DNA of 53,556 bases from a virus, in the IMG/VR virus record IMGVR_UViG_3300004184_000007, positions 1 to 53,556 of that record. The stretch is one strand, 5' to 3'. A program made the translations under genes and the position numbers. The notes beneath the pieces were generated by a model. That model did not search any database, was not told the origin of the DNA, and was given only the letters and a program-made list of their open reading frames with translations. Positions within the stretch are counted from its first letter, which is position 1; every line of letters begins with the position of its first letter. Of this stretch, positions 1 to 53,556 are shown piece by piece.

Positions 1-27
1 GGGTTCGAATCCCTCACCCCGAACCCA
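1..27 (+). tRNA. 3' end of a tRNA gene (partial, probable attachment site)
   Basis: The first bases read as a T-arm with the loop TTCGAAT flanked by GGG and CCC, then an acceptor-like ACCCCGA and ACCCA. This is the expected 3' end of a tRNA; the rest lies upstream of the window, so the isotype cannot be read. The base after the acceptor run gives CCCA rather than a clean CCA, so whether CCA is encoded is unclear. tRNA 3' ends are classic targets of tyrosine integrases, and an integrase gene follows directly. Confidence 0.6.
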
Positions 28-60
28 AATCTGACTGGTTTTGTAGGTGTTTTCGAGCGG
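1..60. other. Candidate attL (tRNA 3' end plus AT-richer flank)
   Basis: The tRNA 3' end is followed by about 30 bases that are clearly poorer in G/C than the rest of the window, then by the integrase gene on the other strand. An integrase next to a tRNA 3' end marks the usual border of an integrated phage. The partner copy (attR) was not seen in the window and should lie beyond the right end. Confidence 0.5.
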
Positions 61-1307
61 GGGCCAGTCCCCTGGGACGTTCCCTGGGACGTTCGCTGCG
101 CTGCGGAGGGGGAGACGAGACACGCAGGGAGCGGGGGGAACACCTGCCCGAAGCCCGCGCGGAGGTTCTCCGCCTCGCGCACGTACCCCATCGTGGTCGC
201 GAGGTCCTTGTGCCCCGCCCGGTGCATGATCTTCAGGGGCTCGTCGCCACGGATCGCGGCCCACGTCGTGCCCGTCGCGCGCAGGTCGTGGAAGGTCAGC
301 TGCTTCCTCGTCGCGTCGCCCGCGAAGAGCTCGGCGCGCTTCACGCCGGCCGCCTTGAGGTTCTTCCGCAGCTGGCCCGCCCGGTAGCGGTGGAGGGGCC
401 AGGGGTCGAAGAGCATCACGGCGTCGGGGCGCTCGTCGCGCATCGCCCGCAGGAGCGGCAGTAGCTGGGGCTCGATCTCGAGCCGCCGGGTGGCCTTGCC
501 CTTCGTGCCGCGGATCTCGCCGGAGTCGGGGTCGACAGCCCGGTGCACGAGGGCGGAGCCGTGCTCGAGGTCGAGGTCCTCCCAGAAGAGCGCTTCCACC
601 TCGCCGGCGCGCGGGTAGAGGTAGACCGTGACCGCGTAGGCCCGGCGCTCCTCGAGAGGGATCGCTTCGCACGCCACCAGCTGCAGGAGCTCGTCGGGGT
701 AGAGGTAGGGCTTGCTCTTCTTCGCGCCCCGCTCGGGCGGCTCGATGTCCCGGCAGGGGTTGTCGGCGCGGCAGCGCAGGGCCTTGACCTTGCCCTTCGA
801 GGCCTCGTGCATCGCGCGGGAGAGCAGCCCCCAGGTGTTCTGCGCCGTCTTCCACGACAGCCGCTTGGCCTGCACCTGGGTGTCGATCCACTCCACCCAG
901 GCCTCGACGTCGGCGGAGGTGAGGGTCGCCACCTGCAGCGCGCCGAGGCGCGGCTCGACCCAGGTCTTCCACCGCCCCTTGTCGGACCGGGCGGACTTGA
1001 GCCCCCGGGCGGTGCGAGAGTCGAACCACCGGCCCGACCAGGCCGTGAGGGTCTCGCCGACGGCGGCCGCCGGGGAGGCCGGGGCCGCGGTGATCGACGG
1101 TGAGATCTTCCCCGACCTCACCCCGGCCGCAATGGTCAGGGCCGCCCGCTCTGCCCGCTTCCGCTGGTTGTACGTGATGGTGGCGGGGAGGTTGTGCCAG
1201 GGCCGCTTGCCGTTGTGGTTGACCCTGCAGCGCCAGTGGTCGGTGGGCTTCGGGTCGTCAGGGTTTCCGACCCATTCGAGGGACCCCGTGGTGCGCTTCG
1301 CTGGCAT
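1..1307 (-). CDS. int: Tyrosine integrase (partial, runs off the window start)
   Basis: Site-specific recombinase for phage integration and excision. From the ATG at 1307 the minus strand is open for 435 codons to the window edge without a stop. The N-terminal half has an arm/core-binding-like region. The catalytic domain shows the Arg of box I in YLYPRAGEVEALFWEDLD, the HDLR of box II (HxxR), the GHKDL motif and the nucleophile Tyr near residue 375 in TTMGYVREAE. After the Tyr a low-complexity tail of about 60 residues (Ser/Thr/Gln/Pro-rich) continues through the 12-bp repeat and into the tRNA, so the true stop lies in or beyond the tRNA and the C-terminus differs between integrated and circular forms. 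It is the last gene of the left operon, 13 bases after the HTH gene. Family assignment is secure; exact end is not. Confidence 0.93.
   Translation of the reverse strand, partial: MPAKRTTGSLEWVGNPDDPKPTDHWRCRVNHNGKRPWHNLPATITYNQRKRAERAALTIAAGVRSGKISPSITAAPASPAAAVGETLTAWSGRWFDSRTARGLKSARSDKGRWKTWVEPRLGALQVATLTSADVEAWVEWIDTQVQAKRLSWKTAQNTWGLLSRAMHEASKGKVKALRCRADNPCRDIEPPERGAKKSKPYLYPDELLQLVACEAIPLEERRAYAVTVYLYPRAGEVEALFWEDLDLEHGSALVHRAVDPDSGEIRGTKGKATRRLEIEPQLLPLLRAMRDERPDAVMLFDPWPLHRYRAGQLRKNLKAAGVKRAELFAGDATRKQLTFHDLRATGTTWAAIRGDEPLKIMHRAGHKDLATTMGYVREAENLRAGFGQVFPPLPACLVSPSAAQRTSQGTSQGTGPRSKTPTKPVRFGFGVRDSN
71..94. repeat. Perfect 12-bp tandem repeat near the attachment site
   Basis: CCTGGGACGTTC occurs twice in direct succession (71-82 and 83-94), about 45 bases from the tRNA end and inside the C-terminal tail of the integrase frame. 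Directly repeated short sites beside the core are typical arm-type binding sites for integrase or excisionase; that role is inferred from position only. Confidence 0.5.
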
Positions 1308-1320
1308 GGAGCCCGGGACG

Positions 1321-1719
1321 CTACCGCGGGTTGAGGCGCAACGTCCCGCCGCTGGCCGCGACGAGGCCTTCGAGGCTGTCGGGGTCGAGTAGGCCTGGGT
1401 TCGCCGCCGCCTCCCGACTCTCCGACGCCACCCACGCGAGCACGGCCTCCTTCGGCGCGAGCCACTGGCGCTTCCAGAGCTTCGCCCCGGGGATGGCGCC
1501 CGACCGACAGGCCTCGACGTAGGAGTCCGGGTGGATCCACGGGGGGAGGGTCTTCTGGCTGAGGTAGCCGAGGTCGCGCCCCTCCCGCTCGGCGCGCACG
1601 AGCTGCACCCGCACGACGGCATCGGCGATGCGCTCCGCCAGGGCGTCGATGAGCAGGTCCAGGACCCGCGCCGCCACCGACGGCCGCACGGGGAGGGCAA
1701 TCGCGTCACGGTCAGCCAT
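1321..1719 (-). CDS. HTH/excisionase-like protein upstream of integrase
   Basis: Protein of 132 aa. The ATG at 1719 is chosen over a longer form because GGGAGG lies just upstream and it overlaps the previous stop (ATGGCTGA). Residues about 55-100 (PPWIHPDSYVEACRSGAIPG, then WLAPKEAVLAWVAS) look like the winged-helix DNA-binding fold of excisionase/MerR-type proteins, in which a site-choice helix is followed by a basic wing. Directly precedes the integrase in the same operon, the common place for a recombination directionality factor. That role is inferred; it could also be a plain DNA-binding protein. Confidence 0.55.
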   Translation of the reverse strand: MADRDAIALPVRPSVAARVLDLLIDALAERIADAVVRVQLVRAEREGRDLGYLSQKTLPPWIHPDSYVEACRSGAIPGAKLWKRQWLAPKEAVLAWVASESREAAANPGLLDPDSLEGLVAASGGTLRLNPR

Positions 1720-1999
1720 CGGAGGCCTCCCTTCGGCGCACGGCCTCGGCGCCAGCATCGAGCATCTGTCGGCGGAGCATCCGGAGGCCGAGGCTGCGCT
1801 CGTCCCCTTCGAACGCGCCCGGAACTGCCCTCGACAGCCCGACGAGGACCGCGTCGAGAGCGGCGAGCGCGACGTCGCGGTCCCTCGTCACCCACGTGAG
1901 GTCGCTGGCGTGAACTCGGCGCTGCTCCTCGTCGGCCTGGTCGAGCGCGGCCAGGCGGGCGGCCTCAGCGGCGAGCTGCTCGGCGAACGAGTCAGCCAC
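1712..1999 (-). CDS. Hypothetical small helical protein
   Basis: Protein of 95 aa starting at GTG 1999 (VADSFAEQL...), preceded by GGGAGGTGG; a longer reading frame exists but lacks this ribosome site. Mostly Ala/Arg/Glu-rich amphipathic helix (FAEQLAAEAARLAALDQADEE and a C-terminal LRRQMLDAGAEAVRRREA). Its start overlaps the stop of the 31-aa gene and its stop overlaps the next start, so it is translationally coupled on both sides. No family recognised. Confidence 0.6.
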   Translation of the reverse strand: MADSFAEQLAAEAARLAALDQADEEQRRVHASDLTWVTRDRDVALAALDAVLVGLSRAVPGAFEGDERSLGLRMLRRQMLDAGAEAVRRREASDG

Positions 2000-2087
2000 G
2001 GGACACCACCTCCCACCGGCGGTGGCTGCCATCGACGACGATGCGCCACGTCCAGCCGTACTTGTCGCGGATGAGGAGGTCAGCCAC
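1992..2087 (-). CDS. 31-aa hypothetical microprotein
   Basis: A short reading frame, GTG at 2087 to TGA at 1992, that fills the otherwise empty space between its two neighbours. Its start overlaps the previous stop in the string GTGGCTGA, the same junction used by the next gene. The peptide is rich in Trp, Arg and Val with the core YGWTWRIVVDGSHRRWEVV, which reads as a small beta hairpin. Coupling at both ends supports it being translated; function unknown. Confidence 0.5.
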   Translation of the reverse strand: MADLLIRDKYGWTWRIVVDGSHRRWEVVSRG

Positions 2088-2391
2088 GGCGGGCCTCGAT
2101 CGCTGCGATGATGGCGGCTTCGAGTTCGTCCTCGGCGTCCTCGCGTGCTGCCGTCTGGAAGTCGTACTGGGTCACCTCGAAGGGCTGCTGACGGGCGCGC
2201 CGCACCGTCTGCACGAGGTCGATGATGCTCGTGCGCTCGGCCTTCGCCCCCGCCGCGCGGGCGTGGCTCAGGCTGTTGAGCACCCGTCGGAGGTCGGACT
2301 TCGCCACGCTGGTGGCGTCACCCTCGTAATCCACCGCTTCGAGGGCGCGGCGAAGGCGTGCGAGGGCCGCGGCGGTTCGCTCAGTCGCCAT
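2080..2391 (-). CDS. Hypothetical helical protein
   Basis: Protein of 103 aa from ATG 2391. Two helical stretches rich in Ala/Arg/Glu enclose the segment SVAKSDLRRVLNSLSHARAA, and the C-terminus is acidic (EDAEDELEAAIIAAIEARRG). It overlaps the upstream gene by 11 bases and the 31-aa gene downstream by 8. No recognisable domain; part of the int-proximal string of small early proteins. Confidence 0.6.
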   Translation of the reverse strand: MATERTAAALARLRRALEAVDYEGDATSVAKSDLRRVLNSLSHARAAGAKAERTSIIDLVQTVRRARQQPFEVTQYDFQTAAREDAEDELEAAIIAAIEARRG

Positions 2392-2611
2392 CGCCCACCT
2401 CCACGTCCATCAGCCACCACATCTCGCGCACCGCCCGCGCCGTGCCCTCGCCGCGCACGGCCGCCGCGTCGACCGGCGGCTCGCCGACCGGCAGCCGCGT
2501 CGCGCGCACCGGTGCGCGCCGTCGGCGGGCGAGGCGGACCACTTCGAGGGTGCCCTGCTCGCGGGCCGCGTCGAGCTCGTGCGCCAGGGCGCTGTTGTCG
2601 AGGGGGGTCAT
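2381..2611 (-). CDS. Hypothetical small protein
   Basis: Protein of 76 aa; the ATG at 2611 overlaps the upstream stop as ATGA. The frame is open further upstream but that extension is the shadow of the larger gene. Contains a basic stretch (LARRRRAPVRATRLP) between an acidic N-terminus and an acidic tail ending EVGDGD. No family recognised. Confidence 0.6.
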   Translation of the reverse strand: MTPLDNSALAHELDAAREQGTLEVVRLARRRRAPVRATRLPVGEPPVDAAAVRGEGTARAVREMWWLMDVEVGDGD

Positions 2612-3594
2612 TGGAGAACCGCCTCTCGGGTGGGGGCGTCGACGAGTAGCGCTACTCCGAGGAGCGCGAGGTCGGCGTCGAGAGCACGCGCGGCCGCGAG
2701 GGACATCGGCCCGAGCTCGCGGTAGAGCGACCCCGCCGGGAGGTGGTTGGCGCCCGCGAAGATCTCGGCGCGCGCGGCGGGCGCCAGGGCCTGCCAGTCG
2801 GCGTCGAGCACCCATCGGGAGGTCTCGGCGGGAGGCTTCTTGGTGGGCTTCTTCGCGGGCGCCGCAGGCTTCTTGGACTTCGCCCTGGCCGCGGCGGCGA
2901 CGTGCACGGCCTCCCACCATCCGTCGGCCAGGTCGAGCCCCTTGTACAAGCCGCCGACGCGCAGGGAGAGCGCGCCGTCGACGATCTCGGCCGAGTCCGC
3001 CCAGGCCACCGGGCACACGTCGCCCTCGTCGAGCGCTACGCCCGCGCCGAGGTCTTCGTCGCGCACGAGGCCCGCGACCACCCGCCGCCCGATGGTGGTC
3101 ACCGCATCGTCGCCCACCCGCAAGAGGTGTGAGGGGGCCGTGGGCGCGCGCCGCTCGAAGCACCCGGGCGCGAGCGACTCCAGGCGCGCCGCGATCGACG
3201 CGGGTACCACCGTGCGCCAGCGATCGTCGGCGTCCGGGGCCGTGGACTCCGGGGTCCAGAGCACCAGTGTCTGCGGGTCGAGCGCTTCCTGGTGCGCGAT
3301 CGGCTCCCAGCCCTCGATGGCGACGAGCTCGACGAGGGGGTCGGCGTCCACCGCGGGTGACGGCGCGACCACCGGGGCCGGCGCGCCCACCATCGGGAGC
3401 GCGAGCTGCTGCGGCGGGAGGACGGCGCCCGCCCGGGTGCGGCCGGTGAAGGTCGCGACGGGCTCGCCGTCGGCCGCCCGCCACTCGATGTGCGTGCGGT
3501 CGGCGGTACTGCTCATCACGACCTCGACGCCCGGCAGCACGCCGCGGAGGGCGAGGGCGATGGCCGCCCGGAGGTCGGTCGCGTCGCCGCCCAT
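2608..3594 (-). CDS. Hypothetical protein with Lys/Pro/Ala linker
   Basis: Protein of 328 aa starting at ATG 3594, which overlaps the upstream stop as ATGA; a longer open frame upstream is Arg/Gly-rich and is an antisense-type shadow. A globular first part (residues 1-60) is followed by a Pro/Ala spacer, a long globular region with many Asp/Val/Trp residues, then a Lys/Pro/Ala linker (KKPAAPAKKPTKKPP) near residue 250 and a final helical part. The linker suggests two separate domains. No catalytic motif recognised. Confidence 0.6.
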   Translation of the reverse strand: MGGDATDLRAAIALALRGVLPGVEVVMSSTADRTHIEWRAADGEPVATFTGRTRAGAVLPPQQLALPMVGAPAPVVAPSPAVDADPLVELVAIEGWEPIAHQEALDPQTLVLWTPESTAPDADDRWRTVVPASIAARLESLAPGCFERRAPTAPSHLLRVGDDAVTTIGRRVVAGLVRDEDLGAGVALDEGDVCPVAWADSAEIVDGALSLRVGGLYKGLDLADGWWEAVHVAAAARAKSKKPAAPAKKPTKKPPAETSRWVLDADWQALAPAARAEIFAGANHLPAGSLYRELGPMSLAAARALDADLALLGVALLVDAPTREAVLQ

Positions 3595-4376
3595 CACGCC
3601 ACCGCCCGGATCTGCTCGACCTGCGCCACGAGCTGCTCGAGCGCGTCCAGGCCCCCCGCGCGCTTCACGATCCCGGCCACGCGGGCGAGGAGGTCGGAGG
3701 GAGGCGCCGGCGAGGGCGGGGCCGGAGGCTGGACGGGGGCAACGGCTTCGACGGGCGCCGGAGCGCGCTTCGCCCTCGACGGCTTCGCCACCCTCCTCGG
3801 TCCCCGCCCGCCCTGCGTCGCCCGCCCCGGCGGCGGCTCTCCGCTGGCCTCTGCCTTGGCGAGCGCCACGACCCACGCCCGCCCCTGCTCGGGCGTCTCC
3901 CGGTGCGCGCTCCTGCGCTTCTGCGCGCGGTCACGGTCCGCCGTGCAGAGGTCGCGCAGCGCCGCGTGCAGCTTGTCGCTGTAGGGCGCCGACGGGCTGC
4001 CGCAGGCCGCGCACGGGCCCATCGACGGATGCATGACGCGTCCGGCGATGGGGATGCCGGGGCCCGGCTCCTCGGGCGCAGGCCCGACGGCATCGACCGG
4101 GCGCATGGCCACCCGGGCGCGCGGCGGGACGGCCTTCACCGCCAGCGGCCCCGGGGGCTGGATCTCCGCGCCGCCCTGGGTCGCGAGCGTGGCCGAGAGC
4201 ACCGCCTTCTGGGCCGCGGTGATGCTGGGCGACCACGTGTGCACCTTCCCGTCGTGCACCAGGGCGGCGGGCACCTTGGAGGCGGTGACCGCCTTGCGCG
4301 CGGCGGCGGGATCGTCGAAGGACTTCGCGAGACCCGCCAGCTTGCCCGAGATTTCCCAGAGGTCGTAGGTGCTCAC
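3594..4376 (-). CDS. Hypothetical protein with zinc-binding-like Cys cluster
   Basis: Protein of 260 aa. The middle has GPCAACGSPSAPYSDKLH followed about 20 residues later by DLCTADRDRAQKRR, a CxxC...C arrangement that may bind zinc. The region after it is basic and Pro/Ala-rich, and the last 45 residues form a helix (LLARVAGIVKRAGGLDALEQL). The ATG at 4376 overlaps the upstream stop. Basic charge and Cys pair fit a nucleic-acid-binding accessory protein; this is inference only. Confidence 0.6.
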   Translation of the reverse strand: MSTYDLWEISGKLAGLAKSFDDPAAARKAVTASKVPAALVHDGKVHTWSPSITAAQKAVLSATLATQGGAEIQPPGPLAVKAVPPRARVAMRPVDAVGPAPEEPGPGIPIAGRVMHPSMGPCAACGSPSAPYSDKLHAALRDLCTADRDRAQKRRSAHRETPEQGRAWVVALAKAEASGEPPPGRATQGGRGPRRVAKPSRAKRAPAPVEAVAPVQPPAPPSPAPPSDLLARVAGIVKRAGGLDALEQLVAQVEQIRAVA

Positions 4377-4579
4377 GCGGCGGCCCTCCCAGTCTGCTCG
4401 GCCTGCCCGCCCTGCCCGTCCAGCACCGCCTCAGCCGCGAGCTCTTCCGACGACGCGCTCATGCGCCACGCCCGGCGACGCGACTCCAGCATCCGCCCCT
4501 CGGCCTGGCTCGCGCTGCACCCGAGGTGCGAGGCGAGCCATTCGGCCAGCGACTCCGTATATCCCTGCTCATTCGACAT
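4373..4579 (-). CDS. Hypothetical small protein
   Basis: Protein of 68 aa with a GGAG ribosome site nine bases before the ATG at 4579. Helical and rich in Ala/Glu/Ser, with one Cys (HLGCSASQAEGRM). The 113 bases between it and the DUF2303 gene contain a run of CTG-type triplets and no gene I can support; this is the only sizeable gap in this half of the operon and could hold a secondary promoter. Confidence 0.55.
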   Translation of the reverse strand: MSNEQGYTESLAEWLASHLGCSASQAEGRMLESRRRAWRMSASSEELAAEAVLDGQGGQAEQTGRAAA

Positions 4580-4692
4580 CGGCCATTCTCCTGCTGCTGC
4601 TGTTACTGCTGCTCAGTCGGATATCGGCGGACCGGCGTGCCTATGACGACACCAGCGCCCGAGGCGCGGCCGGTCCTGGGGTCACACGGTCG

Positions 4693-5694
4693 TCAGCTCT
4701 CGGGCGTGCCGCGATAGACGATCACACCCGTCTTGCTGGTGAAGTCGGCCGCGGCGTCCGCCACCGCGTCCTCCAGGGCGAGGTCCGCCCGGTGGACGGT
4801 CAGCGTCCAGGCGCACCGCTGGCCCGCGATCTTCGTCGAGAGCCGCACGGGCAGCTTGTACGCGGCGCCGCCCTGCACCACCGGCACCTCGATGACGAGG
4901 AGCTGCGGGAGCGTGACGCGGCCTCGCTCCTCGCCCGTGCTCTCCGCCGTCGCCTCCGACTTGAAGATGATGTTGACGTTCCCGTGCGCGTCGCGCTCCT
5001 CGGTCGCGCGCGTCTCGACGTGCATCGAGATCCGGCGCGCGAGCCGCAGGAGCTGCGACGGCGAGGCGATCACCCGGCGGGCGGCGAGGTCGAGCATGTC
5101 GCCGTCGAGGGTGCCGTCGGGCGCGTCGTCGTCGCCCCCGACCAGGGCCCGCGCGATGTCCATCACCCGGGCGCCGGCCGCCTCGGGTCCGCGGATCTCG
5201 GTCACGCGCGACTCGAGGAAGGCCGCGAGTTCGGCCTGCCCCATCGGCTTGCCGCTCACGCCCTGCCACGCCTTCCACGGGTCGGAGAGCGGGAAGGCGT
5301 AGGTGGCCCGGTGGTCGCCGTGGCGGGCCTGCCCCTGGATGGTGTCGAGGTGCGTGTCCTGGCCGCAGTTGTAGTTGTAGACCACGGACAGCTTCGCGGC
5401 CGTCGCGCTCGCGTCGAGCCAGGCCACCGTGTCGCCGTCCTTGTGCCGCGCGACGTGGGCCTGGAGCGAGTCGAGGGTCTGGTGCTGGCTCGTGCCCTTG
5501 GCGCGGGCGGGGTACTCGCGGCGGGCGTCCAGCATCGGGAGCGGGTCAACCACCTGCATCCCATCGGGGATGACGAGGAGCGAGGCGCCATCGTGGTCGC
5601 CGCGCGAAGCCTCGATGCTGGTCGGCTCGTGCGCCTCGCGGCTGGCCTCGAATACCGCCGCCATATCGGACACATTCTCTTCGTTGATCGCCAT
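4693..5694 (-). CDS. DUF2303 family protein (YfdQ-like)
   Basis: Protein of 333 aa; the ATG at 5694 has a perfect AGGAGG eight bases upstream, so the longer frame is discarded. The sequence has the hallmarks of the prophage YfdQ/DUF2303 family: an N-terminal VIPDGMQVVDPLPMLDARRE-type segment, the central conserved FPLSDPWKAWQGVSGKPMGQ, a region ending in SPSQLLRLARRISMHVETRA, and a C-terminal beta-rich part (FKSEATAESTGEE...). Members occur next to phage recombination genes, as here; the biochemical function of the family is not known to me. The gene starts four bases after its partner at 5699-6115. Confidence 0.8.
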   Translation of the reverse strand: MAINEENVSDMAAVFEASREAHEPTSIEASRGDHDGASLLVIPDGMQVVDPLPMLDARREYPARAKGTSQHQTLDSLQAHVARHKDGDTVAWLDASATAAKLSVVYNYNCGQDTHLDTIQGQARHGDHRATYAFPLSDPWKAWQGVSGKPMGQAELAAFLESRVTEIRGPEAAGARVMDIARALVGGDDDAPDGTLDGDMLDLAARRVIASPSQLLRLARRISMHVETRATEERDAHGNVNIIFKSEATAESTGEERGRVTLPQLLVIEVPVVQGGAAYKLPVRLSTKIAGQRCAWTLTVHRADLALEDAVADAAADFTSKTGVIVYRGTPES

Positions 5695-5698
5695 TGAG

Positions 5699-6115
5699 CT
5701 AGACCTCCTTCGCCTTCCTGAACTCGCCGCCCTCGGACTCCGTGCTGGACTCGCGCCCACCGGCCAGCTTCTCCAGGGGAAGCCGCTTCTGCACCGGCGC
5801 CTCCGTGGAGAGGTTCCCGCCCTTGGTCACCCAGAGGTTGAGCTCGCGGCCCTTGCCCTTCGGCTCCTTCACATTGACGTCCGCAAGGATGTCCGCGTGC
5901 CCCTTGAGGACGCTGATCTTGAGCGAGAGCGTGAACTCGCCCGTGACCTTCGCGTCCTTCGCCGCGGACGCCGCGCGCAGCTTCGCGACGAGCTTCTGGA
6001 GCTTCTCGCTCGCCTCGTCGTTGAGGCTCTCCTCGCCCTCGTCGCGCATCCCCGCGAGGAGCACGGCGAAGGAGCGCGGGCCTTCCTTCAACGGATCAAA
6101 CTTCTCTTCCGCCAT
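5699..6115 (-). CDS. Hypothetical partner of the DUF2303 gene
   Basis: Protein of 138 aa. The ATG at 6115 is preceded by GGAGAG; a longer frame reaching back to 6277 lacks such a site. Sequence: a helical N-terminal half (FDPLKEGPRSFAVLLAGMRD, then a Lys/Ala-rich helix) and a beta-strand half with alternating polar/hydrophobic residues (VTGEFTLSLKISVLKGHADI). It sits directly ahead of DUF2303 with a four-base gap, an arrangement I associate with YfdQ-type loci, so the two probably act together. Function unknown. Confidence 0.55.
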   Translation of the reverse strand: MAEEKFDPLKEGPRSFAVLLAGMRDEGEESLNDEASEKLQKLVAKLRAASAAKDAKVTGEFTLSLKISVLKGHADILADVNVKEPKGKGRELNLWVTKGGNLSTEAPVQKRLPLEKLAGGRESSTESEGGEFRKAKEV

Positions 6116-6303
6116 CGGCGTCTCTCCAATGAACATCGCCCGTGATTGAGCGGCGGCCCCGATGCGATTCGGACGCATCTCCACCCCCTCCAGCGTGTCG
6201 AGCGCCTTCGGGGGCGTATCCGGGTGCGCGACACAGGCCATATGGCGCGCGGGGCCGGAGGTGCCCCGCCCATCCATGTTGGAAGAGCGGGGCGGGAGTC
6301 AGG
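6116..6303 (-). other. 188-base gap in the left operon with a GC hairpin
   Basis: No gene supported here, though one frame is open across it. A 7-bp inverted repeat (6263-6269 with 6287-6293) lies just after the SSB-like gene in the direction of transcription. There is no T-run, so it looks more like an RNA-processing or attenuation hairpin than a classical terminator. Confidence 0.3.
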
Positions 6304-6954
6304 TCAGAAGGGGATGTCGTCGCTCCCGGTGGCGTTGAAGTCGTCCACGGGGAAGTCGTCGCGGGTCGCCACCGGCCTCCGCACCTCCGGCCCCCGCGTG
6401 GGCTGCACGGGGGCGGGGCGGGCGGGAGCGGGGCGGGCGGGAGCGGGCGCCGGAGCCCCGGTCGCCTTCGCGCTCGCGGTCGCGGCCTGAGCGCGCGCCT
6501 TCATCTGGGCGAAGAAGGCCTTCTTCGCGTCGACCGGGGGCGGGGCGAACGCCTTGAGCGTCTGGCCCCCGCGCGGGGCGTTGATGAACTTCGCCTGCGC
6601 GTAGCCGTTCTGGTTGATCCCGATCACCACCTCGACGTCGCCCTGGTCGAGGCCACCCACGTCCTCGTCGATGGTGTCGAGGTCGCCCTGCAGGCCCATG
6701 GCGCGCAGCGCCTCCATGGAGCGGTCGGCCGTGGTGCGGCCGTTCTTGTCGGCCTTGTCGGTGTCGAAGTAGAGGCGCCCGCGCACCTCCTCGCCCGACG
6801 CGAGCCGCAGGATCAGCGCGAGGCAGACCCCGCCGCTCTGCGCGGTGTCCCACAGCCAGCGCACGGCGCGGGCGGGGTGCTTGGAGCCATCGAGGAGGCC
6901 CTGGGTGTGGTCGTATCCGATATCGGAAGGGCTGTTATCGTGTTCGGTCGTCAT
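6304..6954 (-). CDS. Single-stranded DNA-binding-like protein with DDIPF tail
   Basis: Protein of 216 aa. Residues about 40-125 form a beta-rich domain (LALILRLASGEEVRGRLYFD ... VEVVIGINQNGYAQAKFIN) resembling the phage DUF669/OB-type ssDNA-binding proteins. A long Ala/Pro/Arg linker with repeated PARPAP follows. The extreme C-terminus is acidic and ends in SDDIPF, the same kind of tip by which bacterial SSB recruits partner enzymes. Lies between the Sak4-like gene and the DUF2303 pair, so it likely coats ssDNA for recombination or replication. The tail is seen directly; the OB fold is inferred. Confidence 0.65.
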   Translation of the reverse strand: MTTEHDNSPSDIGYDHTQGLLDGSKHPARAVRWLWDTAQSGGVCLALILRLASGEEVRGRLYFDTDKADKNGRTTADRSMEALRAMGLQGDLDTIDEDVGGLDQGDVEVVIGINQNGYAQAKFINAPRGGQTLKAFAPPPVDAKKAFFAQMKARAQAATASAKATGAPAPAPARPAPARPAPVQPTRGPEVRRPVATRDDFPVDDFNATGSDDIPF

Positions 6955-6981
6955 GGTCGTGGTCTTTTCTGCGTTGTGCGA

Positions 6982-8004
6982 TCAGGCGTTGGGGTTGCTG
7001 GAAGAGAGGGCGTTGTCGGTTGAGGCGGCCTCGCGCGTCGCGATGCCTGCGGTCACCCGCGAGAGCATCCCGGCGAGGCGCGCGGCGTCGTGGGGCGTGG
7101 ACTCGGCGGCCACGCGCGCGGTTTCCCCTGCGGTGGCGTCGAGGGCGGTCAAGCGCGCGATGGCGCTGGTGAGCTCGGCGCGGATCGCGTCGGCCACCTC
7201 ACGCGCGCCGCGGTTGAGCCCGTCCGCGAGCACGGACCAGGGGGCCTCGACGGGCATCTCGATCTGGGGCGGGAGCCGGTAGCGGTTCTTCGCAACCCAG
7301 CCGGGGGACTCCTCCGTCTCGACGACGCGCCGGTTGCCCACGCCCTTGGTGCGGCCCGTCTCGGTCTTCTGGCCGAAGGTCTCGCGCCGGGCGAAGAGCA
7401 CCGCGTCGAAGCTCTCGTAGAAGAGCCCTGCCACTCGCTTGTCGACCTTGAGCGTCCAGCGCTCCCAGTCCTCGCCGGAGGGATTGGGCACCTTCTCGAT
7501 CTTGCTGTGCGCGATCAGCACGATTCGCATCCGGCGCTTCGTGCGGAGCGTCTCCATCTCGCGAGCGAGGACGCGAAAGGCCTCGTAGGCTGCGACAAAA
7601 CCCTTGCCAAACCCGAAGCTTTCGATTGAAGACTTCCGCTCGGTCCGGCAGACGTGTTGCCAGCAAAGCCACTCGGCGCGGTCGAGGGTGTCGACCACCA
7701 GCGTCTTGAAGGGGTGCTCTTCGGTGATGAGCCACCGCACGGTGGCCAGGAGCTGGTCCCACGACTCGATGGTGTCGTCGCGGTCGACGTCGAGTTGCTT
7801 CGTCCCATGCTCCAGGTCGAGAAAGAACGGCGCGGGCGCGTCGGCGCAGAGCGTCGACTTCCCGACGCCGGGGGCGCCGTGGATGACGATGCGCTCGGGG
7901 TCGGCCTGGATACCGCGCGTGATCTTGGGCGCGAAGGGCACGGGCGCAGGACGGCTGTTCGTCTGTGGCGGGTTGTTCGGATTGTTCGTGTTCGGGGCGT
8001 TCAT
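6982..8004 (-). CDS. Sak4-like RecA-fold ATPase (AAA_24)
   Basis: Protein of 340 aa. Start taken at ATG 8004 (preceded by GAGAG) rather than a TTG ten codons earlier. After an Asn/Pro-rich N-terminus, Walker A is IHGAPGVGKST at residues 41-51 and Walker B is TLVVDTLD at about 101-108, followed by a RecA-like core with IVLIAHSKIEKVPNPSG. This is the pattern of the phage nucleotide-binding family that includes the Sak4 single-strand annealing recombinases. Between genes for an SSB-like protein and a Cas4-like nuclease, it makes a complete recombination set: resect, coat, anneal. The C-terminal 80 residues are helical and not assigned. Confidence 0.8.
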   Translation of the reverse strand: MNAPNTNNPNNPPQTNSRPAPVPFAPKITRGIQADPERIVIHGAPGVGKSTLCADAPAPFFLDLEHGTKQLDVDRDDTIESWDQLLATVRWLITEEHPFKTLVVDTLDRAEWLCWQHVCRTERKSSIESFGFGKGFVAAYEAFRVLAREMETLRTKRRMRIVLIAHSKIEKVPNPSGEDWERWTLKVDKRVAGLFYESFDAVLFARRETFGQKTETGRTKGVGNRRVVETEESPGWVAKNRYRLPPQIEMPVEAPWSVLADGLNRGAREVADAIRAELTSAIARLTALDATAGETARVAAESTPHDAARLAGMLSRVTAGIATREAASTDNALSSSNPNA

Positions 8005-8055
8005 CGGGCTCTCTTTCGTGTTCGTTGTGGTCAATGGACTTCGCGCGCTGTCGGC

Positions 8056-9213
8056 TCAGGCCGCGCGCGCGGGCCTCTGGATCTCCGCAGGCAGTTCCCC
8101 GTGCACCAGCGGCAATCGCCGGTAGCGGGTCACGTCCGCCGCGTTCGCCGTGCCTTCGCAGAGCGGCAGGTAGGGACAAGCCGCGCCGTACTTGAAGCAG
8201 GCGTCGGGGTTCTGCGGCACGGCGCGCACGTCCCCGCCCGCCTTCTGCACAGCCGCGCGCGTCTCTTCGATCTCGCGCACCGTGTGCCAGAGGGCCCAGC
8301 CGTGCGACTCAGACTCCTCCGCGCTCCGCACCACCTCGACGTGCGAGAGCGCGCCCTCCGGGCCGTCGTCGGCCAGCGCCATCATGCAGCGCTCCTGGTA
8401 GGCCTCGGGCGTCTCGTTGTGCTCACGCTGGCCCGACTTGAGGGCGCCGCCGGGGTCGGTCTGCACCCGACCGTCGGCGCACCATGCCCCGGCGTCGTCG
8501 TCGAAGTGCGGCGCGGGAGTGCTCTTCTTCTTCGCGCACTCCTTACAGGCGCGGTCCTTGGGCTTCGTGTACTCCCGACGATCCTCCGGCGTCGCGAGGA
8601 GCGGCCGCACGTCGGGCTTGCGCAGGATGTCCCAAAGGGCGAGGTCGGCCGGATGGCCCAGCGCCTCGCAGCCCAGGAAGTAGGTGCTCACCTGGGGGTC
8701 GAGCGTGAGGCGGGCGCGGTAGTCGGAGCCGGATCGCGTGTCCACCGAGGTGGTCTTGTGGTCGGCCAGCGCCACCCGCCCATCGGCCAGCCGCAGCACC
8801 AGGTCGATCTTCCCGGCGACCGCCCACGTCCGCGCGGCCTGCCCGGTGAGGGGGTGGCGGAGCTCGGTCGCGAAGGGCACCTCGACGCCCAGGACCGTCA
8901 CGCCGGCCGCCCAGCGGCTCCACCGGGCGTCGTAGGCCAGGAGCATGGCGGTGGCGCGGGCGTAGACGTAGGGGTCGGCCTGCAGCGGCTCGCTCGACCC
9001 GAGGGCGGAGAGGGCGCCCTCGAGGGCCCCGTAGCCGTCGACGTCCCGCCAGGCGCACCACCACGCCTCGAGGCCGCCGTGGATCGCGGTCCCGAAGGCG
9101 GTCGCGCCCGACTCCGGGGCGGTGCTCACCAGCCCGAGCTCGTACTTGTAGAAGTCCGCCCGGGGGCAGGTGCGCCGCAGCTTGATGCGCGAGCTGGTGA
9201 GCAGGTGCCTCAC
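8056..9213 (-). CDS. PD-(D/E)XK nuclease of Cas4/RecB type
   Basis: Protein of 385 aa, GTG start overlapping the upstream stop (GTGA). Motifs in order: Cys16 in LRRTCPRADFYKYELG, His45 in FGTAIHGGLEAW, catalytic Asp137 in AGKIDLVL, DHK at 151-153 in VALADHKTT, and a C-terminal cysteine group CFKYGAACPYLPLC. The first Cys with the last three is the 4Fe-4S arrangement of Cas4 and AddB nucleases. An extra Cys-rich insert (CKECAKKKS) lies in the middle. Acts on DNA ends, likely producing single strands for the Sak4-like ATPase encoded next to it. Not linked to any CRISPR array here. Confidence 0.82.
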   Translation of the reverse strand: MRHLLTSSRIKLRRTCPRADFYKYELGLVSTAPESGATAFGTAIHGGLEAWWCAWRDVDGYGALEGALSALGSSEPLQADPYVYARATAMLLAYDARWSRWAAGVTVLGVEVPFATELRHPLTGQAARTWAVAGKIDLVLRLADGRVALADHKTTSVDTRSGSDYRARLTLDPQVSTYFLGCEALGHPADLALWDILRKPDVRPLLATPEDRREYTKPKDRACKECAKKKSTPAPHFDDDAGAWCADGRVQTDPGGALKSGQREHNETPEAYQERCMMALADDGPEGALSHVEVVRSAEESESHGWALWHTVREIEETRAAVQKAGGDVRAVPQNPDACFKYGAACPYLPLCEGTANAADVTRYRRLPLVHGELPAEIQRPARAA

Positions 9214-9521
9214 CGCACCGCCCTCCGCTCGTCACGCCCCTCACGGTCGCGCTCGATCATCGCCTGCGCCACCATCACCATCGACTCCGACGTGAGCTGC
9301 GCGAGGGCGCGGCGCTCGGTCGCGCGGGCGCCCTGGAGCGCGTCGAAGGCCCGCAGGTAGACGGCCGCGAGCTCGGCGTCGGTGGGCGGCGGCGCCGGGA
9401 CGGTGGGGGCCGAGCGCGGGACGCCGTTCACCTCGTCGAGTCGGCAGAGGCCGCACTCGTCGGCGCCGACGGGGAGGCCCGCACGGTCGCAAGGGCAGCG
9501 GGGAGGGAGGGTGCTCAGCAC
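9210..9521 (-). CDS. Hypothetical zinc-finger-like small protein
   Basis: Protein of 103 aa starting at GTG 9521, which overlaps the previous stop by seven bases. The N-terminus carries CPCDRAGLPVGADECGLC, a CxC...CxxC group that may bind zinc; the rest is a Pro-rich linker and a helix (AELAAVYLRAFDALQGARAT). No family recognised. The gene is coupled to the nuclease downstream. Confidence 0.55.
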   Translation of the reverse strand: MLSTLPPRCPCDRAGLPVGADECGLCRLDEVNGVPRSAPTVPAPPPTDAELAAVYLRAFDALQGARATERRALAQLTSESMVMVAQAMIERDREGRDERRAVR

Positions 9522-9700
9522 GGCTGCACCTCGGCCCGCGCCACCTCTTCCGAGCGCTCCCAGAGCCGGTCGGCCTCGCGGTCGTACTGCGCCGCCTTGA
9601 GGGGGAGGCCTGCCATGTAGGCCTGCCACGCGAGCGACTCGGCCAGGAGCGGGCTCCGGCGCAGGATGCGGACGGACTCCGCGATGACGGCGCGGGTCAC
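9515..9700 (-). CDS. Hypothetical small helical protein
   Basis: Protein of 61 aa from GTG 9700, overlapping the upstream stop as GTGA. Composition is that of a charged amphipathic helix (SVRILRRSPLLAESLAWQAY ... YDREADRLWERSEE). Nothing recognised. Confidence 0.5.
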   Translation of the reverse strand: MTRAVIAESVRILRRSPLLAESLAWQAYMAGLPLKAAQYDREADRLWERSEEVARAEVQPC

Positions 9701-10002
9701 GAGGCCACCTGCGCCGCGCTCGGGGCCTTCGCCGCCCACCCGTACCCGAGGCGCCACGTCTCGAGCTCCTCCTGGGCGTGCACCATCCCGGCCGCGCCCG
9801 CCGCCGCCATCCGCAGCGCAAAGAGCTCGCGCATCAGGTCGGGGCACTCGGCGACCACCATGGCCGCGGCGAGGCGCCCCTCGACGGCCGAGGCGATGGC
9901 GGAGGCCCGGGCGCCGGGGCGGGTGTAGGCGTCGGCCGTGTAGGCGAGCGCCGAGCGCAGGATCTCCCGCGCGAGCTCGTCGGGGTCGCGAAGCGCGCTC
10001 AT
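9697..10002 (-). CDS. Hypothetical Ala-rich small protein
   Basis: Protein of 101 aa, ATG 10002 overlapping the upstream stop as ATGA. Helical and Ala-rich, with CPDLMRELFALRMAAAGAAG in the middle and a Trp/Tyr patch (WRLGYGWAAK) near the end. No family recognised. Confidence 0.55.
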   Translation of the reverse strand: MSALRDPDELAREILRSALAYTADAYTRPGARASAIASAVEGRLAAAMVVAECPDLMRELFALRMAAAGAAGMVHAQEELETWRLGYGWAAKAPSAAQVAS

Positions 10003-10403
10003 GACGCCACCCGGGCGCCGGCGGAGGGGAAGGTCGACGGCCGCACCGTCGCGACACCCGGCCGGGGCGCGTGCGGGTCGCTGCCCATGGTGGAGAGCCA
10101 GTCGATGAACTGCTCCCGGGCGCAGTCGAGGAAGGCGGAGACGTCTTCGTCGGCGCTCAACTCGGCGGCTGTGGGCTCCCCCTTATAGGAGCCGTACTCC
10201 GCGATCAGGCGGGCGCCGTCCGGGTCGGGCTCCTGGGGCGGGGTGGCGGCGCGGAGGGCGGCCATCTCGGCGGCGATCTGCTCGGCGGCGTGCTCCGCCG
10301 TGTAGTCGCCGTCGTAGGAGGCGGGGGAGTCGAGGTCGGCGGGAGGGTCGAGCTCGAGCCCTGGGAGGTGGTGAGCCTGGGTGCGGGGGAAGAACGTCGA
10401 CAT
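9999..10403 (-). CDS. First gene of the left operon, hypothetical
   Basis: Protein of 134 aa. The ATG at 10403 is used because the longer TTG-started frame would begin inside the pL promoter. N-terminal half Pro/Asp-rich and probably unstructured, then a helical stretch (EHAAEQIAAEMAALRAAT) and the acidic SADEDVSAFLDCAREQFIDW. Its mRNA should start about 37 bases upstream, so it is the earliest left product after induction. Function unknown. Confidence 0.6.
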   Translation of the reverse strand: MSTFFPRTQAHHLPGLELDPPADLDSPASYDGDYTAEHAAEQIAAEMAALRAATPPQEPDPDGARLIAEYGSYKGEPTAAELSADEDVSAFLDCAREQFIDWLSTMGSDPHAPRPGVATVRPSTFPSAGARVAS

Positions 10404-10446
10404 GGGCCTCGGGGCCCGGCGGGGGTTGAACCGCTGGGGTGCCCGA

Positions 10447-10475
10447 GGTGTAGCTACTGCGACGGTAGCCGTCAA
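10447..10475 (-). promoter_or_regulatory. Promoter pL of the early-left operon
   Basis: On the minus strand TTGACG (10475-10470) and TACACC (10452-10447) are separated by exactly 17 bases, a sigma70-type arrangement. The palindrome GTAGCTAC overlaps the -10 box, as in pR. Predicted start near 10440. Confidence 0.75.
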
Positions 10476-10498
10476 CAATATTTCGTCGCAAAAGCTAC
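10450..10498. promoter_or_regulatory. Repressor operators at pL
   Basis: A perfect GTAGCTAC (10450-10457) sits across the -10 box; a degenerate copy AAAGCTAC is at 10491-10498 upstream of the -35, and a half-site GTAGC is at 10465. These match the array between repressor and Cro-like gene, so the same regulator should control both promoters. Confidence 0.7.
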
Positions 10499-10509
10499 AG
10501 CCGAAAACT

Positions 10510-10995
10510 TTAGCGGGGGAGCGGCGAGCGGAGGGCGGCCGTCAAGGCCCACGCCGGGTAGAGATCAGCGCCCCCCTGGCTGCTCATGACACGGAGGAGA
10601 AACGCGGCCGTCGCGAGCCACCAGTCAGTCTCGTTGAGGTGCAGCTTCCTGCGCAGCCCCAGACCGTGCAGCAGCTCATGCAGGCACGACAGGTTGCGCT
10701 CGTAGATGTCCCCCTGCGACTGCACGAACAGCGTCGTGGCCGTCGAGGCGCCGCACCGGCCCGGGAGGTAGACGCTCACCACACGGAAGCCTGCGGCGCG
10801 GGCCAGTTCGAACGGGTCGGAGTCGAGCGGGAGCCCGCCGCACTCGCTCGGAAGGCGTTGAAGGAAGCCAGAGATCCAGCCAATCCCGAGCATCGGGCCG
10901 ACGAGCCCGATCAGCCCCCACTCGGCGCGAAGGATCGCCTCGACCTCTTCCTGCGCGGTCATGCAGGTGGGGGCTTCGGCCAGGTGGTCGTGCAT
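10510..10995 (-). CDS. ImmA/IrrE-like metallopeptidase (anti-repressor)
   Basis: Protein of 161 aa. The zinc motif HELLH is at residues 106-110 in LSCLHELLHGLGL, with a downstream NETDWWLATAAFLL segment that supplies the acidic ligand and the usual helix of ImmA-type proteases. Upstream is the strand LFVQSQGDIYERN expected in this fold. Lies 74 bases after the repressor gene on the same strand, the standard ImmR-ImmA pairing in which the peptidase cleaves the repressor to induce the prophage. The domain is somewhat diverged (His-Leu-Asn-Glu in place of the common HELGH...EA context), but the active-site residues are present. Confidence 0.8.
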   Translation of the reverse strand: MHDHLAEAPTCMTAQEEVEAILRAEWGLIGLVGPMLGIGWISGFLQRLPSECGGLPLDSDPFELARAAGFRVVSVYLPGRCGASTATTLFVQSQGDIYERNLSCLHELLHGLGLRRKLHLNETDWWLATAAFLLRVMSSQGGADLYPAWALTAALRSPLPR

Positions 10996-11069
10996 CCCCG
11001 GAGGGTGCCGCTGGGGCTGCGCGGCCGTCGATGTGGAATCCTTGACGCTGGACGTTCCCTGTCCGCGCC

Positions 11070-11597
11070 CTACTGGCCGCCCGCGTTGTCCTCGCGGTCC
11101 TGAAGGATCGCCTCGTACAGGCGCATCAGGAAGTCGACGGAGAGGACGGGCCTCGCGCGGCTCATCCCGATGGTCTGCATCTCCGCGATGGCCGATTCAT
11201 CGGCCGCGACGCCGCGACGCGCGAGTTTCGCCCGGAGTTCCTGCTCCCTCGTTGGGTAGAGCGGGTGCTGCCCGAGCTGGTCACCGCCGCGCAGCGCGGC
11301 CGGGTCGAGCTCGACGGACCGGCCGACGAGCGCGTCGAGACTCTGGCCCGTCACGTTCGCCATGCCGTCGAGGAGCTTCTGGCCGACGCCGCGCTTGCCG
11401 GAGAGCACGTCGGAGATCGTCGCGTGGCTCACTCCCAGGGCCTTCGCGGCGTGCGTGATGACACCGCCGAACCGCAGCGTGATCAGGTCGCGCAGGCGTC
11501 GGCGGAGGGCATCGTTCTGCGCCGCGGGGAGAGCTCGTTCGCTGGCCATGCGGTGGAGCGTAAGCGGAGCGAGTGTCGCGGAAGCTACATCGTGCAT
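11070..11597 (-). CDS. XRE-family phage repressor
   Basis: Protein of 175 aa. HTH at about residues 40-75: AAKALGVSHATISDVLSGKRG. The rest is a helical C-terminal part with LDALVGRSVELDPAALRGGD and a final AILQDREDNAGGQ. Two starts are possible: ATG 11597, with AAGGGG seven bases ahead, or ATG 11549 without any ribosome site; the first is listed. The first start lies inside the operator repeats, so the repressor's own operator overlaps its coding start. With ImmA next to it and operators at both flanking promoters it should be the lysogeny repressor, and autoregulated. Confidence 0.82.
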   Translation of the reverse strand: MHDVASATLAPLTLHRMASERALPAAQNDALRRRLRDLITLRFGGVITHAAKALGVSHATISDVLSGKRGVGQKLLDGMANVTGQSLDALVGRSVELDPAALRGGDQLGQHPLYPTREQELRAKLARRGVAADESAIAEMQTIGMSRARPVLSVDFLMRLYEAILQDREDNAGGQ

Positions 11598-11791
11598 GGC
11601 TCAACCCCTTTGGTGGCGGTAGCTACAATGCCGGAAGGTGTCGCAGAAGCTACATTGCGCATGGTCTAGCCCATTCGGAGGCGGTAGCTACGGCCGTGGA
11701 AGTCGTCGCGGAAGCTACATCGGGCGAGGCCCGGTCTTTCGGCAGCGGTAGCTACAGCAAAACTGTTGACCGATTCTGTAGCAGTAGCTAC
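11581..11791. repeat. Operator array: seven GWAGCTAC sites in 65-bp repeats
   Basis: Sites at 11581, 11619, 11646, 11684, 11711, 11748 and 11784, alternating GAAGCTAC and the perfect palindrome GTAGCTAC. The GAAGCTAC members recur every 65 bases exactly (11581, 11646, 11711), and the GTAGCTAC members at 65 and 64, so the array is three degenerate 65-bp tandem units plus a last site on pR. At pR the site extends to a 16-bp palindrome, TGTAGC-AGTA-GCTACA. Confidence 0.8.
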
Positions 11792-11794
11792 AAC
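11766..11794 (+). promoter_or_regulatory. Promoter pR of the early-right operon
   Basis: TTGACC (11766-11771) and TACAAC (11789-11794) with 17 bases between them. The operator GTAGCTAC covers the -10. Transcription would start at about 11801, at or one base before the ATG of the Cro-like gene, so that mRNA is probably leaderless. Confidence 0.75.
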
Positions 11795-11801
11795 GCGGGT
11801 C

Positions 11802-12278
11802 ATGAGCAACCCGAACGACCCGGGCCCGCGTCTCGCCGCATGGCGCGCGGACCATGACCCGAAGATCACGCTCCAGTCCTGCGCCGACGCCGTCGGGGTG
11901 AAGCACCCGACGTGGCTGGACTGGGAAAACGGCAACCGATCCCCCGGCCTGGAGAAGGCCCTCGCGATCGAGCTCTTCACCGACGGAGCCATCAAGATCG
12001 AGGCATGGGGCTTCGACGCCAAGGTCTTCGAGACGATCCGCAGCGTCATCGCGCGGCGAGACGAGTCCGAGCCTGAGCCCGTCTTCAGCGACCTCCCCAC
12101 TCCGCCTGCCCTGCCACCTCCGCCCGCCGCCGACCCGGTCGCCGCGGCTTCCCTCGCCGCGGCGAGGGAAGCGCTCGCTGCGGATGACGCCCGGAGGAAG
12201 GACATCGTCATCAAGGCAGCGCTTGCGCGGAAGGCCGAGCGCGACGCGGCCGAGGCCGAGCGGAAGCGGGTCGCCTAG
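11802..12278 (+). CDS. Cro-like HTH regulator
   Basis: Protein of 158 aa from ATG 11802; an earlier in-frame ATG lies inside the promoter and is discarded. An XRE-type HTH fills residues about 10-65: LQSCADAVGVKHPTWLDWEN followed by GNRSPGLEKALAIELFTDGAIKIEAW, the usual shape of Cro/CI-like proteins. A Pro-rich linker and a long charged helix (Ala/Arg/Glu, C-terminal 60 residues) follow. First gene of the right operon, facing the repressor; likely the lytic regulator competing for the same operators. No ribosome site precedes it, consistent with leaderless translation. Confidence 0.78.
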   Translation: MSNPNDPGPRLAAWRADHDPKITLQSCADAVGVKHPTWLDWENGNRSPGLEKALAIELFTDGAIKIEAWGFDAKVFETIRSVIARRDESEPEPVFSDLPTPPALPPPPAADPVAAASLAAAREALAADDARRKDIVIKAALARKAERDAAEAERKRVA

Positions 12279-12446
12279 ATGCGCGCCTTCCTCACCCGCC
12301 ACGCCGCCGCCCTCTACATCGCGGGCGGCATCGCCCTCGTCGCGGGCGTCGCCATCGCCCTGCACGTCGCCCTGCTCGCGGGCGCCATCATCGCGGGCGT
12401 CGGCTGCGTCACCATGGGCGCCACGCACGGGCGGGTGGGGGCGTAG
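12279..12446 (+). CDS. 55-aa membrane protein
   Basis: Starts on the base after the Cro-like stop (TAGATG). After a short basic N-terminus there is one long or two short hydrophobic helices (ALYIAGGIALVAGVAIALHV and ALLAGAIIAGVGCVTMG), then a short basic tail. A small inner-membrane protein expressed early; superinfection exclusion is one possibility but nothing specific shows it. Confidence 0.55.
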   Translation: MRAFLTRHAAALYIAGGIALVAGVAIALHVALLAGAIIAGVGCVTMGATHGRVGA

Positions 12447-12782
12447 ATGGCCCTCACCCCCGCCCAGCGCGAGGCCTCGCGCTACCTCGGGCTGCTGATC
12501 GACGAGGCGACCACATCCCGCCTCAAGATCCACGGCTTCCACGGCGCGGGCTTCGGCTGCGTCGCCCGCGGGATGGAGCCGCCCCGCTCGATCAGCAGCG
12601 CGCTGAGCGTGTGCATCGAGGAGGCCGCCGAGCCCGTGCGTCTGAGCGGCGTGGGCGGGTCGAGCGCTCAGGACGGCCCCGAGGCCGAGGGACAGGTAGA
12701 GCAGCACCAGGGCGAGGCGGGCGGCGTTCATGGAGCGAGCATCGGGCGCGCCTGCCGCAGCGGGGAGTTGGTGCCATCGTGA
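12447..12782 (+). CDS. Hypothetical protein
   Basis: Protein of 111 aa, starting directly after the previous stop. The first 60 residues look globular (YLGLLIDEATTSRLKIHGFH, then GAGFGCVARGMEPPRS); the remainder is Gly/Gln/Glu-rich and less convincing, so the true end of the conserved part is uncertain. Its stop overlaps the next start (GTGA). No family recognised. Confidence 0.45.
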   Translation: MALTPAQREASRYLGLLIDEATTSRLKIHGFHGAGFGCVARGMEPPRSISSALSVCIEEAAEPVRLSGVGGSSAQDGPEAEGQVEQHQGEAGGVHGASIGRACRSGELVPS

Positions 12783-13297
12783 AAAATCCAACCCCGCCCA
12801 CGGGCGTCTCGACCTTCGTCCCGGCGCGTGTCACCGGCCGCTACAACGCGGCCCGCGACCTCAAGGCCACCTCCCGCGCGCTGGTGAAGGCCGGGAACGC
12901 CTGGGCCTCCATCGCGCGCTGCGCGGAGATCCTGGGCATCAGCCCCGAGGGGTTCCGGCTCTTCACCGTCGACGGTGACCCGGCCATCGCGTGCGGCGAC
13001 GTGGAAGCCCTCGGCCCCCGCTTCGCTGTCCCCTTCTACCAGCGCCGCCTCGCGCGCCTCCAGGCGATGCTGCCCGCGACCCAGCGCGACCTTCGCGACC
13101 TCGCCGAGATGGCGACCGAGCGGTGCGCCGCGCTCATCAAGGGCGTGCGCGAGGCCCGCAAGGACGAGCACATCGACGAGGCCGAGTACGACGAGCTCGA
13201 CGCCCAGGCGCTGGCCGCAGAGGCCGACATCGCCGCGGTGCGCGCGGAGATCGCGCGGGGCCGGGCGGCGCTGCGGGCGAGGGAGGGCGCGCGATGA
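12779..13297 (+). CDS. Hypothetical DNA-binding/coiled-coil protein
   Basis: Protein of 172 aa from GTG 12779 (GGGGAG upstream). An N-terminal segment NAWASIARCAEILGISPEGF resembles a HTH, and the second half is a charged coiled coil (LRDLAEMATERCAALIKGVR ... EADIAAVRAEIARGRAALRA). Second half of the early-right operon's regulatory genes; role not known. Confidence 0.55.
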   Translation: MKNPTPPTGVSTFVPARVTGRYNAARDLKATSRALVKAGNAWASIARCAEILGISPEGFRLFTVDGDPAIACGDVEALGPRFAVPFYQRRLARLQAMLPATQRDLRDLAEMATERCAALIKGVREARKDEHIDEAEYDELDAQALAAEADIAAVRAEIARGRAALRAREGAR

Positions 13298-13497
13298 AGG
13301 CGAAGAAGCCCGCATCGCTCGTCGGCTCCCGCGAGTCCGCCCGCACCGCCCAGCGAGAGAAGGACACGCGCGCCTTCCTCGATACCGAGGTCGCGGGCCT
13401 CGACGACGGCGAGATGATCGACCTCGCCGACGACGCGGAAGAGGCCCTCCCGCTGACGGTGCAGATGCGCGGGATGCGCGCGGCGGAGGAGGCGTGA
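13294..13497 (+). CDS. 67-aa hypothetical protein
   Basis: ATG at 13294 overlaps the upstream stop. Basic N-terminus (MKAKKPASLVGSRESAR) and a strongly acidic centre (VAGLDDGEMIDLADDAEEAL). Coupled at both ends. No family recognised. Confidence 0.5.
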   Translation: MKAKKPASLVGSRESARTAQREKDTRAFLDTEVAGLDDGEMIDLADDAEEALPLTVQMRGMRAAEEA

Positions 13498-14252
13498 ACG
13501 CCCCCGCCAGCCGTCCGTCGAAGCTGCCCCCGGGCGGGCGCCTCTGGACCGATGCGGAGGAAGACCTCCTTCGCAAGCACTACCTGGAGCGCGGCCCTGC
13601 GTGGTGCGCGGAGCAGTTGCACCGCACCCAGGGGTCTGTCTGCAAGCGAGCCGAGAAGTTCAAACTCTATCGGCACTCCCGCCGGTGGACGCCCGAGGAA
13701 GACGCCATCCTGCGCCGGGAGTGGGGCGAGCTTGGGGAGCGCCGCCTGCGCGCCATCCTCCCCGGGCGCCGGTCGCCCGCCATCGCGCGCAGGGCAGAGA
13801 CGCTTGAGCTCGAGGACGCTGCGCAGGGGCTGGAGACGGTCACCGCCGCGATGAAGCGGGTCGGGATGAACCGCCGGCAGCTCCTTCGGGTGATCACCGA
13901 AGCGGGCGTCCGCGTGAAGCTTCGGGTTCGTGGGAGCGGGAAGCGGGCAACGAACCGCGGGCTCTACCGATGGCGCTGCGTCCGCCCCGATGACGTGACG
14001 GCGGCCGTCGAAGCGTGGCTCGCGCGAGGGCGCGCGACGCTCACCTGCCCCGAGGCCGCGGACCGCTGCGGCGTCTCGGAGACGACCATGCGGCGCGCGC
14101 TGCTGACGCTCGCGGCAGAGCGAGACGTCGACGGGATGCCGCAGGGGCGCCCGTGGTTCGTGTCGCCTGCGGACGCGGACGAAGCGCTGGCGCTCTACCG
14201 CTCGCGCCTCGTCGGCCGCTGGCCCGCGCATCGCGATGGAGGAGCCGCCTGA
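13494..14252 (+). CDS. Multi-HTH protein with two Myb/SANT-like repeats
   Basis: Protein of 252 aa from GTG 13494, overlapping the upstream stop. Two Myb/SANT-like helices-turn-helices come first: LWTDAEEDLLRKHYLERG...GSVCKRAEKF and RRWTPEEDAILRREWGELG...IARRAETLEL, both with the spaced Trp and acidic cluster typical of the fold. A third helical unit (VGMNRRQLLRVITEAGVRVK) and a fourth, CPEAADRCGVSETTMRRALL, look like excisionase/MerR-type HTHs. Four DNA-binding units in one early phage protein suggest a transcription regulator, perhaps the late-gene activator, which is otherwise missing from the window. Confidence 0.65.
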   Translation: MNAPASRPSKLPPGGRLWTDAEEDLLRKHYLERGPAWCAEQLHRTQGSVCKRAEKFKLYRHSRRWTPEEDAILRREWGELGERRLRAILPGRRSPAIARRAETLELEDAAQGLETVTAAMKRVGMNRRQLLRVITEAGVRVKLRVRGSGKRATNRGLYRWRCVRPDDVTAAVEAWLARGRATLTCPEAADRCGVSETTMRRALLTLAAERDVDGMPQGRPWFVSPADADEALALYRSRLVGRWPAHRDGGAA

Positions 14253-14962
14253 TGTCGCGCTCCTCCCACCACCACTACCCGCCGCCCTCCCTCCCGCGCG
14301 CACCCCACGTCCACCCCGCGGTCGCGGAGCTGGTCGCGCAGCCGGTGGTGCAGGGCGCGGACGGGCTCGACCTGCTCCGCCAGAGCAGCAGGCCGAAGAC
14401 CACGCACGTCCTTGTCTTCGACACGGAGACCACGGGCCGCGACCACGACGCGCGGATCGTCGAGATCGCGCTGGCGAAGGTGTGCCTGGCTACAGGCGAG
14501 ATCATCAGCGCCCGCTCGTCGCTGGTGAACCCGGGCTGCGCCATCCCGCGCGAGGTGAGCGCCATTCACGGCATCACCGACGCGGCCGTCCGCCAGAGTC
14601 CCTCCATCGTCGACGTGCTCCCGAAGGTGCTCGCGCTGGCCGTCAAGAGCGGCCTCGTGATGGTCGCGCACAACGCGTCCTTCGACCTCGCGCGCATCCG
14701 CTACGAGGCCCAGCGCTGCGACGTCAGCCTCCCCGGCACCATCCCCGTCTACTGCTCGCTCAAAGCCTCCCGGCTGCTCCACCGCACCACCGGGCACGGG
14801 CTCGCGGTGGTCGCCCAGCGCTACGGCGTCACGGTGGCGGACGCGCACCGGGCCATGGGTGACGTCACCATGCTCGCGGCCGTGCTCCCGCACCTGCTGA
14901 AGAGGCCGGACGCGCAGGGGCGGGACTTCCGCGAGTGCTTCCCGCTGGAGGCGATGCTGTGA
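14252..14962 (+). CDS. DnaQ-like 3'-5' exonuclease (DEDDh)
   Basis: Protein of 236 aa, ATG preceded by GGAGG. After a His/Pro-rich N-terminus the three exonuclease motifs are complete: Exo I VFDTETTG (Asp57, Glu59), Exo II AHNASFDL (Asp145) and Exo III HRAMGD (His199, Asp204). This is the DEDDh proofreading/exonuclease fold. No phage DNA polymerase is seen, so it may edit with the host polymerase, or degrade DNA or RNA. Part of a fully overlapping replication operon. Confidence 0.85.
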   Translation: MSRSSHHHYPPPSLPRAPHVHPAVAELVAQPVVQGADGLDLLRQSSRPKTTHVLVFDTETTGRDHDARIVEIALAKVCLATGEIISARSSLVNPGCAIPREVSAIHGITDAAVRQSPSIVDVLPKVLALAVKSGLVMVAHNASFDLARIRYEAQRCDVSLPGTIPVYCSLKASRLLHRTTGHGLAVVAQRYGVTVADAHRAMGDVTMLAAVLPHLLKRPDAQGRDFRECFPLEAML

Positions 14963-15288
14963 GCGCGCAGCCGCTGGCCGAGGGCGTGAAGTACGACGCC
15001 GGGAAGGAGCCCTGGTCGCTCCTCCCGTGGGATGCCACGACGCTGGTCGTGCGCGTGCTCGACTTCGGCGCACGGAAGTACGCGCCCGACAACTGGCGCA
15101 AGGTGCCCGACGCGCCCTCGCGCTACTTCGACGCGTCCATCCGCCACCTCTCGGCGTGGCGTCGCGGGGAGAAGCTCGATGCCGAGACCGGGCTCCCGCA
15201 CCTCGCCCACGCCGCGTGCTGCGTGCTGTTCATGCTGGCGTTGGAGCACCCGATGCCGGTGGCGAGCACGGACGGCGGTGCGCCATGA
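14959..15288 (+). CDS. dATP/dGTP diphosphohydrolase-like (DUF5664) protein
   Basis: Protein of 109 aa. It shows the family pattern KYDAGKEPWSLLPWDAT, VLDFGARKYAPDNWRKV, and RYFDASIRHLSAWRRGEKLD followed by HLAHAACCVLFMLAL, an all-alpha MazG-like nucleotide pyrophosphohydrolase with acidic metal ligands. Phages use such enzymes to change dNTP pools during replication. It overlaps both neighbours by four bases. Specificity (dATP versus dGTP) cannot be read from the sequence. Confidence 0.8.
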   Translation: MSAQPLAEGVKYDAGKEPWSLLPWDATTLVVRVLDFGARKYAPDNWRKVPDAPSRYFDASIRHLSAWRRGEKLDAETGLPHLAHAACCVLFMLALEHPMPVASTDGGAP

Positions 15289-16649
15289 CCCTCCGCCCCT
15301 TCCAGCGGCAGCTCCGCAGCGACGTCTATCGCGCCATCGAAGGCGGCGCCGACTCGGTGCTGATGCAGTCGCCGACGGGTAGCGGCAAGACTTCCACCGT
15401 CGTCGAGGGCTTCATCGTCCCGTCGATCGCGCAGGGGCGGACCTTCGTCTTCGCGGCGCACCTCGAAGAGCTCATCGACGACACCGCGCAGCGCATCCGC
15501 TCCTTCGGCGTGCGCTGCGGCATCGTGAAGGCGGGGCGCGCTGCTGATCCGTCGGCGCCCGTTCAGGTGTGCTCGACGCAGACCCTCGCGCCGATGCTGG
15601 CGCGCGGGGAGCAGGTGCCGCCGGCGCACCGCTTCATCCTCGACGAAGCGCACCGCAGCAGTTCGACGACCAACAGACAGGTCATCGCGCACTACAAGTC
15701 CACGGGCGCGAAGATCCTCGGCCTCTCCGCCACGCCCTGCCGCGGCGACGAGCAGCCGCTGGATGAGTTCGACGCCCTCGTCACCGGCCCTTCCGTCCGC
15801 GAGCTCATCACGCAGGGCTACCTCGTCGAGCCGATCGTGCACGCACCCGCGAAGGTGCTCACGAGAGGCGTGGCCGAGGACCCTGCCGAGCTGGTGAACA
15901 GCCGCTGCATCGGCAGAAGGGCGGTCATCTTCGCCTCCACCGCCGCGCACGCGCTCGACATCGCCGCGCGCATCCCGGGCGCGGAGACCATCCTCGACTC
16001 GACGCCCTTCGACATCCGCAGCACCGTCCGCGATCGGCTGGCCACAGGCGAGACGCAGCACCTGGTCACCGTCAAGGCGCTGCTCGAAGGCTTCGACGCG
16101 CCCGTCCTCGACGTGGTGGTGCTCTGCGGCGCCTTCACGACCGTGACGCCGTACCTGCAGGCCATCGGTCGTGGGCTGCGGCCGTACACCTGCCCGATCA
16201 CCGGCCGGGTGAAGACCGACTGCCACATCTACGACCTCCGCGGCGCCGTCCACCTTCACGGCCTGCCCGACGATGCGCGGCGCTGGAGCCTGGAGGGCGC
16301 GCAGGGTCGCAGCCTCGTCGAGCGCCCGATGCCGCTTCGTCGCTGCGAGGCCTGCCACCACCTCTTTAGCCCGCGCACGGTCTGCCCCGCCTGCGGCTCC
16401 ATCCACCACTCGCCGGTGCGGCTCCTCCGGGTGCAGCGCGCCGCGCTCTTCGCGGCCTCCTCCATCCCCATCGGCGCCCGCGTCGCGCAGTGGGTCGACG
16501 GCGCCGTGCGCGCCATCACCGCCCGCCGCCCCGACATCTCGCCCGCCTGGGCCCGCGCCACCGTCCTCAAGAAGCCGCCCTCCTGGGTGCGCGAATACCT
16601 CGAAAACCAGTCTGTTTCATCGGTCGATGGAGAACGCCATGCCTCGTAG
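15285..16649 (+). CDS. SF2 DNA helicase (DEAH) with C-terminal zinc ribbon
   Basis: Protein of 454 aa. Motif I SPTGSGKT (29-36), motif II DEAH (120-123), motif III in ILGLSATPCR, and motif VI in QAIGRGLRP show a complete superfamily 2 helicase of the RecG/UvrB-DEAD-like type seen in many phages. A C-terminal CEACHHLF...CPACGS group (two CxxC pairs) forms a zinc ribbon, then an Arg-rich tail. Likely unwinds DNA at forks or the origin. Confidence 0.88.
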   Translation: MTLRPFQRQLRSDVYRAIEGGADSVLMQSPTGSGKTSTVVEGFIVPSIAQGRTFVFAAHLEELIDDTAQRIRSFGVRCGIVKAGRAADPSAPVQVCSTQTLAPMLARGEQVPPAHRFILDEAHRSSSTTNRQVIAHYKSTGAKILGLSATPCRGDEQPLDEFDALVTGPSVRELITQGYLVEPIVHAPAKVLTRGVAEDPAELVNSRCIGRRAVIFASTAAHALDIAARIPGAETILDSTPFDIRSTVRDRLATGETQHLVTVKALLEGFDAPVLDVVVLCGAFTTVTPYLQAIGRGLRPYTCPITGRVKTDCHIYDLRGAVHLHGLPDDARRWSLEGAQGRSLVERPMPLRRCEACHHLFSPRTVCPACGSIHHSPVRLLRVQRAALFAASSIPIGARVAQWVDGAVRAITARRPDISPAWARATVLKKPPSWVREYLENQSVSSVDGERHAS

Positions 16650-17133
16650 CGCCGTCAACGCTCCCCCGAAGAAGACTCTGCGCAGCAACCCCGAAGCGCT
16701 GCTGCAGGCGCGGATCATGGCGGCGCTCGGGCAGATGTCCGGCGTGGTGGTATGGCGGAACAACGTGGGGACGGCCGTCTACGAGGGCGGCGCCCGCGTC
16801 GAGTACGGTGTCGGCGGCAAGGGCGCGCCCGACCTGCTCTGCGAGGTGCTCTACCACGGCTCCGCGCTGGCCCTGTGGCTGGAGGTGAAGACCCCCGACG
16901 GCGTCGTCGAGGAGCACCAGCGCAGGTGGCACACCACCGCGCGCCACGGGGTGCAGCGCCCCGACGGCCTGATCGTCGGGGGCGGGCGCAGCGTCGCCGT
17001 CGTGCGCTCCGTCGAGGACGCGGTGCGCGCGGTCGAGGCCGTGATGCGCTGCGGCTGCATCGTCGCGGGCTTCGAGGTCGAGCGGCCGGCGTGGATGGAC
17101 AGCGCGCAGATGGGGGAGGTGTCCCGTGGCTGA
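16639..17133 (+). CDS. VRR-NUC nuclease
   Basis: Protein of 164 aa; ATG 16639 has GGAG six bases ahead. It has the compact VRR-NUC fold: Glu in PEALLQARIMAALGQ, the GGKGAPDLLCEV strand with its Asp, LALWLEVKTPDG (the E-V-K catalytic pair), and QRRWHTTARHGVQ followed by a hydrophobic GLIVGGGRSVAVV. Standalone VRR-NUC proteins are structure-specific (junction) nucleases in phages. Sits between two helicase genes, consistent with resolving replication or recombination intermediates. Confidence 0.85.
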   Translation: MPRSAVNAPPKKTLRSNPEALLQARIMAALGQMSGVVVWRNNVGTAVYEGGARVEYGVGGKGAPDLLCEVLYHGSALALWLEVKTPDGVVEEHQRRWHTTARHGVQRPDGLIVGGGRSVAVVRSVEDAVRAVEAVMRCGCIVAGFEVERPAWMDSAQMGEVSRG

Positions 17134-19306
17134 TGCCGCCCGCAAGCTCCCGCCCCCGAGCGCGGAGAACGTCATCGCGGGGCCATGGCTCAAGCCCACC
17201 CCCGCCACCCTCTCCGAGCGCACCGCCCGCGTCTTCACCGACGTGCTCCCCGCGCACTGGCCCGGCTACGCGCCTCGGGACGGGCAGATGGTGCTCACCA
17301 GGGCCATCGCAGACGCCATCGACCAGGGCGGCGCGCTCCTCGCCGAAGGGCCCTGCGGCACCGGCAAGACGCTCGCGTACCTGGTGCCGGCCATCCTCGA
17401 AGCCGACCGCACGGGCCGCACCGTGCTCGTGGTCACCGCCTCCATCGCCCTGCAGGAGCAGCTGGTGCAGCACGACCTGCCCGCGCTCGCGAAGGCCCTG
17501 GAGAGCGAGTTGCGCGAGCCGCTCACGTGGACGCTGCTCAAAGGCAGGGGAAACTACCTCTGCTCCAACACCCTCTCCGAGCCCGCACCGCACTTCCTCT
17601 CCTCTGACGAGCGCGCCGAGCTGCGTGCCATCGACACCTGGGCGCGCACCACGGAGACGGGCGATCGGCTCGAGCTTCCGATGATCGTGCGCGACGGCGT
17701 CTGGGCGATGCGCTCGGTCGAGTCCGACGACTGCCTGCGCGACGGCTGCGACCACTTCGACGCCTGCTTCGCTCGCAAGGCCAAGGCGAAGGCCGAGGGC
17801 GTCCGCGTGGTGGTCGTCAACTACCACCTGCTCTTCGCGCACATCTCAGTGAGAAGGGAGACCTTCCAGGACATCATCGTCCCCAAGACCGCGGGCAAGG
17901 ACAGCGGGCTCGCCTGGGACACCGTGCTCTGCGACGAGGCCCACGAAGCTGGGGACATCGCCCGCGACTTCATGGGCTGCGACATGACCGAGCGCATGGC
18001 GGCCAAGGTCAGCGGCTGGCTGAAGCGCAGCGACCGAGGGGGCAAGGAGGGCGCGGAGGGCGAGTGCATCGCCCTCTCGCAGCAGATCGAGCAGGCCGCC
18101 GCCGCCCTCTGGCGCGAGATGTCCGACCGGCTGCCCATCGTGCACCCGGGACAGCGCCAGGAAGCGCACCGCCTCCGCGAGGGCCTCCCGGCGGAGCACC
18201 TCGTCGGCCTGCTCGATCGGGCCGCGGCCATGGCGTCGAAGGTGGTGCGGAGCCTCAAGGCCCTCGGGAGCGACATCGACCCCGACCAGCGCAAGATCAT
18301 GCGCGCGGCCGAGAACGCCGAGAGGCGGGCGAGGAGGGTCCGCTCCTGGCTCGACGCCGCCGTCTGCCCCGACGAGGCGCCGCACACGGTGCTCTGGCTC
18401 GAGTCGCACACCGACAAGCGCGGCCACGAGCGCGTGCGCTTCTGCGGGCGGCTCCTCGACGTGGGCACAGTGCTGAAGGACGAGCTCTTCGCCCGGTCGC
18501 GCGCGGTCGTGCTCAGCAGCGCGACGCTCACCACGGGGCCGCTCCCGGCGCTCAACCGGGCGGCCCCGGCCTCTGCGTCGGATGCATGGCACTGGATTCG
18601 GCAGCAGCTCGGGCTCCCGGCCACCACGCCCGCCCTGGCCGTCGCCTCCCCCTTCGACTTCGCGACCCAGGCGCTGCTCTGCCTCCCGGCCGGGATGGGC
18701 GACCCGACGCGCGATCGCGAGGGCTTCGACGCCAAGGTCTGCGAGGCCGTCGAGGCTACGGCCCGTGCGGCCGGGGGCCGGACACTCGCGCTCTTCACCA
18801 GCACCCGGATGGCGAAGCGCGCGGCCGAGTACCTGCGCTCCCGTAATATAGGCGTCCCGGTCCTCTGCCAGGGAGAGCAGCCCCGGCCGCATCTCCTCGC
18901 CGCGATGAAGGCGCGCCCCTCCATCCTCTGCGCGACCACGTCCTTCTGGACGGGCGTCGATCTGCCCGGGGAGGCCGTCGTCGCCGTCGTCCTCGACAAG
19001 ATGCCCTTCCCGGTGATGGGCGACCCGGTGCTCGACGCGCTCTCCGAGCTCGCCTTCGCGCGCACGGGCGACCGCTGGACCGGCTGGCGGGAGGAGTCCT
19101 TGCCCAGGGCCACCCTCGCACTCCGCCAGGGCGCCGGGCGGCTGATCCGCAGCGTGACCGATTGGGGCGTGGTGGTCGTGTGCGACCCGCGCCTCACCTC
19201 GAAGCCCTACGGCGCGGGCGTCCTCAAGAGCCTCGCGATGCCCGCACAGGTGCGGACGATCGCGGCGATGCAGCAGTGGTTCCGCGCCCGGGGAGACGCA
19301 CGATGA
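17126..19306 (+). CDS. DinG/XPD-type helicase with 4Fe-4S cysteines
   Basis: Protein of 726 aa, GTG start with GGGGGAGG upstream. Walker A GPCGTGKT is at 75-82, DEAH at 270-273, and the iron-sulphur domain between them carries four cysteines (146, 203, 208, 214). Later motifs include VVLSSATLTTG, LALFTSTRMAKRAAE, ILCATTSFWTGVDLPGE and LRQGAGRLIRS (motif VI). This is a full-length XPD/Rad3-like 5'-3' helicase as in bacterial DinG. A phage copy is probably used in replication restart or to clear R-loops. Confidence 0.9.
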   Translation: MADAARKLPPPSAENVIAGPWLKPTPATLSERTARVFTDVLPAHWPGYAPRDGQMVLTRAIADAIDQGGALLAEGPCGTGKTLAYLVPAILEADRTGRTVLVVTASIALQEQLVQHDLPALAKALESELREPLTWTLLKGRGNYLCSNTLSEPAPHFLSSDERAELRAIDTWARTTETGDRLELPMIVRDGVWAMRSVESDDCLRDGCDHFDACFARKAKAKAEGVRVVVVNYHLLFAHISVRRETFQDIIVPKTAGKDSGLAWDTVLCDEAHEAGDIARDFMGCDMTERMAAKVSGWLKRSDRGGKEGAEGECIALSQQIEQAAAALWREMSDRLPIVHPGQRQEAHRLREGLPAEHLVGLLDRAAAMASKVVRSLKALGSDIDPDQRKIMRAAENAERRARRVRSWLDAAVCPDEAPHTVLWLESHTDKRGHERVRFCGRLLDVGTVLKDELFARSRAVVLSSATLTTGPLPALNRAAPASASDAWHWIRQQLGLPATTPALAVASPFDFATQALLCLPAGMGDPTRDREGFDAKVCEAVEATARAAGGRTLALFTSTRMAKRAAEYLRSRNIGVPVLCQGEQPRPHLLAAMKARPSILCATTSFWTGVDLPGEAVVAVVLDKMPFPVMGDPVLDALSELAFARTGDRWTGWREESLPRATLALRQGAGRLIRSVTDWGVVVVCDPRLTSKPYGAGVLKSLAMPAQVRTIAAMQQWFRARGDAR

Positions 19307-22300
19307 GTCGCGACTGGAAGCCCGTCTCCCACCGCGCGCCCTGTCGCATCTGCAAGAGCCCGAAGCGCTGCGCCGCGACCCTCGACGGCCGCGTGGCCAA
19401 GTGCTGCTACGCGATCGAGGGCGGCGTCGCGCGCGAAGACGAGGTCGGCGAGTACCGCCTCTTCTTCGCCGACAACGTCTCGCCGGCCGCCCGCCGCGCC
19501 CACGAGCCACCGCCCGCCGCGCCCCTCGCCACCGTCGACACGCGGCACCAGGTCTACACGGCGCTCCTCGGCGCCTGCCCCCTCTCGCCCGAGCACTCCG
19601 CCGGGCTCCTGGGTCGCGGGCTCACCGTCGAGGACGTCGCTGCCCGCGGCTACGGCACCCTCCCGCGTACAGCCAGGGAGCGCGCGTCCGTCGTCGCTAC
19701 CGTCCGCACGGCTCTCGGCGGCACCCTCCCGGGCGACGTCCCCGGGCTGCACCTCGGCAAGCTGCCCGACCTCGACGGCGTCCTGATCCCCGTGCGCGAC
19801 GCCGAGGGCCATATTGCAGCCCTCAAGGTCCGCCGCGATGGCACCGCGGACCCCCGCTACCTGTGGCTGAGCAGCGCGAGCCAGGGCGGCGCCTCGTCGG
19901 GGAGCCCTGCGCACGCGCCGCTCGGCGCCCAGGGGATGCTCTCTGCGGCTGTGGAGGCTGGCGGCCCCAGGGCAGTGCGCCTGACCGAGGGCCCGCTCAA
20001 GGCCGACGTCGCGACCACGCTCTCCGGCGTGGTCACCCTCGCGATCCCCGGGGCGATGGCCGCCCGGAGCGCGCTGCCCGTCCTGCGCGCCCTCGCCCCC
20101 GCCGCCATCCGCCTCGCGTGGGACGCTGACGCGCGGACGAACCCGCACGTCGCGGGGGGCCTCGAGCACGCGGCGCACCTGCTATGCGCGGAGATGCCCG
20201 GCGCCCAGCTCGAGGTCGAGACATGGGCCGCTGGACCCAAGGGCATCGACGACGCGCTCTCCGCCGGCGCGCCCCTCGCCGTCCACGCGGGCCAGGCCAT
20301 GTGGCGCGAGCTCGTCGCGATCCTGCGCGCCGCCGGGCGCGAGCCCCGGCCGGAGACGCTGGAGAGGGCGGGGATGGAGGCCGAGGACGAGGTCGACGTC
20401 TTCGCCCGCCTCGCCGCCGACCCCTCCATCGCCCTCGACGAGGGCACCGTCGCCGAATGCGCCGCGCTCGACGCGGCCGGGCTCACCCGCGCGAAGGAGA
20501 TCCTGCGCGCCGCGAACGTCCCGCTCCGGGCGTTCAATGCGGCGGTCAACGCCATCAAGGATCAGCAGGAGCGCGACCAGAGGCGCGCCGCCGCGACCGC
20601 CAGGGTCGAAGCCATGGCGGTCAAGAAGCCCGTCATCCGGCTCGGCCCCGACGAGGACCGCGTCGCCGACGAGGCCGTCGAGGCGCTCGCCCGCCACCCC
20701 GGCGTCTACCAGCGCGGCGGCGCTCTGGTCTACGTCCTCGCCGATCAGTCGCCCCTGCGCGGCATCACCCGACCTGCGGGCGCCTCGCGCATCGCCCCGC
20801 TCCCGCTGCCCACGCTCCGCGAGTACCTCTCCGGCGCCGCGGCGTGGGTAACCGAGACCGAGGACGGCCCCAAGGTCGCTCACGTCCCGAGCACCTGCGT
20901 TCAGGCCGTCGCTGCCCGCGGGCAGTGGCAGGGCCTGCGCGCCCTCGAGGGCATCGTCGACTGCCCGATGCTCCGCCCCGACGGGAGCGTCATCGAGGAG
21001 CCCGGCTACGACCCGGCCACAGGCGTGATCTATGTGCCGTCGCGGGCGTACCCGGCCGTGCCCAAGAGCCCCACCCAGGCCGACGCCCAGCAGAGCATCG
21101 CTCTCCTCGCCGACCTCTTCTGCGACTTCCCCTTCCGCACGCCTGCCCACGCTTCGGCGGCCATCGCCGCGCTGCTGACGCCGCTCGCGGTCTACGCCTT
21201 CAGCGGGCCGAAGCCGCTCTTCCTCTTCGACGCGAACACGGCCGGCGCGGGCAAGGGCAAGTGCGTCTCCCTGGTCTCCGAGGTGGTCGCCGGGAGGCCC
21301 ATCGCCGTGATGGCGCCCGTCGAAGACGACGCCGAGCAGAGGAAGCGCATCACCGCGCTGGCGATCGAGGGCGCCACGCTGGTGCTCATCGACAACATCG
21401 TCGGCTCCCTCGGCGGGCCCTCGATGGACGCGGCGCTGACCGCGACCGAATGGTCCGACCGCATCCTCGGCTCCTCGACCACCATCAAGCTCCCGCTCGC
21501 GATCACCTGGTTCGCCACCGGGAACAACGTCGCGCTCATCGGCGATATGCAGCGCCGGGTGCTCCACGTGCGGCTGGAGTCGCCCGAGGCGAACCCCGAG
21601 GACCGCACCGGCTTCCGCCATGGAGACGTCGAGGCCTACGCCCGAGAGCATCGCGCGCAGCTGGTGACGGCCGCTCTCACCGTCCTGCGCGCCTACGCCC
21701 TCGCCGGCCGCCCGCGCGACCGGCTCCCGTCCTGGGGCAGTTTCACCGGCTGGTCCGACCTGATCCGGGGCGCCATCGTGTGGTGCGGGCTCCCGGACCC
21801 GGCCGAGACGCGCCAGGAGCTGCGCGCCGAGGCCGACTACACCGCGGGCGCGCTCCGGGGGCTTATCCTCGGCTGGCCCGAGGTCGCGAAGCGCTACGGC
21901 GGGCACTGCACCGCCGCCCAGGCGCTGCGGGAGCTCGACCGCGACGACCGCGACGCCTTCGGGCAGCAGCGGCCGGTGATGTACGCGGCGCTGAGGGAGG
22001 CGCTCGCGGAGCTCATCGCGACGGGCCCGGGGAAGCTCCCGAGCACGCGGCAGCTCGGGACGGTGCTCAGGTCCTACAAGGGACGCGTCGTGATGTGCGC
22101 AGACGGGGTGCTGCGGGCGCTCTCTCTCGCGAAGAAGGGGAACGAGGGCGTCATGTGGTGCGTCCGGGAGTCGGGGCGAGGACCGGCCCGGGTCCAGGCG
22201 CTGCCCCGGGAGAGTGACGATGGTGACGATGGTGACGATGTTTCCGGCTACCCCGTGCGAGAAAAGTCATTTTTTACGGGTATGAGCGCGCATGAGGGCG

Positions 22301-22452
22301 CGCACGTAAATAATAGGGAGCCAGAAGGGCTAGGGGCTGAAACACAGTCACTACCGTCACCATCGTCACTCGCCACCCCCGGCTTCGACGACGACCTCGA
22401 TTGGGGCGAGGTGAACCTGGGTCCCGTGGTGCCGGGAGGGCTGCACTCATGA
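19303..22452 (+). CDS. Primase-helicase (zinc finger, DUF3854/Toprim, P-loop ATPase)
   Basis: Protein of 1049 aa, the main replication protein. The N-terminus has a Cys cluster (PCRICKSPKRCA...AKCCYA). Residues about 160-320 form a DUF3854/Toprim-type primase domain: TEGPLKADV carries the Glu and LAWDADARTN the Asp pair. Near residue 645 is the P-loop TAGAGKGK, with LVLIDN as Walker B about 50 residues on and the sensor-like ITWFATGNN. The C-terminal 60 codons hold the iteron-like repeats and AT-rich island described as a candidate origin, encoding an acidic DDGDDGDD stretch. Start ATG 19303 overlaps the DinG stop. Confidence 0.85.
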   Translation: MSRDWKPVSHRAPCRICKSPKRCAATLDGRVAKCCYAIEGGVAREDEVGEYRLFFADNVSPAARRAHEPPPAAPLATVDTRHQVYTALLGACPLSPEHSAGLLGRGLTVEDVAARGYGTLPRTARERASVVATVRTALGGTLPGDVPGLHLGKLPDLDGVLIPVRDAEGHIAALKVRRDGTADPRYLWLSSASQGGASSGSPAHAPLGAQGMLSAAVEAGGPRAVRLTEGPLKADVATTLSGVVTLAIPGAMAARSALPVLRALAPAAIRLAWDADARTNPHVAGGLEHAAHLLCAEMPGAQLEVETWAAGPKGIDDALSAGAPLAVHAGQAMWRELVAILRAAGREPRPETLERAGMEAEDEVDVFARLAADPSIALDEGTVAECAALDAAGLTRAKEILRAANVPLRAFNAAVNAIKDQQERDQRRAAATARVEAMAVKKPVIRLGPDEDRVADEAVEALARHPGVYQRGGALVYVLADQSPLRGITRPAGASRIAPLPLPTLREYLSGAAAWVTETEDGPKVAHVPSTCVQAVAARGQWQGLRALEGIVDCPMLRPDGSVIEEPGYDPATGVIYVPSRAYPAVPKSPTQADAQQSIALLADLFCDFPFRTPAHASAAIAALLTPLAVYAFSGPKPLFLFDANTAGAGKGKCVSLVSEVVAGRPIAVMAPVEDDAEQRKRITALAIEGATLVLIDNIVGSLGGPSMDAALTATEWSDRILGSSTTIKLPLAITWFATGNNVALIGDMQRRVLHVRLESPEANPEDRTGFRHGDVEAYAREHRAQLVTAALTVLRAYALAGRPRDRLPSWGSFTGWSDLIRGAIVWCGLPDPAETRQELRAEADYTAGALRGLILGWPEVAKRYGGHCTAAQALRELDRDDRDAFGQQRPVMYAALREALAELIATGPGKLPSTRQLGTVLRSYKGRVVMCADGVLRALSLAKKGNEGVMWCVRESGRGPARVQALPRESDDGDDGDDVSGYPVREKSFFTGMSAHEGAHVNNREPEGLGAETQSLPSPSSLATPGFDDDLDWGEVNLGPVVPGGLHS
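22213..22370. other. Candidate replication origin inside the primase gene
   Basis: Three direct copies of a 9-bp unit GTGACGATG (from 22215) are answered by related units in inverted order at 22345-22370; 15 bases at 22213-22227 are the exact reverse complement of 22356-22370. The 128 bases between them are strikingly AT-rich for this genome (for example AAAAGTCATTTTTTACGGG, and TAAATAATA near 22307) and contain a GCGCGC inverted repeat (22286-22291 with 22298-22303). Iterons plus an unwinding element in a replication gene is the lambda/O-type layout. Confidence 0.55.
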
Positions 22453-22745
22453 GCGCCATCTCTCAGGCGTTGACGCCCCATCCGGCGTCCCTGCCCCTCG
22501 CCGCCTCTCCTGAGCCTCCCGGGGCCCTCGACGATGGCAGCGCCGCTCCCTGGCTCGCGCCCTCGACGAGCATGGCGGCAGGAGCGGGCAGGCGGCTGGT
22601 CACCCGGCTGCGCCTCCCCAGCGCCGCCGAGCACTGCGCCCTGCTGCTGGCCGGGTGGAGCACGACGGGCACCCGCGGCGTCTACGAGCGCGGCGGGCGG
22701 CGGGTGTGGTGGAGCCGCGTGGCGGCGGGAGGAGCGAGCGAGTGA
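22449..22745 (+). CDS. Hypothetical protein
   Basis: Protein of 98 aa; ATG 22449 overlaps the primase stop. A Pro/Ala-rich first half is followed by a compact part with RLPSAAEHCALLLAGWSTTG and YERGGRRVWWSR. Coupled to the next gene (GTGA). No family recognised. Confidence 0.5.
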   Translation: MSAISQALTPHPASLPLAASPEPPGALDDGSAAPWLAPSTSMAAGAGRRLVTRLRLPSAAEHCALLLAGWSTTGTRGVYERGGRRVWWSRVAAGGASE

Positions 22746-23545
22746 GCGCAGAGCAGGTAGCCGGTGTCCCTCTTTGTCCCGACGCGGAGGCTCCCCGCCT
22801 CTCCCTGGTGTCGCCGCGCGTCGCCGCCAGCGACTGCGACGGGTGCCCGCTGGCCGAGGCGCGCTACCTCGACGACGGCACCCCGCAGGTCTGCTGCTGC
22901 GGCCGGGTGTACGCCGACGAGGACTGGACCTGGCCCGCGCGGCCGTCGTGCGTGGTCGAGCTCGCGCCGCCCGTGCGGGAGCTGGCGGTCGCGATCGAGG
23001 AGCTGCGCACCCTGCGCCAGTGGGTCGGCGAGGAGCGGGACCGCACCCGCATCCCGGTGCGCCGCGACATCAACCCCATCGGCCGCATGATGGGCCTCGC
23101 CGGGGGCGCCTCCTCGGATGCCACCGACGACCAGGTGCAGAACCTCGTTCGGCTGGTGTTCTCCCCCATCAGCACGATTGGCCGCCGGGCCCGCGCGGAC
23201 TTCATCGTCGAGCTGCTGCGCTACTGCGACGAGACCTCGAGGCCCCTCAACGAGGAGCCCGTCGCCGCGGAGGTGGGCCGCGCCCTCGCCGCTCGCCTCG
23301 CCGCGCTCCCGGCCGAGCCCGCTCGGGTGCTGCGGGTGCTCGGTCGCCGCTGCGGGCTGTCCACGTCCTGGGAGGAGGCGGTCGCCGTCGTGGTCGACGA
23401 GCTGCTCCCGCGCCCGGTGGTGCAGGTGTACCGCGCACCGGGGAGGCCGCGGATCGACCGGGCGACGGTGCCGCCGGAGGTGCAGCGGGAGGCGGAAGCG
23501 GAGGCGCGGCTGGCGGAGGCGGTGCGTGGGTGGTGCGGGGCGTGA
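22742..23545 (+). CDS. Hypothetical Cys-rich protein
   Basis: Protein of 267 aa. An N-terminal cysteine group (SDCDGCPLAEARYL then QVCCCGRVYAD) suggests a metal site. The rest is helical with an Arg-rich segment (RIPVRRDINPIGRMMGL) and ends in VPPEVQREAEAEARLAEAV. Last gene of the replication operon before a 119-base gap. No family recognised. Confidence 0.55.
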   Translation: MSAEQVAGVPLCPDAEAPRLSLVSPRVAASDCDGCPLAEARYLDDGTPQVCCCGRVYADEDWTWPARPSCVVELAPPVRELAVAIEELRTLRQWVGEERDRTRIPVRRDINPIGRMMGLAGGASSDATDDQVQNLVRLVFSPISTIGRRARADFIVELLRYCDETSRPLNEEPVAAEVGRALAARLAALPAEPARVLRVLGRRCGLSTSWEEAVAVVVDELLPRPVVQVYRAPGRPRIDRATVPPEVQREAEAEARLAEAVRGWCGA

Positions 23546-23664
23546 GGGACGATTTCGGAGGCGGGGCATTGACGGCGAGGTTTTCGCCATCAACCCTCCC
23601 TCTACCGCCCCTAAGTCGACTTGTGCCCGCCGCATGGCAAGCACCTCGACAGGGCTCCTCCACC
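23546..23664 (+). other. Gap between early and late genes
   Basis: 119 bases without a gene. TTGACG at 23570 starts a short inverted repeat (GGCGA...TCGCC) but no good -10 box stands at the right distance. A late promoter that needs an activator would be expected about here; the sequence alone does not prove it. Confidence 0.25.
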
Positions 23665-23904
23665 ATGGACGTCGAAGCCCTCGCCAGAGCGCTGCGTGCT
23701 GCCGGTCTCGGCGGCTCGGAGCGCACCGCGCATCGCTACCTGACGACGTGGTTCGACCGCCAGGAGATCGACCGCAACGTCCCGCGTGTCTCCCTTGCGA
23801 AGCCGGGTCCCGGGTCCCGCGGTGGCCGCCCCTCCTACCGCGTCGAGCCGGTCTCCTTCGTTCGCTGGCTGCGGGGCACGTCGCGCGCGGCGATCGCAGC
23901 GTGA
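23665..23904 (+). CDS. Small winged-HTH-like protein before the terminase
   Basis: Protein of 79 aa. LARALRAAGLGGSERTAHRY reads as a DNA-recognition helix pair and GGRPSYRVEPVSFVRWLRG as a wing. Its place just before the small terminase, at the early/late boundary, suits a late regulator or packaging-site protein; this is inference. The stop is four bases before the next start. Confidence 0.5.
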   Translation: MDVEALARALRAAGLGGSERTAHRYLTTWFDRQEIDRNVPRVSLAKPGPGSRGGRPSYRVEPVSFVRWLRGTSRAAIAA

Positions 23905-23907
23905 TGT

Positions 23908-24330
23908 GTGGCCTCCCGCAAGCATACCTTCTCGCGTAATCACAGCGACGCGCAGATCGCCCGCGCGCTGCTCGATGCGCAGCTCTTCGGCGACAAGCGC
24001 GCGGCGGAGCTGCACGGGGTCTTCTTCAAGACCATCGTGGGCTGGCGCAGACGCATCACTCCCGCCATCAGCGAGGCGATGGACCGCCTCCGGGTCGAGG
24101 CCCGCCAGGGGTGGATCGACGAGGCCCGCGATGCCCGCCGTGCCCTGGTGCAGCTCGTCCTCGAGCGGGCGCGCGGGTCGAAGAACCTCCGCGCCACGAC
24201 GGAGGCCCTGCGCCGCGTGAACGAGGTGGTGGTCGCGCACGAGATCCTGAACGACCCCGATGCTGAACCTGACCTCCCTGATCAACCAGAAGATCAAGGC
24301 GAGGCTGAGGGCGAGGGCGGAGAAGCGTAA
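23908..24330 (+). CDS. Terminase small subunit-like protein
   Basis: Protein of 140 aa starting at GTG 23908. N-terminal HTH in DAQIARALLDAQLFGDKRAA then LHGVFFKTIVGWRRRI, a coiled middle, and a very acidic tail (DPDAEPDLPDQPEDQGEAEGEGG). This build, HTH plus oligomerisation helix plus acidic tail, and its place right before the large subunit, make it the DNA-recognition subunit of the packaging motor. It overlaps the large subunit by 71 bases. Confidence 0.65.
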   Translation: MASRKHTFSRNHSDAQIARALLDAQLFGDKRAAELHGVFFKTIVGWRRRITPAISEAMDRLRVEARQGWIDEARDARRALVQLVLERARGSKNLRATTEALRRVNEVVVAHEILNDPDAEPDLPDQPEDQGEAEGEGGEA

Positions 24331-25801
24331 CCAGGTCCGCGCGAAGGTCATCAGCTCCGAGGCCCTCGCCGACCCCGTCGTCTTCGCCGAGCAGGTGTTC
24401 GGCCTCAGGGTCTGGAAGCGCCAGCGCGAGGTGCTCCACGCCGCGCGCGACCACGAGCGGGTCTCGGTCCGCTCGGGCCACAAGGTCTCCAAGTCCACCA
24501 GCGCGGCCGTCATCGGCTGGTGGTACACGGCCGACCCGGTCGCCCGCCCCGCGGCGCGCGCGATCGTCACGGCGCCGACGGGGCGCCAGGTCGCCGAGAT
24601 CATCTGGCGCGAGGTCGTCGCGCTCCACGCCCGGGCCACGCGCCGCGGCTACCGCCTCCCGAAGCCCGGCAAGCGCCCAGGCACCGGCGTCCGCTGGGGC
24701 GACGGCCGGGAGTTCATCGGCTTCACGATCGACAACAGCCAGCCCGAAGCGATCGCGGGCTTCAGCGGCCCGTTCCAGAAGTTCATCATCGACGAGGCGA
24801 GCGGCGTCGAGCGCCCGGTCTTCGAGGCCCTGGACGGCAACGCCGCCGCCGGCGCGACCTTCTTCCTCATCTCCAACCCGACGCAGACCTCGGGCGCCTT
24901 CTACGACTCCCACCAGCCCGGGAGCGATTACCACCCGCTGCACATCGACAGCCGCGAGTCGCCCAACATCACGGGCGAGGCGGTGATCCCGGGCCTCGCG
25001 ACCCAGGGGTGGGTCGACAAGATGATCACGAAGTACGGCGCCGACAGCCTCTTTGTGTCGGTACGCGTGCGCGGGGAGTTCCCGACCTCGGGCGACGACG
25101 AGATCTTCGGCGGCGAGCTCGTGCGCGCCGCGATGGCCTTCACGGCCGAGGCGGACGGCCCCCTGGTCGCAGGCCTCGACGTCGCGGCCTTCGGCGGTGA
25201 CTCCAGCCGTCTCGCACCGGGCCGCGGCCGCCGCGGACTCCCGCTCGTGGTCATCGAGTCTGGGGACTCGCCCGCAGTCGCCGGGCGCACCTTGCGGGCG
25301 CTGCGGGCGCTGCGCACCGAAGAGGAGCGCTGCCGCGGCCTGGTGCCGGTGGTGAACATCGACGCGAACGGCGTCGGCTTCGGCGTGTGGTCGCTGCTCG
25401 CGGGCGAGGGCTTCACCTGGGACGACGAGGCCTTCGAGCCCACCGCCGAGTGCAAGGCCGTCGCGGTCAACACCGGCGAGGCGGCGGACGACCCCGAGAG
25501 CTACGCGAACCTCCGCGCCGAGCTGCACTTCACTGCGAAGGAGCGCCTTCGGGATGGCGCCTCGCTGCCTGACGACGAGGACCTGAGCCAGGACCTGCGC
25601 GCCCCGCGCTACTCGCTCGATCGCTACAACCGAATCCTCGTCGAGCCGAAGCTGAAGATCCGCGCTCGGCTCGGACGATCGCCCGACGCGGGAGACGCGA
25701 CGCTGCTGCGCTTCTACGAGCCCGACGTGTCGACCCCGCGCCTCCCCGTCGCCCATGACGACGTGCTCGGCACCGAAGACTTCTCGCCCTTCGCGGGCTG
25801 A
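24260..25801 (+). CDS. Terminase large subunit
   Basis: Protein of 513 aa, ATP-driven packaging motor and nuclease. The ATPase has Walker A-like SGHKVSKST (with Gln/Val before), APTGRQVAEIIW, Walker B FIIDEASGV and coupling FFLISNPTQTSGAF. The nuclease part has its first Asp in AGLDVAAFGGDSS, then NIDANGVGFGVW and a C-terminal acidic cluster. Similar in layout to Mu gp28. The listed ATG overlaps the small subunit by 71 bases; no strong ribosome site is seen, but no later start fits the frame. Confidence 0.88.
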   Translation: MLNLTSLINQKIKARLRARAEKRNQVRAKVISSEALADPVVFAEQVFGLRVWKRQREVLHAARDHERVSVRSGHKVSKSTSAAVIGWWYTADPVARPAARAIVTAPTGRQVAEIIWREVVALHARATRRGYRLPKPGKRPGTGVRWGDGREFIGFTIDNSQPEAIAGFSGPFQKFIIDEASGVERPVFEALDGNAAAGATFFLISNPTQTSGAFYDSHQPGSDYHPLHIDSRESPNITGEAVIPGLATQGWVDKMITKYGADSLFVSVRVRGEFPTSGDDEIFGGELVRAAMAFTAEADGPLVAGLDVAAFGGDSSRLAPGRGRRGLPLVVIESGDSPAVAGRTLRALRALRTEEERCRGLVPVVNIDANGVGFGVWSLLAGEGFTWDDEAFEPTAECKAVAVNTGEAADDPESYANLRAELHFTAKERLRDGASLPDDEDLSQDLRAPRYSLDRYNRILVEPKLKIRARLGRSPDAGDATLLRFYEPDVSTPRLPVAHDDVLGTEDFSPFAG

Positions 25802-25807
25802 TCCTCT

Positions 25808-27271
25808 ATGGCACCCACCCTCCTCACGCGCCTCACCGACGTCGCGGCCGGCTACCTCGAAGCCGCCGCCACCCGTCTGCGCTCGGCGCGTAGCGAGTCC
25901 CTCGCGATCCCCGGTCCCTGGACCGACCGCGAGTCGGACGTGCTGGGCGTGAACATCACGCCCGAGGCGCTGGGGCAGCTCCTGCGCCGTCGCAACGAGG
26001 GCCACCTCGAGGCCTGGGCCGACCTCGCCGACCACGCGCGCCGCACGCACCCGCACCTGCACACGCAGCTGCAGAACCGCGAGCTCAGCGTATCCGAGAC
26101 GGAGTTCGAGGTGGTGGCCCCCGAGGGCGGTCCCAAGGGTCGCACCGACCGCGCGATGGGGGCTTGCAAGGAGCTCTTCGCGGAGTGGGATGAGCGCGGC
26201 TGGTCGACCTGGTCCGCCGAGATGGTGGGCGCGAAGTACTACCCCGCGGGCCTGCAGGAGGTCTCCTGGGAGCGCTGGCAGGGCTGGGTCGCCCCGGTCG
26301 CGCTCACCCGCATCGCCGAGCGCCGCCTGTCCTACGCCTGCGACCGCTTCGACCCGGACCCCTGGGCGCTGCGGATCTGGGACGCGCAGGACTCCTCCAG
26401 CCCCTTCGGCGGGATGTACGGCGTGAAGGTTTCCGACCTGCACCCGGACAAGTTCCTCGTGCACGAGCCGCGCGTCGCAGGCGGTCACCGCGCGAGCGAG
26501 GGCCTCTTCGCGGTCTGCTGCTGGTACTGGCTCTTCGGCGTCTACTCCTGGAAGCACCTGATGGCGCTCCTGGAGACCTTCGGGCGGCCGCCGGTCATCG
26601 GCTACTTCAACGCGGGCGGCGCAGCGGCCGACGGCGCGGTGAAGAAGAGCAACGGCGACCGGAAGGCTACGGCCGACGACGTCGCCGCTGGAAAGCGCGC
26701 CATCGCTGCGATGAGCGGGTCGCTGCGCGCGATGCTCCCCGACACCGTCCGGTTGGAGGCGCTCAAGTTCGAGATGCCCGCCAACCCGGCGCAGATCCTC
26801 ACGTCGGACAAGGTCGACGCGTACCTCTCCAAGGCCATCAACGGCACCACCGGCGTGACGGACATCGTCGCCGGCGCGCGGGCCTCGCACGAAGTCGCCG
26901 CCCGCCAGGCCATGACGCCCTACCGCGCCGACTGCCGCGACGTGGGGCGCGCGGGCACCGAGCTCTTCCGCCGCTTCATCCGCGCCAACCCCGACTACTT
27001 CGGCGCCAACTGCCCGGTGCCGCGTCTGCGCGCTTCCCACGAGGAAGCGCTCGACCTGCAGGTGTTCACCGGCGCGATGAAGACCGCGCGAGACGCTGGC
27101 GCCCGCATCCCGGAGCGCTGGTTCAACGAACAGATCGGCGTCCCCGAGGCGGTGGAGGGCGAGCGCCTGCTCGGCGACCCGATCGCCAGCCAGCCCGCGC
27201 CGAAGCCCCTCGGCGTCGACCCGGCGAAGGCCGTCGACCCCAACGCCCTCCCACCGAAGAGCACTCCATGA
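25808..27271 (+). CDS. Portal protein (DUF935, Mu gp29-like)
   Basis: Protein of 487 aa. Typical DUF935 features: the opening ITPEALGQLLRRRNEGHLEA, THPHLHTQLQNRELSVSETE, a central region with HPDKFLVHEPR, KHLMALLETFGRPPVIGYF, and the C-terminal IPERWFNEQIGVPEAVEGE. Forms the dodecameric gate through which DNA enters the head. The stop overlaps the protease start. Assignment rests on motif recall and position. Confidence 0.88.
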   Translation: MAPTLLTRLTDVAAGYLEAAATRLRSARSESLAIPGPWTDRESDVLGVNITPEALGQLLRRRNEGHLEAWADLADHARRTHPHLHTQLQNRELSVSETEFEVVAPEGGPKGRTDRAMGACKELFAEWDERGWSTWSAEMVGAKYYPAGLQEVSWERWQGWVAPVALTRIAERRLSYACDRFDPDPWALRIWDAQDSSSPFGGMYGVKVSDLHPDKFLVHEPRVAGGHRASEGLFAVCCWYWLFGVYSWKHLMALLETFGRPPVIGYFNAGGAAADGAVKKSNGDRKATADDVAAGKRAIAAMSGSLRAMLPDTVRLEALKFEMPANPAQILTSDKVDAYLSKAINGTTGVTDIVAGARASHEVAARQAMTPYRADCRDVGRAGTELFRRFIRANPDYFGANCPVPRLRASHEEALDLQVFTGAMKTARDAGARIPERWFNEQIGVPEAVEGERLLGDPIASQPAPKPLGVDPAKAVDPNALPPKSTP

Positions 27272-29001
27272 ACCTCCTCCCGCTCCTCGTCGAGCTCGCT
27301 GCCCGCCCCCAGGCCCAGAGCTACGGCCTCCCCGTCGAGCTCGCGGTGCCCCCCTCCGACGCGGCCGGTGGCCCCTGGTGCGTGCTCGCCTACGAGGTCG
27401 AGCTGAAGGGCTACCGGATGCGCGACGGCTCCCACGCGAAGGTTACCAGCGCCGACATCGACGCGATGGTGAAGAACTTCGCGTCCTACCCCAAGGTCCC
27501 ACTGGTCGTGGAGCACGCGGACACCCGCGGCGGCCCCGTGGAGTGGGCCGAGCCGCGCGGGTGGATCGTCGAGCTGCGCCGCGGGTCGATGACCCGCACC
27601 GTGGCGGGCCTCTCGAAGACCGTCGCGACGCTCGAAGGACGCCTGGACGTGAGCGACGAGGTGCGCCTCTCCATCGTCGGCGACGAGACCACGAGCGCGC
27701 CGCCCACCTGGCCCTTCTGCTCCGTCACCACCGCCGCCGGCGTCTCCGAGGAGACCGGCCTCGCGCTCGGCACGGTGCTGCACTCGGTCTCGCTGACCGC
27801 GCACCCGCGCCTCGCGGACCTGCCGCGCCTGGCGGCCTCGAAGGGCGCGGAGCTCGGCTACTGGTACGGCGACATCGAGAGCCGCGGCGACGTGCTCGCG
27901 ATGCTCCGCTGCGTGCTCGACCTGCCGGTGGTGAGCACCGAAGCCGACACCCTCGCCGCGCTCGACAAGCTGGAGACGCTCTCCGGTCAGACCGAGGAGG
28001 CGAGCGGCGTCGACACCGACGACCTCGTCGGCCAGATCCGCCGCGCCCTCGGCCTCGACGCGCTGAAGAGCGCCACCGAGGTGATCGCCACCGTCCGCAC
28101 CGCCCTCACGACCCTTCCCGGTGGCGCCTCCTACGCAGTCGGCGACCGCGTGCGCGTGAAGGGCACGCCCCACATGGCAGGCCAGTCCACCGGCACCGTC
28201 ACGCTCGTCGAGGGCACCGCCTACGGGATCGTGTTCGACGGGATGGAGTCGATGGGCACGCACCGCTGGTACGTCGCCTCCGAGCTCTCCCCGGCCCCCG
28301 CGCCCGACCCAGTGTCCATGTCCCGCGGCAGCGCCGCCCCCAACACGGAGAATCCCATGCTGAAGTTCCTGGAGCTGGCCGCGGAGATGAAGATCCCGGC
28401 CGCCAACGAAGACGCCGCGCAGGCCGCGATCGTCGCCCTCGCCCGCGACGGCGCCGCCGTCCGCGCCACCCTCTCGCTCGTCGCCGACGCGCCCCTCGCC
28501 GGGCGCCTGGCCGAGCTCGTCACCGCCAGCGCCGAGCTGCCGAAGGTGAAGACCGAGCTCGCGACCCTGCAGGCGGCCGAGAAGACCCGCAGCGAGGCCG
28601 AGGCCAAGGCCGCCGCCGAGCGCGCCGAGGCCGAGCTCTCGCGCCGCGTCGACGAGGTGTGCCTCGCCAAGGGCTGGGACAAGGACGACGTCGCCCCGGC
28701 GCTCCTCGCCCTGGGCCGCACCGACCACGCGCAGTTCGACGCGAAGTACCCCGCCGCGAGCGTGACCGAGCTCGCCCAGCGGTCGCAGGACGCGGCGCGC
28801 ACGACCACCATCGCGGCCTCCACCAAGACCAGCGAGACCCCGAAGACCCCCGGCGCGAAGGTCGAGCTCTCGCAGCAGATCAGCGACCTCCAGGGCGTCT
28901 ACGCCGAGGCTGGCTACGGCCTCTCGGTCGCCGAGGCGATCGACCACCTCCAGCGCGGCGAGACGGCCGACTCCGCGCGCGAGGCCCTGCAGCTCGCCTG
29001 A
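27268..29001 (+). CDS. Head maturation protease fused with scaffold (Mu gpI-like)
   Basis: Protein of 577 aa. The N-terminal 210 residues match the Mu-type protease (KNFASYPKVPLVVEHADTRG, DEVRLSIVGDETTSAP, TVLHSVSLTAHPRLADLP), which cleaves the scaffold and itself during capsid maturation. A middle insert at about residues 290-345 has a KOW/SH3-like beta barrel pattern (GDRVRVKGTPHMAG ... ASELSPAP). The C-terminal part (from residue 364) is a helical, Ala/Glu-rich scaffold that can also be made from its own internal start. In Mu the same nested pair is genes I and Z. Confidence 0.85.
   Translation: MNLLPLLVELAARPQAQSYGLPVELAVPPSDAAGGPWCVLAYEVELKGYRMRDGSHAKVTSADIDAMVKNFASYPKVPLVVEHADTRGGPVEWAEPRGWIVELRRGSMTRTVAGLSKTVATLEGRLDVSDEVRLSIVGDETTSAPPTWPFCSVTTAAGVSEETGLALGTVLHSVSLTAHPRLADLPRLAASKGAELGYWYGDIESRGDVLAMLRCVLDLPVVSTEADTLAALDKLETLSGQTEEASGVDTDDLVGQIRRALGLDALKSATEVIATVRTALTTLPGGASYAVGDRVRVKGTPHMAGQSTGTVTLVEGTAYGIVFDGMESMGTHRWYVASELSPAPAPDPVSMSRGSAAPNTENPMLKFLELAAEMKIPAANEDAAQAAIVALARDGAAVRATLSLVADAPLAGRLAELVTASAELPKVKTELATLQAAEKTRSEAEAKAAAERAEAELSRRVDEVCLAKGWDKDDVAPALLALGRTDHAQFDAKYPAASVTELAQRSQDAARTTTIAASTKTSETPKTPGAKVELSQQISDLQGVYAEAGYGLSVAEAIDHLQRGETADSAREALQLA
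28357..29001 (+). CDS. Nested scaffold protein (internal start, Mu gpZ-like)
   Basis: In-frame internal start ATG 28357 (codon 364 of the protease gene) with CGGAG six bases upstream. It would give a 214-aa protein, MLKFLELAAEMKIPAANED..., containing a coiled coil (LPKVKTELATLQAAEKTRSE) and an Ala-rich C-terminus. Separate synthesis of the scaffold lets it outnumber the protease, as in Mu and lambda. The spacing and strength of the site make independent translation likely. Confidence 0.65.
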   Translation: MLKFLELAAEMKIPAANEDAAQAAIVALARDGAAVRATLSLVADAPLAGRLAELVTASAELPKVKTELATLQAAEKTRSEAEAKAAAERAEAELSRRVDEVCLAKGWDKDDVAPALLALGRTDHAQFDAKYPAASVTELAQRSQDAARTTTIAASTKTSETPKTPGAKVELSQQISDLQGVYAEAGYGLSVAEAIDHLQRGETADSAREALQLA

Positions 29002-29043
29002 TCGGCGCGCCCTGTCCCTCCCCACCTTCACCGGAGAACGACC

Positions 29044-29487
29044 ATGATCGGACCCGTCCGCACCCCCGCCGCCGAGCGCATCAAGCCCGGCGTGAACCGC
29101 TCGGGCAGCACGCTGCCCACCAACAAGCTCGTCGGCTACGGCACGCCCGACGGCAACGAGCACGCGATCGACTCGCTGCACACCACGGGTGTCGGCAAGA
29201 TCGCGGGCGCCATCCAGCACAGCGTGGTCGACGACGACGCGATCGACGTCTTCACCGACGGCGACCTGGTGCTGGAGTCCGACGGCACCGGCACGATCGC
29301 CGTGGGCGATCAGCTCTACGCCGTCGCCGGGGCCTCGCTGGCCGCGGGCGGGCGCGTGAAGGCCATGCCGGGCTCCCCGACGCCCGGGACCAACTACGAG
29401 ATCGTCGGGCGCGCGCTCACCGCCGCGGCCGCGACCGCCGGCGCCCAGGTCGTCGTGCGCTGGGAGCGCTTCACCTACCAGGGCTGA
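29044..29487 (+). CDS. DUF2190-like capsid decoration protein
   Basis: Protein of 147 aa with a GGAGA site. Beta-rich: GVGKIAGAIQHSVVDDDAID, the GTGTIAVGDQLYAVAGA loop and IVGRALTAAA. This resembles DUF2190, a small trimeric head-decoration/cement protein commonly encoded just before or after the capsid gene, as here. N-terminus Arg/Pro-rich. Confidence 0.7.
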   Translation: MIGPVRTPAAERIKPGVNRSGSTLPTNKLVGYGTPDGNEHAIDSLHTTGVGKIAGAIQHSVVDDDAIDVFTDGDLVLESDGTGTIAVGDQLYAVAGASLAAGGRVKAMPGSPTPGTNYEIVGRALTAAAATAGAQVVVRWERFTYQG

Positions 29488-29528
29488 TCCCCTGACCACC
29501 CGCTGACCATCCACAGGAGATCAACTCA

Positions 29529-30653
29529 ATGCTCATCAAGGACACCGCCCAGCGTCGGCGCGTGAACGCCCCCAACACGTTCGGTATGAACCCCTTTGCC
29601 GCCGAGCGCCTCCAGTCGTTCGGGCAGGACCCTCGCGAGACCGCCGAGCGGATGCGCGCCATGGGCCGCACCGAGGGGCGTCGTCGACTGCCTCAGCAGA
29701 ATCCCAACCCGGTCGTGAGCGAGCTCTCGATCGACTACCGGGACGTCACCACGCGGGTGATCCTGCAGCAGGCCGCCCTCGGAGCCTACGAGGCCGAGTT
29801 CCTCGCCGAGGAGATCGCCCCCTCGGCCTTCGTCGACCAGATGAAGGGCACCGTCATCCTCGAGGACTCTACCGAGGAGCGCCGCGAGGTCGAGGACACC
29901 GCCTCGGCGCGCGGCAAGTCGGGCGAGGCCCCCTCGTCCGTGCTCACGGTCGACTACAGCTGCGTCGAGCGCGTGCTGGAGGACTACCAGTCCCGCTCGG
30001 ACGCCGAGAAGGCGCCGTCGCTGCTCTCGATCACCCGCCTCGTCGAGAAGCTCTCGCGCAAGGCCAAGCGGCAGCACGAGATCCGGGTGAAGAGCGCCGT
30101 CACGCTCGCCACCAACTACGCGTCGGCCAACCGCCGCGCCCTCACCGGCACCACCAACTGGAACGGCGGCGTCACGGCCGATCCCTTCGCCGACATGCAG
30201 TTCTGCCTCGGGGCGATGTACGCGCCCGCGACGCACGCGGTGATGAGCCTGGAGGCCTGGCAGGCCGCGCAGATCAACGACGACCTGCGCGCGGTGCTGG
30301 CGAGCCAGAGCACCAACGGCGGCGTCCTGCAGCCCCAGGACTTCGCGAACTACTGGGGCATCTCGAACGTCATCGTCGACGAGCAGCGCTACACGCCCAT
30401 CGGGACCAGCGCGCAGGCGCGCCTCTACCCCGCGGGCACCATCGCGCTCGCGCACGTCTCGCCCAACCCCGAGATGCGCACCTTCCTGCGCAACTTCATG
30501 CTCCGCGGCGGCGCCGCGGGCTTCACCACGCTCGCCTGGTTCGACGAGGGCCTGGGGCCCAAGGGCTCGGACCGCGCGAAGGTGTCCTACTCCAACAGCC
30601 TCTCCGTGGTGGACGCCACCTACGGGGCGATCATCACCGGGATGCGCTCGTGA
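29529..30653 (+). CDS. Major capsid protein
   Basis: Protein of 374 aa, AGGAG ribosome site. After a charged first 65 residues (possibly removed or a decoration arm), the body has ILQQAALGAYEAEFLAEEIA, the long YSCVERVLEDYQSRSDAEKA helix (E-loop/spine region) and VMSLEAWQAAQINDDLRA (P domain), ending in KVSYSNSLSVVDATYGAIIT. Position between decoration protein and head-tail genes, and length, support the major head subunit of HK97-like fold. Confidence 0.82.
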   Translation: MLIKDTAQRRRVNAPNTFGMNPFAAERLQSFGQDPRETAERMRAMGRTEGRRRLPQQNPNPVVSELSIDYRDVTTRVILQQAALGAYEAEFLAEEIAPSAFVDQMKGTVILEDSTEERREVEDTASARGKSGEAPSSVLTVDYSCVERVLEDYQSRSDAEKAPSLLSITRLVEKLSRKAKRQHEIRVKSAVTLATNYASANRRALTGTTNWNGGVTADPFADMQFCLGAMYAPATHAVMSLEAWQAAQINDDLRAVLASQSTNGGVLQPQDFANYWGISNVIVDEQRYTPIGTSAQARLYPAGTIALAHVSPNPEMRTFLRNFMLRGGAAGFTTLAWFDEGLGPKGSDRAKVSYSNSLSVVDATYGAIITGMRS

Positions 30654-31138
30654 GCCGAGGCTCCCGCAACCATCTCGGGGCCGTGGCCGCGCTCGCCGTG
30701 ATGGCCACGGCCCCGCCCGTCGCGGCCGAGGCGGATGCGCCGCCCGGGCTGCCCCCGATCCCCGAGGGGCCGCCGGAGTCGATCCACGCCGAGGCGGTGT
30801 TCGTCGAGAGCGACGTCGTCGCCGAGAACCGGCAGCTCCGCGAGCGCCTGGAGTCCCAGCGCGTGTTCTTCGAGACGCGCCTGCAGGAGCAGGCGGAGAT
30901 CTTCGACGCGTCGTGGGCCGAGCGTGAGCGGGAGATCGCCACGCAGCTCCAGGCGCCCCCATTCGCCGAGGCGATGGCCTCGCTCGACCGCCCCCGCCGC
31001 GCCGTCTTCGACGCGAGCGTCCCGCTCACCGTCGCGGGCAAGCGCGTGACCTACGGCCCGGGTGACCCGGTGCCGCCCCACATCGACCCCGCGACGCTCC
31101 CCGTGGGCGCCGTCCGCTACCTGCCCGAGGAGGGCTGA
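30650..31138 (+). CDS. Hypothetical head-associated protein
   Basis: Protein of 162 aa starting at GTG 30650, which overlaps the capsid stop. The N-terminus has a hydrophobic AAVAALAVMATAPPVAAEAD stretch that resembles a weak signal peptide, then a coiled coil (ENRQLRERLESQRVFFETRL) and a C-terminal beta part with KRVTYGPGDPVPPHIDPATL. The last segment is the kind seen in small phage structural proteins. Role unknown. Confidence 0.5.
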   Translation: MSRGSRNHLGAVAALAVMATAPPVAAEADAPPGLPPIPEGPPESIHAEAVFVESDVVAENRQLRERLESQRVFFETRLQEQAEIFDASWAEREREIATQLQAPPFAEAMASLDRPRRAVFDASVPLTVAGKRVTYGPGDPVPPHIDPATLPVGAVRYLPEEG

Positions 31139-31141
31139 TCC

Positions 31142-32101
31142 ATGAGCAACTACCTGTACTGGCGGCTGCGCAAGCTCGTCGCCGCGGGCAAGGTCCTGAT
31201 CCGGGACGGCAACACCTTCCGCGGCATCCTCCCCGAGGACGTGGCGACCACGGTCGACGTCGACCCGGCCACCGACGGTGACCTCGACCTCGGGAGCGAC
31301 GCCTCCCACCGCTGGCGCACGCTGCGGCTCGCGACGTCGCTCATCCTGAGCGCGTCGGGCACCCTCGTCGCCGGGAGCAACACGCTCGTGGGCGCGGTCG
31401 CCAACAAGCTGAACGCCGCGCATCTCGCGATCGCGTCGCAGGTCATCGGCGACCTGCTCTACGCCGACAGCGCCACCACCTTCGCTCGCCGCGCCGCGGT
31501 CGCCCTCGGCCAGGTGCTCAAGAGCGGCGGCGTCGGCGCGGCTCCCACGTGGGGCGCCATCGGCGGCTCGACCGCGGCCACCGCGGCTGCGGCCTTCGGC
31601 GCCTTCGCGGCACCCGCGGCGGCGGGTGTGGACGTCCACGCGGCCATCGCCAGCGACAACGGCGCGCCGGTCACCACCGCGCTCACCAACCCGGCGATCC
31701 CCCGCACGGTGCAGGTCGTTTTCGCGGCCCTCTGGGACGGCGGGGACGTCACGGTGGTCGGCACCGATCAGTTCGACGCCGCGGTCACCGAGACCATCGC
31801 CGACGTGGCCGGGACCACGGTGCAGGGCGTCAAGGTCTTCAAGACCGTGACCTCGATCGCCACGCAGACCGTCGGCGCTGGCGGCGCCCTCACCGCCACG
31901 GTGCAGACCGGCGAGAAGCTCGGCCTCGCCGCGCTCCCCTCGGCCCCCGGCGCGCTCGCGACGGTGGACGGCACGAACACCACCGCGGCGCTCAACACCA
32001 CCTACGGGTCGGTGCTCTTCGGTAGCGCCCCCGACGGCATCAAGAACTTCGTGCTGGCCTACGCGAGCACGCACGTCCATTCGGGCACCGGCCTGACCTG
32101 A
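31142..32101 (+). CDS. Head fibre/decoration-like protein
   Basis: Protein of 319 aa, Ala/Thr/Gly-rich, with an N-terminal attachment part (LYWRLRKLVAAGKVLIRDGN) and the fibre-like DLDLGSDASHRWRTLRLATS. RRAAVALGQVLKSGGVG, a motif seen in tail-fibre-type repeats, precedes a C-terminal beta domain ending GSAPDGIKNFVLAYASTHVH. Its place just after the capsid gene, before the connector genes, suggests a fibre on the head rather than tail. Function inferred. Confidence 0.5.
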   Translation: MSNYLYWRLRKLVAAGKVLIRDGNTFRGILPEDVATTVDVDPATDGDLDLGSDASHRWRTLRLATSLILSASGTLVAGSNTLVGAVANKLNAAHLAIASQVIGDLLYADSATTFARRAAVALGQVLKSGGVGAAPTWGAIGGSTAATAAAAFGAFAAPAAAGVDVHAAIASDNGAPVTTALTNPAIPRTVQVVFAALWDGGDVTVVGTDQFDAAVTETIADVAGTTVQGVKVFKTVTSIATQTVGAGGALTATVQTGEKLGLAALPSAPGALATVDGTNTTAALNTTYGSVLFGSAPDGIKNFVLAYASTHVHSGTGLT

Positions 32102-32110
32102 TCGGAACCG

Positions 32111-32608
32111 ATGGCCACCTCCCTGCGCTACCTGGGCACGACCACCGCCGAAGCCGTCACCTACGTCCGCGAGGCCGTGGGCGACGATGTGTTTCTGCGG
32201 GTGTTCGACCTGGATAGTGACGGGGCGGTGGCCACGGCCTCGGCCGACGAGAAGGCCTTCGTGCGCGCCGGGTGCGCCGCGGAGACCGAGATCGACGAGA
32301 TCCTGTCCGCGAGCCACGGCACGCCCTTCTCCGGGACGATCCCCGACAGCGTGCGAGAGATCGCGGCGCAGCGGATGTTCTGGTGCGAGGTGCGCCTCCG
32401 CTCGATGGCGGGCGACGTGCGCGCCCCCTACCGCGCCCTCTACGACGACACGACCGCGCGGCTGAAGCGTCTCGCGGCGGACAACCAGGCGCGCATCCCC
32501 ACCGTCGGCGCCCCGCAGCCCGTCGCAGGGCTCGCGGGCGACGACGACCCGCCCGCGACGCCCTGGTCGGACATGGCCAACGGCACGACGCTCGTGGGTT
32601 TCGGATGA
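32111..32608 (+). CDS. DUF1320-like head-tail connector (Mu gp36-like)
   Basis: Protein of 165 aa. An N-terminal helix (TAEAVTYVREAVGDDVFLRV), a central DEKAFVRAGCAAETEIDEIL and REIAAQRMFWCEVRLRSM, and a tail with LKRLAADNQARIPTVG fit the DUF1320 family. In Mu this is gp36, between capsid and tail-terminator genes. Likely docks on the portal and connects the tail. Confidence 0.7.
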   Translation: MATSLRYLGTTTAEAVTYVREAVGDDVFLRVFDLDSDGAVATASADEKAFVRAGCAAETEIDEILSASHGTPFSGTIPDSVREIAAQRMFWCEVRLRSMAGDVRAPYRALYDDTTARLKRLAADNQARIPTVGAPQPVAGLAGDDDPPATPWSDMANGTTLVGFG

Positions 32609-33000
32609 AGCTCTCGTTCGAGTTCGACGCGACCGCCCTCGCTCGCGGCCTCGAGCGTCTCCCAGGCGCCCTCGACACGGAACTCGAGCGCTGTCTCCGC
32701 AAGGCGGGTCGCCTCATCGCCGGAGAAGCCCGCCGCTCGCACGACTACACCGACCGCACCGGTCGGCTCACCCGGTCGATCCTCCCCGTGGCACCCACCG
32801 GCCGCTTCACCGAGGACACCCTCGAAGGCGGCGCCGGCGCGATCGCTCCGTACGCGGGCTACGTCGAGGAGGGCACCGAGCGCATGCACATCCACGGCGG
32901 GTACCGATTCCTTCGCCTCGCGGCCGCCACGAAGTATCGCGAGATCGAGGCGGTCTTCCACGACCACGTCGAGGCCGCCGTGCGGCGCGCGGGGTTCTGA
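32605..33000 (+). CDS. HK97 gp10-like neck/tail-completion protein
   Basis: Protein of 131 aa from ATG 32605, overlapping the previous stop. FDATALARGLERLPGALDTE, then AGRLIAGEARRSHDYTDRTG and SILPV...YAGYVEEGTERMHIHGGYRF is a clear gp10/Gp16-type pattern: two helices, the Arg-Ser-x-x-Gly-turn, and the YVEEGT strand. Forms a ring in the neck. Neighbours on both sides agree. Confidence 0.8.
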   Translation: MKLSFEFDATALARGLERLPGALDTELERCLRKAGRLIAGEARRSHDYTDRTGRLTRSILPVAPTGRFTEDTLEGGAGAIAPYAGYVEEGTERMHIHGGYRFLRLAAATKYREIEAVFHDHVEAAVRRAGF

Positions 33001-33626
33001 TGGCCGCAACCCTCGACGCCATCGAGAGCGCGTTCATGACGACGCTCCAGACCCTCTTGCGCTCGGCCACGCCTGCGGGCCCGTTCGTGATGGTCGACCG
33101 CTGGGCGGGCGAGGTGACCCAGCAGGAGGGCGTCGACGAGGCCACGCTCGGCAAGAGCCCGTCGGCCCTGCTCGCCTTCGAGAGCTCGACCGCCCTGGGC
33201 GAGGACGGCGCGTACGAAGAGACGCTCCTCCGCGACATCGAGGTGGTCGAACGCCACGTCTTCCGGGTCTACGTGACCGTGAAGGACGCACGCACCGTCA
33301 CTGCCGGCACGAAGGGCACCGTCGGCCAGCCTGGCGTGTTGCGCTGCGCGCGGCTCGTGAAGGAAGCCCTGGCGGGCCTGGAGATCGCGGGGCTGCACGC
33401 CGGTGACGTCGTGCGCTTGGTGGACCATCGACCGTGGTCCGTGCAGCGCGAGAGCCACTACACCCACCTCGTTCGATTCAGCGCACGCGCCGCGCTCCCT
33501 GCGACGACAGACGCCACCCCTGGCGAGCCGTTCGAGGGCATGAACACCACCCTCACCGACGCGCCCTCGAGCGAGGGCGGCACCCCCATGCCTCTCGCGG
33601 CCGTCCGTGCCGTTCCCGTTTCCTGA
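33000..33626 (+). CDS. DUF1834-like tail terminator (Mu gp37-like)
   Basis: Protein of 208 aa. The N-terminal 150 residues hold the pattern IESAFMTTLQTLLRSATPAG, SALLAFESSTALGEDG, and RHVFRVYVTVKDARTVTAGT. In Mu gp37 occupies the same slot before the sheath gene and terminates tail assembly. The last 40 residues (PATTDATPGEPFEGMNTTLT) look unstructured. Start ATG shares its A with the previous TGA. Confidence 0.65.
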   Translation: MAATLDAIESAFMTTLQTLLRSATPAGPFVMVDRWAGEVTQQEGVDEATLGKSPSALLAFESSTALGEDGAYEETLLRDIEVVERHVFRVYVTVKDARTVTAGTKGTVGQPGVLRCARLVKEALAGLEIAGLHAGDVVRLVDHRPWSVQRESHYTHLVRFSARAALPATTDATPGEPFEGMNTTLTDAPSSEGGTPMPLAAVRAVPVS

Positions 33627-33652
33627 CCCCTCCACCCTTCCGAGGTCCACCG

Positions 33653-35179
33653 ATGACTTTCCCGGCCCCGAGCGGCTACACCGCTTCGCTCGTCCCCGTC
33701 ACCGCGATCGCCGTACGCCTTGGGTACGGCGCCGTCGCTGCCCCCACCGCTACCCTCAAGGCGGTGATCCTCGGCAACCCGACCAGCGTCGCGACGGTCG
33801 CGGTCAGCACCCCCACGCGGATCCCTTCGGCCGAAGACGCCGCGACGTACTGGGGGGCCCGCAGTGAGATGGCGCAGATGGCCCGCGCCTGGTTCCGCAA
33901 GGCCCCCCGCGGCCTGCTCTACGGCGTCTCCGTGGCCGAAGGCTCGACCCCGGTCGCAGCCACGGCGACGATCCTCTTCGCGGGCACCGCGACGGGCGCG
34001 GGCGTCGTCCGCGGGCGCGTCGCCGGGCAGCTCATCAACGAGGTCGCGGTCGCCTCGGGCGCCGTCGCCGCGACGGTCGCCGCGGCCCTCGAGGCCGAGC
34101 TCGACCGCTGGCTGGAGATGCCCGCGACGGCGGGCGTGTCGACTGCGACGGTGACCCTCACGGCCGCCAACGCCGGGCCGCGCGGCAACAGCCTCCGCCT
34201 GGTGCTGGAGTGCACGGCGCCGGGCATCACCATGGCGCTCAACGGCACGACGGCCGCGGCGGTGGTACGGGGGAACTTCGGTGCGGACTCGGCGACCCCG
34301 GGATCGGTCGCGGACAACTTCACGGCCGCGCTCGCGGCCATCCAGGCCACCCGCTACCACCGGATCATCGCGGCCTGCGACGACGACACCAACCGCGGAC
34401 GGGTGAAGACCCACCTCAACACGGTGTCCGGCATCAACGCCGGGCGCCGCGCGATGGCGATCTGCGCGTCGGTCGAAACCACCGTCGCTACGGCCGAGGC
34501 GGATGCCACGGGGCAGCAGGAGGCGCGGCTCACGATCGTCTACGGGCGCAAGAGCCCGCGCACCCCCGGCGAGATCGCGGCCAACTATGCGGCGGCGCGC
34601 ATCTACGGCGACGGCGTCCGCCAGGGCGAGTCGCAGTACAAGGCCGCCAAGCAGAACGGGCTGCAGCTGGACATCGAGGAGACCGAGAACGAGGACCTCC
34701 TCTCGGACAACGACATCGCCGCGTGCCTCGCGGCGGGGCTCACGCCGCTCGTCCCCGACCCTCTCAACCCCGGCTACATGCGCGTCGTGCGCCCCGCGAC
34801 CACGCGCACCACCAACGTCGCCGGGTCGACGTCCTACCGCGTCCTCGACCCGGCGAAGGTCGCCGTCGCGGACGAGGTCGCCGACCGCATCGAAGCGTTC
34901 GCCGGCGTGGCCTACGCGACGAAGAACCTCGTGCCCGAGCCCGACCCCGACGCGCGCGTCAACGGCGACGTCATCTGGCCGAGCGCGGTGCGCGAAGACA
35001 TCCTGGCGATCCTCCGTGCCATGGAGGGGGAGGGCCTGCTCGTGCGCGTCAACGACCTCGCCGACCAGGTGCTGGTCGAGCCGATGACCGGCGACGACAG
35101 CTTCCTCGTCGCGACCGTGCCGATCGACGTCATCGAGCACTTCCACGGGTTCCTCGTCGAGGTCCTGCAGCAGGGCTAA
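33653..35179 (+). CDS. Tail sheath protein (Mu gpL-like)
   Basis: Protein of 508 aa; the sheath of a contractile tail. N-terminal part has ATLKAVILGNPTSVATVAVS, AATYWGARSEMAQMARAWFR, the fold insert (RPRGLLYGVSVAE...), and ANAGPRGNSLRLVLEC. The middle has YHRIIAACDDDTNRGRVKTH and LTIVYGRKSPRTPGEI. The C-terminal handshake domain includes YRVLDPAKVAVADEVADRIE and DDSFLVATVPIDVIEHFHGF. Length and order match Mu gpL. ATG 33653 is chosen over an upstream extension out of frame with the real gene. Confidence 0.87.
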   Translation: MTFPAPSGYTASLVPVTAIAVRLGYGAVAAPTATLKAVILGNPTSVATVAVSTPTRIPSAEDAATYWGARSEMAQMARAWFRKAPRGLLYGVSVAEGSTPVAATATILFAGTATGAGVVRGRVAGQLINEVAVASGAVAATVAAALEAELDRWLEMPATAGVSTATVTLTAANAGPRGNSLRLVLECTAPGITMALNGTTAAAVVRGNFGADSATPGSVADNFTAALAAIQATRYHRIIAACDDDTNRGRVKTHLNTVSGINAGRRAMAICASVETTVATAEADATGQQEARLTIVYGRKSPRTPGEIAANYAAARIYGDGVRQGESQYKAAKQNGLQLDIEETENEDLLSDNDIAACLAAGLTPLVPDPLNPGYMRVVRPATTRTTNVAGSTSYRVLDPAKVAVADEVADRIEAFAGVAYATKNLVPEPDPDARVNGDVIWPSAVREDILAILRAMEGEGLLVRVNDLADQVLVEPMTGDDSFLVATVPIDVIEHFHGFLVEVLQQG

Positions 35180-35181
35180 CG

Positions 35182-35197
35182 CGCGCCCACGGGCGCG
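35182..35197 (+). terminator. Hairpin between sheath and tube genes
   Basis: A 6-bp GC stem with tetraloop CACG lies in the 33-base gap. There is no T-run, so it is more likely an mRNA-stabilising or processing element that raises tube-protein yield than a true terminator. Confidence 0.3.
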
Positions 35198-35212
35198 GAA
35201 AGGCATACGATC

Positions 35213-35584
35213 ATGGCACGCAAGGAATGGGCACAGGGCTGCCGAGGATGGCTCAACGGAGCGCTCATCGGTGACGCGCTCGAGATCTCCCTGAAGATCG
35301 GCGAGGGCGGCCAGCGCATGAACACCCTCGGCGGGAACACGGGCACCACCGTCGCCGACCCGACGCACCTGACGGCGTCGATCAAGCACGCCGTCGCGAA
35401 GACGGGGACGGACGTCCGCAAGATCCGCCGCTTCCGGACCGACAAGACCGAGGTCACGCTCAAGGTGCAGATCGGGCCGGAGGTGTTCACGGCCGTGGGC
35501 AAGATCCTCACCTGCAACCCGAGCGGGTCGCCCGGCAAGGCGGAGTTCGACTTCGACTTCGACGGCGACGAGCAGACGGTCTGA
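35213..35584 (+). CDS. Tail tube protein (Mu gpM-like)
   Basis: Protein of 123 aa. Beta-sandwich pattern LNGALIGDALEISLKIGEGG, HLTASIKHAVAKTGTDVRKI, KTEVTLKVQIGPEVFTAVGK, and a short acidic end (EFDFDFDGDEQTV). Small contractile-tail tube proteins have this size and follow the sheath directly. GGAAAGG precedes the ATG. Confidence 0.78.
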   Translation: MARKEWAQGCRGWLNGALIGDALEISLKIGEGGQRMNTLGGNTGTTVADPTHLTASIKHAVAKTGTDVRKIRRFRTDKTEVTLKVQIGPEVFTAVGKILTCNPSGSPGKAEFDFDFDGDEQTV

Positions 35585-36174
35585 TGGCGCGCGACGACGA
35601 CGAGGTTGAGACGCGGGTCTCGAACTTCGCGCGGCGGCGCGCAGGCCGTAAGCGCCCCGATAAGCTGGTCCCCTTCCCGGGAGAGCCCGGGCAGAAGGCC
35701 CGCCTCTGGGTCGCGCGGGACGAGGACGAGCAGGCCGCCGAGGTCGCGACGCGGCAGCACCTCACCAAGGGCCTGAAGCTCTCGGCGCTCGACCTCTCAC
35801 TCACCGCCGAGCAGAACCTCTACCGGGCCGAGTACGAGCGACAGCTCCTCTTGCTGCTCGTGCGTGACCCGGACGACGCCAACCAGCAGCTCTTCGAGAG
35901 CGCTGGCGAGATCCGAGAGGAGCTCGAAGCACCGCAGCGCGAGGCGCTCCTGCGCGAGATCGCTCTCTTCCGGGTCGAGCGCTACCCCGAGCTCACGATG
36001 GAGGAGCTGCCGGAGGATCGCCGAGAGGGCCGCGGCCTGATCGAGTGGATGACGGAGGTAAAAACCGCCGGGGCGCTTTCGACGTACTGGGCGTCCTTCG
36101 GAACCGATACGCAGTACGCCATGCTCAACGCACTCATCGCAGCATCGACGATTGCGACACCACCGAGCTCCTAG
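35584..36174 (+). CDS. Tail assembly chaperone (upstream frame)
   Basis: Protein of 196 aa. It follows the tube gene and precedes the tape measure, the fixed position of tail assembly chaperones. Sequence is charged and helical (AEVATRQHLTKGLKLSALDL, then YERQLLLLLVRDPDDANQQL and RYPELTMEELPEDRREGRGL). The reading frame ends inside an overlapping -1 frame that continues to 36263. A five-base A-run after GGT (36060-36064), rare in this GC-rich DNA, is a candidate slip site. Confidence 0.7.
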   Translation: MARDDDEVETRVSNFARRRAGRKRPDKLVPFPGEPGQKARLWVARDEDEQAAEVATRQHLTKGLKLSALDLSLTAEQNLYRAEYERQLLLLLVRDPDDANQQLFESAGEIREELEAPQREALLREIALFRVERYPELTMEELPEDRREGRGLIEWMTEVKTAGALSTYWASFGTDTQYAMLNALIAASTIATPPSS

Positions 36175-36263
36175 GCTACCTGGGCGAGGAGTGGCTGGAG
36201 CACGAGCTCGAGCTTCGCGGACTCCTGCCTCCTCGCCGTCCTGAGCCAGATCCGGAGCGCTGA
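36045..36263 (+). CDS. Tail assembly chaperone extension (probable -1 frameshift)
   Basis: Open in the -1 frame relative to the upstream chaperone gene and ending just before the tape measure. The end part (TELLGYLGEEWLEHELELRG then LLPPRRPEPDPER) is acidic and helical and looks coding, while the first part is Arg-rich and looks like an off-frame. So the frame switch may occur near the end of the upstream gene (about 36140-36170) rather than at the A-run at 36060. No ribosome site near a start in this frame is evident. The 36045 position is the GTG that begins the open frame, not a proven start. Confidence 0.55.
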   Translation: MDDGGKNRRGAFDVLGVLRNRYAVRHAQRTHRSIDDCDTTELLGYLGEEWLEHELELRGLLPPRRPEPDPER

Positions 36264-36269
36264 CATCCC

Positions 36270-38483
36270 ATGGGCACCGTAACCACCGCCATCCTTCGGC
36301 TCGACGTGGAGGGCGGCAGCGCCGTCACGTCCGAGATCCGCAAGGCCGCGACGGACATCCGGAACGCGCAGAAGGAGATCACCAAGGCCTCGGTCGACGC
36401 GGTCCAGGCGATCGAGGCTGCCCAGCAGAAGGCCAGCGAGCGAGCGAAGGGACGCCGACGCAGGGACGCCGTCGAGACCGTCCGCGAGACCGCGCAGGTG
36501 GTCGGCCAGCAGGGCGGGATCTACCGCCAGGGCGCCGCCGTCGCCGAGCGCACCGAGCAGCTCGTCACCCGGTCGAAGCTGAAGGAGCTCGCCAAGCAGG
36601 GCGATGCCCAGAAGGCCTGGGTGGCGCTCTACACGGACGCCCACAAGCGTGCGACGGCGGCGTTCGAGGCCGAGGTCGGCAAGCGCGGGAACCTCTCCCA
36701 GCGCGAGCGGTCGCAGATCGAGACCGTGGCGCTGGCCATCGTCTCCGAGCACGAACAGGCCGAGCGGCGCCGCACGGCCGCGACCGCGCACGAAGGCGAG
36801 AGGCGGGTGGCGCGCGAGCGGGCCAACGCGGCTGTGGTGCGAGAAGCGTGGCGCGGGGTGCGCGACGGTGCTTCGGCCGTAGGGCAGGGCGCCACGCAGT
36901 ACGGTACCCAGGCCCATGCGGTGATCCAGGACGCGACCCAGCGGCGCAACGGCATCCAGGCCACTGTTGCTGATGCGCTGTCGCAGGTCGGGGTCAACGA
37001 TGCGGCCTCCATCAACCGCTACACCGACCAGGTCATCCAGGCGGGTGGAGGCGCAAACATGCGCCCCGAGCAGATCGCAGAAGCGATCCAGTCGGCACAG
37101 CAGCGCACCAACCTCATCGGCCGCATGAGTGGGCTCCAGGGCGGCGCCCGCGATGCGGTCTTCACCGACGCGATCGGCACCGCGGTGCGCGGCCGGAACC
37201 TTGGCCTCGACCCGAGCGAGTTCACCGAACTGCACGGGATGCTCGGCAGCCGCGGCCTGACTGAGTCCGACCGCGCCGGGCTCGAGACGTGGTCCGTGGG
37301 CGCGCAGGATCGCGGCGCACTCGACATCTCGACGCTCCTGCGGCAGTCCAAAGCCGCGATCACGCAGCGCATGGCCGCCGCCAGCAACGCGCTCCCTGCG
37401 AACGCGACGCGCGAGCAGCGCTCGGCAGCGGAGGCCGGGGCGTTCCGTCAGGCCGTGGCCGAGGTCGAGGTGCTCAAGGACGCGGGCATCAACGCCGGCG
37501 TGGGGTCCAACGCCATGGCCACCTACGAGCGCGTGCTGAGCAACACCGGCACCCAGGCCAAGATGAGGGAGAACATTTCGCACATCCCCGACCGGGCGCT
37601 CCGGGCGCGCGTGACCGAGACCCTCTTCGACGCGAACGGCCTGCGAGAGGGGCTCACCAACCCGCTGATGTTCACCGGCGCGCTCCTGCACGCCGGGATG
37701 ACCGACCCTACGGCCACGGCCAACATCTTCGCCGGGACCGGCGCGGGCAACCCGCAGTCGCTCGCTGCGAACGTCCGCCGGATGCAGACGGCGCTGCAGG
37801 GGCGCGACGCCGACAACCGCAGCGGCGTCGACCGGGTCGGCGCGTACCTCGCCCCTGGCGTCGCGATCACCCCAGAGGAAGAGGCGCGCCGGGCTGCGAT
37901 GCGCCGCAGCCTGGGCGTCAACGTCGCCGAGGGCGAGTCCGTGCGAGGGATGACCAACACCCTCGGCCACGGCACCCAGGCGAGCATCTCCGACGCCGCG
38001 GCGCGCGCCGCGCGCACCAACCCCCTCGGCATGGTCGCCCTGGGGGCGTCCGTCCCCGCGCTCGGCGCGCTCGTGGCGAAGGTCCCCGGCGCCGCCAACG
38101 TGCTGGGTGGGCTCGCGCTCATGAAGTCGGTCGTCACGGGCACAACGGTGGACGGCACGCAGCTCTCGACGGGTGACCGCGTGCGTCGCGGCGTCGGCTA
38201 CGCGGCCGGCGCGGCGGTCGCCGCGGCCTCCCCCTTCCTCGCGGCCCCGATCGCGGCCATGGCGCTCATGCCCGGCCTCATGGACGTGGGCCGGGTTGGC
38301 ACCAACCAGTTCCGCGGGTCGGGGATGCGGGAGGCGGTGGGCCAGGGGATCACGCGCGCGTTCCTCGACGCGCTCCCCGACAGCATCGCTCGCGCGATCA
38401 GCCGCGCCACGATCACGGTCACCGTCAGCCCGACCGAGGGCGTACACCGCGAGACCGCCCACGCCGGGAACGGCGGTCGCTGA
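36270..38483 (+). CDS. Tape measure protein
   Basis: Protein of 737 aa, largest tail protein, setting tail length. The N-terminal half is a long coiled coil with many Lys/Arg/Glu/Gln/Ala (QKEITKASVDAVQAIEAAQQ, and AIVSEHEQAERRRTA), followed by helical segments of Ala/Gly/Thr. Two hydrophobic helices near residues 585-620 and 640-670 (ALVAKVPGAANVLGGLALMK, and ASPFLAAPIAAMALMPGL) are the usual membrane-insertion part. Starts six bases after the chaperone extension. Confidence 0.85.
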   Translation: MGTVTTAILRLDVEGGSAVTSEIRKAATDIRNAQKEITKASVDAVQAIEAAQQKASERAKGRRRRDAVETVRETAQVVGQQGGIYRQGAAVAERTEQLVTRSKLKELAKQGDAQKAWVALYTDAHKRATAAFEAEVGKRGNLSQRERSQIETVALAIVSEHEQAERRRTAATAHEGERRVARERANAAVVREAWRGVRDGASAVGQGATQYGTQAHAVIQDATQRRNGIQATVADALSQVGVNDAASINRYTDQVIQAGGGANMRPEQIAEAIQSAQQRTNLIGRMSGLQGGARDAVFTDAIGTAVRGRNLGLDPSEFTELHGMLGSRGLTESDRAGLETWSVGAQDRGALDISTLLRQSKAAITQRMAAASNALPANATREQRSAAEAGAFRQAVAEVEVLKDAGINAGVGSNAMATYERVLSNTGTQAKMRENISHIPDRALRARVTETLFDANGLREGLTNPLMFTGALLHAGMTDPTATANIFAGTGAGNPQSLAANVRRMQTALQGRDADNRSGVDRVGAYLAPGVAITPEEEARRAAMRRSLGVNVAEGESVRGMTNTLGHGTQASISDAAARAARTNPLGMVALGASVPALGALVAKVPGAANVLGGLALMKSVVTGTTVDGTQLSTGDRVRRGVGYAAGAAVAAASPFLAAPIAAMALMPGLMDVGRVGTNQFRGSGMREAVGQGITRAFLDALPDSIARAISRATITVTVSPTEGVHRETAHAGNGGR

Positions 38484-39367
38484 TGACCATCGACGCGCTC
38501 AAGGAGCACCTCTCTCCGTTCGCCTTCGAGGGCGTGGAGTTCCCGGGGCTCGACACCTCTCTCGTCGGCGGCCACGACTCGGCCAAGCACGCGGGATACC
38601 GCCAGCGCGGCGCCGACGTCGAGACCACCGGTCCGAAGGCCAAGGTCATCAAGGTCAAGGTCCCGCTCTACAACAGTCTGCGCTGGCCCACGCCGCTCTT
38701 CCCGGGCGTCTACGCGGACCTCGTGCGGGTGCTTGATGCGCGTGGCGAGGGCCTCCTCACGCACCCGACGCGCGGCCTACTCACCGTGCACGTCGACGAG
38801 TGGACCGAGCAGATCGACGGGAAGACGAAGGACGGGCTCACGCTCGAGATCACGTTCACCGAGCAGCGGGGCGAGGCCACGCTGGTGGACTTCAACACCC
38901 CCGCTGCACCCGCCGACCTCGCGATCGCTGGGGCAGTCGCCGTCGAGGCCGCCGCGGTCGAGCTCAGCCTCGTCGACCGCTTCCTCGGCTTCGTCGACGA
39001 CGTGACCGCCGTGATGGACGAACTCGCCTCGGCGGACGCCTCCATGACGCAGGCCATCGCCACCGCCGACGCCCTCGTGCGCCGGTGCGAGGAAGATCTC
39101 GCGGACCCGGCGTTCGCCGCATCGCAGTACTTCCCCCTCCGGAGCGCCCTTGGGGCCACCACTGCGGCCGTCGTGGCGCGCAGGGCCGAGCGCGCCGGGG
39201 ACCAGCCAGGAACCTTCCGTCTGCCGGTCGCCATGTCGATCGCGGAGGTGGCCGCGCACCCGGACGTCTACGGTGACGCCTCCCGCATGGGCGAGCTGCT
39301 CGAGGTCAACGCCCTCGCCGACCCGAGCGAGATCCCCGCGGGCACCACGCTCCTGGTTCCGGTCTGA
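38483..39367 (+). CDS. Baseplate/DNA circularisation-like protein (Mu gpN-like)
   Basis: Protein of 294 aa. The N-terminus FAFEGVEFPGLDTSLVGGHD and the core VPLYNSLRWPTPLFPGVYAD through GLLTVHVDEWTEQ match the DNA_circ_N/gpN family. The last 50 residues (MSIAEVAAHPDVYGDASRMG ... IPAGTTLLVPV) look like a LysM-type peptidoglycan-binding module, suggesting it contacts the cell wall at injection. In Mu gpN is part of the central baseplate hub. ATG shares its A with the tape measure's stop. Confidence 0.75.
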   Translation: MTIDALKEHLSPFAFEGVEFPGLDTSLVGGHDSAKHAGYRQRGADVETTGPKAKVIKVKVPLYNSLRWPTPLFPGVYADLVRVLDARGEGLLTHPTRGLLTVHVDEWTEQIDGKTKDGLTLEITFTEQRGEATLVDFNTPAAPADLAIAGAVAVEAAAVELSLVDRFLGFVDDVTAVMDELASADASMTQAIATADALVRRCEEDLADPAFAASQYFPLRSALGATTAAVVARRAERAGDQPGTFRLPVAMSIAEVAAHPDVYGDASRMGELLEVNALADPSEIPAGTTLLVPV

Positions 39368-39369
39368 TC

Positions 39370-40515
39370 ATGGCGCAGTCGCACGAGGTCGAGCTCACCA
39401 TCGGCGGGCGCTCGCTGACGGCCTGGGACGAGGTGGTGCTCACACACGACCTGCTCACCGCAGGCTCGGCCCTTACGGTCACGCTCTGGCGCGGCCGGCA
39501 GACGCCCGCGATGGCCGCGCGGGCCCGACGCGTCCTCACCCTGTTCGCGCCGATGGAGGTGCGCGTCGACGGGGCGTTGCAGTTCGTTGGCACCGTCGAG
39601 CGGGTGCGGTCTGGCGCCGACCGCGAGGGCGCCAAGCTCATCGTCTCGGGCCGCGACCTCTCGGCGGCGATGCTCGTGTCCGACGTCGACCCGCGGCTCT
39701 CGCTGCACGACCTCACGATCGCTGAGGCCATCACCCGGGCCGTCGCCCCCCTCGGCCTCCCGCTCGTTGTCGCCGCCACGGCGGCCGATGCCCGGGCCAT
39801 CTCTGCGGGGCGCGCCCACCCTCGCGGCACGCCCAAGCGCGACACCCGCCGCGCCCACGTCGACCAGTGGAAGCCCCGGCCCGGCGAGAAGATCTGGGCG
39901 TTCTGCGAGCAGCTCGCGCGGCGTCACGGGTTCCTGCTCTACGTGGGCCCCACGGCCGCGGGGCAGGGGCTCATCCTCGACAAGCCCGCCTACGACGCCG
40001 AGCCCCTCTACGACCTCACCCGGATCGCGGTCGGCGACGGGTACGAGGGCAACCTCCTCGCGGGCTGGGAGGACACCAACGGCACCCAGGTCCCCACGGC
40101 CGTGACGGCGTACGGGCACACCTCGCTCCTCGCGGGCGAAGACGCCCGGTCCGAGGCGCGCCAGGAGAACCTCGCCCTCCAGAGTGACCGGGTTCAGTCG
40201 GCCCCGGCGCCGCGCCCGCGGTACGTGCACGACCCGCGCGTCCGCTCGCTCGACCAGGCGCGCCAGCGAGCCCGCAGCGAGATCGCACGGGCCAACCAGC
40301 AGCTCTTCGCCTACGAGGCGACGGTGCAGGGCTGGGGGCAGGCGCCCTTCCTCTATGCGATCAACGCGACTGCCAACCTCCGGGACGACCTCGAGGGGAT
40401 CCGCGACCGGCGTCTGATCACCAAGGTCGACCTGCGCCGCTCCCGCACCGGGGGCCACACGAGCACGCTCTCACTCTCGCCGCGCGGCACGATCGTCCTG
40501 GAGCCCGAGTCATGA
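39370..40515 (+). CDS. Baseplate hub protein (Mu gpP / gene D-like)
   Basis: Protein of 381 aa with the beta-rich hub fold: VELTIGGRSLTAWDEVVLTH, QFVGTVERVRSGADREGAKL, IVSGRDLSAAMLVSDVDPRL, and the domain KIWAFCEQLARRHGFLLYVG. A helical C-terminal arm (SLDQARQRARSEIARANQQL) follows, then DDLEGIRDRRLITKVDLRRS. This is the Mu gpP/phage gene D family that forms the ring gp27-type hub at the tip of the tube. Overlaps its downstream neighbour (ATGA). Confidence 0.82.
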   Translation: MAQSHEVELTIGGRSLTAWDEVVLTHDLLTAGSALTVTLWRGRQTPAMAARARRVLTLFAPMEVRVDGALQFVGTVERVRSGADREGAKLIVSGRDLSAAMLVSDVDPRLSLHDLTIAEAITRAVAPLGLPLVVAATAADARAISAGRAHPRGTPKRDTRRAHVDQWKPRPGEKIWAFCEQLARRHGFLLYVGPTAAGQGLILDKPAYDAEPLYDLTRIAVGDGYEGNLLAGWEDTNGTQVPTAVTAYGHTSLLAGEDARSEARQENLALQSDRVQSAPAPRPRYVHDPRVRSLDQARQRARSEIARANQQLFAYEATVQGWGQAPFLYAINATANLRDDLEGIRDRRLITKVDLRRSRTGGHTSTLSLSPRGTIVLEPES

Positions 40516-41087
40516 GCTTCCCCCAGAAGGTGGTGCGCGCGGCCTACGGCGCCGTCTCCAAGCTCCTCGAGCTCCAGCTCCGGGGCGTCGGCAACGAGGC
40601 TGACGACGACACAGCGGCGCCGACGGACGCCGCGGCGTTCCCTCAGTCGATGGGCCTGGCGGTGCTGCCCGTGATCGCCGCCACCCTGCGCGCCCACGTC
40701 GAGCAGGGCGGCGACGAGCCGTACGTCAAGAGGCTCTGGGACAAGGCCCGGACGCCCACGGACCTCGTCGCGGGCGAGACCCGCCTCTACGCCGTGGGGA
40801 ACATCGCGCGGATGCTGCGGCTCCTCACGGACGCCGCCGTGCTCGAGGCGCCGTCGATCAAGCTCGGTGCCGCGGCAACGAAGAAGGTCAACCGCGAGGG
40901 CGACGCGGTCGACTGCGGGACGCTCACGTTTGCGTTCACGCCCGGCTCGGCTGCGGCGCTCAGCATCACCTACACGCCGCCCGCGGGCAGCGGCGCAGGG
41001 TCCACGGTGCTCGCCGCCGGGTCGGGCGACATCTCGCTCATCGGGCGCACCGGCCCCGGCTCCAACAAGGTCCGCGCGGAGGATTGA
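40512..41087 (+). CDS. Baseplate spike-like protein (Mu gp45-like)
   Basis: Protein of 191 aa. The start resembles gp45 (MSFPQKVVRAAYGAVSKLLE), then EQGGDEPYVKRLWDKARTPT and a C-terminal beta part with TKKVNREGDAVDCGTLTFAF. The usual Mu gp45 metal-binding histidine tip is not visible, so the piercing needle may differ or be supplied by another protein. Position between gpP and gp46 supports the call. Confidence 0.65.
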   Translation: MSFPQKVVRAAYGAVSKLLELQLRGVGNEADDDTAAPTDAAAFPQSMGLAVLPVIAATLRAHVEQGGDEPYVKRLWDKARTPTDLVAGETRLYAVGNIARMLRLLTDAAVLEAPSIKLGAAATKKVNREGDAVDCGTLTFAFTPGSAAALSITYTPPAGSGAGSTVLAAGSGDISLIGRTGPGSNKVRAED

Positions 41088-41452
41088 TGGCCACCGTCGC
41101 CCGCTTCATCGACCCCGTGACCGGCGACGTCGCCCTCGACGGCCGCACCTGGCAGCGCGCGCTCACCCCCGAGCTCGCGATCGTCGTGAACGTCCTGCGC
41201 ACCCCGCTCGGCTCGGCCGGCCGCGATCGCACCTACGGCGTCGAGGAGGTGGACAACGAGACCCCCAACGCCGTCGCTCGCTGGAAGGCCGCCGTCGCCG
41301 TGGCGTTGAAGCGCTGGGTCGACCGCGGCACGATCCGCGAGCTCGTCGTCGAGGCGCGCACCGAGGCCGCCCCCACCGGCACGGTGCTGCGCTCCACCGT
41401 CACCTTCCGCGGGCGCGATGGGCGCTCGCAGTCGATCGAGATGGAGCGGTAG
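41087..41452 (+). CDS. Baseplate wedge protein (Mu gp46-like)
   Basis: Protein of 121 aa; ATG 41087 chosen over a TTG one codon earlier. GPW/gp25-like pattern: DGRTWQRALTPELAIVVNVL, LRTPLGSAGRDRTYGVEEVD and a charged VALKRWVDRGTIRELVVEAR. In Mu, gp46 joins the baseplate rim; it is followed in other Mu-like phages directly by gp47, but here two extra genes intervene. Confidence 0.75.
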   Translation: MATVARFIDPVTGDVALDGRTWQRALTPELAIVVNVLRTPLGSAGRDRTYGVEEVDNETPNAVARWKAAVAVALKRWVDRGTIRELVVEARTEAAPTGTVLRSTVTFRGRDGRSQSIEMER

Positions 41453-41483
41453 GCTCGAGCTGGCGTTCCGGTATGCTCGGCCG

Positions 41484-41921
41484 ATGGACAAGCTCGACGG
41501 GCTGATACATTGGGCGAGCGGCATCGATCGTTCTGCACAGTTCGAGGTCATCCGCCGACTGACGGCGATCGCGCCGGGGGCGATGATCGCCATCCCGAGC
41601 GAAGTGAACGATCCGAAGCGGTCTCCTGCCGCCGCCGTGCTGAACGAGCTCGCTCGCTGGTCGCCGACCCCGCTTCAGCGCGACGGGCTCTTCCTTGCCC
41701 TAGCGTCGTGGCTCGACGTGTTGATGCGTGTGGACGGGGCAACGTTTTCAGAACAGATCCAAGGCGTCCCGATTCGCGCGGCGACCGGGTCCGCTGCCCC
41801 GGTCACCGACGAGGTGCTCGCTGCCTTCATGCCTCACCAGATGATGGCCGCTGCCAAGGCGGCGAACCAATGGGCCAGCGCGGTCGGTTCGTGGAAGGAG
41901 TTTCGCCGTGGAGCGACTTGA
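41484..41921 (+). CDS. Accessory gene A in baseplate module, unknown
   Basis: Protein of 145 aa with no match I recognise. Helical; VIRRLTAIAPGAMIAIPSEV, LNELARWSPTPLQRDGLFLA and LASWLDVLMRVDG suggest a compact alpha fold. Codon use is less GC-saturated than in the tail genes (for example GGGCTGATACATTGG near its start), a sign of separate origin. A TATGCT six bases before the ATG could be a -10 box giving a leaderless mRNA, but no -35 is seen. It overlaps accessory gene B by 14 bases. Confidence 0.6.
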   Translation: MDKLDGLIHWASGIDRSAQFEVIRRLTAIAPGAMIAIPSEVNDPKRSPAAAVLNELARWSPTPLQRDGLFLALASWLDVLMRVDGATFSEQIQGVPIRAATGSAAPVTDEVLAAFMPHQMMAAAKAANQWASAVGSWKEFRRGAT

Positions 41922-42132
41922 GCGGGTGTCGGAGATCGAGATCGGTGCCTTCCTGGCTCGCTGCGCCTCGGGCCGCGCGACTCCCGACGACGAGATCGTC
42001 CAGGCGCTGTCCTGGCGTATGCCGTGTCTCCTCGCCGAGTTGCTGGCGCTCTCGCCGGGGCAGCGCGCGAGGCTGCTTGCGTCCCTCGCCGCGCCCCGAG
42101 TTGCCGCGCCCGCCATCGCCTCCGCCGCCTGA
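41908..42132 (+). CDS. Accessory gene B in baseplate module, unknown
   Basis: Protein of 74 aa starting at GTG 41908, preceded by AAGGAG. SEIEIGAFLARCASGRATPD then LLAELLALSPGQRARLLASL looks like two helices of a small regulator or antitoxin-like protein. The pair A-B is translationally coupled and sits between gp46 and gp47, where tail genes are otherwise contiguous. Function unknown. Confidence 0.55.
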   Translation: MERLERVSEIEIGAFLARCASGRATPDDEIVQALSWRMPCLLAELLALSPGQRARLLASLAAPRVAAPAIASAA

Positions 42133-42174
42133 CCCCGCGCGGTCTTCGCAGCCTCTGTCCCCAGGACAACACCC

Positions 42175-43704
42175 ATGCCCTTCACCCCCCGCATCGCCGC
42201 GACCATTCGCGACGCGCTCCTGGCCGACTGGCGCGCCCGCTACCTCGCGCTCTCGCCCCCGCAGGACCTCTCCATCGAGGAGGGCAGCGACGCGTACAAC
42301 GCCGCCGATGCGTGGTCGAAGTCGTTGGAGCCGACGGAGTACCTCGCGGGACAGGCCTCGGCGCGGGTGCTCGTGCGCGGGCAGTTCGGCACGGAGCTGG
42401 ACACCTCGGCGTCCGACGACGGTACGCAGCGCAAAGCCGCGACGGCCGCGCAGCTCTCCGTGCCGGTGACCGGCCCGGCGATCAACGGCACCACGGCGAC
42501 CAACGGCGCCACCCTCTCATCGTCCGACGGCCTGCGCTTCGTCCCGATCGACCCCGATACCGGCGCCGCCCTCACGTCCGTCACCGTGGATGGCAGCGCT
42601 CAGGCGACCCTCACCGTCGAGTGCACGACCCTCGGTACCGACGGGAACCTCCCGACGCCCACGACGCTGACCTGGTCGACGGCGCCCATCGGCTTCGCGG
42701 CCACTGCAGCAACCAGCGGCATCACCCGGCAGGGCACCGCCACAGAGAGCGACACCGCGCTCCAGGCCCGGCTCATCGAGCGGCGGCAGGCGCGCCCGGG
42801 CAGCGGCAACCCCGCCGACGTCCGCCAGAAGCTGCTGGAGTACGCCGGGGTCGACGAGGTGTTCGTGCACCCGTGCATGGCGCCCGACGGCACCTACGCG
42901 CTCGGCTGCATCACCGCGGTGGTGCTCGGCCCCGCGGCGGGCGACTCGACGGCGCCAGGGATCTTCTTCGACGCGCCGACGGGCTCGCCGCGCACGCAGG
43001 CGCTGATGAAGCGCTTCCTGCTGGGGGAGGTCGACGCCGACGGCGAGGAGATCCTCGAGGCGGAGCGGGAGGGGTTCCTCCCGGCGCCGATCCACCCGGA
43101 CAACGTAACGGTGGTGTCGCCTGGAACCGTCGCGTCCGAAGTGGTCGTCACGGTCACGACCTCCGTCGACTACCCGCCGAGCTTCGTCGGGAGCTACGTC
43201 GTGGCGGCCGCGCCCGCGCCGACGACCACGACCTTCTCAACGACGACCCCGATCGACGGGACCGGCCCGGGGAAGATCGAGCCGGACAACATGATCGCGA
43301 TCAACGTGAGCACGCCCGCGAAGCGCGGGGGGTTCACGCGGGGGAAGGTCCTGACGGCGGCGGGAACGAGCGTGATGCTGGCCGAGGCGCTCCCGGCCGC
43401 GCCAGTCGCCGGGACCACCATCTACCCGACCACGGCCGCATGGCAGGGCATCCGCGACGCGGTGTTCGCGACCTTCGACGCGCTGGGCTCTGGCAACCCA
43501 GTCATCATGCCGTCGCGGGAGCAGCGGTTCCCGGCCGAGTCGTGGGGGCGCCCTGCCACCATCCGCGCCTCGCAGCTCATCGCGGCGATCATGGCCGTCC
43601 CTGGGGTGACCGACGTGACCGTAACGATCAGCGGGGGCACGGGGGCGACCGGGTCGATCCGGCACGTTGTCTGGCTCTCGACGCTGACGATCGTGCCGGG
43701 GTGA
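42175..43704 (+). CDS. Baseplate J-like protein (Mu gp47-like)
   Basis: Protein of 509 aa, a core piece of the baseplate wedge. Helical start (RIAATIRDALLADWRARYLA), then ARVLVRGQFGTELDTSASDD, a beta domain (GLRFVPIDPDTGAALTSVTV), the conserved RLIERRQARPGSGNPADVRQ-KLLEYAGVDEVFVHP region of the J family, and a C-terminal domain with GSIRHVVWLSTLTIVPG. The stop codon overlaps in the palindrome TGATCA with the stop of the oppositely oriented lipoprotein gene. Confidence 0.8.
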   Translation: MPFTPRIAATIRDALLADWRARYLALSPPQDLSIEEGSDAYNAADAWSKSLEPTEYLAGQASARVLVRGQFGTELDTSASDDGTQRKAATAAQLSVPVTGPAINGTTATNGATLSSSDGLRFVPIDPDTGAALTSVTVDGSAQATLTVECTTLGTDGNLPTPTTLTWSTAPIGFAATAATSGITRQGTATESDTALQARLIERRQARPGSGNPADVRQKLLEYAGVDEVFVHPCMAPDGTYALGCITAVVLGPAAGDSTAPGIFFDAPTGSPRTQALMKRFLLGEVDADGEEILEAEREGFLPAPIHPDNVTVVSPGTVASEVVVTVTTSVDYPPSFVGSYVVAAAPAPTTTTFSTTTPIDGTGPGKIEPDNMIAINVSTPAKRGGFTRGKVLTAAGTSVMLAEALPAAPVAGTTIYPTTAAWQGIRDAVFATFDALGSGNPVIMPSREQRFPAESWGRPATIRASQLIAAIMAVPGVTDVTVTISGGTGATGSIRHVVWLSTLTIVPG

Positions 43705-44589
43705 TCATCGCGGGCACGACCACGACGTTGTCGTGTCCGCGGCGCAGTTGCAGAAGCTCTGAACCATGGTGGGGCTGGTTCGGTACGTCCCGCACCGCTG
43801 ACACGCCAGCGTGTTGGCGGCATACCGCTGAAGCAGCATCACGTCGGGCGTGCGCGAGGCCACGCACCGGGCGGTGCCCTGCCATGTCCGCTCGCTTGAG
43901 CTGAAGTGGCGATCCTGAAGCGTCAGGCAGTACGCGTTGAGCTCCGCACTGCCCGCGCTGTCCTCGGTCCCGTCGCAGTTGTCGTCGAACCCGTTGCATC
44001 GTTCCGTAGCCCCGGGATGGCGGTCGCGGTCGGTATCGTCGCAGTCCATCCCTCCGCACGCCGGGATCGTCGCCCCGTCCCCATCGGCATCGCAGGCCAC
44101 GCAGGCAGATGCGAAGCACCCACGGCCCGCAGCGCACGCTGCCCCGCAGGCGCCGCAGTTCGCCCCGCTGCTCCGCAGGTTCGTCTCGCAGCCGTTGGCC
44201 GGGTTGCCGTCGCAGTCGGCGAGGCCTTCGGAGCACACGCCGACCCCGCAGCGACCACTGAGGCACGCTGCGCTCATCGCGCCAGCGGGTGTCACGCAGG
44301 CCACGCCGCAGCAGTTCCCGACCGTGGCGGAGGTACATCCAGCCGGAAGAACGTCAGCGGGCACGTCCACTCCCACGTCCCCCGGCCCGGCATCGGGCAG
44401 CGCGGGCCGATCCTCGCCGACGTCCGCCGCGGGCGCGTCCCCGCCACCGGCGTCGATCGCCACGCAGGCCCCGCCGCTGCACACCGTCCCGACGCCGCAC
44501 GCGCTCGAGCAGGGGCCCGAGTCGGGGAGCAGCACAGGGTCAGCGGCGCAAGCGGCGAGGGTGAGGCAGAGCAGGAAGAAGGATCGCAT
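43705..44589 (-). CDS. Cys-rich lipoprotein with MopE-like repeat (moron)
   Basis: Protein of 294 aa on the strand opposite to all surrounding tail genes. ATG 44589 begins a lipoprotein signal peptide with Cys14 after LTLAA (MRSFFLLCLTLAAC). The mature part is Asp/Pro-rich, then Cys-rich: NCCGVACVTPAG, CGVGVCSEGLADCDGNPANG, and a segment with ACDADGDGATIPACGGMDCD and CNGFDDNCDGTED, resembling metal-binding motifs of extracellular proteins of myxobacteria. Likely exported and anchored to the envelope. Expressed independently, it fits a lysogenic-conversion gene such as superinfection exclusion; that role is inference. Confidence 0.7.
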   Translation of the reverse strand: MRSFFLLCLTLAACAADPVLLPDSGPCSSACGVGTVCSGGACVAIDAGGGDAPAADVGEDRPALPDAGPGDVGVDVPADVLPAGCTSATVGNCCGVACVTPAGAMSAACLSGRCGVGVCSEGLADCDGNPANGCETNLRSSGANCGACGAACAAGRGCFASACVACDADGDGATIPACGGMDCDDTDRDRHPGATERCNGFDDNCDGTEDSAGSAELNAYCLTLQDRHFSSSERTWQGTARCVASRTPDVMLLQRYAANTLACQRCGTYRTSPTMVQSFCNCAADTTTSWSCPR

Positions 44590-44644
44590 CCCCGGACGGT
44601 AGCTCAGCCAGGCGCCGAACGAACAACCCACGGAGACCGAGAAC

Positions 44645-44818
44645 ATGAACATCGAAGCCCAGGCCCGATCCGCAGCCGTCGCGACCACCGCGTGCCGCTA
44701 CCTCCGCCCCGTCGTCGAGCGGCGGGTGCTTCGCGCCCTGCGCGCCGCGGTCCGCAACGGCCAATCCGCCGAGCGCATCGCCGCGCTGGCCGCGGCCCTC
44801 ACGGCGCTGAAGGGGTAA
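44645..44818 (+). CDS. 57-aa basic hypothetical protein
   Basis: Begins 55 bases from, and divergent to, the lipoprotein gene. Helical and Arg/Ala-rich (CRYLRPVVERRVLRALRAAV). A GGAGACCGAGAAC stretch before the ATG may be its ribosome site. No family recognised. Confidence 0.4.
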   Translation: MNIEAQARSAAVATTACRYLRPVVERRVLRALRAAVRNGQSAERIAALAAALTALKG

Positions 44819-44823
44819 GCCCC

Positions 44824-45060
44824 CTACGTCGCGCGGCTGCCCTTCGGGGTGACCCCGGCGCAGATGCGGTCGACTTCCGTGACGACGTCCGCTGGCGCCC
44901 TTGGGGGCGCACCCCGCTTCGCATCGAACGCGGCCACCGCGAGCACCGCCCGGATGCGTGCGGAGACGACATACTTCATGTCGCCCGGCACCTCGATCTT
45001 CTCGCCCACCGATGCCTGTAGGTACGCGGACAGGTAGTGGCTGAACTCTTCTTCGCTCAT
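44824..45060 (-). CDS. 78-aa hypothetical protein with strong ribosome site
   Basis: Minus-strand gene ending five bases from the stop of the 57-aa gene. The start ATG 45060 has an unusually perfect GGAGGTGAT site upstream, so it is very likely translated. Sequence MSEEEFSHYLSAYLQASVGE then ARIRAVLAVAAFDAKRGAPP and TEVDRICAGVTPKGSRAT, helical with an acidic N-terminus. Unknown function; part of the accessory island. Confidence 0.6.
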   Translation of the reverse strand: MSEEEFSHYLSAYLQASVGEKIEVPGDMKYVVSARIRAVLAVAAFDAKRGAPPRAPADVVTEVDRICAGVTPKGSRAT

Positions 45061-45150
45061 CGGGAATCACCTCCGATCCGACGGTAAAGGCGGCGGACAG
45101 AGCTCCCAAGGCTCCCCGCGCTGCTCTCTAGCCTCCGCAGGAGCTCTCCC

Positions 45151-45339
45151 ATGAACATCCTCTCCACCGCCCCCACGCGCGCCGGCGCCGCCGGGGATGT
45201 CGCCCGCCGCCTCGCCTACTGGATGGGTCCGGCCATCCGCGCGGCGGACAGGGCGGCGGACCTTCGCTGCGCGCTCGGCCGCAGCCGCTCCGTCCACGCT
45301 CCCGTGGTACAGACCCCGCCCTCTGGTACGCTCCCGTGA
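45151..45339 (+). CDS. 62-aa hypothetical protein
   Basis: ATG preceded by AGGAG. Basic and Ala-rich (APTRAGAAGDVARRLAYWMG then AADRAADLRCALGRSRS), with a Pro-rich tail. It lies 13 bases before the TPR gene and may be the first cistron of that unit. No family recognised. Confidence 0.4.
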   Translation: MNILSTAPTRAGAAGDVARRLAYWMGPAIRAADRAADLRCALGRSRSVHAPVVQTPPSGTLP

Positions 45340-45352
45340 TCGAGGCCTCCTG

Positions 45353-46159
45353 ATGACCCTGCCCCTCACCAAAGCCGAGCAGCTCTACAACGAGGCGGTC
45401 GCGCGTCTGAACAACGAGTGGGACGTCATCGATCCGTTCACACTTCGCCGGTGGCTTCGGGATGGCCGGGGTCTACTGGACCACGCTGACGACTTTGGGC
45501 GGTGGCAGCTCTGGACGATCATCGGACACTGCGAGTTGCGACTTGCCATGGTGGCCCCGAGCGCGCGCGCCCGGCTGGAAGCCGCTCACGCCGCGTACGA
45601 AGAGGCGCACCGCATCCGGCCGTCGAACCCGCACTCCATCGTCGACGTGGGCCGTGCTCTTGGTCATCTCGGCCGACCCCGGGAGGCGCTCCCCTACTTC
45701 GAGCGGGCCGAGCAGATCTACGCGCCGGACTCGGTGGAGCGGGTCATCGTCCAGGCGAATCTGGCAATGGCCCACTACAGCCTGGAGGATTCACCCCGCG
45801 CCAACGTGTTTCTTCGGCGGGCGATCAAGAGCGTCCGGCCTGACGATGCGCACACGCTCCTGCAGCTCGCTCAGACGGCGGCGCAACTGGGGCACGAGGA
45901 CGACGCGGCGGAGATCTTCGTGCGGTTTCTCGCGGCATCGCAGCGGCGCGAACGAGGCGACGCACCGGCGGCGGACGTGATCCGGCGCACGCCGTCCGAA
46001 GTGATGCTGCGCGCTGTACGGGCGAATGCGCTTCGGGATGCGCTGGTCAACGTGCTCGCACGCGCTGAGGAGCCCATTCCCGACGACATGGCCACGTCCG
46101 CGGAGCGAGTGCTGTCGCCGGAGGGCTGGGCCCGCTTTGAGAGTTTGGTTGAGGCGTGA
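45353..46159 (+). CDS. TPR-repeat protein coupled to the GNAT gene
   Basis: Protein of 268 aa. At least four tetratricopeptide-type helix pairs are visible: RLEAAHAAYEEAHRIRPSNP, VGRALGHLGRPREALPYFER, ANLAMAHYSLEDSPRANVFL, and LLQLAQTAAQLGHEDDAAEI. TPR proteins bind other proteins. Its stop overlaps the acetyltransferase start (GTGA), so the two are made together. In known TacT-type toxin systems the partner is a ribbon-helix-helix antitoxin; a TPR protein here could serve as the neutralising partner. Codon use is less GC-rich at third positions than in the tail genes. Confidence 0.65.
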   Translation: MTLPLTKAEQLYNEAVARLNNEWDVIDPFTLRRWLRDGRGLLDHADDFGRWQLWTIIGHCELRLAMVAPSARARLEAAHAAYEEAHRIRPSNPHSIVDVGRALGHLGRPREALPYFERAEQIYAPDSVERVIVQANLAMAHYSLEDSPRANVFLRRAIKSVRPDDAHTLLQLAQTAAQLGHEDDAAEIFVRFLAASQRRERGDAPAADVIRRTPSEVMLRAVRANALRDALVNVLARAEEPIPDDMATSAERVLSPEGWARFESLVEA

Positions 46160-46695
46160 GCGCGGCCATGGAGGTGCGACGGCTGCTCTCGAAGGACATG
46201 ATTAGCGACTTCAGCTGTGGCACGTCGGCGCTGGACGACTACCTCTCGAAGCACGCGCGCGAGAGCGCGGGTCGGCAGTGGAACGCGACGTGGCTCGCGA
46301 TCGACACCGAAGGCGACGACGCGATCGCCGGGTACGTGACGATGGTCCCCGGTTCGGTCCGAAGCGCGCTCCTGAAGCCGCTCATACCCCGGCTCCCGGG
46401 ATATCCCGCGCCGGTGCTGCTGCTCGCGAAGATGGCCACAGACCTCCGGTTCCGGGGTCGGGGCGTGGGGACCCGGCTCCTGCGGGAGGTCTTCCGTGCG
46501 GCCCTCACCCAGGCCGAGCAGGTCGGCTGCGTGGGCGTGTTCACCGACGCCAAGCCCGATGCCGTGGCGTTCTACGACCGGCAAGGGTTCGTGCTGGTCG
46601 AGGCGCCCCAGGCAGAGGTCGGCACGACGGCGATGTTTCTGACGATGCCCGCGGTCCGGGAGCGGCTCGTGGCGCTCGCCGACGCGCCCCAGTAG
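46156..46695 (+). CDS. GNAT acetyltransferase of TacT/AtaT toxin type
   Basis: Protein of 179 aa. GTG 46156 overlaps the TPR stop; an in-frame ATG four codons on is an alternative start. The family signature FSCGTSALDDYLSKHARES opens the protein, IAGYVTMVPGSV gives the beta strands, RFRGRGVG (about residues 98-105) is the acetyl-CoA loop, and the catalytic Tyr140 stands in AVAFYDRQGFV. These features match toxins that acetylate the amino group of charged tRNAs and stop translation. Paired with a TPR protein rather than the usual DUF1778-type antitoxin. Strong family call, biological role inferred. Confidence 0.8.
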   Translation: MSAAMEVRRLLSKDMISDFSCGTSALDDYLSKHARESAGRQWNATWLAIDTEGDDAIAGYVTMVPGSVRSALLKPLIPRLPGYPAPVLLLAKMATDLRFRGRGVGTRLLREVFRAALTQAEQVGCVGVFTDAKPDAVAFYDRQGFVLVEAPQAEVGTTAMFLTMPAVRERLVALADAPQ

Positions 46696-46738
46696 TCCCC
46701 GCGGCGCTGCCGTTCCGACTGCCCGTCCCTGATCCCTC

Positions 46739-46773
46739 CGCGGCCCGTCGCCCCACCTGGCGCGCGGGCCGCG
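46739..46773 (+). terminator. Terminator-like hairpin at the end of the accessory island
   Basis: Perfect 9-bp GC stem (46739-46747 with 46765-46773) with a 17-base loop, in the gap between the GNAT gene and gp48. No T-run follows, so it may act as a processing or Rho-linked signal rather than an intrinsic terminator. Marks the border of the island. Confidence 0.4.
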
Positions 46774-46792
46774 CTCGTTCTGGAGCCCCCAT

Positions 46793-47398
46793 ATGACCCA
46801 GTCCCTCCCATCCGGCTCCACCGCGGCCGACCGGATCGCCCGTGAGCTCGCCCGCCTCCGCGGCCCAGAGATCTCCCCCTCCGACGGCACCCTCGTCGCT
46901 GAAGACCTCCGCGCCCAGGGCGGCGCCGCGGCCCTGGCGCGTGCGACGATCCAGCGAGCGATCGCCCAGGCCCACCCGAGCACCGCGACCGACCTGCTGC
47001 CGGAGCTCGAGGCAGAGTACGGCCTGCCGAGCGGGTCCGCGCTCTCGACCTCCGCGCGCCAACTGCGGCTCCTCGCGAAGTACCGGGCGCGGGGCGACGG
47101 CTCGCTGAACGCGCTCGCTGTCACCGTGCGGACGCTCGTGCCGACGGCGACGCTGCTCGCCATCGCCGCAGCCGCCGTGGCGGACACCGCCCCCGACGCG
47201 GTGTTCAACCTGGTAGTGCTGGTCCCGCTCGCCACCATGGACGACGCGAACGTCCTCGCCGAGCTCGACGCGCTCCTCGGCCAGCAGGTCACCAGCTACG
47301 CGAACTGGACCTACGGCCGCGGCGCGGGCCCCGACATCGACCCCTTCCTCTGCGACCGCACCGACTCGCAGTGCGACGTCGACCTCCTCGCCTCGTAG
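46793..47398 (+). CDS. Baseplate protein (Mu gp48 / DUF2313-like)
   Basis: Protein of 201 aa with TGGAG before the ATG. LLPELEAEYGLPSGSALSTS-ARQLRLLAKYRARG and ALAVTVRTLVPTATLLA follow the gp48/YmfQ pattern. This is the last conserved baseplate piece before the fibres. Resumes the tail gene order after the accessory island. Confidence 0.75.
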   Translation: MTQSLPSGSTAADRIARELARLRGPEISPSDGTLVAEDLRAQGGAAALARATIQRAIAQAHPSTATDLLPELEAEYGLPSGSALSTSARQLRLLAKYRARGDGSLNALAVTVRTLVPTATLLAIAAAAVADTAPDAVFNLVVLVPLATMDDANVLAELDALLGQQVTSYANWTYGRGAGPDIDPFLCDRTDSQCDVDLLAS

Positions 47399-47422
47399 CC
47401 CCCTCCACCGATCGGAGCCCCC

Positions 47423-48283
47423 ATGTCCGGAGCCGCCTTCAGCGCAACCCCGAGGTTGCAGCAGCCGGTCTCGCCTGCGCTTCCGCAGGGTGACCCGAGC
47501 AACCTCGCCCTCGCCCGCGAGCTGCTCGACAACCGTGCGCTCTTCCTCGCGGTGGCGCGCGGGCACTCCCCCGGCGACGTCCGCGTCACCGTGGGCGGAG
47601 ACGCCGCGGCGCCCTCGCTCGCCGTCACCGACGCCGAGCCCGTCCCTGTGCGCGACGAGGACCTCGTGTGGCGCGCGGCCGGCCCCCTCGCAGGGACCGT
47701 GCTCCCGGGCGCGCTCGCCGCCTCCACGATCCACTACCTCTACCTGCGCTCGGCGACGGACGGGACGATCAGCTACGTCGTCTCGACGACGGCGCCGACG
47801 ACGGGCAGCTACCGGGCCACCGGGGACGAGCTGCAGCGCCACGTCGCGACCTTCGCCACGGGCCTCCTCGGCTTCCCCCTTCCGGCCGTGGTGGGCACGC
47901 GGAGCGGGAAGTACATCGCGAGCGGCAACCGCAACGAGCTCTACGTGCTCAACAACGCACAGGCTACGAGCTGGGCCCCGGTCGACCTCTCGGCCCTGGT
48001 CCCGCCTTCGGCCACCACGGCGTGGGTCATGGTCCGGGCCTACCGGGCCGCGGCGGATGCGGGCGTTCGGGAGGTGCAGCTACGCCGGGCCACGGCGGAT
48101 GCGGGCTCGTTCATCGCCGCTGCGGCGCACCCATCGAGCGCGGGCGGCATCGACATCGACACCTACGACGAGAAGCTCGTGGCCATCCCGCTCACGGCAC
48201 AGGCCTTCGAGTACCAGCTCAACGCGGCCGTCACCGTGGGCGCGCCCTACGGCGCTCGCTTCATCGTCGTGGGGTGGGAGTAG
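47423..48283 (+). CDS. Tail fibre-like protein 1
   Basis: Protein of 286 aa. Beta-rich with many Thr/Ser/Ala/Gly residues: SNLALARELLDNRALFLAVA, LAASTIHYLYLRSATDGTIS, and a C-terminal ATTAWVMVRAYRAAADAGVR then KLVAIPLTAQAFEYQLNAAV. It occupies the fibre slot downstream of gp48. The first half may attach to the baseplate, the second may bind the host. No specific family. Confidence 0.55.
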   Translation: MSGAAFSATPRLQQPVSPALPQGDPSNLALARELLDNRALFLAVARGHSPGDVRVTVGGDAAAPSLAVTDAEPVPVRDEDLVWRAAGPLAGTVLPGALAASTIHYLYLRSATDGTISYVVSTTAPTTGSYRATGDELQRHVATFATGLLGFPLPAVVGTRSGKYIASGNRNELYVLNNAQATSWAPVDLSALVPPSATTAWVMVRAYRAAADAGVREVQLRRATADAGSFIAAAAHPSSAGGIDIDTYDEKLVAIPLTAQAFEYQLNAAVTVGAPYGARFIVVGWE

Positions 48284-48286
48284 GCC

Positions 48287-49204
48287 ATGCAGCGCGCAGG
48301 AACCTTCGCCCGCGGGAGCCACATCCCGGGAGCCACGCTCAACCGCATCCAGGACGAGGCGGCGGGGCTCAAGACCGCCACCGGCACGGTCACGGGCACC
48401 GTCGCCCTCGCCGGTCGCGACGGCCGCTACTGGTCGTCTCCCGACGCGGGGGTGGCGGACGGCGCCATCGCCGTGATCGATGCCTCACGCGACTGGAAGA
48501 GCCACCGGGTGCGGGGCACCTTCGTCCGCCTGACTGCAGCCGACCAGCGCCTGCATGGCGCCGCTGCCTGGAAGCGAAACGACCCCACGCAGGCGATCGC
48601 GGTCCGCTCCTTCGACGACGGCTGGACCGGCGTGAACACCGTCGCGATCGCCGCGGCTCCCGTGATCGGTGCGGGGGTCTTCGCGATCATCCTCGACGAG
48701 CTCGGCGATGGTGTCGACCGCGTCTTCCTCTACGCCCGCGAGTCGGACGGCGCGCTCTGTCTCTTCAACGACACCGGCTCCGCGCTGCACGCGGAACTCG
48801 ACTACGAGGCCTCGGGCGCGAGCACGTCGACCGCGACGGCGCCCACCGTCCCCGGGTTCCTCTTCGGCGACCTCGACACCACCGACGCCACCTGGACGAC
48901 GGTGCCCGGGTGCAACGCGACCCTCGCGCAGTCCTCGACGGTGACCTTCCAGGGGATGGTCTCGGCCATCCGCGACGACGGCACCGAGGGCGGGAGCTGG
49001 ACCTTCACGGCGCGCGCTCGCCGTCCCGCGAGCGGCGTCCCGGTGATGGGCACGGTGCTCTTCGGGCTCGTCGATGCCGACGACGCGACCTGGGACGTGC
49101 GGGTGCAGGTGAGCGGCTCGGACGTGGTGGTGCAGGTGATGGGCGCGGCCGCGAAGAACGTGACCTGGCGCGCTGAGATCCAGACGACGGAGGCGGTGAT
49201 CTGA
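48287..49204 (+). CDS. Tail fibre-like protein 2
   Basis: Protein of 305 aa, three bases after fibre protein 1. The start FARGSHIPGATLNRIQDEAA is an attachment-like motif common at the N-termini of phage fibres; the body is beta-rich (VFAIILDELGDGVDRVFLYA, VDADDATWDVRVQVSGSDVV). Probably host-recognition or fibre tip. The stop shares one base with the next ATG. Confidence 0.5.
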   Translation: MQRAGTFARGSHIPGATLNRIQDEAAGLKTATGTVTGTVALAGRDGRYWSSPDAGVADGAIAVIDASRDWKSHRVRGTFVRLTAADQRLHGAAAWKRNDPTQAIAVRSFDDGWTGVNTVAIAAAPVIGAGVFAIILDELGDGVDRVFLYARESDGALCLFNDTGSALHAELDYEASGASTSTATAPTVPGFLFGDLDTTDATWTTVPGCNATLAQSSTVTFQGMVSAIRDDGTEGGSWTFTARARRPASGVPVMGTVLFGLVDADDATWDVRVQVSGSDVVVQVMGAAAKNVTWRAEIQTTEAVI

Positions 49205-49626
49205 TGGCCAACCGATACGCAGCAACCAGCGCCACCCCCAACACCGACGTCGACAGCCTCGGCGGGGGCGCGACCCCCGACACGATCACCCCAACGCTCA
49301 CGCCCGGGGGCTGGACCTCGGGGCAAAACACGGTGCTCGTCACGGTGACAGACTCCCTCGGGGCTCCGCGGATCGGGACGCCCGTGCGCCTGACGCACAC
49401 GTCCACGGGCGGAGCGTACAGCGCGCCCACGCTCAACCTGGGCGTGCAGCTCGCGGCGCAGCAGAACGCGGCGAACGACGGCGGTCACCTGCTCGCGGTG
49501 ACCGACTACCTCGGGCGGGTGCAGGCGCTGTGGAATTCCCCCACGGGCACCACCACCACCGTCACCGCGGTGGTGCTCTCCGAGGCCCCCGCCTCGCTCA
49601 CCCTCACCCCCTTCGTGTCGCCGTGA
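49204..49626 (+). CDS. Ig-like (Big) domain virion protein
   Basis: Protein of 140 aa with one bacterial immunoglobulin-like domain: NTVLVTVTDSLGAPRIGTPV (strand-turn-strand), LTHTSTGGAYSAP, and VTDYLGRVQALWNSPTGTTT. Such domains are frequent on tail and head surfaces and help adhere to the cell surface. Overlaps the fibre gene by one base. Confidence 0.6.
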   Translation: MANRYAATSATPNTDVDSLGGGATPDTITPTLTPGGWTSGQNTVLVTVTDSLGAPRIGTPVRLTHTSTGGAYSAPTLNLGVQLAAQQNAANDGGHLLAVTDYLGRVQALWNSPTGTTTTVTAVVLSEAPASLTLTPFVSP

Positions 49627-49886
49627 CCCCCCAGCTCGTCCAGATCGCCATCGGGCTCATCGGCGCGCTCCTCGGGATCGCGGTCACCTGGGGCTCGCAG
49701 CGCCGCACCGTCGACCAGCTCACCGAGGCCGTGAAGGAGCTCACGAAGAAGATCGAGCTCATCGCGGCGCTGGAAAAGGCCGACGCGCTCCACGCCCAGG
49801 AGGCTGTGCACCAGCGCGAGGCCTACGCGCGCCTGGAGTCCCGCGTCGACCGCCTCGAAGAGCGCGTCTCGTCGCTGCCCCGCTGA
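49623..49886 (+). CDS. Membrane plus coiled-coil protein (spanin/holin-like)
   Basis: Protein of 87 aa from GTG 49623. One N-terminal transmembrane helix (LVQIAIGLIGALLGIAVTWG) then a continuous coiled coil (VDQLTEAVKELTKKIELIAA ... YARLESRVDRLEERVSSL). This build fits an inner-membrane spanin or a XhlA-type lysis protein and its place opens the lysis/host block. Which of the two cannot be decided. Confidence 0.55.
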   Translation: MTPQLVQIAIGLIGALLGIAVTWGSQRRTVDQLTEAVKELTKKIELIAALEKADALHAQEAVHQREAYARLESRVDRLEERVSSLPR

Positions 49887-49900
49887 CCCCTGCGGGGGTC
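49885..49900 (+). terminator. Hairpin overlapping the stop of the coiled-coil gene
   Basis: GACCCC paired with GGGGTC around a TGCG tetraloop, followed within ten bases by a short CTTTCT stretch. A weak intrinsic terminator or attenuator between tail and lysis genes. Confidence 0.35.
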
Positions 49901-49933
49901 TGCCGCCTTTCTGCCACCCGAAGGAGCCCTTCC

Positions 49934-50431
49934 ATGTTCTCGACCATCCTCCACGCCCTCACCGCCTTCGTCGCCGCACACCCCGGCGGCGCCGCGTGGC
50001 TCGCGGCCACCCTGCTGGCGATCTACCGCACACGCACCCCGGCGCAGTGGGTCGCTCTCGGCGAGTCCAAGGCGCGCCTCCAGGGCCTCTTCAAGATGGC
50101 GCGCGGCGCGGGCTTCGACCCGACCCGCGTGCTCGACGGCGCCGTGCAGACCATCACCGGCCATCGCATCCCCGACCCGCGGGAGCTGGTGATCGCCTCG
50201 CAGGCCGCCGAGCTCGCGCAGCTCCGCGCCGAGCTCGCGGCCTACCAGCGCCGCGTCGGCGAGTCGCACGCGGTGACGCAGCCGATGGGTGATCCGACCG
50301 CACAGGCCAGCGGTTCGCGCGCGGGCAGTCCGCCCAGCTTCGACCCGCAGCAGCGCCAGACGATCGCCCCCGAGGTCGCCGCGCAGCTCGCTGACGAGGT
50401 GGTCCCCCGCGACCCATCCGCCACCCGCTGA
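49934..50431 (+). CDS. Hypothetical membrane-anchored protein
   Basis: Protein of 165 aa with AAGGAG before the ATG. One N-terminal membrane helix (ILHALTAFVAAHPGGAAWLA then ATLLAIYRTR), followed by a charged helical domain (ESKARLQGLFKMARGAGFDP) and a Pro/Gln/Ser-rich tail. Could be a holin-like or virion membrane protein. No family recognised. Confidence 0.45.
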   Translation: MFSTILHALTAFVAAHPGGAAWLAATLLAIYRTRTPAQWVALGESKARLQGLFKMARGAGFDPTRVLDGAVQTITGHRIPDPRELVIASQAAELAQLRAELAAYQRRVGESHAVTQPMGDPTAQASGSRAGSPPSFDPQQRQTIAPEVAAQLADEVVPRDPSATR

Positions 50432-50472
50432 CCTCTCCCGCTCTTACTCACCCACGTAAGGAATCCACGCCC

Positions 50473-51063
50473 ATGAAGAAGCTCATCCTCCTCGCCTTCC
50501 TCGCCGTCGCCTCCCTCGCGAGCTGCACCCCGCCGCCCCCGCCCGCCGACGGCGGCGTCCCGGTGGTCACCCCCTCGGACTGGACGCGCACCGCGCACCT
50601 GTCCGTCACCGTCGGCCGCGGCCTCATCGTCGTGGCGCGGCCCATCGTCGAGGCCCTCGCCGTCGACCCGGGGCGCACCCGCGCCCGCCGCGCCTTCGAC
50701 GCCGCCGACCAGGCGCTCCTCGGGCTCGACCACGCGCTCTCGGCCTACGAGGCCCGCGGCGGCGACCGCTGCGCGGCCTACGCGGCGACGGGCGGGGCGA
50801 TCGTCGCGCTGCACGAGCTCGCGCAGGTGCTGGCCGACAACGGCATCGCGCTGGGGGTGCCCCTCGGTCGCGTGGTCGACCTCGTTGCGTCGGTGGCGGA
50901 CACGCTGGTCCCTGCCTGTCAGGTGGATGCTGGCTTCGCGTCGGCGGGCGGCCGGGTCAACGGGCAGCTGCGGGCCATCGAGGATGCCGCTCGGCTGCGG
51001 GGCGTGATCCTGCGGCGGGACCTCGACGGGATCGCGCCGGCGCTCGACGGGGGTGTGCGGTGA
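50473..51063 (+). CDS. Lipoprotein, unknown function
   Basis: Protein of 196 aa with a lipoprotein signal (MKKLILLAFLAVASLASC, Cys18), then a Pro-rich spacer and helical domain (VTVGRGLIVVARPIVEALAV, QALLGLDHALSAYEARGG). Two further Cys are present. It could be an outer-membrane component of lysis or of superinfection exclusion; at this length it is unlike typical outer spanins. Followed without gap by the Acb2-like gene. Confidence 0.6.
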   Translation: MKKLILLAFLAVASLASCTPPPPPADGGVPVVTPSDWTRTAHLSVTVGRGLIVVARPIVEALAVDPGRTRARRAFDAADQALLGLDHALSAYEARGGDRCAAYAATGGAIVALHELAQVLADNGIALGVPLGRVVDLVASVADTLVPACQVDAGFASAGGRVNGQLRAIEDAARLRGVILRRDLDGIAPALDGGVR

Positions 51064-51260
51064 AGGAGCATATCCTCCAGTTCTTCGCGTGGTCGCACCT
51101 CCCGGAGCGCCTGCAGGCCGTGTCGCGTCCGTTCGGTGAGTTGGCCGATACCATCGTCGCGACGCTGCCGCGGAACCCCGAGCGAACCGTCGCGCTCCGC
51201 AAGCTCCTCGAAGCGAAGGACGCTGCTGTGCGCGCCGCGCTCGCGAAGGAGGATGCCTGA
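51060..51260 (+). CDS. acb2: Acb2-like anti-CBASS protein (cyclic-nucleotide sponge)
   Basis: Protein of 66 aa from GTG 51060, overlapping the lipoprotein stop. The whole length fits Acb2/T4 Vs.4: FFAWSHLPERLQAVSRPFGE followed by the signature LPRNPERTVALRKLLEAKDA and AVRAAL, a helical hairpin. Family members form hexamers that bind and sequester cyclic di- and trinucleotides made by CBASS sensors, so the effector is never triggered. Key Arg/Thr/Lys residues of the second helix are present. Overlapping the next start as well, so it is made with the neighbouring genes. No other known anti-defence gene seen nearby. Confidence 0.82.
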   Translation: MKEHILQFFAWSHLPERLQAVSRPFGELADTIVATLPRNPERTVALRKLLEAKDAAVRAALAKEDA

Positions 51261-51580
51261 TGGTCGCCATCGACCTGCGCCGCACCTGCCCCGTCACCGT
51301 CGTCGAGGACATCGACGCGCCCGGCACCGCGCCGGGCTCCATCGAAGTCCGTGGCGCGGGCACCGAATATGGCGGCTACGGCTACGCCTGCCCGGGCTGC
51401 GGCTCGCTCTCCTTCCTCGCGATCGGCTCGGAGAACCCGTCGCCGCGCTGGCGCGTCACCGCTGGCGACGTCGCGAAGCCCGAGACCGTCTCCCTCTCGC
51501 CGTCGATCCTGCACAGCGTCGAGCGCGGCGGCTGCGGCTGGCATGGCTACCTCACCAACGGAGTCCTCGCCCCATGCTGA
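51260..51580 (+). CDS. DUF6527-like zinc protein
   Basis: Protein of 106 aa. YACPGCGSLSFLAIG (CxxC), PRWRVTAGDVAKPETVSLSP-SILHSV and GGCGWHGYL follow the DUF6527 pattern (Cys pair, a buried Pro-Ser, GCxWHxxL) of small phage proteins that are often misnamed ammonia monooxygenase. Likely a zinc-stabilised fold. Function not known; between Acb2 and a peptidase gene, both overlapping. Confidence 0.65.
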   Translation: MVAIDLRRTCPVTVVEDIDAPGTAPGSIEVRGAGTEYGGYGYACPGCGSLSFLAIGSENPSPRWRVTAGDVAKPETVSLSPSILHSVERGGCGWHGYLTNGVLAPC

Positions 51581-52329
51581 ACACTCCCCGCGCCCTCGGC
51601 TGGCACCCGCCCGAGTCCCGCGGTCGCGCCCCTCACCAGGGCCTCCGCGTCGCCACCCCAGGCGGCTTCGCCGCGCTGCGCCCCGAGGTGCTGCTCGAGC
51701 ACCTGCCGCCGGTCTACGACCAGGGCTCCGTCGGCTCCTGCACCGCGCAGGCCCTCGCGTGCGCCGTCGAGGCGCTGCTCCCGCGCGCCGGGTACGCGGC
51801 CGAGCGGCCCGACCGCGCGATGCTCTACCGCCGCGAGCGCGACATGATCGGCACGCCCTACGAGGACTCCGGCGCGATCCTCGCCGACGGCGTCGAGGCG
51901 CTGCGGCGCGGCTGGGAGCCCGAGGCCATCGAGCCCCCGCCCTTCTTCGACCGCAGCTGGCGCGAGCAGGCACCCACCCTCCCGGCGACGGCGCCGCGGC
52001 TGGTGTCCGCCGAAGCGCTCGACTTCGACGCGTTGACGATCGCGACGGAGCTGGACGCGGGGCACGTCGTCGTGGTCGGGCTCAGCGTCACCGAGCAGTG
52101 GTCTGCGGCCTGGGGCGTCGAGGCGCTCCCGGAGCCCGGCGGCCGGGTGATCGGCGGGCACGCCGTGGCGCTGGTGGGCTACAGCCTCCCGCGCCGCTGC
52201 TGGGTCGTGCGCAACAGCTGGGGCCCGCAGTGGGGCACGGGTGGCAGCGCGCTCCTCCCGTGGGCATGGACGGAGATGCCCTGGTGCGGCGAGGCGCACA
52301 GCCTCCGCGCCGTGCGGAGGGCATCGTGA
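51574..52329 (+). CDS. C1A papain-like cysteine peptidase
   Basis: Protein of 251 aa. The complete triad is visible: oxyanion Gln50 and nucleophile Cys56 in VYDQGSVGSCTAQALA, His196 in IGGHAVALVGY, and Asn214 in VRNSWGPQWG. It lacks a signal peptide and a recognisable pro-domain, so it acts inside the cell, in the virion, or after lysis. It starts inside the DUF6527 stop, so the two are translated together. Substrate unknown; possible targets are host proteins at takeover, or the cell envelope after release. Confidence 0.85.
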   Translation: MLNTPRALGWHPPESRGRAPHQGLRVATPGGFAALRPEVLLEHLPPVYDQGSVGSCTAQALACAVEALLPRAGYAAERPDRAMLYRRERDMIGTPYEDSGAILADGVEALRRGWEPEAIEPPPFFDRSWREQAPTLPATAPRLVSAEALDFDALTIATELDAGHVVVVGLSVTEQWSAAWGVEALPEPGGRVIGGHAVALVGYSLPRRCWVVRNSWGPQWGTGGSALLPWAWTEMPWCGEAHSLRAVRRAS

Positions 52330-52526
52330 GGCGCGCCCTCGTGCTGGCGCTCCTGCTCTCGGGCTGCGCCGACGCCGTGCGCATCTCCGTTGCCGCGGGC
52401 CGGGTGGTCTGCGGCGCCCTCGGGTGCCCGTGCACGTCGGCCGCGTCGAGCGGCGGCGCGCTGCTGGGCTTCGACGTGTACCCCGACGGCGGGGTGCGGC
52501 CGGTCTACGCGGGAGAGGGACGATGA
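52326..52526 (+). CDS. Tiny lipoprotein
   Basis: Protein of 66 aa from GTG 52326 (GTGA overlap with the peptidase). Signal with Cys14 after ALLLSG (VRRALVLALLLSGC), then a short Cys/Gly/Ala part with CGALGCPCTSAASS. Size and lipid anchor suit an outer-membrane spanin, which would pair with the membrane/coiled-coil protein encoded at 49623; this is inference. Confidence 0.5.
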   Translation: MRRALVLALLLSGCADAVRISVAAGRVVCGALGCPCTSAASSGGALLGFDVYPDGGVRPVYAGEGR

Positions 52527-53556
52527 ACATCAACACCGTGATCGAGTCGGCCGAGAGCGTCGTGCAGGAGCAGCTCCGCAAGAGCGCTCCGCCGCGACCG
52601 CTCACCCGCCGCCACGCGCTCACCCTCTGGTCTGGCGACGGCCTGCCCTCGGCCGTGCAGGTCGCCACGCCGCTCCTGCTCGACGCGCGCCCCGCCGTCG
52701 TCCAGCTCCATGCGGGGCCCCAGGGCCTGCGCGACCACCTGCGCGCCGCGGCCTTCCGCGTGCGGGCGACGCTCCCCGACGTCGCGCTCTGGGTGGGCGT
52801 CGCCTGGGACGGCTGGGTGGACGAGGTCACCGCGGCGACGGTCGACCGCGTGATCGAGCGCGTGTACCTCCCGGCGGCGAAGGCCGCGCGGGACATCGGC
52901 GCCGAGCTGCTGGTGATCAACTCGGAGGCGGCGGGCAAGGTGCACCCCAAGGCCGCGCGGCTGCTCGCGTGCGTGGCCATCGACCGCATCCGCGCCGAGT
53001 GCCCGGGGCTGGCGATCGGCCACACGGCCTACGACCACCCGCACTACCACCCCGAAGAGCGCGACCACGGCGGGAAGATCGACCCCGACGAGGAGGGCTA
53101 CCCCTGGTCGGCCTACCTCGGCGGGGCGCAGGCGAAGGCCGCCGGCGTCGAGCTCCCGAAGAGCGGCCCCGTCGACCTCGAGCTGCCGCAGCGGTACGCC
53201 GCGCCCGCGAAGCCCGAGGGGCGGCCGCAGCCGATGGCGGGCGTCGGGTCGCTGCAGCGACGCATCGCGGGCTCCCGCGCCAGCTTCGCCCGCGCCGCGG
53301 CGCTTGGGTGGATCGACCCGGCCGTCCCGGTGCTCAGCTACGTCCAGGCGCACCACGTCGACGCGCGGGACACCGCGGCGGTCGGGGCCTCGCAGCCGCT
53401 GGCGCTCTGGGCGGCGCCGACGCGGCTCGACGACCACGGGCGGCGGGCGCTCCGGGTGCTCTGCGCGGCTGAGCGCGGGGAGCTCGGCGCGGACCTCGGG
53501 CAGACCGACTGGCCGGTGATCACCGCCTGGGCGCAGGGGCGCGTCGGGGCCGTGGG
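52523..53556 (+). CDS. Putative lysis enzyme or virion protein (partial)
   Basis: Starts at ATG 52523 and is open to the window end (344 codons so far). The visible part has alternating beta/alpha elements (VALWVGVAWDGWVDEVTAAT, VIERVYLPAAKAARDIGAEL, LLVINSEAAGKVHPKAARLL and a His-rich HTAYDHPHYHPEERDHGG) suggestive of a TIM-barrel hydrolase, but no catalytic signature that I can name. In the lysis block and coupled to the tiny lipoprotein gene, so an endolysin-like function is the leading guess. Confidence 0.4.
   Translation, partial: MNINTVIESAESVVQEQLRKSAPPRPLTRRHALTLWSGDGLPSAVQVATPLLLDARPAVVQLHAGPQGLRDHLRAAAFRVRATLPDVALWVGVAWDGWVDEVTAATVDRVIERVYLPAAKAARDIGAELLVINSEAAGKVHPKAARLLACVAIDRIRAECPGLAIGHTAYDHPHYHPEERDHGGKIDPDEEGYPWSAYLGGAQAKAAGVELPKSGPVDLELPQRYAAPAKPEGRPQPMAGVGSLQRRIAGSRASFARAAALGWIDPAVPVLSYVQAHHVDARDTAAVGASQPLALWAAPTRLDDHGRRALRVLCAAERGELGADLGQTDWPVITAWAQGRVGAV

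What the first reader, a model, noticed from the sequence alone, without database searches (positions are those of the whole stretch)
22213..22370. Candidate phage origin with inverted iterons around an AT-rich island inside the primase gene
Three 9-bp direct repeats and a matching inverted set flank about 128 bases that are visibly AT-rich in a GC-saturated genome. The island sits in the last 80 codons of the primase-helicase gene, the position of the lambda origin in gene O. The coding cost (an acidic DDGDDGDD run and a Lys/Phe stretch) shows selection on DNA rather than protein.
Basis: partly seen in the sequence, partly recalled or inferred. Interest (0 to 1): 0.6.

Follow-up and report, generated by a model that had tools for sequence, protein, structure and literature searches.

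The report
Phage replication origin inside primase gene
A short stretch at the end of a phage's primase-helicase gene carries inverted 9-base repeats around an easily opened core, almost certainly the place where the phage starts copying its DNA; many unrelated phages have the same layout with other repeat sequences, and in one group two residues of the initiator protein predict which repeat sequence is present.

Summary
Three perfect GTGACGATG copies (22214-22240) face an inverted, partly degenerate set (22343-22369) across the lowest-GC stretch of the window (51-54% against 72%); no shuffle of the window equals the arrangement. It lies in the last 80 codons of a D5/SF3-type primase-helicase, just 3' of the part coding its C-terminal winged helix. 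The frame through it codes a disordered, non-conserved tail. Best explanation: a replication origin bound by that winged helix. The layout matches SaPI/PICI origins and P4 crr (iterons in two sets around an AT-rich region, 3' of a primase-helicase), not lambda ori. Two samples chosen by initiator protein alone show the same layout: 21 of 30 in the window's own family (controls: none) and 66 of 69 BPP-1 primase relatives. Repeat sequences change freely between relatives. In the BPP-1 group the change tracks the last 30 residues, above all two wing residues: across clades, equal residue pairs go with equal base triplets in 27 of 29 comparisons, unequal pairs in 3 of 281. The published claim that this layout occurs in no replicon other than PICIs looks too narrow. 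Origin activity was not tested.

The parts
19300..22452 (+). primase-helicase (initiator) gene, 1050 aa from the ATG at 19300
   Evidence: PHROG 29234/10537/19930 (DNA polymerase/primase); C-terminal 614 aa model matches SaPI5 PriRep1 and D5-type helicases
21913..22170 (+). C-terminal winged-helix domain of the initiator (presumed iteron reader)
   Evidence: AlphaFold2 model: H436-444, H460-470, H480-489, E494-496, E502-511, E514-521 of the fragment starting at 20608
22209..22244 (+). left inverted-repeat arm
22214..22240 (+). left iteron set: three perfect tandem GTGACGATG
22241..22345 (.). low-GC island between the iteron sets, presumed melting region
   Evidence: 54.3% GC; overlaps the lowest-GC 105-bp stretch of the window
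22286..22303 (.). GCGCGC hairpin in the middle of the island
   Evidence: DNA folding
22343..22369 (-). right iteron set, inverted: GTGACGATG perfect, GTGACGGTA and GTGACTGTG degenerate
22339..22374 (-). right inverted-repeat arm
22174..22452 (+). codons read through iterons and island: disordered, non-conserved C-terminal tail
   Evidence: pLDDT below 50 for residues 523-614; tails differ or are absent in relatives

Best explanation
It is the phage's replication origin. The C-terminal winged helix of the primase-helicase made from the same gene binds the 9-bp iterons; two oppositely facing sets load two helicase hexamers onto the low-GC island between them, which melts, and the attached primase makes the first primers, giving two forks. 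Shown here: the repeats, the low-GC island, the position next to the winged helix, the recurrence of the layout next to this class of initiator, and (in the BPP-1 group) covariation of repeat sequence with the winged helix. Inferred: binding, two hexamers, melting, priming, and that replication starts here.
For: Non-random repeats at the genome's lowest-GC stretch. The GTGAC pattern with inverted arms was found in 16 viral and 38 genome loci, and a pattern with a changed core, meant as negative control, gave 18 more loci of the same layout. 48 of those 73 loci (window included) carry a related primase-helicase gene and in 46 its 3' end overlaps or lies within about 400 bp of the island; several of the rest sit by other primases or RepA-like helicases. 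Samples chosen by protein only: 21/30 (window family; upstream controls and shuffles all at or below 20.0) and 66/69 (BPP-1 type). Near-isogenic BPP-1-type primases: C-terminal distance 0.044 when iterons agree, 0.404 when they differ; residues 826-845 correlate best of all protein windows (r=0.92), permutation p=0.0002. Island conserved while arms change: BPP-1 against L017. Precedents: PICI pri-rep-ori drives plasmid replication and ori deletion reduces it (PMC6092414); SaPI Rep and Cch2 use the C-terminal domain on an origin directly downstream of their gene (PMC7581432); a 100-bp stem-loop 3' of the pRN1 initiator gene is needed for replication (PMC4234260); P4 crr lies 3' of the alpha gene with type-1 repeats 9 bp apart.
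Against: No functional data. The right-hand set is degenerate. No GC-skew switch at 22 kb. Some members of the window family (e.g. L179, L187, L188, L192) show no clear arms, and some loci with the DNA pattern have no initiator gene nearby. The two-residue relation was found in the BPP-1 group and could not be read out in the window's own group.
Confidence: 0.88

Rival explanations
1. It is a control site for the initiator (an operator or a P4-like copy-number site) and replication starts somewhere else.
For: Initiators often bind their own control sites; P4 has two iteron-bearing regions, crr next to alpha and ori1 elsewhere.
Against: The window has no second copy of the repeats; the site lies at the end, not in front, of the gene; in SaPI/PICI the equivalent place is the origin itself.
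Confidence: 0.08
2. It is an inserted mobile element (inverted-repeat element) that landed in the gene's end.
For: Inverted ends around about 100 bp; three contigs of one Gemmiger genome carry near-identical copies.
Against: One copy in the window; orthologous position in relatives with conserved island but changed arms; arms made of tandem 9-mers that track the adjacent protein.
Confidence: 0.02
3. The sequence is kept for the protein: an acidic C-terminal tail with a function of its own.
For: The reading frame stays open for about 90 codons in the window and in some relatives.
Against: Tails differ completely (DDGDDGDD, AGVAGVAG, GGDGGDGG) as expected from different repeats; six of eleven relatives stop before the repeats; tail predicted disordered.
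Confidence: 0.02

Closest known systems
SaPI / PICI pri-rep-ori replicon
   Same: D5/SF3-type initiator, origin immediately 3' of its gene, two iteron sets flanking an AT-rich region, C-terminal domain reads the iterons
   Different: Carrier is a tailed phage with terminase, Mu-type portal and baseplate genes, not a satellite; iterons lie inside the open reading frame; sets are clearly inverted 9-mers in a GC-rich genome
Phage P4 crr / alpha protein
   Same: Iterons 3' of the primase-helicase gene, 9-bp spacing, related GGTGA core, winged-helix initiator
   Different: P4 crr has two 120-bp direct repeats and a second site, ori1; neither seen here
pRN1 stem-loop origin 3' of orf904
   Same: About 100-bp inverted-repeat element 3' of a primase-SF3-winged-helix gene
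   Different: Reported to lack iterons; here the arms are iterons
Lambda ori in gene O
   Same: Iterons plus an AT-rich stretch inside a replication gene
   Different: O is not a primase-helicase; ori is mid-gene; iterons are not in two inverted sets flanking the AT-rich stretch (from memory)

Membership tests
[quoted passage not shown]
   definition from PMC6092414
SaPI/PICI-type origin | immediately 3' of the initiator gene | tested here: met
   just after the winged-helix codons, inside the last 80 codons of the frame
SaPI/PICI-type origin | initiator is a D5/SF3-type helicase with C-terminal DNA-binding domain | tested here: met
   Foldseek hits 7pds and 7ola (SaPI5 primase-helicase); winged helix in the model
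SaPI/PICI-type origin | gene plus ori drives plasmid replication | not testable with these tools
   needs an experiment
PICI (the element) | satellite without its own full set of virion genes | tested here: not met
   terminase, Mu portal, baseplate genes present
P4 crr | two 120-bp direct repeats of the iteron block | tested here: not met
   single block
Lambda ori | iterons in the middle of an O-type initiator gene | tested here: not met
   3' end of a primase-helicase gene
pRN1-type stem-loop origin | stem-loop integrity needed for replication | not testable with these tools
   arms 36 nt, 86% complementary; function untested

The most novel reading that the evidence does not exclude
Phage primase-helicase initiators choose their origin through a simple recognition code in the winged-helix wing: two adjacent residues set bases 3-5 of a 9-bp iteron (RD-CGT, KD-CGA, KG-TGG, RS/RG/RT mostly TGA, MN-GAA, QN/QH-TAC; Asp with C, Lys/Arg with G). 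The layout is a common phage origin type whose specificity can switch between near-identical phages by changing a few residues and the repeats together.
Probability: 0.6. Interest if true: 0.8.

Novelty: new variant of a known kind. Interest (0 to 1): 0.62.

Why it matters
The layout has been described as unique to phage satellites (PICIs). Here it appears in ordinary phages and in prophages or other elements of many phyla, so origins can be located from sequence for a large class of phages, and initiator-origin specificity (compatibility between phages, satellites and plasmids) becomes testable from natural pairs of phages that differ in little but the wing residues and the matching repeats.

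Tried and rejected
BLAST of the element against phage and plasmid collections gave only short chance-like hits; the layout, not the sequence, is shared. The changed-core pattern run as a negative control returned the same layout with GGTCAGGGT repeats, so it served as a discovery, and upstream regions and shuffles were used as controls instead. Literal repeat sequences were not found in the paper library. Reading the two-residue relation in the window's own family failed for lack of alignable wings. A first covariation run mis-read some repeats and was redone. In the code test at least two units were mis-registered by the script (LN, QD) and left in as errors. GC skew was uninformative.

Full report
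What is there. Three perfect tandem copies of GTGACGATG (22214-22240) are followed by about 105 bp of low-GC DNA and an inverted set at 22343-22369 with one perfect and two degenerate units. The arms (22209-22244, 22339-22374) are 36 nt and 86% complementary. The repeats occur nowhere else in the window. A score for inverted plus period-9 repeats has its window-wide maximum here (24.5) and is not equalled in 60 dinucleotide shuffles (best 23.0); the lowest-GC 105-bp stretch of the whole window lies here.

Where it sits. The ORF 19300-22452 is a primase-helicase (PHROG hits). No Pfam family matches the window protein, but the AlphaFold2 model of its last 614 residues matches SaPI5 PriRep1, poxvirus D5/E5-type, African swine fever PrimPol and NrS-1 helicases (probability 1.00, but low TM-scores of about 0.3-0.4, so fold class rather than detailed match). 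The model ends in a winged helix (residues 436-521 of the fragment) followed by a disordered tail from residue 523 on, encoded by nt 22174-22452, that is, by the repeats and island. In eleven aligned relatives five read through their repeats, with tails that simply spell their own repeats, and six stop after the winged helix. Selection is on the DNA.

Is it general? The exact pattern of two GTGACNNTG units facing two inverted ones was found in 16 viral and 38 bacterial/archaeal loci. Within a locus the variable bases mostly agree; between loci they differ. A changed-core pattern meant as negative control returned 18 loci (several near-identical) with GGTCAGGGT-type repeats and the same layout. 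In 48 of the 73 loci (window included) a related primase-helicase gene is present and in 46 its 3' end overlaps or lies within about 400 bp of the island. Several others border a Prim-Pol/DUF5906 protein, a VapE-primase, an archaeal primase large-subunit relative, or a RepA-like AAA_25 helicase.

Samples that were not chosen by repeats. Thirty relatives of the window's initiator, found by protein, were scored for inverted period-9 arms in the DNA after the conserved domain: 21 exceed 20, while upstream control regions and shuffles peak at 20.0. The sample includes the window's near-identical twin and L079. The repeats are diverse (GGTGACTCT, GCCGGAGTC, GGCGGAGAT, TGAGTTTTA and others). The closest distinct relative (L079, 56% identity) keeps GTGAC every 9 bp at the same place with other variable bases, and the same TTTCC...CTACCCC border. 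Of 69 measurable relatives of the Bordetella phage BPP-1 primase, 66 have such arms, mostly 36-614 bp after the stop codon.

Repeat and protein change together. BPP-1 and L017 have primases 82% identical over 855 residues that differ most in the last 30, homologous islands, and different repeats. Among 169 pairs with less than 16% core divergence, the C-terminal distance is 0.044 when repeats agree (n=46) and 0.404 when they differ (n=123), with core distances of 0.035 and 0.082; the best of 167 protein windows is residues 826-845 (r=0.92) and a within-cluster permutation gives p=0.0002. Pairs share ancestry, so the permutation is a guide, not an exact probability. Two residues in the wing (D353-S354 in the BPP-1 model; beta strand 350-353 and the loop after it) predict bases 3-5 of the repeat: across clades defined at 80% core identity, equal residue pairs share the triplet in 27 of 29 comparisons, unequal pairs in 3 of 281; 0 of 20,000 permutations reach this. 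The relation was noticed in these data and tested on the same data; the cross-clade comparison is what makes it more than inheritance. It was not shown for the window's own family.

How it most likely works. The winged helix binds the two facing repeat sets, loading two hexamers at the low-GC island; helicase action opens it and the primase domain primes both strands. Binding by C-terminal domains to repeats just 3' of their gene is established for SaPI Rep and Cch2 (PMC7581432), replication by gene plus ori for PICIs (PMC6092414), the need for the 3' element for pRN1 (PMC4234260), and P4 crr lies 3' of alpha with type-1 repeats 9 bp apart. For this phage each step is inference.

What is known and what is new. 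[quoted passage not shown] The data here put it in tailed phages and many other loci. The pRN1 paper looked for repeats in phage BIP-1, found none it considered an origin, and proposed a stem-loop next to the initiator's stop at 27,177; the period-9 inverted element found here lies at 26,607-26,710 of the same genome, a different and testable place. I found no paper describing the wing-repeat relation in the held library, which lacks most subscription journals; the SaPI origin papers themselves were not held.

Verdict. As a single element it is a variant of a known kind; the breadth and the wing-repeat relation carry the interest.

Noticed in passing
L087 2608-2711 (BPP-1 genome 26607-26710): Bordetella phage BPP-1/BIP-1 has an inverted TTGCCTCGT-period-9 element about 470 bp 3' of its primase, not at the stem-loop place proposed in the literature.
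   Followed up: yes
L114 and L115, primase C-terminus and 3' region: Near-identical primases differ by QLIRS against TSAKG in the wing and by one base in the repeat (AGTGACGTT against AGTGGCGTT).
   Followed up: partly
L023, L039, L052 (one Gemmiger genome), also L038, L050, L053: Near-identical inverted GGTGACGAT islands lie inside the 3' end of RepA-like AAA_25 helicase genes, on three contigs of the same genome.
   Followed up: partly
L048 1398-1544: A methanogen MAG carries the same repeat layout inside a gene whose protein matches the archaeal/eukaryotic DNA primase large subunit.
   Followed up: no
L025, L054, L049: Bacteroidales loci with the layout; two of them lie next to glycoside hydrolase genes and no initiator was seen within the held stretch.
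   Followed up: no
window 15027-16649 and 17126-19306: Two further DNA helicase genes lie directly upstream of the primase-helicase, plus an endonuclease-like ORF at 16273-17133.
   Followed up: no
islands of L060-L075, L092-L162 and window 22286-22303: The islands often carry a central run of alternating purine-pyrimidine or a short hairpin (ACGTGTAC, TATATATA, GCGCGC), in the BPP-1 group flanked by a T-run on the left and an A-run on the right.
   Followed up: partly

What the first reader, a model, noticed from the sequence alone, without database searches (positions are those of the whole stretch)
45353..46695. TPR protein coupled to a TacT-like GNAT toxin: possible new type of toxin-antitoxin or defence pair
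The acetyltransferase has the hallmarks of tRNA-acetylating toxins (FSCGTSALDDYL start, RGRGVG loop, Tyr140), but the overlapping upstream gene is a 268-aa TPR protein instead of the small ribbon-helix-helix antitoxin that normally accompanies this family. It lies in an island between two baseplate genes. A TPR partner as antitoxin, or a TPR sensor that releases the toxin on infection by another phage, would be a new design.
Basis: partly seen in the sequence, partly recalled or inferred. Interest (0 to 1): 0.7.

Follow-up and report, generated by a model that had tools for sequence, protein, structure and literature searches.

The report
Phage TacT-like toxin with TPR antitoxin
A bacterial virus carries a protein-synthesis-blocking toxin of a well-known family, but its usual small DNA-binding antidote is replaced by a helical-repeat (TPR) protein whose last 19 residues look like that antidote's toxin-gripping tail.

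Summary
At 45353-46159 lies a 268-aa TPR gene and, overlapping it by 4 bases (GTGA), a 179-aa acetyltransferase gene (46156-46695), in an island between two baseplate genes of a phage. The acetyltransferase is a TacT/AtaT-type toxin by sequence and by fold: the best 38 chains in the PDB by fold are all toxin-antitoxin GNATs. In a survey, 67 of 69 relatives have a DUF1778 ribbon-helix-helix antitoxin immediately upstream and none has a TPR protein. New here: the TPR protein ends in AERVLSPEGWARFESLVEA, which matches the C-terminal, toxin-binding segment of DUF1778 antitoxins. It scores 17.6 bits; none of 3,509 control ORFs reaches that at any position; chance at the fixed C-terminal position is about 1e-6. 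Best reading: a type II toxin-antitoxin module whose antitoxin kept the neutralising tail but carries a TPR solenoid in place of the DNA-binding domain. Against it: the pair was found only in this phage and one identical contig, genomes of the likely host phylum could not be reached, the tail lacks the usual PPxPN extension, and no co-folding or toxicity test was possible. Sensing of infection by the TPR domain is untested.

The parts
45353..46159 (+). TPR protein (268 aa), proposed antitoxin: TPR solenoid about residues 7-199, linker helices 200-249, antitoxin-like tail 250-268
   Evidence: Pfam TPR_12 3.2e-11; single-sequence AlphaFold2 model, mean pLDDT 82.8, helices from 7 to 199 confident, 200-268 less so
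46100..46156 (+). Codons of the C-terminal tail AERVLSPEGWARFESLVEA (residues 250-268), resembling the toxin-binding tail of DUF1778/TacA antitoxins
   Evidence: PSSM of 67 antitoxin tails: 17.6 bits; 0 of 3,509 control ORFs reach it; rank 1 of 3,510 with an HMM of 37 tail columns; fixed-position P 8e-7 to 3e-6
46156..46695 (+). GNAT acetyltransferase of the TacT/AtaT/KacT toxin family (179 aa from GTG; 175 aa from ATG 46168), proposed aminoacyl-tRNA-acetylating toxin
   Evidence: PDB sequence matches are GNAT toxins first (9ilr GmvT 2.8e-15, 6g96 TacT3 4e-14); AlphaFold2 pLDDT 94.3; Foldseek top 38 all GNAT toxins
46156..46159 (+). GTGA overlap: stop of the TPR gene and possible GTG start of the GNAT gene (translational coupling)
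   Evidence: sequence
43705..44688 (-). Other cargo of the same island: MopE-like cysteine-rich putative lipoprotein (327 aa from GTG)
   Evidence: Pfam Cu-binding_MopE 4.7e-10
44824..45060 (-). Other cargo of the same island: 78-aa ORF, no family
42175..43704 (+). Left border of the island: baseplate wedge (J-like) gene
   Evidence: phrog_6 2e-30
46793..47398 (+). Right border of the island: baseplate (I-like) gene
   Evidence: phrog_203 2.4e-9

Best explanation
The pair is a type II toxin-antitoxin module carried by a phage as cargo between two baseplate genes. [quoted passage not shown] The antitoxin is the upstream TPR protein: its last 19 residues (a short segment plus a helix) correspond to the tail with which DUF1778/TacA antitoxins grip and block the toxin, while the ribbon-helix-helix DNA-binding half has been replaced by a TPR solenoid. 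Shown: gene order and overlap, toxin family and fold, and the tail match beyond chance. Inferred: binding, neutralisation, toxicity. Guessed: the TPR part replaces DNA-based autoregulation by binding another protein or peptide, so that the toxin is released on a signal, for example in addiction or superinfection exclusion.
For: GNAT: the PDB sequence search puts GmvT, TacT3, TacT, KacT and AtaT first, at 2.8e-15 down to 6.8e-6, and the next kind, AAC(3)-XI, only at 2.9e-4; the model with pLDDT 94.3 matches 38 toxin chains first (6e-14 to 2e-10) before any other GNAT at 2.7e-7; in a tree it lies among toxins, next to L009 and L012, which both have an RHH antitoxin. Rule: 67 of 69 relatives have a DUF1778-like gene directly upstream, and all 27 and all 27 in two partly overlapping further sets. 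Tail: top of all window ORFs, 0 of 3,509 control ORFs reach its score and rank 1 of 3,510 by HMM, 0 of 18 TPR control ORFs, best 10.0 bits, fixed-position P 8e-7 to 3e-6; the highest-scoring toxin relative (L005) also has the most similar tail of 67. Gene overlap and order are those of a TA operon. Solved structures of TacT1, TacT3, AtaT and GmvT with only the antitoxin's C-terminal part exist (titles), so the tail alone can bind. Antitoxin swapping is known for GNAT toxins: DUF4065 (PMC9177977); GNAT-Xre with PacA (PMC9561280).
Against: The pair was seen only in this phage and an identical contig; no TPR-GNAT pair in about 100 toxin loci, and no relative of the TPR protein in the phage or plasmid collections. 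The tail is only 19 residues and stops where most antitoxins go on with a second, PPxPNxxL segment. The region before it (196-249) is not like a ribbon-helix-helix domain beyond chance (p about 0.1). Tail similarity and toxin similarity do not correlate over all 67 loci (Spearman -0.15, p 0.22). The tail was first noticed by eye and the 19 columns were cut to its length; the 37-column HMM, not cut to this protein, ranks it first but with only 10.4 bits.
Confidence: 0.6

Rival explanations
1. The two genes are unrelated neighbours: a TacT-like toxin whose antitoxin is elsewhere or lost (or an enzyme that is no longer toxic), beside an ordinary TPR protein that works with the lipoprotein or the host.
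For: The pair is not conserved in what could be searched; the island is a mixed cargo site with a lipoprotein and a small ORF of other orientation.
Against: Four-base overlap in antitoxin-toxin order; no DUF1778 antitoxin (PF08681) anywhere in the record at E up to 10; a toxin without antitoxin would be selected against; the tail match at the exact C-terminus.
Confidence: 0.22
2. A NatA-like complex: the TPR protein is the scaffold and the GNAT the catalytic subunit of a protein N-terminal acetyltransferase, as Naa15 (TPR) and Naa10 (GNAT) in eukaryotes; the target would be a host or virion protein.
For: TPR plus GNAT is the architecture of NatA (own knowledge); Ard1 and Naa10 structures are among the next best fold matches after the toxins (ranks 39 and 43).
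Against: They are far weaker than the toxins (2.7e-7 and TM about 0.6 against 6e-14 and TM 0.88); sequence matches are to toxins first; the TPR model does not list Naa15 among its best 50 matches; the antitoxin-like tail is not explained.
Confidence: 0.08
3. The acetyltransferase descends from the toxins but acts as a phage takeover enzyme that shuts off host translation late in infection, with the TPR protein as its regulator or delivery partner rather than a true antitoxin.
For: Position inside the late (baseplate) gene block, same strand as the structural genes; canonical GNAT TA modules also occur in phages near lysis genes (Escherichia phage Cyrano).
Against: No promoter or terminator was found to assign its timing; structural genes still need translation when late genes are on; a neutraliser would be needed in any case.
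Confidence: 0.1

Closest known systems
TacA-TacT / AtaR-AtaT / KacA-KacT / GmvA-GmvT (GNAT-RHH type II toxin-antitoxin systems)
   Same: GNAT toxin of the same family by sequence, fold and key residues; antitoxin gene directly upstream and overlapping or adjacent; antitoxin ends in a tail of the same pattern (hLSxxxWxxFxxLLxx).
   Different: Antitoxin is 268 aa with TPR repeats instead of about 90 aa with a ribbon-helix-helix domain; tail lacks the PPxPN extension.
VcaA-VcaT (GNAT toxin with DUF4065 antitoxin; PMC9177977)
   Same: A GNAT toxin of the family whose usual antitoxin was replaced by an unrelated protein.
   Different: DUF4065, not TPR; no DUF1778-like tail is mentioned for it in the passages read.
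PacA-PacT (GNAT-Xre; PMC9561280)
   Same: GNAT toxin with a non-RHH antitoxin.
   Different: The paper reports low homology of PacT to the GNAT-RHH toxins; HTH antitoxin; reverse gene order.
Mycobacterium phage prophi52-1 genes 32-34 and Escherichia phage Cyrano genes 27-26
   Same: GNAT toxin modules carried by phages.
   Different: Small antitoxin genes; the one in prophi52-1 is PF08681 at 1.2e-22.
NatA (Naa10 GNAT with Naa15 TPR scaffold)
   Same: TPR protein with a GNAT enzyme.
   Different: The enzyme here is a TacT-type GNAT, and the TPR protein carries an antitoxin-like tail.

Membership tests
GNAT (TacT/AtaT-type) toxin | Sequence and fold closest to GNAT toxins rather than to other GNATs | tested here: met
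GNAT (TacT/AtaT-type) toxin | Acetyl-CoA loop R/Q-x-x-G-x-G/A and catalytic Tyr | tested here: met
   RGRGVG; Tyr140 invariant in the alignment; motif defined in PMC7180214
GNAT (TacT/AtaT-type) toxin | Toxicity through acetylation of aminoacyl-tRNA | not testable with these tools
   needs expression and LC-MS
GNAT-RHH (DUF1778) type II toxin-antitoxin system | Small ribbon-helix-helix antitoxin encoded next to the toxin | tested here: not met
   PF08681 finds nothing in the record at E up to 10; partner is TPR; region 196-249 not RHH-like beyond chance
GNAT-RHH (DUF1778) type II toxin-antitoxin system | Antitoxin C-terminal toxin-binding segment | tested here: met
   first part present at residues 250-268; the following PPxPN part is absent
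Type II toxin-antitoxin system (general) | Antitoxin and toxin genes adjacent, antitoxin usually first, often overlapping | tested here: met
Type II toxin-antitoxin system (general) | Antitoxin protein binds and neutralises the toxin | not testable with these tools
   co-folding of two chains and bench tests were not available
Type II toxin-antitoxin system (general) | Pair recurs as a module in unrelated genomes | tested here: inconclusive
NatA-type N-terminal acetyltransferase complex | Catalytic subunit most like Naa10/Ard1 | tested here: not met
   toxins match first by about six orders of magnitude in E-value

The most novel reading that the evidence does not exclude
A sensor-type antitoxin: a TPR solenoid fused to a TacA-type neutralising tail, which holds a tRNA-acetylating toxin and lets go when the TPR domain binds a ligand such as a protein of a rival phage or a damaged host factor, giving the phage an abortive-infection or superinfection-exclusion device.
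Probability: 0.15. Interest if true: 0.8.

Novelty: new variant of a known kind. Interest (0 to 1): 0.58.

Why it matters
GNAT toxins are a large family, and the antitoxins named for them in the papers read are RHH, DUF4065 or Xre/HTH proteins. A TPR protein that keeps only the neutralising tail would show that the tail is a portable module that can be attached to a protein-binding solenoid instead of a DNA-binding domain, which would turn an autoregulated module into one that could respond to proteins. It predicts exactly which 19 residues should be necessary, and perhaps sufficient, for neutralisation, so it can be tested cheaply in a laboratory strain.

Tried and rejected
Ribbon-helix-helix domain hidden in residues 196-249 of the TPR protein: the local alignment with the L005 antitoxin spans it (score 49), but without the tail the similarity is at chance (p about 0.1); rejected. 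Hidden DUF1778 gene elsewhere in the record: none. A special similarity of the TPR tail to the L009 antitoxin (EIPEDI...) seen by eye: pairwise score at chance (813 of 3,000 shuffles); rejected. Finding TPR-GNAT pairs by alignment-based scans of viral contigs: alignments too diverse or only the twin contig found. Reaching myxobacterial genomes through the genome search: not possible from a virus record or by phylum name, and a plasmid I remembered is not held. Co-folding by a fused reading of the two genes was not attempted, because the structure tool takes natural proteins only. Relatives of the phage through baseplate and terminase genes: only the twin contig, so no empty site could be shown. 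A second draw of 385 genomes returned nearly the same genomes.

Full report
What is there. The window is a 53,556-base virus record; a second IMG/VR contig of 48,689 bases carries the same region at 100% identity, so it is not independent evidence. It is a tailed phage with recognisable terminase, capsid and baseplate genes. Between a J-like baseplate gene (42175-43704) and an I-like one (46793-47398) lies an island with a minus-strand MopE-like lipoprotein, a 78-aa ORF, and the TPR-GNAT pair. A MopE-like protein and GC of 72% suggest a myxobacterial host, but this was not shown. Their third-position GC (0.81, 0.90) is below that of the baseplate genes (0.94), as for acquired cargo.

The acetyltransferase. 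Sequence search of the PDB lists GNAT toxins first (GmvT 9ilr, TacT3 6g96, TacT, KacT, AtaT), with the first other enzyme at 2.9e-4. PHROGs puts it in phrog_1758, acetyltransferase, 3.4e-22; no PADLOC family matches. The AlphaFold2 model made with an alignment of 39 sequences has mean pLDDT 94.3. Foldseek against the PDB returns 38 toxin chains first, E 6e-14 to 2e-10 and TM up to 0.89; the next is Ard1 at 2.7e-7. In a maximum-likelihood tree it sits among toxins, grouped with L009 (Thiodictyon plasmid) and L012 (Aeromonas plasmid), support 97/90, though L012 is a long branch; two non-toxin GNATs fall outside. The acetyl-CoA loop and Tyr140 are intact.

The rule and the exception. In 69 toxin loci with a located match, 67 have a DUF1778-like ribbon-helix-helix gene directly upstream. 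The two others are L009, which has a CopG-like ribbon-helix-helix gene with a truncated annotated start, and L069, unresolved. Two further sets gave 27 of 27 each; they overlap partly with the first. None has a TPR protein. The window has no DUF1778 gene.

The tail. The TPR protein ends in AERVLSPEGWARFESLVEA. I noticed that this looks like the C-terminal segment of DUF1778 antitoxins (for example L005 RVVQIAPDQWAEFEAMLAA and AtaR RRVILNEESWTRVMDALSNP) and then tested it. A position-specific matrix from 67 antitoxin tails gives the last 19 residues 17.6 bits, within the range of true antitoxins left out one at a time (5% 14.6, median 21.6), and the highest of 364 ORFs of the window; shuffles of the last 60 residues reach it in 3 of 20,000. 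Of 3,509 ORFs from two other genomes none reaches it at any position, and the best at the exact C-terminus is 12.3. An HMM of 37 tail columns, not cut to this protein, ranks it first of 3,510, with a modest 10.4 bits. Among 18 TPR-like control ORFs the best is 10.0. The probability at the fixed C-terminal position is 8e-7 to 3e-6. The relative with the highest toxin alignment score, L005, also has the most similar tail of the 67, but over all loci the two similarities do not correlate. The part before the tail (196-249) is not similar to the ribbon-helix-helix domain beyond chance. The single-sequence AlphaFold2 model (mean pLDDT 82.8) shows a TPR solenoid at 7-199, less certain helices after it, and a last helix at 256-267; fold matches are designed TPRs, O-GlcNAc transferase, kinesin light chain and MamA.

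How it probably works. Structures of TacT1, TacT3, AtaT and GmvT with only the C-terminal part of their antitoxins are in the PDB (titles), so the tail by itself is a binding element. The simplest reading is that the TPR protein is the antitoxin and uses the same tail, with the DNA-binding half replaced by a TPR solenoid. The literature read names RHH and DUF4065 antitoxins (PMC9177977) and Xre/HTH (PMC9561280) for GNAT toxins; searches for TPR antitoxins of GNAT toxins gave no such report, judged from titles and abstracts and within an open-access library only. What the TPR part does is a guess: it may bind a host or phage protein and so couple toxin release to a signal.

Limits. No second, independent TPR-GNAT pair was found; whole-genome searches reached Pseudomonadota only because no myxobacterial genome could be made a centre. 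The tail is short and lacks the PPxPN extension. Binding, neutralisation and toxicity are untested. Hence 0.6 for the toxin-antitoxin reading, and 'new variant of a known kind'.

Noticed in passing
window 43705-44688 (-): MopE-like (PF11617) cysteine-rich putative lipoprotein in the middle of a phage baseplate gene block; it may change the surface of the infected host.
   Followed up: no
window 51682-52329 (+): Papain-family C1 cysteine peptidase encoded near the right end of the phage record.
   Followed up: no
window 51260-51580 (+): DUF6527 protein upstream of the C1 peptidase.
   Followed up: no
L009 2711-3001 (Thiodictyon plasmid pTs417): GNAT toxin paired with a CopG-like ribbon-helix-helix protein that matches neither Pfam TacA1 nor NCBIfam; the annotated start is truncated.
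   Followed up: partly
L040, upstream of the GNAT match at 1501: Antitoxin ORF of 76 aa that seems to lack most of the ribbon-helix-helix half but keeps the tail (LEQSHFVVSNTVFDQVLDLVEN).
   Followed up: no
window 45151-45339 (+): 62-aa ORF with an AGGAG-like site, ending 13 bases before the TPR gene; could be a leader or a third gene of the operon.
   Followed up: no
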